This document shows positions 1 to 36,298 of a DNA stretch of 36,298 nucleotides, in pieces; the stretch's first letter is position 1; each line of letters begins with the position of its first letter. The stretch is from Bernardetia sp. (GTDB lineage Bacteria > Bacteroidota > Bacteroidia > Cytophagales > Bernardetiaceae). The stretch covers positions 119,618 through 155,915 of the forward strand of contig NZ_JAHDIG010000002.1 in NCBI RefSeq assembly GCF_020630935.1, read 5' to 3'. The position numbers and the translations under genes are program-made. The notes beneath the pieces are model-generated. The model was given only the letters and a program-made list of their open reading frames with translations, did no database searches and was not told the origin of the DNA.

Positions 1-2217
1 GAAGAATACAAACTAGATTTTATTCCATTCATTCAAGAACAAATAAATAAGAATCCATCTCAAAAAATTTGGTGCAATGAGAGTCAGATTTTAAAATCAT
101 TAGAAATATATCAAGAAGCATTTAAAAAAAATACACTTTTTGGCACATTTGATGAATTTTCTGATTTGCTTTTGGCTTTTTCTTCGCAAAATGAAACGTC
201 TAATTTTGCTATTCAAAACAAGAAACCTATTTCACAAGTCGGAATTTTTGGAATTTCAGATAATTCAGAGCTTTTACAGAAGATAGAAAACTCATTTTTT
301 GATTTAATCATTTTAGATACAAACCATCAAAATTTTCATTCTAGTAATGAAGTTTCATTTTTTCAATCGCTTTCTAAGAAAGATAAACAGCTTTTCTTAT
401 CTATTCAAACAGCATTTAAGCAGCTTTCTAAAAGTGGAATTTTGTTTGTTTTGCTTGATACAAAACAGAAAGATTTTATAGAAAAAAAATCGCTCCATTC
501 GATGCGTCGTTTGTTGGAAGGTTGGTTCGAACGCATAGAAATTTATGAAAATAATGGAGGCTTAGGAATATTTTTCCATAAAAAAACAGAGTTACAACAA
601 GGTGTTTTCTATACTTTATTGAACCAGAATTCAATTCATGTCCAAAATGATTTTGTAGCTAATACGTGGAAGCCAAAGCCAGTTTTGTCAGATTATCAAA
701 AACTAATGGCTGCTAGTTCTATTTTTAAGGTTCATTATAGAGCTATTCCTATACAAAAGATAGAAAATTTTATCGAACTAAATTCAAAAAAAGAAAATAA
801 TCTGATTTTCAAAGTAAAGAATTTTATTCAAAATCATAACTATCAAGTTGTAGTATCAGAAGAAAAAGCCAAGGATAAGTTAGAAAAGAAAAAAAATATC
901 TTAGCTTCCAAACTAGCAGAAAACACGCTATTTGAAAAAGATATTGTCAAAATTATTGAGCAAAAAATACAGCAAACGACAGATAAAAAACAAGCTAGTC
1001 AAGATACAAAGAAAGAATTATTATACTTCAATGAGAAAAATAGTATAGAAACACAGGTTTCAGTATTTGAATATGGAAAGTGGTATTATGAAAAGTCTAT
1101 TTTCGAAGAGTCGTATGATTTAGACAAACTGTTTCCAAACAGAAAACAAGGCGAAAATATTTTGATTTTTTGGGCAAATACAGGGAATGGAGGTGAAGTT
1201 TGGGCAACTGATAAGCCTGTTCCTTCTAGTTTTTTGAATGAAATTTTGCCAAATGCTTATATTTTCCCTTTTTATATATATGACGAATTTGAAGGAAGGA
1301 AAAGAAAGCTAGTCAATTTTTCGAAGAAAACACTATCTAAATTTAGAAGAAGTTATGCAGCAGTCTTTGAGAAGCGAACAGAAAACATAGAAAAAGCTAT
1401 TCAAACACTGTTTGATTTATCAGATTTTGAATTTTTACAGGTTCATCAAGAATTAGCTTTTGAATTACAGGCTTTATCTAGCGTTTTAGATGAGGATGAG
1501 AGCAAAATAGTAAATGAAGTAAAACAAAATTTACATCAGCCCCAAATAATTACATACACACAATTAGAACAAATCAGTAAGACAGTTGAAGAAGTAAAAC
1601 GGACTTTTGAAAGACTGGAAAATAAAGCCACACGAAATAAGGAAAGCCATCAAACACTAAAAAAATATTTTGAGAATGCTGAAAAAGCTATAGAACAGAT
1701 AGAAGGCTATTGGCAGAAACTAGAGCTAGAAGAAACAGAAAGTTTTGTTATTCCGACAGAGCAAAATATGACAACTCGCCTTGTGTTGGGATATATTTTT
1801 GCTGTTTGGCAGCGAGATATGTTTAGGAAAAAATACAAAGACGATTTGAAAAGTGAAACTCCACGTATTCCTGTTTATAAAGATTTTCATCATTTTGCTA
1901 ATCAAGGAGAGTTTTTACTACAAAGATTTTTAAAGCAGCAAAAAAACAAGGTTGAATTTGAGGTAGTGGAAGTTTTCGAAGAGAACAACTCTAAAAAAAC
2001 AAATAAGAAGTCAAAAAACTGGTTTGTAAAGGAAAATAAAATTTGGTATGACAGCACAACATTCCTACAACCTACATCAGAACTCAACTTTGATACATTA
2101 AGAGCTTTTAGAGTAGATAAAAAATCATTTTTTGAACTAATTTTGGCTTACTTGAAAAAAAATAAAGTAGATTTGCAGGAAGGAAAACAGATTTTAGAGA
2201 ATGCTCTTTTCTTTTAA
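1..2217 (+). CDS. Type ISP-like restriction/N6-methylase family protein, 5' end outside window
   Basis: The reading frame is open from base 1 with no stop, so the TTG at 166 is not a credible start and about 738 C-terminal residues are visible. I recognise the type ISP (LlaGI/LlaBIII-like) or large N6-adenine methylase architecture from two stretches. One resembles the methylase core, with FDLIILDTN near base 300 followed by a 'LSKSGILFVLLD' strand and 'HSMRRLLEGWFERIEIYENNGG'. The other resembles the C-terminal specificity region, with 'NAYIFPFYIYDE' near 1250 and 'KYKDDLKSETPRIPVYKDF' near 1830. Where active enzymes have the catalytic motif IV (N/D)PP(Y/F), this protein reads LDTN, so methyl transfer is doubtful. 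A helicase or nuclease N-terminus could lie upstream but cannot be seen. Its stop overlaps the stop of the opposing NAD kinase gene. Family assignment is by remembered motifs, not a search. Confidence 0.6.
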   Translation, partial: EEYKLDFIPFIQEQINKNPSQKIWCNESQILKSLEIYQEAFKKNTLFGTFDEFSDLLLAFSSQNETSNFAIQNKKPISQVGIFGISDNSELLQKIENSFFDLIILDTNHQNFHSSNEVSFFQSLSKKDKQLFLSIQTAFKQLSKSGILFVLLDTKQKDFIEKKSLHSMRRLLEGWFERIEIYENNGGLGIFFHKKTELQQGVFYTLLNQNSIHVQNDFVANTWKPKPVLSDYQKLMAASSIFKVHYRAIPIQKIENFIELNSKKENNLIFKVKNFIQNHNYQVVVSEEKAKDKLEKKKNILASKLAENTLFEKDIVKIIEQKIQQTTDKKQASQDTKKELLYFNEKNSIETQVSVFEYGKWYYEKSIFEESYDLDKLFPNRKQGENILIFWANTGNGGEVWATDKPVPSSFLNEILPNAYIFPFYIYDEFEGRKRKLVNFSKKTLSKFRRSYAAVFEKRTENIEKAIQTLFDLSDFEFLQVHQELAFELQALSSVLDEDESKIVNEVKQNLHQPQIITYTQLEQISKTVEEVKRTFERLENKATRNKESHQTLKKYFENAEKAIEQIEGYWQKLELEETESFVIPTEQNMTTRLVLGYIFAVWQRDMFRKKYKDDLKSETPRIPVYKDFHHFANQGEFLLQRFLKQQKNKVEFEVVEVFEENNSKKTNKKSKNWFVKENKIWYDSTTFLQPTSELNFDTLRAFRVDKKSFFELILAYLKKNKVDLQEGKQILENALFF

Positions 2218-3107
2218 TAACGATTCAGATAGTTTCGAATGTCATTGCCCCAGTTGAGTTTTTCACGAAGTGTTTTGAGAAAACTATCTCCATCTAAGCG
2301 AACCATTTTGCAAGTATAATTACATTTCCTAACAGCAAGTTGAACATTGCTATCTACCTTACGAGAACGAGAATCTAAAGAGACTAAAAAGTTTTTGCTA
2401 CGTCCTTCAATTTCAAAAGCAATCACACTTTCTGTCGGAACAATCAGAGGGCGCACATTCAAATTATGAGGGCTTACAGGAGAAATAATAAAGTTATTAG
2501 ACTGTGGAACTACCACAGGACCACCAACACTTAGAGAGTAGCCTGTTGAGCCTGTCGGAGTAGCTACAATAAGCCCATCTGCCCAATAAGAGTTCAAATA
2601 TTCACCATCAATGTACGTATGAACCACAATCATAGAAGATGAATCTCGTTTCATAATGGCAAATTCATTGAGGGCAATGTTTACACCTTTAAATAAATCT
2701 CGGTCAGCTTCTAGTTCTAGCAAAATGCGCTCGTCTAGCTCATAATGTCCAGCCATTAGGCTTTCTATTGCGCTATGAATTTGTTCTTTTGAAGTCGTTG
2801 CCAAAAAGCCCAAACGCCCTGTGTTGATACCCAAAATTGGAACATTTTGATGCTGTACAATAGTAGCTGATTCTAAAAAAGTACCATCTCCACCCACAGA
2901 GAGCATTAAATCCACACCTATAAGATGATGGGGGGCAGAAAAAACTCCTACAATATTGGGACGAAAATTAATAGAATGAAGAAGCCTATCAAAGTCTTTT
3001 GAAATAATAATTTCTACTCCATAATTTTCTAATTCTGTAAAAATCTGTTTGATAAAAAACAGTTTACTCTCTGCAATATCTTTACTGTGTATGGCTACTT
3101 TTTTCAA
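2214..3107 (-). CDS. nadK: NAD kinase
   Basis: Phosphorylates NAD+ to NADP+ using ATP, the only de novo source of NADP(H), in the cytoplasm. The 297-residue protein has the usual family length. The family signature GGDGTFL lies at residues 72-78 with its catalytic Asp74, followed by the 'INTGRLGFLA' motif and a C-terminal 'ADGLIVATPTGSTGYSLS' NAD-binding segment. The ATG at 3107 gives a good N-terminus (MKKVAIHSK). The stop codon overlaps that of the convergent methylase-like gene by two bases, so there is no room for a terminator between them. The gene may be read from the same strand as the HlyD-like gene upstream, but a 194-bp gap holding an inverted-repeat element separates the two. Confidence 0.95.
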   Translation of the reverse strand: MKKVAIHSKDIAESKLFFIKQIFTELENYGVEIIISKDFDRLLHSINFRPNIVGVFSAPHHLIGVDLMLSVGGDGTFLESATIVQHQNVPILGINTGRLGFLATTSKEQIHSAIESLMAGHYELDERILLELEADRDLFKGVNIALNEFAIMKRDSSSMIVVHTYIDGEYLNSYWADGLIVATPTGSTGYSLSVGGPVVVPQSNNFIISPVSPHNLNVRPLIVPTESVIAFEIEGRSKNFLVSLDSRSRKVDSNVQLAVRKCNYTCKMVRLDGDSFLKTLREKLNWGNDIRNYLNRY

Positions 3108-3230
3108 AATGAAACGGAATAAAGCGAAAATGAATGAAACGAACAGTTAAGATTCTAAATTAGCATTAAATAAACTGGTTTACAAAACTTTCATCAGTAG
3201 TTTTTATAATTGTCCATTTATAAATTATCA

Positions 3231-3291
3231 ACTGAACTTACACAACGTGCTGCTCTGTGTGGTACAGGAGACTAATCTGCGTAAGTCCAGT
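3231..3291. repeat. 61-bp inverted-repeat (MITE-like) element
   Basis: The ends ACTGAACTTACACA (3231-3244) and the reverse complement of 3278-3291, ACTGGACTTACGCA, form 14-bp terminal inverted repeats with two mismatches. TATCA occurs immediately outside both ends (3226-3230 and 3292-3296), as a 5-bp target duplication would. The internal 33 bases have no coding capacity. It sits 10 bp after the HlyD-like stop and may also act as a terminator hairpin. Only one copy was noticed in this window, so mobility is inferred from structure. Confidence 0.5.
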
Positions 3292-3301
3292 TATCAATTA
3301 C

Positions 3302-4474
3302 TTATTGTGGTTTCTTGATTTTATCATTTACATTCAAACCTTTTACAACTTCTATATTTATTCCATCGGAAAGCCCAAGAGTAAGATAGCGTTTTTCAAA
3401 GACATTATCACCTGTCTGTACTTCTACATACATAGCATCAGTTTCCTGATTAGAATTTGAACCTTTATTTTCTGTTTGAGTAGAATCTTTTGAAGTTTCT
3501 TTAGTTTCGTTATTTTTTTGTGTTTCGACTTTTTTATTAGAAGATTGTAACCACGCCTCTTCAATTACTATTACGCCATCTTTTCTTTCCAAAACAATAT
3601 CTGCATTGGCACTATAGCCAGCACGAATAAACTGGTTTTCTTTGAGCTGAACATCTGCTTTGATTGGAAATTTAATTGCTCCTTCTTCTTCTATACCTTT
3701 TGGTGCAATAAAATCTAGTTCTGCATCAAACTTCTCATTGTCTATTGCTCCAATCGTCAAGACTAAGTCCATTCCTTTTTTGAGTTTTCCTACTTCAGCC
3801 TCATCTACCATACCTTCAAAAATCATATTGTTTAAGTCTGCAATCGTTGCAATCGTCGTTCCCTCATTAAATGTGTTGCTTTCAATAACATTTGCTCCTT
3901 CTTTTACTGGAACATCCAAAATAACTCCACTTGTAGTGGCTTTTACAAGGGTAAGCGTACTAGACGAACGGCTAGAAGTTCCTTCACGAACAATAATTAG
4001 ACTTTCTGCTGCTGCACTCACTTGGTTTTTTGCCAAATCATAATCATCTTTTGCCAGCATATACTCACGCTCTGCAATAACACCATCGTCAAAAAGCTGC
4101 TTTTGACGTTTCATTTCACGCTCACGCATTTCTAATGTTATCTTTGCTTGTTCTAAATTGTTTTGGACATTTGTGAGGTTGGTCATGTTAGGAATGACTT
4201 TTATTTTGGCAATTACATCTCCTACTTTTACTTCTTGACCTGCTTCAAAGAAAATTTTGTCTATAATCCCTGAAACAGCAGGCTTTACAGCCACTTCTTT
4301 CAAGGGAACAATAGAACCTGTAGCAACTGTTTTTTTAATGATAGAATCTTTTCTTGGCGAAACTAATTCAATGTTTTCTTCTACTTCTTCATTCTGATTT
4401 AGAAAGTAATATACTACAAAAGCACCCATACCGATTAGTATAAGAACAAACAAAACAAGAAAAATTTTTTTCAT
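3302..4474 (-). CDS. HlyD/MacA-type periplasmic adaptor (membrane fusion) subunit
   Basis: Periplasmic adaptor that links an inner-membrane ABC or RND exporter to a TolC-like channel. The 390-residue protein has one N-terminal membrane anchor (residues ~4-25, 'IFLVLFVLILIGMGAFVVYYF'), a biotinyl-lipoyl-like half ('VAVKPAVSGIIDKIFFEAGQEVKVGDVIAKI'), a helical hairpin rich in Glu, Lys and Arg (~100-165), a second lipoyl half, then beta-barrel and membrane-proximal domains. A low-complexity insert rich in Lys, Asn, Thr and Ser (~320-350) lies in the C-terminal part. Such genes usually sit directly upstream of ABC permease and ATPase genes. Here the next gene is nadK, so the adaptor is an orphan in this window. 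The ATG at 4474 is followed at once by the anchor, which supports that start. Confidence 0.9.
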   Translation of the reverse strand: MKKIFLVLFVLILIGMGAFVVYYFLNQNEEVEENIELVSPRKDSIIKKTVATGSIVPLKEVAVKPAVSGIIDKIFFEAGQEVKVGDVIAKIKVIPNMTNLTNVQNNLEQAKITLEMREREMKRQKQLFDDGVIAEREYMLAKDDYDLAKNQVSAAAESLIIVREGTSSRSSSTLTLVKATTSGVILDVPVKEGANVIESNTFNEGTTIATIADLNNMIFEGMVDEAEVGKLKKGMDLVLTIGAIDNEKFDAELDFIAPKGIEEEGAIKFPIKADVQLKENQFIRAGYSANADIVLERKDGVIVIEEAWLQSSNKKVETQKNNETKETSKDSTQTENKGSNSNQETDAMYVEVQTGDNVFEKRYLTLGLSDGINIEVVKGLNVNDKIKKPQ

Positions 4475-4896
4475 AATAAGGTAAATAGATTGTAGAAAGT
4501 GACGTGCAGTTTCCTAAATGTTTAAAAAATAACAACATGTTTAGGGAGCTAATTTACGTAAAACTTCATCTTATACAAGAAAATAAGACTGCTAAAAGGC
4601 GTTAAAAATTAAATACCCTAGACTTAGCAAAAAACAATTTATTGATTGAACATAAATATATTTTTTACGGTTAGGCATGTCATTAGCTTTATATAAGAAA
4701 TTCTTTTTATTGGCACTATTTTAGCAAATCTTTGCATTAAGAGTAGAAGTTTAAAATTATTTGTTCTACTTACACACAATATACAGCCTTACTTAGAGCT
4801 TATAAATTATACCTTTGTAATGTCATTGTATTAGAAACAAACTCAAAATAATTATACAAACTATTCTATTTTAAAAAGCTGCTAAATTTTTACATT
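4475..4896. other. 422-bp divergent intergenic region
   Basis: It separates the HlyD-like gene (minus) from the DUF4783 gene (plus). It holds a Bacteroidota-type promoter for the plus gene at 4789-4817. No ORF longer than about 25 codons, RNA gene or strong hairpin was seen. No TAnnTTTG match was found for the minus gene. Confidence 0.6.
4789..4817 (+). promoter_or_regulatory. Candidate promoter for the DUF4783 gene
   Basis: TACCTTTG at 4810-4817 fits the Bacteroidota -7 consensus TAnnTTTG. A TTA (rather than TTG) lies 18 bases upstream at 4789-4791. The predicted transcript would carry a leader of about 70 nt before the ATG at 4897. Confidence 0.5.
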
Positions 4897-5310
4897 ATGA
4901 AACCATTATTTTTTCTTTGGATAACCTTCGGACTGGTTTGGGGAATCTTTTCTACCTCTCCTACTTTTGCTCAAACGGAAGACGAAGTAATAAATACAGC
5001 CAAAACAGCTATTGGAGCAGCTTCTACAAAAGAACTTGTCAAACTTTGTCATGATGCTATCGAAATCGGACTTAGCGACCAAAAGGCAACCTATAGCCAA
5101 TCGCAAGCCGAATTTGTTTTGAAAGATTTCTTTACAAAAAATCCAGCTAAGAGTTTTGAATATATTCATAAAGGAGCTTCAAAAGAAGGTCTAAAATACG
5201 TAATTGGAAAATATGTAGCTACCAATGGAAATACATTCAGAGTATATATTTTAGTAAAATCGACAGATAATGGATTCAGATTAGATACATTAGATTTTAG
5301 TAGAGAATAA
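4897..5310 (+). CDS. DUF4783 exported protein
   Basis: A 137-residue protein with a signal peptide (residues 1-25, ending TFAQ). The mature part resembles DUF4783, a small Bacteroidota family of NTF2/SnoaL-like appearance. The most typical stretch is 'QAEFVLKDFFTKNPAKSFEYIHKG', followed by 'EGLKYVIGKYVATNG' and a terminal 'DTLDFSRE'. Its molecular role is unknown, and export to the periplasm is the only firm inference. It is a single-gene unit, with a promoter 80 bp upstream and a strong intrinsic terminator at 5377-5411. Confidence 0.8.
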   Translation: MKPLFFLWITFGLVWGIFSTSPTFAQTEDEVINTAKTAIGAASTKELVKLCHDAIEIGLSDQKATYSQSQAEFVLKDFFTKNPAKSFEYIHKGASKEGLKYVIGKYVATNGNTFRVYILVKSTDNGFRLDTLDFSRE

Positions 5311-5376
5311 AAAAATAAATCTTTGTCAGACTGCCCCCTCTCAATAAGATTTTTTTACTAATTTTGACGTGAGTTT

Positions 5377-5411
5377 AAACCCTAAGGTCTTTAAAAACTT
5401 TAGGGTTTTTC
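5377..5411 (+). terminator. Intrinsic terminator after the DUF4783 gene
   Basis: A 9-bp perfect stem, AAACCCTAA (5377-5385) with TTAGGGTTT (5400-5408), is followed by further T residues. It lies 67 bp after the stop and 30 bp before the next gene. Confidence 0.85.
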
Positions 5412-5441
5412 AATGTTATAAAAAAACTAAGTTCCTTCAAA

Positions 5442-7157
5442 ATGGCAAAGAAGAAGAAATCTAAAGCAAAAACGAAAGTAGTCTCTAACCCTACACTACA
5501 AAAAAATAGTTCTTCAAAAGTTTCTACACCAATACAAAAAAAAGAAGAATCAGAGGCACAAGACCCTAACCTTCTTTTTTCTCCTATTTCTACAAAACTA
5601 GCTCTTATCTTAACGCTTGTTGCTGCCTGTTTGTATTTTGCTTTTTCCTTTGTTTCAGAAGGATTTTATCAGCAAGATGAAGCTGTGCATTATGTTTCGA
5701 TGAAACGTTTTTGGTTTAATCCAAATAGAATTTTGAGCAACTGGGAAAAACCAGGTTTTAAGCTCGTCTATGCGCTGCCTTCGCTTTTGGGAGTTCATTT
5801 TGTTACATTTTTTAACTGTCTTTTAGCTGCCTTTTCTGGTTTTTTTGCCTTCAAATTAGCCCAAAAAATAGATGTCAAAATTCCAGCACTAGCTTTAGTT
5901 TTTCTTCTGACACAACCTTTTTGGATTGGACTTTCGTTTCGCAATTATTCTGAACTTTTGGCTGCCTTCCTTCTGATTTTGGCTGTTTATCTAAATGAAG
6001 ACAAAAAATATGCTTTTGCTGCATTAGCTGCTTCGTATATTGTCTTTATAAGACAAGAGTTTTATCCGTTTTTAGCTCTTTATTTTTTCTTTTTGCTCTA
6101 TAAAAAACAGTGGCTTCCAGCACTCTTGACAGGTGTTTTTCCACTCGTTCATAATTTTTGGGGCTTTGCCATCACAGGTGATTTTTTGTATCTACTCAAC
6201 CAAGTCTTGAAAACGAGTAGCGAAATAGGTGACCAATATCCACGACAGGGCTTTGAACATTATTTCTTGATGTCTGCTACGGTCTATGGAGGAATTATTA
6301 TTACTCTCATTGTAGGTTATTTTACACTAAAAGCCTTTCAAAAGAAAATTCCACATATTACAGTTGCCATTCTTCCAACACTTTATTTTTTGATGTACTG
6401 CATTTTTAATATTCAGTCTGTTCCGATTGGTCCTGCAACGGCTGGAAACTTACGTTATCTGATTATTGTTGCACCACTTTTTAGTGTAATGGCTGCGCTT
6501 ACTGTGGAAGAATACAGAAATACAAAAGAGGCTTGGAAAGTAGTTTATGTGCTTGTTCCTATGGCTGCTTTGGTAGGAATTTATATGACCTATCCAGACA
6601 ATCAGATTATGCTTTTAGATGAAGATTATGCTGCACGAATGGCACAGGCTGGGCGAGCATTTGAGGTAGAGCGTTATTTTGCGCCTCTGATTGCTGTTTT
6701 AGGAACGATTGTTTTGCTTATTGTTGGGCTTTCTTTCTCACAAGCTAGAATTGCTTTTGCTGTCTTTGCAATTTTTATGGCACTCATTACACTCAAACCC
6801 AAGCTACTCTCAGAGGAAGACTCCAGTGTAAAGAGTATGGCAAAATGGTATGAGAATTTTACTAATCAATACGGAAAAACTCCTATTTTGGTAAATCATC
6901 AACTTTTTTATTATTATTTAGATGAAATTCCAGAGAGTTTTGAAATTATGCCAAAATCAATAGATTCTACCACAGTTGCAGAGCTTCCACAAGGTGGACT
7001 GATTTTTTGGGATTCGCATTATTCGTATCGTCCAGAGCAGAATAAAGCTATGCTTAATTATAAACATTTCTTAGAAAATCCTCAAAAATTTGATAAAATA
7101 CATGAGTTTTGGGCTTCTGACAGAACGTTTGTAGGGTTTGTGTTTAGGAAGAGGTAG
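5442..7157 (+). CDS. GT-C-like polytopic membrane glycosyltransferase
   Basis: A 571-residue integral membrane protein. The first ~45 residues are cytoplasmic, very rich in Lys and Ser, and low in complexity. About ten or more hydrophobic segments follow from residue ~52 to 460, then a soluble C-terminal tail of ~110 residues. In the first extracytoplasmic loop, FYQQDEAVHY places Asp79-Glu80 where GT-C fold enzymes (ArnT, PMT, GT39/GT83) carry the acidic catalytic residues for polyprenyl-phosphate sugar donors. A later hydrophobic block contains 'GPATAGNLRYLIIVAPLF', reminiscent of the related mannosyltransferases. Donor and acceptor cannot be named. The gene stands between a terminator and a convergent hydrolase gene. 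Confidence 0.65.
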   Translation: MAKKKKSKAKTKVVSNPTLQKNSSSKVSTPIQKKEESEAQDPNLLFSPISTKLALILTLVAACLYFAFSFVSEGFYQQDEAVHYVSMKRFWFNPNRILSNWEKPGFKLVYALPSLLGVHFVTFFNCLLAAFSGFFAFKLAQKIDVKIPALALVFLLTQPFWIGLSFRNYSELLAAFLLILAVYLNEDKKYAFAALAASYIVFIRQEFYPFLALYFFFLLYKKQWLPALLTGVFPLVHNFWGFAITGDFLYLLNQVLKTSSEIGDQYPRQGFEHYFLMSATVYGGIIITLIVGYFTLKAFQKKIPHITVAILPTLYFLMYCIFNIQSVPIGPATAGNLRYLIIVAPLFSVMAALTVEEYRNTKEAWKVVYVLVPMAALVGIYMTYPDNQIMLLDEDYAARMAQAGRAFEVERYFAPLIAVLGTIVLLIVGLSFSQARIAFAVFAIFMALITLKPKLLSEEDSSVKSMAKWYENFTNQYGKTPILVNHQLFYYYLDEIPESFEIMPKSIDSTTVAELPQGGLIFWDSHYSYRPEQNKAMLNYKHFLENPQKFDKIHEFWASDRTFVGFVFRKR

Positions 7158-7189
7158 GTTAAATTGATAATTTTGTATAATTATTTAGT

Positions 7190-7987
7190 TCAATTTAATA
7201 ACGTATTTATAGCTTCAATATACCTTTGAGTAAACAAAACAGGATAAGCAATATGTTTTCCGTCATAAATCAAAGACTGATTTGGAGCTTTGCAGTTTTG
7301 TTTTACGATTTGATAATGATGAAAAGGAACTACTTTATCCGTTTTGGAATGGATAAACAAAACTTTAACTTGTTCTAAGTATTGTATATCTTCTTTTGCG
7401 CTGTATGGAAGCCTAAGACTGTTTTTTACAAAACTATGTTGATTTTTGGGAACAAAGGAAAGTGCAATATCTGATAAAGAACTAATGCCACTATCCAAAA
7501 TAAGTGCTGAAATTTTACCTTCGTATTTTCTAGCCAAATAAGTGGCAATCTGACTTCCCATTGATACAGCACAAATAATGATAGGCTTACTCACAACTTT
7601 TTTATGAGTAATAGCAAAATCAAAAAACAGTTTTCCATCTGATAAAATATTCAAATGAGTAGGCTTACCAGTAGATTTTCCATAGCCTCTAAAATCTACC
7701 ATAAAAACTTGAAAGCCACTCTCTAAAAGTGGCTCTACGTATTTTATATAACTAGAAACATTACCACCATTTCCATGAAAATACAAAATGGTGGCTTTTG
7801 CTTTTTGCTGTGTTGGATAAAGCAAATAAGAAGTTATAGTGTCTTGTTCTACTTTATGAATGAAAGAGTCGTAATTTATAGCATCAAAATCTGTCCAGTT
7901 GTTACTTGGAAAATAAAATTTCTCATCAAACTGTGCATATAGTGTTAGATGAATAACTAGAAAAAATGGAACAAGCAGAAGTTTCAT
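7190..7987 (-). CDS. Exported alpha/beta hydrolase
   Basis: A 265-residue serine hydrolase with an N-terminal signal peptide (1-18, ending LYAQ). It shows the oxyanion-hole motif HGNGG (71-75), followed by 'VDFRGYGKSTGKP', typical of the BEM46/YfhR-like branch. The nucleophile is probably Ser142, but its elbow reads AVSMG rather than GxSxG. Asp217 ('SKTDKVVPF') and His245 ('GKHIA') complete the triad. The substrate is unknown; an esterase or peptidase acting in the periplasm or on the cell surface is likely. Its start lies 15 bp after the stop of the upstream gene (8003-8824), so the two are probably one transcript. Confidence 0.85.
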   Translation of the reverse strand: MKLLLVPFFLVIHLTLYAQFDEKFYFPSNNWTDFDAINYDSFIHKVEQDTITSYLLYPTQQKAKATILYFHGNGGNVSSYIKYVEPLLESGFQVFMVDFRGYGKSTGKPTHLNILSDGKLFFDFAITHKKVVSKPIIICAVSMGSQIATYLARKYEGKISALILDSGISSLSDIALSFVPKNQHSFVKNSLRLPYSAKEDIQYLEQVKVLFIHSKTDKVVPFHHYQIVKQNCKAPNQSLIYDGKHIAYPVLFTQRYIEAINTLLN

Positions 7988-8002
7988 AATTTATCATTGA
8001 AT

Positions 8003-8824
8003 CTACATCACATCCACAATTTTGGCATAGACATCGTCCCACAGAAAGGCTTTCATTTCTCCAGTATGTAATCTCAAAATAAGCAAATTGTATTTGTCTG
8101 TATGGTCGCCAATGCCTAAGCGATAGCCTGTAGCTCTTGTATGAGGATGAAGTCCAAAATCTTTACAGTTGGGAAGAACAGTACCGAGTGCTACAGAGTT
8201 AAAATCTGCTGACCTAGAACTGTAAAAAATATTCTCTTTGAGTGTATTTATAATATTGGGATTATTGAGCTTGAGAGTTTCTTTATCGTACATTTGCTCG
8301 GGGTTGGTGTTGAGTAGGTCTTTTATAGCCTCATCTGCACGTCGCTGTCTTTCTTCTTTAGCGTGTATTTCTGCTAATGCCATTCCTATTCTCAGCTGAT
8401 TCATAAGAGCTGTTTCTCCTTTTAAGTCTTCTTCTTTTGCGCCGTAAGCAGTACGCCAACGAATGTTTAATCTCAAATGACGACGTATATCTTCTAACAT
8501 TCTGAAACGCCCTTCTAATTCTTCAGGTTCAAGACTTCCTACATTGGCAGCAGTAACAGCATAAGGAGTATATTCAGATTGAAGTTGTGCTAAGTTTTTG
8601 GTAGGACGAATGAGACGACGATTAGAGTCTAATGGAGAAATTGTTGAGTCTGAAATGACGATAGCTTCGCTTAACTCAACATTCATAGTAGAATCATTTT
8701 CTTCATAGTTATCTTCTGTAATAACAATTTCTAAACTGGTAGAATCTTGCTGTGCAAAACACACAGAATTGCTTATAAAAAGCAATAGAAAACTAAAGCA
8801 AAAAAAAGTAAATAAGAATTTCAT
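8003..8824 (-). CDS. Exported protein of unknown function
   Basis: I chose the ATG at 8824 because it opens directly into a signal peptide (MKFLFTFFCFSFLLLFISNS, ending CFAQ). The upstream in-frame ATG at 8860 would add 12 polar residues in front of it. The resulting 273-residue protein has an acidic Ser/Thr/Asp/Glu-rich linker, then a helical, Arg-rich middle (~95-170, 'FRMLEDIRRHLRLNIRWRTAYG', 'EIHAKEERQRRADEAIKDLL'). The C-terminal part is more globular and ends 'LWDDVYAKIVDVM'. No family was recognised. It is the first gene of a likely two-gene operon with the hydrolase and has a good promoter at 8934-8965. Confidence 0.7.
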   Translation of the reverse strand: MKFLFTFFCFSFLLLFISNSVCFAQQDSTSLEIVITEDNYEENDSTMNVELSEAIVISDSTISPLDSNRRLIRPTKNLAQLQSEYTPYAVTAANVGSLEPEELEGRFRMLEDIRRHLRLNIRWRTAYGAKEEDLKGETALMNQLRIGMALAEIHAKEERQRRADEAIKDLLNTNPEQMYDKETLKLNNPNIINTLKENIFYSSRSADFNSVALGTVLPNCKDFGLHPHTRATGYRLGIGDHTDKYNLLILRLHTGEMKAFLWDDVYAKIVDVM

Positions 8825-8933
8825 AGTTAGATAGGATTGTTTATTTGACAAATATCTCATGTAGAAAGATAATTGTCTTGGGTAGGTGTGTTCTTTATGA
8901 AAAGAAAATAGTAAGTATTTCTTGTTTATAGCG

Positions 8934-8965
8934 CAAATTTAATGCAAACCTTTCTAATAAAGCAA
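8934..8965 (-). promoter_or_regulatory. Bacteroidota-type promoter for the 8824 operon
   Basis: On the minus strand, TTG (8965-8963), a 21-base spacer and TAAATTTG (8941-8934) match TTG-N(17-23)-TAnnTTTG. The leader to the ATG at 8824 would be about 100 nt. Confidence 0.65.
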
Positions 8966-8986
8966 TCCTATAAAGTGTTTTATTTC

Positions 8987-9175
8987 TTATACTTCCTCAA
9001 TGTATTCTTTAGATAAAAGTAAACCACCCAAAAGCATTAATCCGACCGAACTACCTTTCAATATTCCATTAAGTAGGTCTGGAGTAGGTGCGTAATATTG
9101 ACAAATGAAGCTAAAAAGGAGAAGTAAAGCCCCAGTGATGATGAGTAGTATATAAGTTTTATTAAATCGTTTCAT
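8987..9175 (-). CDS. Small two-helix membrane protein
   Basis: A 62-residue protein with two hydrophobic helices, residues ~8-27 ('YILLIITGALLLLFSFICQY') and ~36-54 ('ILKGSSVGLMLLGGLLLSK'). A short loop joins them, the N-terminus is basic and the C-terminus is acidic (EYIEEV). No family was recognised. The alternation of Lys-rich start and two clean membrane helices argues for a real gene rather than chance. It stands alone on the minus strand, 110 bp upstream of the divergently placed promoter region of the YwqK-like gene. Confidence 0.6.
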   Translation of the reverse strand: MKRFNKTYILLIITGALLLLFSFICQYYAPTPDLLNGILKGSSVGLMLLGGLLLSKEYIEEV

Positions 9176-9386
9176 AGGTAAAAGGGGATATTCTGTAAAT
9201 AGTAAAAACTTATCTTTGATTATTCATACGTTTGAAGGGTGTAATAAGTTTCAATAAAATCTTTATATTGTACAATAATTTATTAGTTGTTAAAGTCTAG
9301 CTCATATAGTAGTAATAGGTGTAATTTTTGTAAATTTACCACTAAAAGAATCAATTTATACATTAATAAAAAGAGCAGAAAAATCT

Positions 9387-10301
9387 ATGAAATTCAATAT
9401 AGTTATAGTTCAAACCATTTTTTTAGGGATATTTTTCTTTCTTGGCAGTCAAAATATTATTGCCCAAGATTCTCTTCCCACCGAACTAACAACAGATACA
9501 AAGCCAATTATTTTACTCAATGGAGATAAAAAAAATAGAGATGTGGTTAGCAATTCTAGCGAAGAAGGCGAAGCCATGTTATTTTTAGACCTCAAGAAAA
9601 ATGGTTCTTCTTCTAAAAAGAGAAAGAAAAAAAATAAAGAACCTAAAGGATATTTTTATGGCTTAGAAACCAAACGCATTTTTAGAAAATATGAACAAGG
9701 ACGAAAAACAGTGGTGGAAACGTTTTATTATCTCAAAGATTTTAGAAACCCAGACCCTTTGGTAGATGTATATTATGTTTTTGATATTCAGTCTGAAAAA
9801 ATAAAAACCTTGCCTCGTGTGAGTAGAGATAATCACTTGATTTTACACGGTCCGTATGAAAGAAAAGAAAATGGAAAAGTAGTAGAGAGTGGAATTTATT
9901 ATGCAGGAACAAAACACGGACGTTGGGAAAAATATCATTCTAGTGGAGTACTGACAGAAAAAGAAATTTATCACAGAGGTTTTCCAAAAAACACAAGATT
10001 TGTCTATTACGACAAGAAAAAAACAAAAATCAAGGAAATAATTCCGATGAAGAGCAACTATATTCACGGACATTATATTCTCTTCTATGAGAGTGGAGCG
10101 ATAAAGGAAGAAGGAAATTACCAGTACGGAAGAAGAGTAAAACGTTGGATGAGTTATTATGATGGAAAAGGAAAAAATGCAAAAGGACAACGCCACATAG
10201 AAACCCAATATACAGAAGACCCTTTTGATAAAAATGTAAAACCTTATGTACGAAGAGAATGGGACGAGAAAGGAAAATACATAAGAGACAACAGGAACTA
10301 A
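9387..10301 (+). CDS. Exported YwqK/MORN-repeat protein
   Basis: A 304-residue protein with a signal peptide (1-27, ending IIAQ). A basic low-complexity patch follows (~70-85, 'SSSKKRKKKNKEPKG'). At least three MORN/YwqK-type repeats lie in the second half, of the form HGxYxxxxxNGKVxExGxYxxGxKHGxWxxY ('ESGIYYAGTKHGRWEKYHSS', 'GHYILFYESGAIKEEGNYQY'). Proteins of this family are often labelled YwqK antitoxins, but nothing here supports a toxin-antitoxin role. An exported, surface-associated repeat protein fits better. The barrel-like gene 44 bp downstream on the same strand is probably co-transcribed. Confidence 0.75.
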   Translation: MKFNIVIVQTIFLGIFFFLGSQNIIAQDSLPTELTTDTKPIILLNGDKKNRDVVSNSSEEGEAMLFLDLKKNGSSSKKRKKKNKEPKGYFYGLETKRIFRKYEQGRKTVVETFYYLKDFRNPDPLVDVYYVFDIQSEKIKTLPRVSRDNHLILHGPYERKENGKVVESGIYYAGTKHGRWEKYHSSGVLTEKEIYHRGFPKNTRFVYYDKKKTKIKEIIPMKSNYIHGHYILFYESGAIKEEGNYQYGRRVKRWMSYYDGKGKNAKGQRHIETQYTEDPFDKNVKPYVRREWDEKGKYIRDNRN

Positions 10302-10345
10302 ATAAATGGACAGTTAAGAATTAAAAATTTATTGCTAAAAGTATA

Positions 10346-11515
10346 ATGAGGTTATTGTTCATCAGTTTTTTATTGTTTTTATTTCCCTTTTTAGTTTTTG
10401 CACAAATAGACAATCGTTCTTTTTATTTTCAAAATGAGCGATTGTCTTTTTCTGATTCTGCCAAAAAAAATCAGAGAAAACTCTATATAGAAGCCAATTA
10501 TTTTGGCTTTCTTAGAAATAGAGAGTATTTCGAAACAATAGCCGATGGTTATACACTTTTTGGTTCACAGTTTCTAACCAAACTTTCTTATTCTTCTGAT
10601 TCCACACTCAAGATTTCGGCAGGTGTTTTTTTAAGAAAAGATTTTGGAAATGAAGGTTTGAGACAAATCCAACCCTATTTCCAGTTTTTGTATAGAAAAA
10701 ACAAACATAAATTCATTTTTGGAAATTTAGAAGGTAATTTACAACACAGCTTGATAGAACCATTGTTCAATTTTGAAAATATTATCAATAGAAGGCTAGA
10801 AAATGGTGTACAGTATAAGTTTTTATCTAAAAAAACATCTTTAGATACTTGGATAGATTGGGTTACTATGATTTATCCCTATTCAGATTTTGACGAAGAG
10901 CTACATTTTGGGCTTAGTACAGAACATCAAGTGTATGATTCTGAAAAATGGAGAGCAACATTTCCTTTGCAGTTTACAGCAATTCATAGAGGTGGGCAAA
11001 TCAACACCACAGATACGCCTTTAGTTACCATTTTCAATGCAGCCATAGGAAATACTATAACGTATTACTTAGACAGAAGCAAAGAAAAAAAACCTCGCTT
11101 GAAACATATAAAAACACAACTTTATGGAACATTTTTTTTAGATAATTCTTCTATTCCAAGTTTTGAATTTGAAAACGGAACAGGAATCTATGCCAATGTA
11201 GAATTTGCTACACGCAAGCATCAGTTTATGATTTCGTATTGGAGAGGACAAGAGTTTGTAGCTCCTTTAGGGGGAGATATTTATAGTTCTGTAAGTCGAA
11301 TTTTTGACCCAAACACAGAAAATCAGCCATTGAGAAACCTAATTGTCTGCCGAGTCTTGACTAACTTTTCAATTCCGAATATAGCAAAAGACGAGGCAAA
11401 TATTATTTTTCGTCTAGCTCCTTTCTACAATTTAGAAACCCAAGAACTCAATTTTAGTGCAGGACTGTACGCTACTTTTTCTACAATGTTTTTACTCAGA
11501 AATTTTAGAAACTAA
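10346..11515 (+). CDS. Probable outer-membrane beta-barrel protein
   Basis: A 389-residue protein with a clear signal peptide (1-19, ending VFAQ). The mature sequence consists of alternating aromatic/polar strands separated by short turns ('KLYIEANYFGFLRN', 'KISAGVFLRKDFGN', 'HQFMISYWRGQEF') and closes with an aromatic-rich stretch ending 'YATFSTMFLLRNFRN'. This pattern is typical of outer-membrane barrels with roughly 14-18 strands. No specific family was recognised. Its close spacing after the YwqK-like gene suggests the two exported proteins are made together. Confidence 0.65.
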   Translation: MRLLFISFLLFLFPFLVFAQIDNRSFYFQNERLSFSDSAKKNQRKLYIEANYFGFLRNREYFETIADGYTLFGSQFLTKLSYSSDSTLKISAGVFLRKDFGNEGLRQIQPYFQFLYRKNKHKFIFGNLEGNLQHSLIEPLFNFENIINRRLENGVQYKFLSKKTSLDTWIDWVTMIYPYSDFDEELHFGLSTEHQVYDSEKWRATFPLQFTAIHRGGQINTTDTPLVTIFNAAIGNTITYYLDRSKEKKPRLKHIKTQLYGTFFLDNSSIPSFEFENGTGIYANVEFATRKHQFMISYWRGQEFVAPLGGDIYSSVSRIFDPNTENQPLRNLIVCRVLTNFSIPNIAKDEANIIFRLAPFYNLETQELNFSAGLYATFSTMFLLRNFRN

Positions 11516-11595
11516 TTTCTTATATTCTTTGATAGAACTAAGCAACTTTATTGATAATTCTTACGTTTTAACAAATCTTATGCTTTTATTATTTA

Positions 11596-11623
11596 TTGGT
11601 AGCAAGACAATATTGTATTTGTT
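11596..11623 (+). promoter_or_regulatory. Weak candidate promoter for 11711 gene
   Basis: TTG at 11596-11598 is followed after 17 bases by TATTTGTT, an imperfect -7 box. The spacer shares the string AAGACAA and the following TATTGTATTT with the much better promoter of cobT (12731-12760), which is the main reason to list it. Confidence 0.35.
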
Positions 11624-11710
11624 CTTTTTTAATTAGATTAAGCAAATAGAATTTTACATCTAAACTATAAGATGCTACCAAATTATTATTATTTCAACCC
11701 AAAAAAAAAT

Positions 11711-12349
11711 ATGAATTCCTTGAAAAAAGCCGTTTTTTTAGTTATCTGTTGTGTTAGTTTTTCTACGCTCTCTTTTGCTCAAAATAAAAAAGCAGATGCT
11801 CTAAAAGATAGAATGGCACAAGAAGTCTGTGATTGTATCTCTAGTAGTGATGTAGATTTTGAAGATGGAGAAGCACTTAAACTAAAACTTGGTTTGTGTT
11901 TGATGCAGTCTATAGGTGAAAATCAAAATCAAATTCAAAAAGTAGGTATTGATATTGAAAATGAAGAAAATATCACTCGTTTTGGTGAAGATATTGGGTT
12001 AGCAATGGCTACAAAGTGTCCTGCTGTTTTTATGGGGTTTGCTAAAAAAGAACTTGAAGAGAAAAGAAAATCTAACAAAGATGAGGAAGTAAAAGTACAG
12101 GCTCTGACAGGGACAATTACAAAAGTAGAAGAAGAAGCCTTCGTAACTATAGTCGTTAAAGATGAAGAGGGGCGCTCACACAATATGCTTTGGCTAGAGT
12201 TTTTTGAAAATTCAGAGGAGCTAAAAGAAAATTATTCGAATCTTACAGGAAAGGATGTAAGCATAGAATATTATGAAAAAGAATATTACAATCCTAAAAT
12301 TGAGGATTATGTAAAAGTTAAGGTGCTTAGAAGAGTAGATTTCGAATAA
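11711..12349 (+). CDS. Secreted protein with N-terminal Cys motif and C-terminal beta domain
   Basis: The ATG at 11711 (MNSLKKAVFLVICC) begins a normal signal peptide ending SFAQ; an in-frame ATG at 11672 would add 13 polar residues and is less likely. The mature protein (~190 residues) starts with a helical part carrying Cys in 'EVCDCISSSD' and 'LGLCLMQS', and a further Cys in 'ATKCPAVFMG'. That spacing resembles small Bacteroidota secreted proteins of unknown function. The last ~75 residues ('GTITKVEEEAFVTIVVKDEE' onward) look like a small OB-like beta domain. Function is unknown. A strong terminator follows at 12372-12408. Confidence 0.7.
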   Translation: MNSLKKAVFLVICCVSFSTLSFAQNKKADALKDRMAQEVCDCISSSDVDFEDGEALKLKLGLCLMQSIGENQNQIQKVGIDIENEENITRFGEDIGLAMATKCPAVFMGFAKKELEEKRKSNKDEEVKVQALTGTITKVEEEAFVTIVVKDEEGRSHNMLWLEFFENSEELKENYSNLTGKDVSIEYYEKEYYNPKIEDYVKVKVLRRVDFE

Positions 12350-12371
12350 TTTATAGATTTCTAAAAATGCA

Positions 12372-12408
12372 AAACACCCAATAAAATCATTTTGTTGGGT
12401 GTTTTTTT
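12372..12408 (+). terminator. Intrinsic terminator
   Basis: A 10-bp perfect stem, AAACACCCAA (12372-12381) with TTGGGTGTTT (12395-12404), leads into a T run. It lies 22 bp after the stop at 12349. It could also serve the small minus-strand gene ending at 12434, because the A-rich left side gives a short U run in that direction. Confidence 0.85.
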
Positions 12409-12433
12409 ACGTAAAAAAATTGCTTTAAATAGA

Positions 12434-12583
12434 TTATCTATACTGATAACTGTTATACTTTGCACGTTTTTTCTTAGCAACACTAGGTTTGGTATAGCAA
12501 GCAGAACGCTGACAAGAAGTTGTTACCCCAACAAAAGATAAGAAAACAAAAGCAATAAAAATACGAATGAAAATAGAACGCAT
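12434..12583 (-). CDS. 49-residue probable lipoprotein
   Basis: A short ORF read by eye on the minus strand: ATG at 12583, TAA at 12436-12434. The product starts MRSIFIRIFIAFVFLSFVGV, a hydrophobic signal with two Arg residues near the start, then TTSC, a plausible Bacteroidota lipobox with Cys24. The mature tail of ~25 residues, CQRSACYTKPSVAKKKRAKY plus NSYQYR, is strongly basic and Tyr-rich. The spacing of signal, lipobox and basic tail is not what chance translation of AT-rich DNA usually gives. I do not recognise the family. It is transcribed away from cobT, and the terminator at 12372-12408 lies just past its end. Confidence 0.6.
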   Translation of the reverse strand: MRSIFIRIFIAFVFLSFVGVTTSCQRSACYTKPSVAKKKRAKYNSYQYR

Positions 12584-12730
12584 AGTAAAATTAAAAGGTA
12601 AGTAATAATAAAATATAGATATATCTAGTACTCATTTTATGAGGAAAAAGTTGCTTTTTTTAAAAAAACAAGACATTTATCCATAAAGCAAACCTGTACT
12701 TACTAATGAAACTCTTTTTCTTTATTTTTA

Positions 12731-12760
12731 TTGCTAATAAGACAAAGTATTGTATTTTTG
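12731..12760 (+). promoter_or_regulatory. Bacteroidota-type promoter for cobT
   Basis: TTG (12731-12733), a 19-base spacer and TATTTTTG (12753-12760) match TTG-N(17-23)-TAnnTTTG exactly. The predicted leader is only about 33 nt, too short for a cobalamin riboswitch. Confidence 0.75.
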
Positions 12761-12799
12761 AGAGAAATAATAAATTACTTAGTTAATAACTGATTTCTG

Positions 12800-13849
12800 A
12801 TGTCTTTATCTTTTTCCATACCAACAATATCTTTAGGTTTACGACCTGATTTACAACGCAAAATTAATCAGAAAACAAAACCTATTGGTTCTCTAGGTAG
12901 GTTAGAGGGGGTTGCTCTTCAGATAGGACTTATCCAACAAACGTTGTCGCCCAAACTTACCAATCCTCATATTGTCGTATTTGCTGGAGACCATGGCATT
13001 GCAGAAAGTGGTGTGAGCCAGTATCCACAGGAAGTAACCTACCAAATGGTAAAGAACTTTCTAAATGGAGGAGCTGCTATAAACACATTTTGCAAGCAGA
13101 ACAATATAGAACTAATTGTAGCAGATACAGGAGTAAAAGGCGATTTTGATAAAGAACTTACGCATTTTTTAAACTTAAAAATCTCACACGGCACAAAAAA
13201 CTTCTTAGAAAAACCTGCTATGAGTGAAAAAGAATGTTTGAAATGTATAGAACAAGGTAGTAATATAGTAAAAGATATTGCTAAAAAAGGAACAAATGTG
13301 ATTGGATTTGGAGAGATGGGAATTGGAAATACTTCTTCTGCTTCCTTTATTTTGCATCATCTTACAGGAATGAAGCTCGCAGAGTGTGTAGGAAGTGGAA
13401 CAGGACTAAACGAAAAAGGCTTAGAAAAAAAACTGGCTATTTTGAAACAAGCTAATAGAAAATATCCCAAAAATATGAAGCCTTTAGAAGTTTTGGCTAC
13501 GTTTGGAGGGTTTGAAATAGCACACATGGTTGGAGCAATGCTGGAGGGAGCAGAGCAAAAAATGGTTGTTTTGGTAGATGGATTTATTGCGACTTCTGCT
13601 GCCATGATAGCTCATGCGCTCTACCCACAAGCCAAAGAATATATGATTTTTTCGCATCAGTCAGATGAATATGGACATGCACACATGTTAGAGCATTTGA
13701 GAGTAATGCCACTACTTTTGTTAGGCATGCGTTTGGGAGAGGGGACAGGGTGTGCTGTGGCTTATCCACTCTTGAAGTCTGCCGTAAATTTTATAAATAA
13801 TATGGCTTCTTTTGAAGATGCTAGTGTCTCAGAAACTGTTAAAGGTTAG
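12800..13849 (+). CDS. cobT: Nicotinate-nucleotide--dimethylbenzimidazole phosphoribosyltransferase
   Basis: Transfers phosphoribose from nicotinate mononucleotide to a lower-ligand base such as dimethylbenzimidazole, giving the alpha-ribotide used in cobalamin nucleotide-loop assembly. The 349-residue protein has the usual length and the family signatures: 'TKPIGSLGRLE' near residue 27, 'VVFAGDHGIAESGVSQYPQE' near residue 56, 'GEMGIGNTSSAS' mid-protein, and GEGTG with the catalytic glutamate near residue 314. No other cob/cbi gene is present in this window, so the pathway context must be elsewhere. The start is fixed by the promoter 40 bp upstream. A 225-bp gap holding a MITE-like element follows. 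Confidence 0.95.
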   Translation: MSLSFSIPTISLGLRPDLQRKINQKTKPIGSLGRLEGVALQIGLIQQTLSPKLTNPHIVVFAGDHGIAESGVSQYPQEVTYQMVKNFLNGGAAINTFCKQNNIELIVADTGVKGDFDKELTHFLNLKISHGTKNFLEKPAMSEKECLKCIEQGSNIVKDIAKKGTNVIGFGEMGIGNTSSASFILHHLTGMKLAECVGSGTGLNEKGLEKKLAILKQANRKYPKNMKPLEVLATFGGFEIAHMVGAMLEGAEQKMVVLVDGFIATSAAMIAHALYPQAKEYMIFSHQSDEYGHAHMLEHLRVMPLLLLGMRLGEGTGCAVAYPLLKSAVNFINNMASFEDASVSETVKG

Positions 13850-13965
13850 GCTCAACACTATAAAAAACTATTAAAAGTTATGTGTTTGCAGAGATGAAAA
13901 TAACATTTGGCTTAATAATAGGGTTGGATATAGAAAATATGAAGGGCTGAATAATTACCCTTTTT

Positions 13966-14045
13966 TAGAGTACTGGATATGAACAGATATTTGCTGTTTT
14001 AGCATAGCGATACCAACAACTTTTTATCTTATGTCTAGTACTCTA
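13966..14045. mobile_element. MITE-like element, short copy (80 bp)
   Basis: It begins TAGAGTACTGGATATGA and ends with an imperfect inverted copy (TAGTACTCTA at 14036-14045). It shares with the element at 25711-25834 the internal string GATATTTGCTGTT on the left and GCGATACCAACAACTTTTTA on the right, but lacks about 44 central bases. Flanks ACCCTTTTT (13957-13965) and ATTCTTTTT (14046-14054) are a 7/9 match, as expected of a decayed 9-bp target duplication. It lies between cobT and the DUF2141 gene. Confidence 0.75.
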
Positions 14046-14074
14046 ATTCTTTTTAACTAACCTAGTTTACTAAT

Positions 14075-14527
14075 ATGAAGTTTTCAAATGTTATCATTAC
14101 AAAACTGTCTTTTGCTACTCTGTTTCTAGCTTTATTTTCTTTCTCTAATATTTCCTTGGCACAACATACGCTTACAGTAGAAGTAACGAACATAGAGAGT
14201 GATAAAGGAACAATTATGATAGCTCTTTTCAACGGAGAGGCTGGCTTTCCAAAAGATGAAAAAAAGGCAATCAGAAAAATGAAAGTAGAGATAAAAAATA
14301 AAAGAGCAACTATCGTTTTTTCAGATTTAGAGACTGGCAATTATGCTTTTGCGCTCTTTCACGATGAAAATGGAAATAGTGAAATGGACAAAAATATGTT
14401 TGGCATTCCAAAAGAAGGTTATGGGTTTTCTACTAACTTTAAACCTACTGTAAGCGCACCAGATTTTGATGAGGCTGCTTTCAAAATAGAAGGTGATATA
14501 GTTCAAAAAATAAAGATGATTAATTAA
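14075..14527 (+). CDS. DUF2141 exported protein
   Basis: A 150-residue protein with a signal peptide (1-29, ending SLAQ) and a single DUF2141 domain. Recognisable parts are 'LTVEVTNIESDKGTIMIALF', 'FSDLETGNYAFALFHDENGN' and 'MFGIPKEGYGFSTN'. The family is a small periplasmic or surface beta-sandwich common in Bacteroidota and Proteobacteria and often found near carotenoid or redox genes; its function is unknown. The gene start lies only 30 bp from the MITE-like element, which could influence its expression. The HesB-like gene follows 48 bp downstream. Confidence 0.85.
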   Translation: MKFSNVIITKLSFATLFLALFSFSNISLAQHTLTVEVTNIESDKGTIMIALFNGEAGFPKDEKKAIRKMKVEIKNKRATIVFSDLETGNYAFALFHDENGNSEMDKNMFGIPKEGYGFSTNFKPTVSAPDFDEAAFKIEGDIVQKIKMIN

Positions 14528-14575
14528 TGTATAGTCAAAAGCAAGCCGTTTGACCTACAATATAAATTTTTTTAA

Positions 14576-14911
14576 ATGATTCCAGTTACTATTTCAGAAA
14601 AAGCATTTTCTAATATTCAAGCAATTTTAGAAACTAAAAATATTCCGAAAGAATATGGGTTACGTCTTATTGTTCAAGGAGGAACAGGGTGTAGTGGTGT
14701 AAACTTTCGCTTGGGTTTTGACAAGAAAAAAGAGGAAGATGAATCCTATTTTTTAGAAAATCCTTCTGATAGAGATAAAAAAATAGAAGTGATTTATCAG
14801 AAAAAAGATATGATGTTTCTGATAGGACTAGAAATAGATTTTGAAGAGCGAACAGATGAACAAGGTTTTGTTTTTCAGTCCAAACCACTAGAAAAAGAAA
14901 CTACAAAATAG
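14576..14911 (+). CDS. HesB/IscA-like protein lacking the C-terminal CxC
   Basis: A-type carrier fold of iron-sulfur cluster assembly. The 111-residue protein has 'VTISEKAFSNIQAIL', then 'GLRLIVQGGTGCSGVNFRLG' with the first conserved Cys at residue 39, and ends 'GFVFQSKPLEKETTK'. In IscA, SufA and ErpA the last part continues to a CGCG motif that supplies two more cluster ligands. Here the protein stops before it. It is therefore either a divergent HesB-like protein with a different role or a carrier that needs other ligands. It is probably co-transcribed with the DUF2141 gene and ends at a bidirectional terminator. Confidence 0.8.
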   Translation: MIPVTISEKAFSNIQAILETKNIPKEYGLRLIVQGGTGCSGVNFRLGFDKKKEEDESYFLENPSDRDKKIEVIYQKKDMMFLIGLEIDFEERTDEQGFVFQSKPLEKETTK

Positions 14912-14920
14912 TGAAAATAA

Positions 14921-14951
14921 AAAACGACCAAATTAGTTTTTTGGTCGTTTT
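14921..14951. terminator. Bidirectional intrinsic terminator
   Basis: An 11-bp perfect stem, AAAACGACCAA (14921-14931) with TTGGTCGTTTT (14941-14951), has A residues on the left and T residues on the right. It lies between the convergent HesB-like and DUF4870 genes and can serve both. Confidence 0.85.
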
Positions 14952-14971
14952 GTTGCTATTTACTCTATGAT

Positions 14972-15328
14972 TTATGCACCTACACTTTTAAACCATTCTT
15001 GAAAGTGTTCTCCTACAATAGGAATAGGTTTGCGCTCTCCGTTAATAGCACCCATAAGCCCCATTATCCAAAATACGATACCCACTAGAGCAATAAACCA
15101 ACCTACAAAAGGAATCCAACTGACAGCAATCATGATGAGAGCTAACCCAATCATTTGACGAACATGAAAATTTACATACTCAGATTTGAGTTCTTGGTTT
15201 TGTATAAAGGCTATAACTAGTCCTATAATAGTAATATAAGCGATAATGCCATTTGATTTTTCCTTGTCTGAAATAGTCAGACTTCTTTCTTTTGCTGTTT
15301 CTATATCTGAAAAGTTTTTTGCTTCCAT
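14972..15328 (-). CDS. DUF4870 membrane protein
   Basis: A 118-residue protein of the DUF4870 (Tic20-like) family. It has a polar N-terminus of ~25 residues, then hydrophobic segments at ~28-42, ~58-75 and ~78-98. These carry the family's 'NFHVRQMIGLALI' and the closing 'GIVFWIMGLMGAINGERKPI' stretch. Function is unknown. Related proteins are small integral membrane proteins sometimes labelled import component. It forms a single-gene unit ending at the bidirectional terminator. Confidence 0.85.
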   Translation of the reverse strand: MEAKNFSDIETAKERSLTISDKEKSNGIIAYITIIGLVIAFIQNQELKSEYVNFHVRQMIGLALIMIAVSWIPFVGWFIALVGIVFWIMGLMGAINGERKPIPIVGEHFQEWFKSVGA

Positions 15329-15515
15329 AATAAAAGTAGTTGTTTTTTAAGTTTGATAAAATAAATTTTGGCTTTCATGTTAAGATACACAAAAATCATC
15401 CGAAAAAGCTCATTTTATAGAATTATTTATAAATTTTTTTATAAAACGGCAAATTGCTTGAATGGAATAAAAACAGATAATTATTTCAATTTAGTTTTAA
15501 TAAATACACTAGCGT

Positions 15516-17465
15516 ATGAAAAATAGTACTCTTAATAGTTGTAAAGTGGTAAGTTATTTATTGTTTTCTTTTCTGCTATTTTTATATGGAGTTGGAGTGG
15601 CTCAAAACCAGCTTTTGGATGAATATCGTAAAAATTATAAAAAGGAAAAGGCTATATTTTTATTTAGAAATAAGGAGATAAATATAGATTTTGATACAAA
15701 AAAAGATAGTTTTAAAATTGTTTCGAAGATAGAGTCAAGGATATTTCATCTTCGATTACACTCACAGACGTATGCACAGGAAGCCATTACCTATTCAGAT
15801 TATACCAAAATTTCTGAAATTGATGCTTATTCTTTAGTTCAGACTGTTGATGGAGTACGAAAAAAACAAGTCAATAATTTTCAAACTCGTGATGCTGTTT
15901 CGGATGATGTTTTTTATAATGATATAAAAGAAAAAGTTTTTCTCTTTTCTAATATTACGGCAGGAACACAAACGCACCTTTCCTACAAAGAAGAGCTTTT
16001 AGAGCCTCGTTTTTTGGGAAGTTTCTTTTTTACCTCCTATATTCCTTCTGAAAAAACAGAACTTACTGTATCAGTAGCTGAAAATATAGAAATTGGTTAT
16101 CAGCTTTTTGGAATGGACACAAGTAAAATCCGTTTTGTAGAAAAAAAACAAGATAATAGAAAGGTATATACGTGGACATTAGAAAATGCTCCAAAATACA
16201 TAAGTGAGAAATCATCGCCCAACATTCGATACTATGAACCTCATCTTGTCTTGTTTATAAAAAATAGAACCATAGATAATGAGAAAATAGAACTTTCTTC
16301 TTCTGCTAAAAATCTGTATGATTGGTATTATCCATTTATTAAAGAAATAGATACAATAAAAGAGTTTCCCAAACTAGAATACTTTGTGGATGAACTAATA
16401 GCAAAAGACACTACACAGTATGCAAAGGCAAAACGTATTTTTGATTGGATTGCAACACAAATACAGTATATAGCTTTTGAAGATGGAGAGAGAGGTTTTC
16501 GCCCTGCACATCCTGAAACAGTTTGTAATAGAAAATATGGAGATTGTAAAGATATGGCTAGTACATTGGTTTCTATGCTTAGAGTTGCTGGCATAAAAGC
16601 TCATTTTGCTTGGATTGGTTCACGAGATTTGCCATATAGTTATAATCAAACGCCAGTTCCTCTAGTAGATAATCACATGATTGTGGTGGCTACTATAAAT
16701 GGTAAAAATTATTTTTTAGATGCAACAGGAAGCCAAGAAACTTTTGGAATGCCTTCTTATTTTACCCAAGACAAAGAAGCATTGGTTGCCCTTGATGCTA
16801 TGAATTACGAAATTATGAAAGTAGGGACAGCTTCTTATTCTCAGAATGTTGTGTATGATAGTGCTAAAGTAAAGATAGATGGAACAAAGGTAGTTGTAAC
16901 AGGGAATTTGGAACTAAAGGGTTTTCCTAAAACGACAATTACTCCTTATCTTCAATTTCAAGATAAAAAAAGAGAAAGGGAAGTATTTAAGCGTTTTTTA
17001 AATCCTCATGAGCCTACATTACAACTTCAAAAAATATCTGTTTTACCAACAACAAGAGAAAAACCTTTACAAATCAATTACGAATATGAAATTCCAAATC
17101 ACACACAATCTTTATACAGTGAGTTTTATATCAACCTTCATCTAAATCCAGTTTGGCGAAATACAGAAATTGAGGACGACCGAAAAACACCAGTGAGTGC
17201 AAACTATAAATTTGAAAAAACACAAGTCTATGTCTTGGAACTTCCAAGAGGAGCAACAGTAAAATATTTACCTAAAAATCAAAAGTATGAATCCGAATAT
17301 TTTGGATTTTCGGTAGAGTACACTCGTTCTTCACAAGAAATTATTTTAAAACATTCTGTGTATAGCAATTATTTGATTTTGCCTGTTTCAGAATATGAAA
17401 AATGGAATGAAATGGTCAAACAACTCCATCAAGCCTACAGACAAAATATAGTTTTGCAACGATAA
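15516..17465 (+). CDS. Exported DUF3857 / transglutaminase-like protein
   Basis: A 649-residue protein with a signal peptide (1-29, ending GVAQ), an N-terminal DUF3857 beta-sandwich (~60-260) and a transglutaminase-like core (~280-410). The core shows a complete Cys-His-Asp triad: Cys344 in 'YGDCKDMAS', His387 in 'VDNHMIVV' and Asp402 in 'FLDATGS'. A C-terminal beta domain follows. The family is periplasmic and common in Bacteroidota. It is thought to act on peptides or proteins as a cysteine peptidase or cross-linking enzyme, but substrates are not known. It is a single-gene unit with a strong terminator directly after the stop. Confidence 0.85.
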   Translation: MKNSTLNSCKVVSYLLFSFLLFLYGVGVAQNQLLDEYRKNYKKEKAIFLFRNKEINIDFDTKKDSFKIVSKIESRIFHLRLHSQTYAQEAITYSDYTKISEIDAYSLVQTVDGVRKKQVNNFQTRDAVSDDVFYNDIKEKVFLFSNITAGTQTHLSYKEELLEPRFLGSFFFTSYIPSEKTELTVSVAENIEIGYQLFGMDTSKIRFVEKKQDNRKVYTWTLENAPKYISEKSSPNIRYYEPHLVLFIKNRTIDNEKIELSSSAKNLYDWYYPFIKEIDTIKEFPKLEYFVDELIAKDTTQYAKAKRIFDWIATQIQYIAFEDGERGFRPAHPETVCNRKYGDCKDMASTLVSMLRVAGIKAHFAWIGSRDLPYSYNQTPVPLVDNHMIVVATINGKNYFLDATGSQETFGMPSYFTQDKEALVALDAMNYEIMKVGTASYSQNVVYDSAKVKIDGTKVVVTGNLELKGFPKTTITPYLQFQDKKREREVFKRFLNPHEPTLQLQKISVLPTTREKPLQINYEYEIPNHTQSLYSEFYINLHLNPVWRNTEIEDDRKTPVSANYKFEKTQVYVLELPRGATVKYLPKNQKYESEYFGFSVEYTRSSQEIILKHSVYSNYLILPVSEYEKWNEMVKQLHQAYRQNIVLQR

Positions 17466-17469
17466 AATA

Positions 17470-17507
17470 AAAATGGTTCAGACAATATTACTGTCTGAAC
17501 CATTTTT
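17470..17507. terminator. Bidirectional intrinsic terminator
   Basis: A 15-bp perfect stem, AAAATGGTTCAGACA (17470-17484) with TGTCTGAACCATTTT (17492-17506), 7-base loop, A-rich left and T-rich right. It lies between the convergent transglutaminase-like and NADH dehydrogenase genes. Confidence 0.9.
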
Positions 17508-17510
17508 GAG

Positions 17511-18866
17511 TTATACATACAATTCCTCTTTTGCTTTTTTGGATTTTATATCATTGGGAATTATCAGACGGTTGCTTCTATCGTAGGTAAAGTAATTCCA
17601 AATCCAACTTGTCAGGATTACTAAACGGTTTTTAAAACCAATAATGAACATAAGGTGTACAAAAAGCCAAACAAACCATGCAAAAAAGCCTTGAAAACTC
17701 ATCTTGTTAGGCAAATCTACTACTGCTCGGTTTCTTCCAACAGTTGCCATACTTCCTTTATCAAAATATTTAAACGGTTTCATTTCTTTTTTATTCAATA
17801 ATCTGTTTAGATTATCGCCAAGAGTCTTTCCTTGTTGCATAGCTACTGGTGCAAGCATTGGAAAACCTTCAGGATGTTCTTCTGAAACCATAGCAGCAAT
17901 ATCACCAAGAGCAAAAATAGTATCAAACCCCTTTACTCTGCTAAACTCATCAACAATAATTCGGTTTCCTTTAAATATAACTTCTTCTGGAAGTCCTTTG
18001 ATAAGATTTCCTGTAACTCCTGCTGCCCAAACGAGTGTAGTGGAAGGCAAAGACATTCCGTTGGAAAGCGTTACAGTATGTCCATCAAAATCTTTTACAC
18101 TGACTTCTTTCCAAATCTGAACAGTAAAATCTTTTAAATATTCTTCTGCCTTCTTACTGGCATTATCTGTCATTCCATTCAAGAGCTGACCTCCTGCTTC
18201 CACCAAATGAATTTGCATTCTTCTAAAGTCTAGCTCTGGATAATCTTTTGGCAAAACGTGTAACTTCAATTCTCCTAATGCGCCTGCTACCTCAACCCCT
18301 GTTGGACCTCCTCCCACAATCACAATGTTCATTAATGACTGCTGCTCTTCAATGGTTTCGGCAAGCTGTGCCTTTTCAAAATTTCTCAACAAATGATTTC
18401 GAATAGCTAAAGCCTGTGGGACTTGCTTTAAGGCAAATGCTTTTTCTTCAATGGATTTATTGCCATAAAAATTGGTTTTTGAACCATTGGCAATGACTAA
18501 ATAATCGTAACGAAGCGAACCAATATTTGTATCAACTGTATTTTTTTCGTGATTAATTTCTGTAACAGTTGCTACTCTAAAATAAAAATCAGATTTATTT
18601 TTATTGCTTTTCAAAACCTTACGCAACGGTCCTGCGATGGCATCTGCCTCTAAGCCAGCTGTAGCTACTTGATAGAGAAGAGGTTGGAAGGTATGAAAAT
18701 TATACCTATCAATCATCACAATTTGAGCATCAAGAGAGCGAAGTTTTTTGGTCAGTTCTAATCCAGCAAATCCACCTCCAATAATTACGATGCGAGGTTT
18801 GTTAGCTGTTGGAATATGTAATTCGGATGTAAAATTGAGTTCTGAAGAGGTGGCAGGGACTAACAT
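17511..18866 (-). CDS. ndh: Type II NADH dehydrogenase (NAD(P)/FAD-dependent oxidoreductase)
   Basis: Single-subunit, non-proton-pumping NADH:quinone oxidoreductase that feeds electrons to the quinone pool at the inner membrane. The 451-residue protein has the FAD-binding GxGxxG (IIGGGFAGLEL, ~28-38), the NADH-binding second nucleotide motif (VGGGPTGVEVAGAL, ~185), the FAD-contacting 'ALGDIAAM' and a hydrophobic C-terminal segment 'FFAWFVWLFVHLMFIIGF'. The membrane-anchoring C-terminus is typical of the family. The N-terminus starts about 23 residues before the FAD strand. A palindrome in the upstream gap (18950-18966) could be a regulatory site. Confidence 0.9.
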   Translation of the reverse strand: MLVPATSSELNFTSELHIPTANKPRIVIIGGGFAGLELTKKLRSLDAQIVMIDRYNFHTFQPLLYQVATAGLEADAIAGPLRKVLKSNKNKSDFYFRVATVTEINHEKNTVDTNIGSLRYDYLVIANGSKTNFYGNKSIEEKAFALKQVPQALAIRNHLLRNFEKAQLAETIEEQQSLMNIVIVGGGPTGVEVAGALGELKLHVLPKDYPELDFRRMQIHLVEAGGQLLNGMTDNASKKAEEYLKDFTVQIWKEVSVKDFDGHTVTLSNGMSLPSTTLVWAAGVTGNLIKGLPEEVIFKGNRIIVDEFSRVKGFDTIFALGDIAAMVSEEHPEGFPMLAPVAMQQGKTLGDNLNRLLNKKEMKPFKYFDKGSMATVGRNRAVVDLPNKMSFQGFFAWFVWLFVHLMFIIGFKNRLVILTSWIWNYFTYDRSNRLIIPNDIKSKKAKEELYV

Positions 18867-18949
18867 AATGAGTCGGTTTTTATTGAAAAGTTGTTTTAGT
18901 AGTTGGTCTGTGTCTTTCTGCTTACTTGAACGTAAAATAGCCTACTTAG

Positions 18950-18966
18950 TTTAGAATTATTCTAAA
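18950..18966. promoter_or_regulatory. Perfect 17-bp palindrome between ndh and the SDR gene
   Basis: TTTAGAAT-T-ATTCTAAA is an exact inverted repeat with a one-base centre in the 277-bp divergent region. It is compatible with a dimeric regulator site controlling ndh (start 84 bp away) or the SDR gene. AT-rich DNA produces some palindromes by chance, so this is a candidate only. The rest of the gap shows a GCCC-tact-GGGC hairpin near 19021 and no gene. Confidence 0.35.
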
Positions 18967-19143
18967 AATAAGATTATACCAAAATAAAAACTAAACTATA
19001 CCTAAAAATCGTATCGGTACTGCCCTACTGGGCTGACCTAACTTAGAATAAGGTCAAAATAAAAGGGCAAAATAATTTTTATATTGGTATTATGTTGCTG
19101 CTATTTTTTTGACTAAATTGAATCTAAAATCAAATACTGATAC

Positions 19144-19950
19144 ATGACCTACTTCAAAAACAAAATTATTTGGATTACAGGAGCTTCTTCAGGTATTGGA
19201 GAAGAGCTTGTTTATGCGCTTTCTAATCTGAATCAGAATACAAAAATTATCATTTCGGCAAGGCGAACAGAAGAACTAGAGCGAGTGAAAAATACTAGCC
19301 AAAATAAAGAAAATATTGCTGTTTTGCCTTTAGATTTAGCAAAATCTGATTTTGAGCAAAAAACGGCAGCAGCCATTTCATTTTTTGGGAAAATAGATAT
19401 TCTAGTTCATAATGGAGGAATTAGTCAGCGTTCCTATATCAAGGATACGAAAATGGAAGTCTATCGCAGAATTATGGAAGTCAATTATTTTGGTTATGTT
19501 GGACTTACGCAAGCTATCTTACCTCATTTTGTAGAGCAGCAGAACGGACATTTTGTAGTGATAAGTAGCGTTTTGGGAAAGCTCTCTACACCTATGCGTG
19601 GTGCGTACGCAAGTTCAAAACACGCTCTGTATGGTTTTTTTGATGGACTTAGAGCCGAATTTTATAAGGATAGCATCAAAGTTACGATGATTGCCCCTGG
19701 TTTTATTCGCACTAATGTAGCCATCAATGCACTTACAGAAAGTGGAGATAAGTTTGCTAAAATGGGTAAGAATACTGGCAAGGGTTATCCTGCTGATAAG
19801 TGTGCCTCCCAAATTTTGAAAGCTATCAAAAATCAGAAGAAAGAAACGTATGTAGGCAAGCCGTTTGGTAAGGAGCGTTTAGGACTTTATGTAAGACGAT
19901 TTTTCCCTAATTTATTCTTCAAAATTGCTAGAAAACAAGCTCCAGAGTAG
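19144..19950 (+). CDS. SDR family oxidoreductase
   Basis: Classical short-chain dehydrogenase/reductase of 268 residues. It has the cofactor motif TGASSGIG (12-19), NGG near residue 90, catalytic Ser141/142 ('VVISSVLGK'), and Tyr155-Lys159 in the YASSK form of YxxxK. Arg40-Arg41 after the second strand suggests NADPH preference. The C-terminal ~35 residues are basic ('VRRFFPNLFFKIARKQAPE'), as in the DHRS7/YqjQ-like branch that associates with membranes. The substrate cannot be given. It is followed 20 bp later by a gene of unknown function on the same strand. Confidence 0.9.
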   Translation: MTYFKNKIIWITGASSGIGEELVYALSNLNQNTKIIISARRTEELERVKNTSQNKENIAVLPLDLAKSDFEQKTAAAISFFGKIDILVHNGGISQRSYIKDTKMEVYRRIMEVNYFGYVGLTQAILPHFVEQQNGHFVVISSVLGKLSTPMRGAYASSKHALYGFFDGLRAEFYKDSIKVTMIAPGFIRTNVAINALTESGDKFAKMGKNTGKGYPADKCASQILKAIKNQKKETYVGKPFGKERLGLYVRRFFPNLFFKIARKQAPE

Positions 19951-19970
19951 AAAAATTAAATAATGTTAGT

Positions 19971-20639
19971 ATGAATTTTTTTAGTTGGTTTAAAAGTAAA
20001 AAAACACAAAATATAGACAAAAGAGAAAAGGAATTAGAAAAAATTGAGTTATTACCCAATGTTTTTAATGAGGTTTCAGAGCGTCAGTTTTTTGAAGAAG
20101 TTAATAAATACTTTGACCTTCAAAAGTATGGAGTGGGGGCTTACAATGATGAAAAGTTAGAAATATTTATAGGAGATTTATATAGTTCAAGTGAAATAAA
20201 TCTTGCTCAAAATGTGTTAGTTGTTGGAAATATTAGAGCAAAATGGATCAATTTAACATCAGAAAAAATCATTGATTCAGGTGGTTATTTGTTTGTTACT
20301 GGTAATCTAGATTGTGATTATTTTTCTAATGATTTTAATAAATTTGTATTTGTAAATGGCTCTTTGATAGTAAAGAAAATTTTAAATACAGAGTTTGAAG
20401 ACTCTTGTTTGGTAGTTGGTAAAGACTTAGTAACAGAGTATTTTCATGGAATTGACATTTGGGCAGAAGTAGGTGGAAGTATTGATATAAATTATGGATG
20501 GGGATATTGTAGAGATTTTGATGGAAAAAATGTCTTTCCAAAAAATGATATTATGACATCTTTAGAATTTCTTGGCATAGATAAGGACTTTGGTACGGAG
20601 CAGATGAATGAACTAATAAGTAAAGCTAAGGGAAAATAA
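19971..20639 (+). CDS. Unknown protein with repeated beta-strand (polymer-forming-like) pattern
   Basis: A 222-residue soluble protein with no signal peptide and a Lys/Glu-rich N-terminus. From ~75 to ~170 it repeats a pattern of a short strand followed by V-x-G-[NS]-[IL]: 'VLVVGNIRAKWINL', 'GYLFVTGNLDCDYF', 'FVFVNGSLIVKKIL', 'SCLVVGKDLVTEYF', 'AEVGGSIDI'. This resembles the stacked strands of bactofilin-like or other beta-solenoid proteins, but it is not a convincing bactofilin. It is probably co-transcribed with the SDR gene. Polymorphic-toxin immunity proteins are another possible class, without direct support. Confidence 0.6.
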   Translation: MNFFSWFKSKKTQNIDKREKELEKIELLPNVFNEVSERQFFEEVNKYFDLQKYGVGAYNDEKLEIFIGDLYSSSEINLAQNVLVVGNIRAKWINLTSEKIIDSGGYLFVTGNLDCDYFSNDFNKFVFVNGSLIVKKILNTEFEDSCLVVGKDLVTEYFHGIDIWAEVGGSIDINYGWGYCRDFDGKNVFPKNDIMTSLEFLGIDKDFGTEQMNELISKAKGK

Positions 20640-20670
20640 AAATTATTTTCGTCCTCACAAGCAATATGAT

Positions 20671-21105
20671 TTACGAAATTCCCCCACTCAAAATATAAAC
20701 TGAAATTACACACAGAATAAAATAATTTACCAAATCAGCAGCTCCTTCATAATCTTTCACTACACGCTGTCCGAAAAAGAGCATCGTAATATTAATGGTA
20801 GCTAAAATAGCTCCCAAATACGCCCATTTAACAGTTCCCAAAAATAACGCAATTACGCCCACACCACTAAAAACCCCAGCAGCCACTTCTACAATTGTAA
20901 CGATGACCAAAAGAGGAGTTACAGGTTTTTCCAAATATGAGCCTTTAAAATGGTCGACGAGCCAAGCCCAGTTTTCATCCCAACGAAAGACTTTATTAAA
21001 TCCAGATTGTATGAACAAAATAGCCAAAAAAAGCGAGCAAATGACTTGTAAAAAAAACTTGCCCTCTGATGGATTGGTAAAAAATGAAATAGTATCTAAT
21101 AACAT
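20671..21105 (-). CDS. DoxX family membrane protein
   Basis: A 144-residue protein with four hydrophobic helices in the DoxX arrangement. The first helix runs through 'LFLAILFIQSGFNKVFRW', a typical DoxX opening. It is followed by 'VDHFKGSYLEKPVTPLLVIV', 'IVEVAAGVFSGVGVIALFLG' and two closing helices. DoxX-like proteins are inner-membrane proteins tied to redox or respiratory functions in some bacteria; the role here is unknown. It lies 89 bp downstream of aroQ on the same strand, with short direct repeats in between. Confidence 0.85.
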   Translation of the reverse strand: MLLDTISFFTNPSEGKFFLQVICSLFLAILFIQSGFNKVFRWDENWAWLVDHFKGSYLEKPVTPLLVIVTIVEVAAGVFSGVGVIALFLGTVKWAYLGAILATINITMLFFGQRVVKDYEGAADLVNYFILCVISVYILSGGIS

Positions 21106-21150
21106 AAAGTCCTAATTATAGATGGTAAATGATTAGTGATAAATTATGAA

Positions 21151-21223
21151 AGTTCGTAATTGACTTCGTCGTCTTTCAGTTGGCTACCTATCGGTTAGCT
21201 TCGCTGATTTTCAGTTCGTAATT
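21151..21223. repeat. Short direct repeats spanning the aroQ 3' end
   Basis: AGTTCGTAATT occurs at 21151-21161 and 21213-21223. TTTCAGTT also occurs twice within the same stretch. The second copies lie inside the last codons of aroQ, so the C-terminal tail LRTENQRS may have been created or altered by the repeat. Confidence 0.4.
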
Positions 21224-21653
21224 CATTGATAAAATATTCTATTCCCAAACGATAACTTTCCATTCCAAAACCGACGATTACACCGATACAGTTTTTACTC
21301 AAATAACTTTTGTGTCTGAACTCCTCACGAGCAAATGTGTTCGAAATATGAACTTCAATAACTGGTGTATTGATACTAGAAATTGCATCTCCAATGGCTA
21401 CTGAAGTGTGTGTAAATGCGCCAGCATTCAAGACAATTCCAACAATAGTATCATCAAAACCCAGCTCATGCAATTTGTCTATAATTTTGCCTTCGTGATT
21501 GGATTGAAAATAACAAAGTTCTACCTCTTTTGAAAAACTGTTTTTTAATGTATCAAAATATTCTTCAAAAGACTGATTTCCGTAAATAGAAGGTTCTCGT
21601 TTTCCTAAAAGATTTAGATTTGCTCCATTAATAATCCAAAGTTGCTTTTTCAT
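21195..21653 (-). CDS. aroQ: Type II 3-dehydroquinate dehydratase
   Basis: Converts 3-dehydroquinate to 3-dehydroshikimate in the shikimate pathway as a cytoplasmic dodecamer. The 152-residue protein has the usual length and shows 'INGANLNLLGKREPSIYG' with the catalytic Tyr24. 'LNAGAFTHTS' (~75-84) and 'EVHISNTFAREEFRHKS', with His102 as the proton donor, follow. A -7-like box (TAAGTTTG, minus, 21717-21710) lies 57 bp upstream without a good TTG partner. The last few codons overlap a short repeat. The gene may be co-transcribed with the doxX gene downstream. Confidence 0.95.
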   Translation of the reverse strand: MKKQLWIINGANLNLLGKREPSIYGNQSFEEYFDTLKNSFSKEVELCYFQSNHEGKIIDKLHELGFDDTIVGIVLNAGAFTHTSVAIGDAISSINTPVIEVHISNTFAREEFRHKSYLSKNCIGVIVGFGMESYRLGIEYFINELRTENQRS

Positions 21654-21803
21654 TTTTGTCAGATATTGGAAAATACTTTATGCAAAAAACAGATTTTAAT
21701 TGATTTTTTCAAACTTATTTTCAAAAACTTTGTACTAATGTAGCATAGTAACACACGTTTTAGAGCGTGAGATAACAAAAGTATAATTCGCACAGAAAAA
21801 TTT

Positions 21804-23297
21804 ATGAAAAAAGTAATAGTAATCGGTTCTGGTTTTGCTGGTCTTTCATCAGCTGCTTGTTTGGCTCAAAAAGGTTTTGATGTAACCGTTTTAGAAAAAA
21901 ATGATTCTCTTGGTGGGCGAGCAAGGCAATGGATTACAGAAGGTTTTACTTTCGACATGGGACCGAGTTGGTACTGGATGCCAGATGTTTTTGAGGATTA
22001 TTTTGCGCTTTTTGGAAAAAAGGTAAGTGATTATTACGATCTCCGTCGTCTAGACCCTGGATATAGAGTATGTTTTGGAGAAGACGATTTTGTAGATATT
22101 CCTGCCTCAATGGAAGAACTGGAAGCTCTTTTTGAAAGCTATGAAGAGGGGAGTAGTGAAAAATTACGTGAGTTTTTGGCACAAGCAAAATACAAATACG
22201 AAGTAGGAATGAATGAATATGTTTTTCGTCCTTCACATTCGATTACTGAATTTATTGATTATCGTCTGATGAAAGAAAGTCTGCGTATTCAGATGCTAAC
22301 TTCTATGAGCAAACATGTTAGAAAATATTTTACCAATGAAAAGCTGATAAAACTTTTAGAGTTTCCTGTATTGTTTTTGGGGGCTACACCACAAAATACG
22401 CCAGCCCTTTACAGTATGATGAATTATGCTGATTTGTCGTTAGGAACGTGGTATCCGATGGGAGGAATGAATAAAATCATTGAAGCGATGGTAAGCATTG
22501 CAGAAGAACAAGGCGTAAAGTTTGAAACTGAAACGGAAGTGCAGAAAATTGTTACTAAGAATGGAAAAGCGCATTCTGTTTTAACCTCACAAGGAGAGTT
22601 TGAAGCGGATTGGATTGTGGCAGGAAATGATTATCACAATACCGACCAAAAGCTACTAGATAAATCTGATAGAAACTACTCTGAAAAATATTGGGACGAC
22701 CGTACAATGTCGCCATCTAGCCTTTTGTTTTATTTAGGAATAGACAAACGATTAGAAAACTTAGAGCATCACAATCTCTTTTTTGATGAAGACTTTAATA
22801 AGCACGCAGAAGAAATTTATACAAGTCCTCGCTGGCCTTCACGTCCTTTGTTTTATGCGTGTTGTCCCTCGCAGACAGATGATGAAGTTGCACCAGAAGG
22901 AAAAGAAAATTTATTCTTACTTATTCCGATTGCCCCAGGCTTGCCAGATGGAGAGTCTATCAGAGAAAAATATTACAATCTTGTAATGGAAAGGCTAGAA
23001 AACCTGACAGGACAAAAAATCAGAGAACATGTTATTTTGAAGCGTAGTTATGCTTTAGATGATTTCAAATCGGATTACAATTCCTTCAAAGGAAATGCCT
23101 ACGGACTTGCCAATACGCTTGCTCAAACAGCATTTTTCAAACCGAAAATGAAATCTAAAAAGGTAAGTAATTTGTTTTTTACAGGACAACTGACCGTTCC
23201 AGGACCTGGTGTTCCTCCTTCTATTATTTCTGGTCGTGTGGTGGCTGATGAAGTGGCTAAAGAAGCAAAAAAGATTTTTGAAATGATGGAGGTTTAG
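21804..23297 (+). CDS. crtI: Phytoene desaturase (CrtI-type carotenoid desaturase)
   Basis: FAD-dependent desaturase that introduces double bases of conjugation into phytoene toward lycopene, acting at the membrane. The 497-residue protein starts right at the dinucleotide motif (VIGSGFAGLSSAACL, 6-20). It carries the Bacteroidota CrtI signature 'FTFDMGPSWYWMPDVFEDYF' (~49-68) and ends with the family's 'NLFFTGQLTVPGPGVPPSI' FAD-binding block. In many Bacteroidota crtB (phytoene synthase) follows directly; here a small gene of unknown function follows after 4 bp instead. Diapophytoene or other saturated polyene substrates cannot be excluded. Confidence 0.92.
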   Translation: MKKVIVIGSGFAGLSSAACLAQKGFDVTVLEKNDSLGGRARQWITEGFTFDMGPSWYWMPDVFEDYFALFGKKVSDYYDLRRLDPGYRVCFGEDDFVDIPASMEELEALFESYEEGSSEKLREFLAQAKYKYEVGMNEYVFRPSHSITEFIDYRLMKESLRIQMLTSMSKHVRKYFTNEKLIKLLEFPVLFLGATPQNTPALYSMMNYADLSLGTWYPMGGMNKIIEAMVSIAEEQGVKFETETEVQKIVTKNGKAHSVLTSQGEFEADWIVAGNDYHNTDQKLLDKSDRNYSEKYWDDRTMSPSSLLFYLGIDKRLENLEHHNLFFDEDFNKHAEEIYTSPRWPSRPLFYACCPSQTDDEVAPEGKENLFLLIPIAPGLPDGESIREKYYNLVMERLENLTGQKIREHVILKRSYALDDFKSDYNSFKGNAYGLANTLAQTAFFKPKMKSKKVSNLFFTGQLTVPGPGVPPSIISGRVVADEVAKEAKKIFEMMEV

Positions 23298-23301
23298 AAG
23301 A

Positions 23302-23589
23302 ATGAACTTTGTTGCTGAAATAAAATCACGATTTCAAGAAGTAAATATCAATCAAACTAACACAGAATCTGTAAGTTTTGAAATTCTGTTTCCAAAATCT
23401 GTGGATTCTGTGTTTGTTACCTTAGAGGAAAATGAAAGGTTTGCTGTTTCTTATCCTGCTGTTAAGCAAGACCATAGAGGAAAGTTAACATTGTATCAAG
23501 CACATTCTTCTAATATTTTACTAGCAGGAATTCTTTGGATTCTTGAACAGATAGAAAAAAATGGAAAGGTAATGCCAGAGTTTATGTGA
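23302..23589 (+). CDS. Small protein of unknown function, co-transcribed with crtI
   Basis: A 95-residue soluble protein whose ATG lies 4 bp after the crtI stop, so the two are almost certainly one transcript. It starts MNFVAEIKSRFQEV and has a mixed strand/helix pattern with 'SVDSVFVTLEENERFAVSYP' in the middle and an amphipathic helix 'SSNILLAGILWILEQIEKNG' near the end. No signal peptide, cysteine motif or known domain was recognised. Association with carotenoid synthesis is inferred only from position. Confidence 0.65.
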   Translation: MNFVAEIKSRFQEVNINQTNTESVSFEILFPKSVDSVFVTLEENERFAVSYPAVKQDHRGKLTLYQAHSSNILLAGILWILEQIEKNGKVMPEFM

Positions 23590-23633
23590 TATATTTTAGA
23601 AATTATATCAATAGAGGTTTTGCAAAAGCAGAA

Positions 23634-23763
23634 GCTAACCAAATAAAATTTGGTTAAAGATATATTTCTTCCATAGAGTTGGATTTGCAAACCCAAGTTT
23701 TTTTTATTCTATAGCTAAGACTATAAAATTACAAACCCTTTTCAGTTTTTGAAAAAGGTTTGT
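23634..23763. terminator. Hairpins between convergent crtI operon and T9SS gene
   Basis: Two stems are present. TAACCAAA pairs with TTTGGTTA (23634-23653). ACAAACCCTTTTC (23731-23743) pairs with GAAAAAGGTTTGT (23751-23763) with one mismatch. Neither is followed by a long T run, but the second sits 22 bp past the minus-strand stop and is a plausible terminator for that gene. Confidence 0.5.
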
Positions 23764-23784
23764 AGTGTTTGGTAATATTAGTTT

Positions 23785-25605
23785 TTAGTGCTTTACAAAT
23801 CGTTTAGTAGATGTACCTTCCTTTGTTGTGATATTTAAGAGGTAAACACCATTAGCCAAGCCGTTGAGGTTTATTTTATTTCTATTTGTAACAGTACGCA
23901 AAACTTGTCCTTGAATATTCAGAATACGAATAGAAAGAATCTGCTCTTTGCTAGAAATATTTACTACCTCTTGCGCTGGATTAGGATAAACAAGGATTTC
24001 ATTGCTTTTTAATTCTTCTCCATTTGTTACAGCTATTTTACGTGGTGGTTGAACGTCGTTGTCTGCTTCACTACAAGTATCATTGTATGGACAAAACTCA
24101 TACGCACCCATATCTGTCTGTCCTTCAATGGTTCGTGGTTTTCCTAGAAAATCTGTTCCTCCTCGTGTTACACCTGTGTTTCTACAAACAGAATTTGGCT
24201 GAAGAGCTAAATTGAGAGTAGCTAAATTATCATTCATAAAAAGTGGATTTTGTCCGTAAAATATTGTTCCTGCTGTTCTAACTCTATCAAAAGTAGGATT
24301 TGCTCTAAGGTTTTCGATAGCATTTGTATTGATTGTAGTTTCTAAAAGGCTATTTGTGATTTCCACATGTGTTCCTTTATCTAACGTCATCCATTTACCT
24401 TCTGCATTTGCATTTTGCCACGAGATACAATTTTTTAACTGTAAAGATGGAGCAAATTCATTGTCTGGATATTGTTGGTCTTTGTTGTAGAAAGTAAAAG
24501 CTGCGTGAGTGGTATTTGTATTGTTTCTGTAAAATGTGTCATTATAAAATTTGAATACAGCATTTAGTTGTGGTACACCTCCAAAATTTGCAACTTGACG
24601 AAGTTGGGGAATATTGGCATACAGCACTCTGTCGTTATCATAGAATATGTTGTTATATGAATAAACCCAAATATTTCTAGCTTCATTTCCATTAATAAAA
24701 ATACTTCCTCCTAATTCACGTGTAGAGTTTGATTTTAAGTTTTTAAACTCACAGCGATAAATATAAGTAACAATACCTGTAGAGTTTTGTGCAGAACCCT
24801 CTGGCAACGAACTTATGAGAGAAATTCCTCGTTTTGAGTCCTTAAAAACGCACTCTTCGAAAGTAGTTGATATTATATGATAGCCTGCAAATTGTTGTGG
24901 AAGACTGGTAGCAAATCCAGCAAAAGAATAATTTTGAAAAGTACATTGATAAAACCTTGGTCTAATATAAGCATTGTAACATTCAGTAACCTGTACCCCA
25001 AAACTTCCTCTTCTATTAAGACGGTCTTTGCCATCAAAAATACAGTTGGAGAATCTAAATTTTACGTCATTTCCTTTTTCTGTTATAGAAATCTTAACCC
25101 CTGTGTTTCCTTGAAACCTGACTCCATCGATAATGTTGGCATAAGAATATAACAACATTCCATTCTCATCACTAACCGACACTGAGCAAGAACCTTCTAA
25201 ATTGGAAGAAGCAACCATAATAGGGTGGTCAGTAGGCAAAGGAGAAAGCATAAATCTATGTTGAAGAATAGTCGGATAAAGCGTAGTATTTCTAAGGTTC
25301 TCTACTTGTTGAGTTGAAAGGTTACGCAGATTAAGACTAGGATAACCTCCATATAACTTTATGTCTCGTAGAGTGAAGCTGTTATTTGAAGTTTTAGGCA
25401 CATAATTTCCTTCTGCTACTTTGATAGAATCACAGTATTGTGAAGCGTCTATGGCGTCTTGTAATTTTGTATAAGCATTTTGCCAAGATGTACCATTATT
25501 TGCGCCAGTTGCAGCTACATCTACATAAATAATGCTTGCTTGTAGAGAAATAGGCAGAACAAAAATTAAAAGCAAAAATATGAGAGAGAGTTGTATATGT
25601 TTCAT
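23785..25605 (-). CDS. T9SS-sorted parallel beta-helix surface protein
   Basis: The ATG at 25605 (MKHIQLSLIFLLLIFVLPIS) opens a signal peptide; the longer frame from 25650 would start inside a terminator hairpin and is rejected. The 606-residue protein begins with 'IYVDVAATGANNGTSWQNAY', the usual start of right-handed beta-helix, pectate-lyase-like (choice-of-anchor Q) domains. It has strand/turn repeats to ~500 and the typical 'GKPRTIEGQTDMGAYEF'. The last ~80 residues are a type A T9SS sorting domain ('VYPNPAQEVVNIS', 'LNGLANGVYLLNITT', 'KRFVKH'). It should be exported through the type IX system and anchored or released at the cell surface. The helix could bind or cleave polysaccharide, but no catalytic residues were identified. 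Confidence 0.9.
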   Translation of the reverse strand: MKHIQLSLIFLLLIFVLPISLQASIIYVDVAATGANNGTSWQNAYTKLQDAIDASQYCDSIKVAEGNYVPKTSNNSFTLRDIKLYGGYPSLNLRNLSTQQVENLRNTTLYPTILQHRFMLSPLPTDHPIMVASSNLEGSCSVSVSDENGMLLYSYANIIDGVRFQGNTGVKISITEKGNDVKFRFSNCIFDGKDRLNRRGSFGVQVTECYNAYIRPRFYQCTFQNYSFAGFATSLPQQFAGYHIISTTFEECVFKDSKRGISLISSLPEGSAQNSTGIVTYIYRCEFKNLKSNSTRELGGSIFINGNEARNIWVYSYNNIFYDNDRVLYANIPQLRQVANFGGVPQLNAVFKFYNDTFYRNNTNTTHAAFTFYNKDQQYPDNEFAPSLQLKNCISWQNANAEGKWMTLDKGTHVEITNSLLETTINTNAIENLRANPTFDRVRTAGTIFYGQNPLFMNDNLATLNLALQPNSVCRNTGVTRGGTDFLGKPRTIEGQTDMGAYEFCPYNDTCSEADNDVQPPRKIAVTNGEELKSNEILVYPNPAQEVVNISSKEQILSIRILNIQGQVLRTVTNRNKINLNGLANGVYLLNITTKEGTSTKRFVKH

Positions 25606-25640
25606 TAGATGATTGTGTTTTTTTATTAAAAAAGATGAAT

Positions 25641-25698
25641 AAAAAACCACTACAAAGTTTGTAGTGGCTTTAAAGTTTCGCTACTACTACGTATGCGA
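25641..25698 (-). terminator. Conserved terminator element, copy A
   Basis: On the minus strand CCACTACAAA and TTTGTAGTGG (25667-25647) form a stem followed by six T residues (25646-25641). It is preceded by a conserved string CGTAGTAGTAGCGAA (near 25690-25676). The same arrangement occurs at 30315-30375. It sits 150 bp past the stop of the gene remnant at 25851, with the MITE-like element between. Confidence 0.8.
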
Positions 25699-25710
25699 TA
25701 TACTTTTTAT

Positions 25711-25834
25711 TAGAGTACTGAATATCAATAGATATTTGCTGTTCTGTGAGTCACGGCACAGGGAAAAGTACCGTTCGTTGGCGTTTTAGTGTAGAGCGAT
25801 ACCAACAACTTTTTATCTCATGTCCAGTACTCTA
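25711..25834. mobile_element. MITE-like element, long copy (124 bp) with 9-bp target duplication
   Basis: Terminal inverted repeats start TAGAGTACTG on both ends (10/10) and continue imperfectly to about 17 bp. A perfect 9-bp direct repeat ACTTTTTAT flanks it immediately at 25702-25710 and 25835-25843. It contains the same left and right blocks as 13966-14045 plus ~44 central bases that include CTGTG-agtcacgg-CACAG. It has no coding capacity, so it must depend on a transposase in trans. Target duplication length fits families such as IS1 or IS4, but no transposase was seen to confirm either. Confidence 0.85.
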
Positions 25835-25850
25835 ACTTTTTATGTTTTGA

Positions 25851-25963
25851 TTATTGGCTATACCATTTTGTAAATTTCTTGAGCCACTTATTCATATTAG
25901 TTTTTTATAAACAAGATTGATTGAACCTTCTGTAATTTGGGTTTTATTATATCTTGACAGTCA
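25851..25963 (-). pseudogene. Frameshifted 3' remnant of a 30422-31636 family gene
   Basis: Minus-strand translation gives NKTQITEGSINLVYK in one frame (to ~25904) and MNKWLKKFTKWYSQ then TAA (25853-25851) in the next. The intact relative ends NNEAQIAEGTINFVYK...MEKYFKNFREWYDE at 30422. The match continues at DNA level (GATTATT, TATAAACAA, CCTTCTG). One small indel separates the frames, and an in-frame TGA interrupts the 5' side near 25961. No homologous DNA is seen further upstream, where the intact gene ending at 26002 begins. Confidence 0.75.
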
Positions 25964-26001
25964 TGAATATGTGTTTTTTAGTTGGCTTTAATAGGATAGC
26001 T

Positions 26002-27204
26002 TTATTTCTTATATTTCATCGCTTCCTTACAGTCCACATTAACATGTCCACCTGCAAAGCCGTCCACATAGGTTGGACCAAAGGATGTTCCATTATAATC
26101 TTGCTTGATATTTACATTGATATATTTGCAAGGTGAGCCTCCTGCCCATCCTTTGGTAACTACCACCAAGTTTTGGAATCTATATTTAGGAGTAGTTTTT
26201 GAAGTTTTATCTACGTAATTTACCAGCCAAGTAGTTGTGGTAAAGTAAGCGTATTGAATTTTGTCAGTCCAATTATCTCCATCTTCTTTGCCTTTGGCAA
26301 TGATTTGTGGCATAAGCTCTTTTACCCAGTTCTGATCCACTGTGCCTTGCTTTGGTAATTTTACTTGTGCAGCAATACCTTCATTGATAAGTTTGCAAGA
26401 GTTCTTAAACTCTTCTCTTGCTAGGTTTACAATATAGGCACTATCAATTTGAGCAAAAACACTGGTGTCTTTGGCAAAAATATTATTATTCAATCCTTTT
26501 TGTCTCCTCTCATAAAATCTGTCAACAAAATATTCCTTAAAACCATCTTCTTTTAAGCTGCAATCATTATTCATCATCACTTTTTGCACTGCACGGATAT
26601 GGATACTGTGCAATATATTAGGATTGTTAACTGTAGTATTTAGTGAACTAGGAGCTCTTCTACCACCACCAGCTTGTGTGATAATATTTCCTTTTTTCAT
26701 GACTTCAAGCATGAACTTTTCTCCATATCCATAAGTCATATCCATTACTTCATTTCTAAAACCTGCATCCACAAACTTTCCTAGACCTGCATCTTCTTCA
26801 AAATAAAAAACTTGTGAAGTCTTGGTTTCTGGGTCGTACTTTATGGTAAATTCTGAGATAAAAAATACATTTTTCCCCCATGATGTCTCATATTCGCATC
26901 TTATAGGGAAGTAGCTGTAATACTTGCCAGAAAAACCTGTTGGGTCAGAATGTTCTTGTGAATAGATTTTTAATCCTTTAGGAAGCTTTCCATACATATT
27001 AGAGTATTGGAAATCTTCTTTACAGAAAGGACCAACAATGTCATTCTTTCCTTTGGATTTTGACTTCCCACCACCTAGAGATTCAGCCTTTTTTTCTAAC
27101 TTTTTTAGTAATCCCTTGCCAATTTGTGCGTTTGCATCTAAGCTGAATAAACCAAAAAATAATACTGCTAGTAGTTTTGTAACGATTGTTTTTGTAATGT
27201 TCAT
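26002..27204 (-). CDS. Large secreted protein, relative of the 30422 gene product
   Basis: A 400-residue protein with a signal peptide (1-26, ending ANAQ). The mature start, IGKGLLKKLEKKAESLGGGK, closely parallels the 30422 gene product (FGKKLKAKLEAAAANASEGG): a short amphipathic basic helix, then a Gly/Ser/Lys linker. The middle is beta-rich, with 'YYSYFPIRCEYETSWGKNVF', 'YGYGEKFMLEVMKKGN' and a shared 'FAKDTS' string. Cysteines near 59, 108, 221 and 381 could form disulfides. No known domain was recognised. It lies 300 bp downstream of the kinase/regulator pair on the same strand, with its own promoter and a leader hairpin. Confidence 0.75.
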   Translation of the reverse strand: MNITKTIVTKLLAVLFFGLFSLDANAQIGKGLLKKLEKKAESLGGGKSKSKGKNDIVGPFCKEDFQYSNMYGKLPKGLKIYSQEHSDPTGFSGKYYSYFPIRCEYETSWGKNVFFISEFTIKYDPETKTSQVFYFEEDAGLGKFVDAGFRNEVMDMTYGYGEKFMLEVMKKGNIITQAGGGRRAPSSLNTTVNNPNILHSIHIRAVQKVMMNNDCSLKEDGFKEYFVDRFYERRQKGLNNNIFAKDTSVFAQIDSAYIVNLAREEFKNSCKLINEGIAAQVKLPKQGTVDQNWVKELMPQIIAKGKEDGDNWTDKIQYAYFTTTTWLVNYVDKTSKTTPKYRFQNLVVVTKGWAGGSPCKYINVNIKQDYNGTSFGPTYVDGFAGGHVNVDCKEAMKYKK

Positions 27205-27233
27205 TTTTTCTTAATTTGTAATAAAATATTGAG

Positions 27234-27268
27234 TCATCTGAATTGCTTTTTTGCTGTGTTTCAGATGA
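27234..27268 (-). promoter_or_regulatory. Leader hairpin upstream of the 27204 gene
   Basis: TCATCTGAA (27234-27242) and TTCAGATGA (27260-27268) form a 9-bp stem with a 17-base loop. It lies between the predicted promoter (27280-27287) and the ATG, so it would be in the 5' leader of the transcript. Confidence 0.45.
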
Positions 27269-27279
27269 TTAACTTGTTA

Positions 27280-27287
27280 CAAACTTA
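27280..27287 (-). promoter_or_regulatory. -7 box for the 27204 gene
   Basis: Minus-strand TAAGTTTG matches TAnnTTTG, about 75 bp upstream of the ATG. No TTG at the right distance was found, so a different sigma factor or an activator may be involved. Confidence 0.4.
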
Positions 27288-27415
27288 TGCTTTGCCTACA
27301 AGAATAAATTAGGAATCGAATAAACGTAGGAGCTTTTCGAATAAACGTTTATGATTTCTGTAAGAGCGAGTTAAGAGAGATTTTTGTACTACTAGATATT
27401 TTTTGAATAAATAGG

Positions 27416-27463
27416 TCAGCCTCGTAAGACAAACCATTTAAACAGTTTGCATTACGAGGCTGA
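27416..27463 (-). terminator. Hairpin after the LytTR regulator gene
   Basis: A 12-bp perfect stem, TCAGCCTCGTAA (27416-27427) with TTACGAGGCTGA (27452-27463), with an inner CAAAC/GTTTG pairing. It lies 39 bp after the regulator's stop and probably ends the kinase/regulator transcript, although the T run that follows is short. Confidence 0.6.
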
Positions 27464-27501
27464 TTTACATAGCAGTATGTTTTTTGAGTAGTATGGAAGT
27501 T

Positions 27502-28299
27502 TTACTTAATACTTTTCAATCTCTCCAAGAGTTCGTCTTTTCTACGAACAGCAACAGGCAATGTACTGCCATCCTTTAAATGAATTGTTCCACCGTCTTT
27601 TTTATCCAAAAATTCGAAAAAATTGAGGTTCATAAGATGAGAACGATGGACTCTATAAAAAATACTTTTGGGAAGCATTTGCTCAAATACTTTGATAGAC
27701 TGGGTAATCGTAATGGTGCGATTTTCTGTTAGATAAAAAAAAGTATAGTTTCCATTCGATTCGCAGCGCATAATTTCCTCCACAGAAACTAAATAGATTT
27801 TTTCTGCATCAGACAAGACTATTTTTTGAGCTTTTATATTTTCTTCATTCTGCTCTACATTTTCTAAATTTTGCCTTAGTGTATTTATTTTTTGTTGTGT
27901 GAAGTCTTGTAGAAGTTGTTTGTTTTTGATTTGTTGTACGGCTTTCAACAAGGCTTGTTCTAGGGCTTCTGGGTCAATGGGTTTCAGAAGATAATCTAAT
28001 GCACTATATTTTATGGCACGAAGGGCATAATGGTCGTGTGCTGTGGCAAAGATTACATTTCCTTCAAAAATTCCTTTCTCATTTTTCTCACTGAGTTTTT
28101 GTAAAATATCAAAGCCTTTTCCGTCGGGCAACTCTACATCTAAAATGAGTAAATCGGGTTTTTGTACTTCTAAAGAAATTAAGCCTTCTTCCACACTTGC
28201 AGCCACACCAATAATCCTGTACTCCTTTGAAAGTGTAGGAATAATTTGTAATAAAAACTTCCGAATGCTAGGATTGTCATCGACGATAAAAATGTCCAT
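27502..28299 (-). CDS. LytTR family response regulator
   Basis: A 265-residue two-component regulator. The receiver domain (~1-120) has the acidic pair Asp7-Asp8, phospho-acceptor Asp54 ('LLILDVELPDG'), the conserved Thr in 'IFATAHDH' and Lys in 'LLKPID'. A helical, Gln- and Glu-rich linker (~125-160) leads to a LytTR DNA-binding domain (~165-262) with 'RCESNGNYTFFYL' and 'FYRVHRSHLMNLNFFEFLDK'. It starts 12 bp after the stop of the kinase gene, so the two are one operon and a cognate pair. Target genes are not known. The neighbouring secreted-protein genes are the obvious candidates. Confidence 0.95.
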   Translation of the reverse strand: MDIFIVDDNPSIRKFLLQIIPTLSKEYRIIGVAASVEEGLISLEVQKPDLLILDVELPDGKGFDILQKLSEKNEKGIFEGNVIFATAHDHYALRAIKYSALDYLLKPIDPEALEQALLKAVQQIKNKQLLQDFTQQKINTLRQNLENVEQNEENIKAQKIVLSDAEKIYLVSVEEIMRCESNGNYTFFYLTENRTITITQSIKVFEQMLPKSIFYRVHRSHLMNLNFFEFLDKKDGGTIHLKDGSTLPVAVRRKDELLERLKSIK

Positions 28300-28311
28300 T
28301 GAATTATAAAT

Positions 28312-30246
28312 TTATATTTTTATAGAAAAAACTACCTCTGTCCCCAACGCATTTTGGTTTTCGTCTTTGTGGTCTATGATTTCATACTCAAAAGCATCTT
28401 TCATAAGTTTTTGACGGTCTTTTGTAATTTCTAAGGCTCTTGAAATATGCTGTTTTTTTCGCTCTTGATTGCGCCCTACACCATTGTCTTTGATAGAAAC
28501 TTGAAGCAGGTTTTGGCTGATTTCTGTAAATTTTATTTCTATATTTTTCTCTGATTTCGTTGATTTTCGAAGTCCGTGTTCGATAGCATTTTCTACAAAG
28601 GGTTGAAGGAGCATTGTAGGAATAAAAATATCTTCAATTTCCAGCTCATCACTTTCATCTTGTGCTTCTTCTATAATTTTATAGTCAAATTCTAGGCTAA
28701 GCTGTTCTAGGGAAAGATATGTATTGAGAAATTTTATTTCTTCTTCTAAAGATACTTTTTCTTGATTTGAACCTTCCAAAACTTGTCGCATCAAATAAGA
28801 AAAGCCTGTAATATATTTACTTACTCTTTCTGTCTCTTTTTCATAAACAAGCATTTGAATGGCTGACAAAACATTAAAAAAGAAGTGTGGATTGATTTGC
28901 GCTCTTCGCCAACGCAATTTGGCTTGTTCTTTTTCAAAAGTATCGATGATATTTTTCTGTCTAAAGAATATCCATACAGCGACCAAAATTACAAAACCCA
29001 AAATAACCGAACCTGCTATAATATAATAAGAGTTTTTGAGTTCTAAATCTTTGATTTTAGCCTCTTGATTGAGTTTTTCGATAGTAGCTTCTTTGAGTTC
29101 TGTTTCATATTTGATAGCAAGTTCTTTTGTTTCTTTTTCTCTACGTTTTTGTGTGACAGAGTCTTGATATATGTTAGCTAACTCTATATTTTTAAAGGCA
29201 CAGTTTATATCCATCTTTTTTCTACACGTAAAGGTAAGTTCTGAGTAAACATTTACAAGCATATCTGTTTGATTTAGCTTTTTAGCCTGTTGAGCTACTC
29301 TTTCAAGTGATATTTTTGCAGAATCATATTGTTCTAATCTGTTGTATGCTTTTCCCAAAATATAGGAAGCCATCATTGAGGTAAATATTCTGTCATTTTT
29401 TTCTGATACTTCAAAAGCCTTTATAGCATACACTTTTGCATTTTCATAGTTTTCTAATTTTGTGTAGATACTAGCTATTAAATGATATGCCTTAGCTTGT
29501 CTGTTTTTATCAGAAGGAGGAATAAGTTGCTCTATTTTTTTTGCATATACTAAGGCTGAATCATAAAGTCCTGCTCTTCTTAAAGTAATGGTGTAGTTTC
29601 CATAAATTCCTGTCAATAATTCTTTATTTTCAAAGCTTGAGCTTTCTAGTATTTCAATAGCTTTATTTGCATATTTAAGAGAATTTTCATCTTTTATAAC
29701 CCCTAAACTATTTGATAAAGTAATGTAACCTATAACCAATAATTTTTGCTTCTCTTGATTAGTTTCAAAAACTCCATTTTCAATCAATTTAATACTATAA
29801 AAATTATATTCTATTGACTTTTTCATTTGATTCGTCTTTTGGTAAAGCTCAGCTATCAAATCTACAATTCTGATTTTATGAATCAGTGGGACAGTATAGT
29901 TATCTAACTCTTTTTCAATATGCAATCCTCTTTTTATCATTGAGGGGGTAATACTACTGTCTTGAGATGCTAGAAATAAAGTCATATATTCATTATAAAT
30001 TGCTAAAATAGCACTAGAAGGGTGTTCAGATTGTAATCTTTTGCTTCTTGTGTATATTTTTTTTTGTTTCTCTATGTTTCTATTGTTCAAAAAAAGAGAA
30101 GTCAAGATAACAGCTTTTTTATCAAGAGATTGAGAGGTAGAAAAAAGTTGTTCTAAAGAATCTAACTTAGCTTTATTTTGAGCAGAAGCATTAAGGGTAA
30201 AAATGAGTGAAACAAACAAAAGGGGGAAATAAGTAATGTATTTCAT
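28312..30246 (-). CDS. TPR-containing LytS-type sensor histidine kinase
   Basis: The ATG at 30246 opens a signal peptide (MKYITYFPLLFVSLIFTLNA, SAQ). The earlier in-frame start at 30285 adds 13 polar residues and would fall upstream of the probable transcription start. The 644-residue protein has a periplasmic sensor of TPR-like helical repeats (~60-340), a coiled segment, one membrane helix (~407-428) and a PF06580-type kinase. The phospho-acceptor His lies in 'INPHFFFN' (~451-458), with an ATPase N-box 'PFVENAIEHGL' and G-box 'DNGVGR'. Such kinases phosphorylate LytTR regulators; the partner is the next gene. The signal sensed is unknown. Confidence 0.93.
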   Translation of the reverse strand: MKYITYFPLLFVSLIFTLNASAQNKAKLDSLEQLFSTSQSLDKKAVILTSLFLNNRNIEKQKKIYTRSKRLQSEHPSSAILAIYNEYMTLFLASQDSSITPSMIKRGLHIEKELDNYTVPLIHKIRIVDLIAELYQKTNQMKKSIEYNFYSIKLIENGVFETNQEKQKLLVIGYITLSNSLGVIKDENSLKYANKAIEILESSSFENKELLTGIYGNYTITLRRAGLYDSALVYAKKIEQLIPPSDKNRQAKAYHLIASIYTKLENYENAKVYAIKAFEVSEKNDRIFTSMMASYILGKAYNRLEQYDSAKISLERVAQQAKKLNQTDMLVNVYSELTFTCRKKMDINCAFKNIELANIYQDSVTQKRREKETKELAIKYETELKEATIEKLNQEAKIKDLELKNSYYIIAGSVILGFVILVAVWIFFRQKNIIDTFEKEQAKLRWRRAQINPHFFFNVLSAIQMLVYEKETERVSKYITGFSYLMRQVLEGSNQEKVSLEEEIKFLNTYLSLEQLSLEFDYKIIEEAQDESDELEIEDIFIPTMLLQPFVENAIEHGLRKSTKSEKNIEIKFTEISQNLLQVSIKDNGVGRNQERKKQHISRALEITKDRQKLMKDAFEYEIIDHKDENQNALGTEVVFSIKI

Positions 30247-30282
30247 AGTTTTTCCAACGGTCAGTAGCTCTAATTCTTTTAC

Positions 30283-30290
30283 CAAAAATA
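30283..30290 (-). promoter_or_regulatory. -7 box for the kinase/regulator operon
   Basis: Minus-strand TATTTTTG, the same box as at cobT, lies ~37 bp upstream of the ATG at 30246. It also lies just downstream of the conserved terminator element that ends the preceding gene. No matching TTG was found at 17-23 bp. Confidence 0.45.
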
Positions 30291-30314
30291 GAGTTTTTTA
30301 AGGAGTTTTAAAAC

Positions 30315-30375
30315 TAAAAAAAAGCCATTACAAAGATTGTAATGGCTTTAAAGATTCGCTACTACTACGTGTGCG
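30315..30375 (-). terminator. Conserved terminator element, copy B
   Basis: On the minus strand GCCATTACAA and TTGTAATGGC (30346-30324) form a 10-bp stem with a 3-base loop followed by eight T residues. The string CGTAGTAGTAGCGAA precedes it, as in copy A at 25641-25698. One base pair has changed from C-G in copy A to U-A here, so pairing is kept. It lies 47 bp after the stop at 30422. Confidence 0.85.
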
Positions 30376-30421
30376 AGTTATTTTGAATATTTAAGTTGTG
30401 TTTTTAATTAGGGTGAATTGA

Positions 30422-31636
30422 TTATTCGTCATACCACTCTCTGAAGTTTTTGAAATATTTCTCCATTTTTTTAGCTTTATAAACAAAGTTGATAGTTCCT
30501 TCTGCAATTTGTGCTTCGTTGTTACCATCACGGTTAGAGTACATTTTTACAGTCATTTTGTAGGTCTGACCTTCTTTGAACTGGTCTTTGTTTTGGTAAA
30601 GTGTGTACATAAAAGCATAATCCATGATGTTTTCACGAGAAGAAAACATTTGATGACCATTGTTGAAGCAGAAAATATTTGGTTTTTTCTTAGCAGAAAT
30701 CATTTTGTTCCACTTAGCAGAAGAATTACGAAGAGCTACACGGTCGCCAGTTTTGCCATTCATTTCATAAACGATATTCAACTGACAATCTTCGCCACAG
30801 CTTGTACCAATTTTTTCTTTGAAATATGCTCCTAAGAAAATATCATCACCCATATCTCTAGTCTTGATGAAGTTTTTAGGGTCTTCTGTTGGCTTGTCGC
30901 CATAACGATAATTGAAACGAGTATAGCTATCTACAAAAACTACTTTTCCAACGTTTTCTTTGTAGGCTTTATATTCCATTAGGCGAGCTCTGAGTTTTTC
31001 ATCTTCTTTTGCTTTGCCTTTGCTCATCATTTGGTCAAATTTTGCTTGACCTGTTTCTATATCATATACTTCTAGTTTTGAAGCGTCCTTTGCAAAAACA
31101 TCTGTTACTTTTTCTACACCGTCTAACTGATATCTATGTGTACTGCTGTTATTAAGAGCTATCAATACACCTTCTTCAACTTCTATAAGCCAAACAGAGT
31201 GAAAGCTGCCAAAACGATAAACATTAGTTCCTAATTTCTTAGTTTCTTTATCGTGAAGGTTAAATTCATGATACTGTCCTTCTTTGTTATAATAAACTTT
31301 CATTTCGTTGACGAACTTATCTCCATCACGACCTGTAAACTGAATTTTGAGGTTTTTTTGGCGACGTTTAGCACCCATCGCATTCTCAAACTCTACTCCG
31401 TCTAATGCTGTATAAGCTCCTGAAATCCCTGTTTCGTCAGAGAAATCTTCGTCATATGCACCCCCTGCTTCTTTGGCTTTTTTTGAAGAGCCTCCTTCAG
31501 ATGCATTTGCCGCAGCAGCTTCTAATTTTGCTTTTAATTTTTTTCCAAACTGTGCATTCGCATCGTTAGTAAGACCTACTGCACACAGGATTCCTGTTGC
31601 AAGTGCAGCACTTTTGAATAAATTAGTTAGTTTCAT
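30422..31636 (-). CDS. Large secreted protein next to the kinase operon
   Basis: A 404-residue protein with a signal peptide (1-29, ending ANAQ). A basic amphipathic helix and a Gly/Ser/Lys linker like that of the 26002 gene product follow. The remaining ~340 residues are mixed alpha/beta with aromatic-rich strands ('AYTALDGVEFENAMG', 'GTNVYRFGSFHSVWLIEVEE', 'FVDSYTRFNYRYGD'), a pair of Cys in 'GTSCGEDCQ', and the C-terminal 'AQIAEGTINFVYKAKKMEKY'. I know no domain for it. It is transcribed toward the kinase operon, with a terminator element between, and a frameshifted relative of its 3' end lies at 25851. Confidence 0.75.
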   Translation of the reverse strand: MKLTNLFKSAALATGILCAVGLTNDANAQFGKKLKAKLEAAAANASEGGSSKKAKEAGGAYDEDFSDETGISGAYTALDGVEFENAMGAKRRQKNLKIQFTGRDGDKFVNEMKVYYNKEGQYHEFNLHDKETKKLGTNVYRFGSFHSVWLIEVEEGVLIALNNSSTHRYQLDGVEKVTDVFAKDASKLEVYDIETGQAKFDQMMSKGKAKEDEKLRARLMEYKAYKENVGKVVFVDSYTRFNYRYGDKPTEDPKNFIKTRDMGDDIFLGAYFKEKIGTSCGEDCQLNIVYEMNGKTGDRVALRNSSAKWNKMISAKKKPNIFCFNNGHQMFSSRENIMDYAFMYTLYQNKDQFKEGQTYKMTVKMYSNRDGNNEAQIAEGTINFVYKAKKMEKYFKNFREWYDE

Positions 31637-31674
31637 AATAATTTTTTGTTAGTAGCACGATATGATTTAAAATG

Positions 31675-31701
31675 ATTATTCTGCTGTTTGAGCAGAATAA
31701 T
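31675..31701. terminator. Strong hairpin upstream of the 31636 gene
   Basis: An 11-bp perfect stem, ATTATTCTGCT (31675-31685) with AGCAGAATAAT (31691-31701), has a 5-base loop and six T residues on the plus side. It lies 126 bp after the stop of the 31827 gene and 39 bp before the ATG at 31636 (minus). It could terminate the former or lie in the leader of the latter. Confidence 0.6.
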
Positions 31702-31826
31702 TTTTTGAATTTTACTAAATAGGGTTGAGTTGTAGTTTAGTAGAGCATCAAATAGAGGTGTTCATACGTAGTTAATTTATTAGCTATCTGATACTCTACA
31801 AGTAGGTTTTTTAGTTATTTTACCGA

Positions 31827-32156
31827 TTATAAATAATCAGAAAGTTTGACTGTTTTTCCACACATGCTACTCTTGATTTCAAAGATGAAGTCATCTTTTG
31901 AGCCTTTAGAAGCTGTATAGACTTTTTTTCCTGTGTTACAGCTCACGCTGGTAGAACTTCCATTATTTAGAGTAACATATCCTGAACCTGTGTAGATACT
32001 GATTTTGCTTCCAGTGTCGTTTAAGATTTTAAAAGAACCTTGTGGTGCAACAGTAGCCTCAATTGTGATAGTGTTGTTTGTTGCTTCTGCATTCTGATTG
32101 CTATAAAAGCTCATCATAAATGCCATCGTTACGAGAGATAAAAAGAATGTTTTCAT
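31827..32156 (-). CDS. Small secreted protein of unknown function
   Basis: A 109-residue protein with a signal peptide (1-25, ending NAEA). The mature domain (~80 residues) is beta-rich with 'SFKILNDTGSKISIYTGSGY', 'TLNNGSSTSVSCNTGKKVY' and 'FEIKSSMCGKTVKLSDYL'. It has two Cys (in SVSC and SSMC) that could bond. The sequence resembles small secreted Bacteroidota proteins of unknown role; no named family was recognised. It lies upstream of the 31636 gene on the same strand and may be in the same regulatory unit. Confidence 0.7.
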   Translation of the reverse strand: MKTFFLSLVTMAFMMSFYSNQNAEATNNTITIEATVAPQGSFKILNDTGSKISIYTGSGYVTLNNGSSTSVSCNTGKKVYTASKGSKDDFIFEIKSSMCGKTVKLSDYL

Positions 32157-32231
32157 TTTAAATTTGGGTTAATTAAATTGATAAATAAATAATAGATAAA
32201 TTTGAGATTGATATTTTTCTTGATTAGACTT

Positions 32232-32268
32232 TTGACAATTAGTATTTCAAGTAATTATTAATTGTCAA
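32232..32268. repeat. 10-bp inverted repeat in the 32157-32289 gap
   Basis: TTGACAATTA (32232-32241) and TAATTGTCAA (32259-32268) are perfect inverted copies 17 bp apart. It lies just past the minus-strand stop at 32290 and can fold as a hairpin. Similar TTGACAATTA-type strings are common in AT-rich Bacteroidota gaps, so function is unsure. Confidence 0.45.
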
Positions 32269-32289
32269 TTATCCATTTTCAATTTTTTA

Positions 32290-33609
32290 TTACCAGCTAA
32301 AGTTCACTGAAGAAGTGCGAACATTGATAGCTCCTTTTGAGCCTTGACTGCCGTCGTAAGAGCGATAATCTTCATGTTTGCCACCATTTCCACCTTGATT
32401 GTTGATGGTATAAGTGAATGTTCCGACACTTGGGTCTTTGATAATGGTTACATCACCACCATCACCACCATTGCCTCCTCGTGTGCTATCTCTTCCAAAA
32501 CTTCCACTTCCACCTTGTAAGTTGAGAATTAGAGCAGCTGTTGGTTTCATTTTTAGTCTTCTTAAAACTACTCCAGAGTTAGCATCTTTAATTTCTATTT
32601 GGTTTACTTTTTCTCCATTTGCAGTGGTAGCAGATTTTACAGATACAATCAAGTCTTTTCCATTCTGTCCTCTATAGCCTGGAGAAACTGTTAGATGAAC
32701 TACTCCACCACGCTCTCCAAAGTAATTGACGTGTAAGCCTGTGTTGTAGTGTACTGGTAGTTTTGCAGTTGTTTTGATGTTAGATTGATATTTTGATTGA
32801 ACAGTCATTACCACATTATCATTTGGAATAACATTGGCATTTTGGGAAATAGTAATGGTTTCTTCTCCAAATTCGGCTCCTTTGACTGTAATTTTGAAAT
32901 CGTCCCAAGGCATTTTTCCACCTAAATTTTTGGTTTTCAAAACTTTTCCATCTGCTAGGGTGGCTTCTATGCCATAATTGAATTTTACTAAATGTCCTGT
33001 TTCGCTTTTGTCGCTAATCCATTTTACAGCAATGTTTTGCACTTTTTTACCTTTAAGAGAGTTGGCTAAGGCTTCAGCAGCATCTTTTTGGGCTTGTTCG
33101 GCTGCAATTTCTGCACGGTCTTCAGATTGTGCTGCGACAGTTTTTCTAATATACTCTTCAATCTTGCTGATGTGTGCTGCGTGGTCTTTATCTACACTTT
33201 CTTTTTCTGTCAAGATATATTTGATGGTTGCTTTTCCTCCAGACCATTTGATGTAGTAAAAATTATCATCAATAAATACTACCCTGTGTTTTAAATCTTT
33301 GAAGTAGGCTGGATATTCATTCAAGTCTGGTTCGTAAGGTTCTTCAATGATTCCTGCTCTATTCAAGACTACTTTAGAAATCGAATTACCATTTTTTTCT
33401 ATACTGATGGGCCATTGTTTAGAAGCTTTCTCAAACTTAAATTTCTTGTATTTTGGTTCAGTAAGTTTGAAAACATTGAGTGAAGTAGCTGTGAAATTCT
33501 TAAGAAGTTCGTTTTGGCTTTGCTGTGCAGATACAGAATGAAATAGTAGAGCAGAATAAGCACATAGAGATAAAAGTATAAACTGAAAAGTTTTTGTTAT
33601 GATTCGCAT
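32290..33609 (-). CDS. Secreted protein with Gly-rich C-terminus
   Basis: The ATG at 33609 (MRIITKTFQFILLSLCAY) opens a signal peptide ending SVSAQ. The frame extends back to 33693, but the promoter at 33664-33693 rules that out. The 439-residue protein has a Lys-rich, strand-forming N-terminal half and an Ala/Glu-rich helix ('EDRAEIAAEQAQKDAAEALA', ~165-190). An immunoglobulin-like beta part follows. The last ~70 residues are glycine-rich and collagen- or polyproline-II-like ('GGSGSFGRDSTRGGNGGDGG', 'NNQGGNGGKHEDYRS'). No family was recognised. A surface-exposed or adhesive role is plausible from composition only. Confidence 0.7.
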   Translation of the reverse strand: MRIITKTFQFILLSLCAYSALLFHSVSAQQSQNELLKNFTATSLNVFKLTEPKYKKFKFEKASKQWPISIEKNGNSISKVVLNRAGIIEEPYEPDLNEYPAYFKDLKHRVVFIDDNFYYIKWSGGKATIKYILTEKESVDKDHAAHISKIEEYIRKTVAAQSEDRAEIAAEQAQKDAAEALANSLKGKKVQNIAVKWISDKSETGHLVKFNYGIEATLADGKVLKTKNLGGKMPWDDFKITVKGAEFGEETITISQNANVIPNDNVVMTVQSKYQSNIKTTAKLPVHYNTGLHVNYFGERGGVVHLTVSPGYRGQNGKDLIVSVKSATTANGEKVNQIEIKDANSGVVLRRLKMKPTAALILNLQGGSGSFGRDSTRGGNGGDGGDVTIIKDPSVGTFTYTINNQGGNGGKHEDYRSYDGSQGSKGAINVRTSSVNFSW

Positions 33610-33663
33610 TGTACTAATCGTTTGAAGTATTAATTTGTAGTAGTTTAGTTTCTTATTATGCTT

Positions 33664-33693
33664 CAAATTTATAGCTTGCCTATGGATGTACAA
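33664..33693 (-). promoter_or_regulatory. Bacteroidota-type promoter for the 33609 gene
   Basis: On the minus strand TTG (33693-33691), a 19-base spacer and TAAATTTG (33671-33664) match the consensus exactly. The -7 box is identical to that of the 8824 operon. The leader would be about 48 nt, which supports the ATG at 33609. Confidence 0.75.
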
Positions 33694-33799
33694 TGTTGAG
33701 TTTCATAAACGGTACGTTTTATTACATGAATGGTAAAATTTAGTAATTAAGCTATTTTAATAATTTATGAATTGTGTATTTTACGCAGCTATACATTGT

Positions 33800-33807
33800 T
33801 ATTTTTG
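33800..33807 (+). promoter_or_regulatory. -7 box upstream of the basic-peptide gene
   Basis: TATTTTTG matches TAnnTTTG exactly. A TTG lies 25 bp upstream (33772-33774), slightly longer than usual. The transcript would run into the ORF at 33915 and end at the terminator 34071-34110. Confidence 0.45.
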
Positions 33808-33914
33808 AATTGAGGTTGCTTTTTAGAAAAAAAAATGCGTTTTTGGAAGTCTAAACTTTACTTCATGTGAGATTTAGGCATATTTCTATATTTAAGCACC
33901 TAATTATAAAAAAC

Positions 33915-34064
33915 ATGAAAACAGCTAAAAGTAAAATAGCAAAGTTAAAATCATCGAAAAATACGAATCTACTAACACCTCAGCAGCAACAAAAGCTAAA
34001 AAGGAGGAACAGTAGAAGGGTTGGAGTCAGAAATATCTGTGATGGAATATTGATACTTATATAA
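33915..34064 (+). CDS. 49-residue strongly basic peptide
   Basis: The ATG at 33915 is the sensible start; a GTG at 33867 would add 16 residues. The product starts MKTAKSKIAKLKSSKNTNLL, continues TPQQQQKLKRRNSRRVGVR and ends NICDGILILI. The N-terminal ~25 residues look like a helical, Lys-rich segment with a Gln block, followed by an Arg-rich patch and a hydrophobic tail with one Cys. The gene has its own -7 box and a 13-bp-stem terminator 7 bp after the stop, so a short dedicated mRNA is likely. Options are a small DNA- or RNA-binding protein, a ribosomally made peptide precursor, or a toxin-like peptide. None is established. Confidence 0.5.
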   Translation: MKTAKSKIAKLKSSKNTNLLTPQQQQKLKRRNSRRVGVRNICDGILILI

Positions 34065-34070
34065 TTCTAT

Positions 34071-34110
34071 AAAAAACAGCTAATGATATTCTTATTGTTA
34101 GCTGTTTTTT
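34071..34110 (+). terminator. Intrinsic terminator after the basic-peptide gene
   Basis: A 13-bp perfect stem, AAAAAACAGCTAA (34071-34083) with TTAGCTGTTTTTT (34098-34110), with a 14-base loop and T-rich end. It separates the small gene from the second kinase gene (start 34155). Confidence 0.85.
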
Positions 34111-34154
34111 TATCTTATTCTACAATAACGCCACTACTAATCATTTAATAAATT

Positions 34155-36173
34155 ATGAGAACAATTTTTATCTGTTTATTTATTTTTAGTTCTTTGAATA
34201 TTGCACAAGGGCAGTCTAATAAAATTTTAGATTCTTTAGAGAATGTTTATAATAATCTTTCTACAAACAATGAAAAAGTAGATATGCTGATGAGGTTATA
34301 TCACGCTTCTAGCAGCAAAAAGCATAAAAATAAAATAACTACACGGTTAAGAGAAATTTATTTGGAGAATGAGGATACTAAAGTAAGGGTTTTATTAGAT
34401 TATTTTGACCTAGACAAACGAGTAGAGAAAAGGGTAGGAATAACTCCGACTTTAATAGATACTATATTGCAAATAGAAAAAAGATACGTTACCAAAACAA
34501 CTGATGCTAATATGACTCATATTTGGGGACTAATATCAAAAGCCTATAAATATGCTAATCAATTAGATTTATCTCTAACTTATCAGCTTAAAATTATAAA
34601 GGCTCTTGAAGCTCCAAAGTTGTTATCGAATGACTTGCGTTACAAACAGTCATGTTTGGCTGTAAGTTATATTGAATTAGCTGAATTATATAGTCTAGCA
34701 AAAGATAGTTCAGCAATGATATATTCTGAAAAAGGTGTCAAGATGATGGAAAAAATGAATTTTCCGTTATCTAGTCTTGCCCCTGCCTATGCTAACTATG
34801 CTATTACACTCAGACGTTTTGGAAAATACGAATCTGCATTGTCTTATGCTAAAAAAGCTAAAGAAATAATTTACTCAAATAAGAATTATGAACATAGTTC
34901 TCGTAAGATACAGATTGTACATTTGCTAACATCAATATATAGCAAGATGGGTAAAGTAGAATTAGCTATAAAGGAAATAGACAACGCTGTTTATTTTACG
35001 GACAGAGATACAGTTTCTGCACACTTAAATATGTTATTGTATATGAAAGGCAAACTGCTTCAAAGTACAAAACAATATAAAAGTGCTTCAGAAGTTTTCA
35101 GACAAACCATAAAATATGCAGAAGTACACCATACTCTTGATATGTTATACAATTCACATGGCAAATTATCAGAAGTTCTATATGAATTGAAAGATTATAA
35201 AGGGGCATTTCAAGCTCTTAATAAGACTTCTGTATATATGGATTCTATAAATAAGAAAAGACGCATGAAAGAGGTGAAAGAACTTCAAACTAAATACGAA
35301 ACCGAAAAAAAAGAGCAACAAATCAAAGAATTAGAACAACAAAATAAAATAGAAAAGCTAGAGGTAGAAGCCTTAGAAAAACAACGTTTAGTATTAGGAC
35401 TTTCCTTTCTTGCACCACTAGGGTTTATTTTTGCTGGTGGGTGGTATGTCAATCGTCGTCGTTTGCGTATGCAGCTAGAAGCCGAACAAAAAGAGCGAGC
35501 TAAAGAGCTTAGTGAACTCAAAGCACTACGTTCGCAGATGAACCCCCATTTTATCTTCAATGCTCTTAATTCCATTCAAGATTTTATTATGCTTTCCGAA
35601 AAAGAAAATGCACAACACTACCTTGGAAAGTTTGCTATCTTGATGCGTGGATTTTTAGACTCTTCCTCTAAAGAAACAATTAGCCTAGAAAAAGAACTTC
35701 CTTTACTCAAATCTTATATCGAATTAGAAGGTTTACGTTTGGGAGAGGATTTTGAATATGAAATTAATTTTGATGAAAAAACTGATGAAGATGAGTTAGA
35801 TGAAATTGAAATTCCTCCACTTTTGATTCAGCCTTACTTAGAAAATGCCTTCAAACATGGCCTATTACACAAAACAGGAGAGAAAAAACTGATTTTGGCA
35901 TTTAATAAGATACAAAAAGATGAAAATAATTTTCTACAACTAAAAATCACGGATAATGGCGTAGGAAGACAAAAGTCTGCTGAAATTAATGCACGCAAAC
36001 GAAAAACTCATCAATCTTTTGCAACGCAGGCAACAAGTGAGCGTTTAGAACTTCTCAAAAATCAGTCGATAACAAACAGAAATATCGAAGTGGAAATAGA
36101 TGATTTGGAAGATAGTCAGGGAAACCCAAAAGGAACAGAAGTCTTGATTTTGATTCCGATAAATAATGATTAA
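34155..36173 (+). CDS. Second TPR-containing LytS-type sensor histidine kinase
   Basis: A 672-residue paralogue of the 30246 kinase. It has a signal peptide (1-20, ending AQGQ), a TPR-type periplasmic sensor (~30-360, e.g. 'LAPAYANYAITLRRFGKYES'), a Lys/Glu/Gln coiled coil (~370-405) and a membrane helix (~410-430). A second short coil precedes the PF06580-type kinase, which has the phospho-acceptor His464 in 'MNPHFIFNALNS', 'PYLENAFKHGL' and 'DNGVGR'. The full domain set is intact. The response regulator begins 90 bp downstream (36264) and continues beyond the window, so this is a second complete two-component pair. The sensed signal is unknown. Confidence 0.93.
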   Translation: MRTIFICLFIFSSLNIAQGQSNKILDSLENVYNNLSTNNEKVDMLMRLYHASSSKKHKNKITTRLREIYLENEDTKVRVLLDYFDLDKRVEKRVGITPTLIDTILQIEKRYVTKTTDANMTHIWGLISKAYKYANQLDLSLTYQLKIIKALEAPKLLSNDLRYKQSCLAVSYIELAELYSLAKDSSAMIYSEKGVKMMEKMNFPLSSLAPAYANYAITLRRFGKYESALSYAKKAKEIIYSNKNYEHSSRKIQIVHLLTSIYSKMGKVELAIKEIDNAVYFTDRDTVSAHLNMLLYMKGKLLQSTKQYKSASEVFRQTIKYAEVHHTLDMLYNSHGKLSEVLYELKDYKGAFQALNKTSVYMDSINKKRRMKEVKELQTKYETEKKEQQIKELEQQNKIEKLEVEALEKQRLVLGLSFLAPLGFIFAGGWYVNRRRLRMQLEAEQKERAKELSELKALRSQMNPHFIFNALNSIQDFIMLSEKENAQHYLGKFAILMRGFLDSSSKETISLEKELPLLKSYIELEGLRLGEDFEYEINFDEKTDEDELDEIEIPPLLIQPYLENAFKHGLLHKTGEKKLILAFNKIQKDENNFLQLKITDNGVGRQKSAEINARKRKTHQSFATQATSERLELLKNQSITNRNIEVEIDDLEDSQGNPKGTEVLILIPINND

Positions 36174-36208
36174 TTATTAACGAGTTTTAAATTTTAAAAA
36201 TAGTCATA

Positions 36209-36258
36209 AACTGGTTACTGAAAACTGATTACTGGTAACTGCAAAAAACTGATAACTG
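36209..36258. repeat. Degenerate 12-bp repeats between kinase and regulator
   Basis: Three copies of AACTG-[AG]T[TA]-ACTG occur at 36209-36220, 36223-36234 and 36247-36258, with a further GTAACTG between. They fill the gap between the kinase stop and the regulator ATG. Confidence 0.6.
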
Positions 36259-36263
36259 AAATT

Positions 36264-36298
36264 ATGAAAGCTATTGTTATAGATGATGAGTGCAAGGA
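36264..36298 (+). CDS. Response regulator, 5' end only
   Basis: ATG at 36264 followed by KAIVIDDECK. The strand and acidic pair IDDE are the start of a receiver domain. Only 11 codons are visible before the window ends. By its position after a LytS-type kinase it should be a LytTR-type regulator, as at 27502-28299. Confidence 0.75.
   Translation, partial: MKAIVIDDECK

Follow-up and report, generated by a model that had tools for sequence, protein, structure and literature searches.

A stretch of 36,298 nucleotides (hereafter the window) from the draft genome of Bernardetia sp. (G000; 4.75 Mb in 153 contigs) contains a 124-base element that raises the question of what it is, how it came to be there and which enzyme could have moved it. 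Read directly, the element occupies positions 25711–25834 on the forward strand, begins with TAGAGTACTG at 25711, ends with CAGTACTCTA at 25834 and is bordered by an exact 9-bp target duplication (9/9; ACTTTTTAT at 25702–25710 and again at 25835–25843). Between its terminal inverted repeats lie two palindromes on the same strand: hairpin 1, CTGTTCTGTGAGTCACGGCACAG (25739–25761; family consensus CTGTTCTGTGAGTCACAGAACAG), located by a pattern match at G000:C2:145356 and from the family consensus, and hairpin 2 (25777–25806), a diverged version, placed by eye, of the palindrome TTGTTGGTGTTTTAGCGNAGCGACACCAACAA found throughout the genus. The matching inverted ends and the exact duplication given in the preliminary description are confirmed by this reading, as is the lack of coding capacity at the level of open reading frames (ORFs) of at least 100 aa, none of which overlaps either this element or the second copy in the window (shorter ORFs lie outside the listing). 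The feature is real and has the attributes of a MITE, i.e., a short sequence (50–1000 bp) devoid of a transposase gene, with terminal inverted repeats and a target site duplication.

The second copy, which is likewise short and without a transposase gene, spans only 80 bp (13966–14045, forward strand) and is flanked by ACCCTTTTT (13957–13965) and ATTCTTTTT (14046–14054), which agree at 7/9 positions. When the two copies are compared by eye, they differ by a 2-base indel and by a single deletion of some 42 bases, which lies between GCTGTT and GG(T/C)GTT and thus starts in hairpin 1 and stops in hairpin 2, for a net length difference of 44 bases, so that both the 44 missing central bases and the imperfect duplication reported earlier hold. 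The 80-bp copy had been taken to be either older or a deletion derivative: by sequence comparison, it is an internal-deletion derivative, while its greater age, judged from the 7/9 duplication, is plausible.

Both copies are intergenic with respect to ORFs of at least 100 aa, and each lies just upstream of one ORF (the 124-bp copy about 60 bp from an ORF ending at 25650, the 80-bp copy 29 bp from 14075). Such positions, along with the strong structure of the element, would suit an intergenic repeat that is not itself mobile, resembles a terminator or regulator and was spread by recombination. As a sole explanation, this is refuted by empty orthologous sites, and the target duplications also speak against it, which leaves it with next to no probability. 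In two other genomes of the genus (G003 and G004), a single ATTTTTTAT, identical to ACTTTTTAT at 8/9 positions, stands exactly at the insertion point of the window element, which is absent; this is the single copy that the preliminary description had expected at sites lacking the element. Scored by local alignment, the joined flanks without the element do better than the filled site (167 v 100 in G004 and 156 v 96 in G003). The empty form also scores higher in G001 (115 v 87), G002 (118 v 99) and G005 (133 v 87), where the alignment is poor right at the insertion point. The element entered this locus by insertion, with duplication of 9 bp of the target.

From the two copies in the window, many had been predicted for the genome, and at least 41 matches to the window element were indeed recovered in G000 at E <= 1e-27 (40 of 132 candidates scored), the window copy diverging by 6.6% from the G000 consensus. 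G000 has 198 occurrences of the end pattern when 2 mismatches are tolerated, vs. 37 of the reversed control, and on either strand the predicted fold of the window element outscores 199 of 200 shuffles; taken together, these figures make the element more than a product of chance. Target duplications recur across the family, as had been anticipated. Among the 65 paired-end copies in the G000 stretches examined (75–180 bp in length, each end having 3 mismatches or fewer, flanks unfiltered), the flanking 9 bases match at 9/9 in 34 and at 8/9 in 11 (45/65 at 8/9 or better), vs. 14 of 4160 mismatched G000 flank pairs reaching 8/9. For the genome G006, the corresponding figures are 22/28 paired-end copies at 8/9 or better and 6/756 in the control. 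The 60 duplications of at least 8/9 pooled from G000 and G006 are 82% A+T, their first base being A in 39 and their last base T in 45.

With regard to taxonomic distribution, the full element is confined to G000 and G006 among 11 genomes of the family Bernardetiaceae, so that the copies sought in relatives exist in 1 of the 10 other genomes. G001 to G005 have partial matches only, mostly to hairpin 2. The four Bernardetiaceae genomes outside the genus yielded no match at E <= 0.001, and 194 genomes sampled from the order yielded none outside the genus at E <= 1e-5 (up to 4 candidates being scored for each genome). Full-length copies of 121 bp make up 20 of the 44 matches in G006, and 19 of them show pairwise differences of 0–4 bases. 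This near-identity, combined with the frequent intact duplications, indicates that the family moved and spread recently in G006. At one locus of that genome (L288, contig C17), a MITE has inserted, with the duplication TTTAGCGAT, into a copy of the genus palindrome that stands alone.

The preliminary description could not assign the family to a known IS and suggested a search for a complete IS having the same ends and a transposase. When the six sister genomes were searched for such ends, inverted pairs of TACAGTACTGGACAT were found 1208 bp apart, and eight copies of this IS were fetched (2 from G001, 5 from G004, 1 from G005). Six of the eight have their own exact 9-bp duplication, the exceptions being the G001 pair, the members of which are inverted, 11 kb apart and have a single 9-bp duplication, ATTCCCAAA, common to their outer sides. 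The pair and its cargo (L370, G001:84560-98175, about 13.6 kb) fit a composite transposon; recombination between the two copies was also considered but dropped, because the common outer 9 bases fit a composite transposon better. Among the products of the cargo ORFs is a protein of 1547 aa that weakly matches RHS repeats.

Each of the eight IS copies contains a homologous open frame, the G001 ORF encoding 373 aa in one copy. Against Pfam, the transposase matches DDE_Tnp_1 above cut-off (E 1.1e-16), whereas its best NCBIfam match, the curated model transpos_IS4_2 (E 7.9e-37), reaches 127.1 bits, below the 152-bit cut-off; among solved structures, its profile has no match at E <= 1, and a scan of genome contigs gave 3 distant relatives only. 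Four homologues agree without exception at D109, D174 and Y270-R273-E277-K284. D109, D174 and E277 on the one hand, and Y270, R273, E277 and K284 on the other hand, supply the hallmarks described for the IS4 family, D(60~110)D(100~150)E and Y(2)R(3)E(6)K (PMC2266710). The sister-species IS also resembles this family in its single ORF, its length of 1208 bp and its 9-bp duplication, the family value being about 10 bp. Its ends (TACAGTACTGG) begin with TA, unlike the signatures in the consulted rows of the subgroup table, such as CA for IS4Sa and CT for IS10 (PMC2266710). Considering the scores below cut-off and the lack of a matching signature among those rows, the sister-species IS may represent an unlisted IS4 subgroup.

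Compared with the end of this IS, the window element is identical at 14/15 bases on the right and 12/15 on the left, so that the MITE shares its ends with an autonomous element of G001, G004 and G005; beyond the ends, no similarity between MITE and IS was seen by eye that would point to an internal deletion of this IS. The family can hence be assigned after all, namely to an IS4-family element of 1208 bp with ends TACAGTACTGGACAT in three sister species, and the search for a full IS succeeded there with nearly the same ends, but not in G000 itself. Neither the G000 nor the G006 assembly has a homologue of the IS transposase at E <= 1e-10. DDE_Tnp_1 genes do exist in both (3 in G000 and 2 in G006), but the loci examined, which include some that stop short at a contig end, show no correctly oriented pair of MITE-type ends. 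In both drafts, contigs break inside MITE-type repeats, and it is possible that an IS copy was lost or collapsed there.

Several contigs of G000 that carry the MITE end at their edge were considered as carriers of a complete IS and rejected. At the contig ends of C103, C82 and C28, the extra sequence, common to all three, resembles by eye not the partner IS but the IS110-family gene of locus L206, which matches Pfam Transposase_20 and DEDD_Tnp_IS110. In these contigs, at the end of L064 and the starts of L102 and L103, the right-half palindrome of the MITE is joined, again by eye, to an apparent piece of an IS110-family gene; REP palindromes are often targeted by IS110 elements. Contigs C39, C49, C18 and C81 have a different repeat in common: their starts (L035, L130-L132) carry a repeat of about 54 bp ending in AAGATAAGG, which is probably the edge of another collapsed IS. 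As for C132, it encodes a 694-aa ORF, along with others, in the first 4000 of its 4483 bases.

In the family consensus, the interior of the element holds the palindromes CTGTTCTGTGAGTCACAGAACAG and GTTGGTGTTTTAGCGTAGCGACACCAAC. With up to 3 mismatches, the hairpin-2 palindrome TTGTTGGTGTTTTAGCGNAGCGACACCAACAA occurs 42, 71, 25, 30, 63, 112 and 150 times in G000 to G006, respectively (the counts for G000 and G006 including MITE copies), and never as the reversed control. In each of the seven genomes from the genus, this palindrome also exists as a stand-alone repeat. Hairpin 1 is found without the upstream end in 6 of 73 G000 rows (L319, L323, L325, L326, L328 and L329). In the sister species, ten MITE-like elements (G001, G003 and G004) have the same end type, with a 9/9 duplication in 7/10, yet their palindromes differ. 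Those of G001 include, for instance, GTCGGTGTCCCCACCGAC and GTTGGTGTCCCCACCAAC, and those of G004 are of imperfect GACACTTT..AAAGTGTC types. Across 349 loci, GTCGGTGTCCCCACCGAC lies away from any end at two places (L156 and L294), while GTTGGTGTCCCCACCAAC occurs only beside an end. In minimum-energy RNA folds of the sister-species MITEs, the palindromes mostly pair with each other, only L216 folding as two separate hairpins among 8 full-size elements; on this evidence, the term “two hairpins” was dropped for them in favour of “two palindromes”, some being imperfect (G004). Covariation within the hairpins was computed on 37 of 55 aligned G000 copies, after dropping the 18 that depart by more than 25% from the consensus. 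Double changes number 5 in hairpin 2 (shuffle maximum 4), 2 in hairpin 1 (maximum 3) and 0 in the ends (maximum 5), which is weak as proof of selection through compensatory changes and was not used as evidence.

On the sequences compared, the ends are near-constant and the palindromes variable across sister species. MITEs are usually accounted for as IS remnants. A tentative and rather doubtful idea would be that the IS4-type ends are a cassette that repeatedly acquires pairs of REP-like palindromes of the genus, giving rise to new MITE families in different species, with transposition or its repair stalling at the first hairpin and so producing the half-elements described below, some of which have target duplications of 24–83 bp.

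The stand-alone occurrence of the hairpin-2 palindrome in all seven genomes could also suggest that the element is of REP/REPIN type and owes its mobility to a RAYT, a HUH tyrosine transposase, its inverted ends being incidental. A Y1/RAYT-like gene of G000 (L134:168-707, contig C28), scoring 76.1 bits against NCBIfam REP_Tyr_transpos, just under the cut-off of 80, adjoins copies of this palindrome. Nevertheless, REPINs are RAYT-dependent palindromes dispersed without target duplication, whereas the family studied here has exact 9-bp duplications in 34/65 copies and conserved inverted ends of DDE type, closely resembling those of a DDE-type IS in related genomes. HUH transposition is not known to make a 9-bp target duplication. 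An origin by RAYT is therefore very unlikely.

Besides full copies, the family includes half-elements, composed of one (left) end and the first palindrome. Hairpin 1 with its GGGAAAA tail was found in 73 rows of G000 (including two palindromes counted on both strands) and at 53 places of G006, and not once in the control. Once sorted (55 rows being used for G006, some of them repeats), these yielded 19 units with the left half only (13 in G006 and 6 in G000) and 81 with a second hairpin or a right end. This count leaves out units with ends of more than 5 mismatches (15 in G000 and 3 in G006, including L314, which has a 16-bp flank repeat), sets aside 10 rows cut by contig ends or stretch limits and classes L270 as full owing to a nearby stand-alone palindrome; moreover, since the pattern contained GGGAAAA, breaks inside hairpin 1 would escape it. 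Among the 13 halves of G006, 12 carry CAGGGAAAA and lose their match to the full element no more than a few bases further on.

In five of these 13 cases, the half is followed by a copy (24–83 bp) of its own upstream flank, which extends precisely to the element's first base. The copy measures 83 bp at L266, 76 bp at L269, 42 bp at L276, 34 bp with one mismatch at L288, and 24 bp at L310, there after a 10-bp piece that, with 4 more bases, matches 88 bp upstream. The alignment scores of these five duplications (48–161) exceed the maximum of 37 obtained for 342 mismatched pairs of upstream and downstream flanks. The other 8 halves of G006 have no flank copy reaching the element, L273 scoring 35 and stopping 14 bases short; in G000, L100 also scores 35, with a flank copy that reaches the first base. 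Lone right ends in G006 occur only at contig ends among the matches listed. Regarding the 20 single-end stretches of G001, G003 and G004, two from G001 (L362 and L363) stop just after the palindrome (GGCAAAG), at the same relative place, the remainder being units cut at other points, complete elements or fortuitous matches. A RAYT-type origin of the half-elements was rejected, since their duplications extend precisely to base 1 of the end.

We propose that the MITE is moved in trans by an IS4-family transposase and that the half-elements may arise when the process stops after hairpin 1, an explanation that, as a whole, we consider very probable. A cut-and-paste transposase of this family would act in trans on the MITE, recognising ends of the type TA(G/C/A/T)AGTACTGGACAT (the IS4-type partner would bind TAGAGTACTGGACAT), and would duplicate 9 AT-rich bases at the target. 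Its source would be the sister-species IS, or a close relative missing from both draft assemblies. Occasionally, transposition or its repair would abort at the first hairpin: a strand primed from the target would copy the left end, just joined, together with hairpin 1, synthesis would halt just after the latter, and the stalled strand would switch to the flank on the sister copy lacking the insertion, leaving a half-element and a long duplication. Tn5 is an IS4-family element. In the model published for it, replicative and conservative outcomes are branches of a single pathway, and halves do not feature in the account consulted (PMC2723962).

An alternative is that replication slips back at hairpin 1, tandemly duplicating the flank and the left half, the full MITE being later lost precisely through its 9-bp repeats. 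Locus L266 displays the intermediate that such slippage would predict (the half-element, the 83-bp duplicated flank, then a further MITE running to the contig end), and this locus, which fits a tandem duplication as well as an aborted insertion, makes slippage followed by loss a serious rival. Five longer copies of G006 (L197, L262, L263, L265 and L268) likewise have internal tandem duplications after the same hairpin. Yet, against this single intermediate, four loci (L269, L276, L288 and L310) have the long duplication without a MITE, and precise excision of IS4-type elements is rare. We thus regard slippage followed by loss as possible but somewhat unlikely for the halves in general.

Known systems share parts of this picture. 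With the sister-species IS of the IS4 family, the MITE of G000 has in common the length of the duplication and, at 14 of 15 and 12 of 15 bases, its two ends, while being gene-less. BrickBuilt, from Porphyromonas gingivalis and hence from the same phylum (PMC4596501), and MITEPsy1 (PMC3189936) are likewise short and gene-less with IS-like ends, but these ends are of IS5 type (“IS5?” for MITEPsy1) rather than IS4 type, and the descriptions consulted include neither a genus-wide palindrome pair nor half-elements with long duplications. CIR of Caulobacter has two hairpin arms and a linker, like the Bernardetia MITE, and YPAL of Yersinia (YPAL/RU-2) has variable duplications of 3–26 bp; those belong to whole elements, whereas the long duplications reported here flank halves and whole copies keep 9 bp, and the review does not mention IS4 for CIR or YPAL/RU-2 (PMC2229807). 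REP and REPIN sequences (PMC3116915, PMC2817692) are short palindromes, single or paired, in high copy number, as in Bernardetia, where, in contrast, the palindromes sit within DDE-type ends and 9-bp duplications. In the titles and abstract openings of the top-ranked open-access literature, we found no description of the Bernardetia family, of palindrome-pair MITEs with IS4-type ends or of half-elements with long duplications.

The family is ordinary in kind as a MITE, and its variable palindromes and half-elements, neither of which figured in the preliminary description, go beyond the ordinary MITE. If the proposed mechanism were confirmed, the half-elements would provide evidence from natural DNA of how transposition or its repair can be cut short by a hairpin, and G006, in which the family was recently active, would offer a system to test whether a DDE transposase spreads REP-like palindromes.
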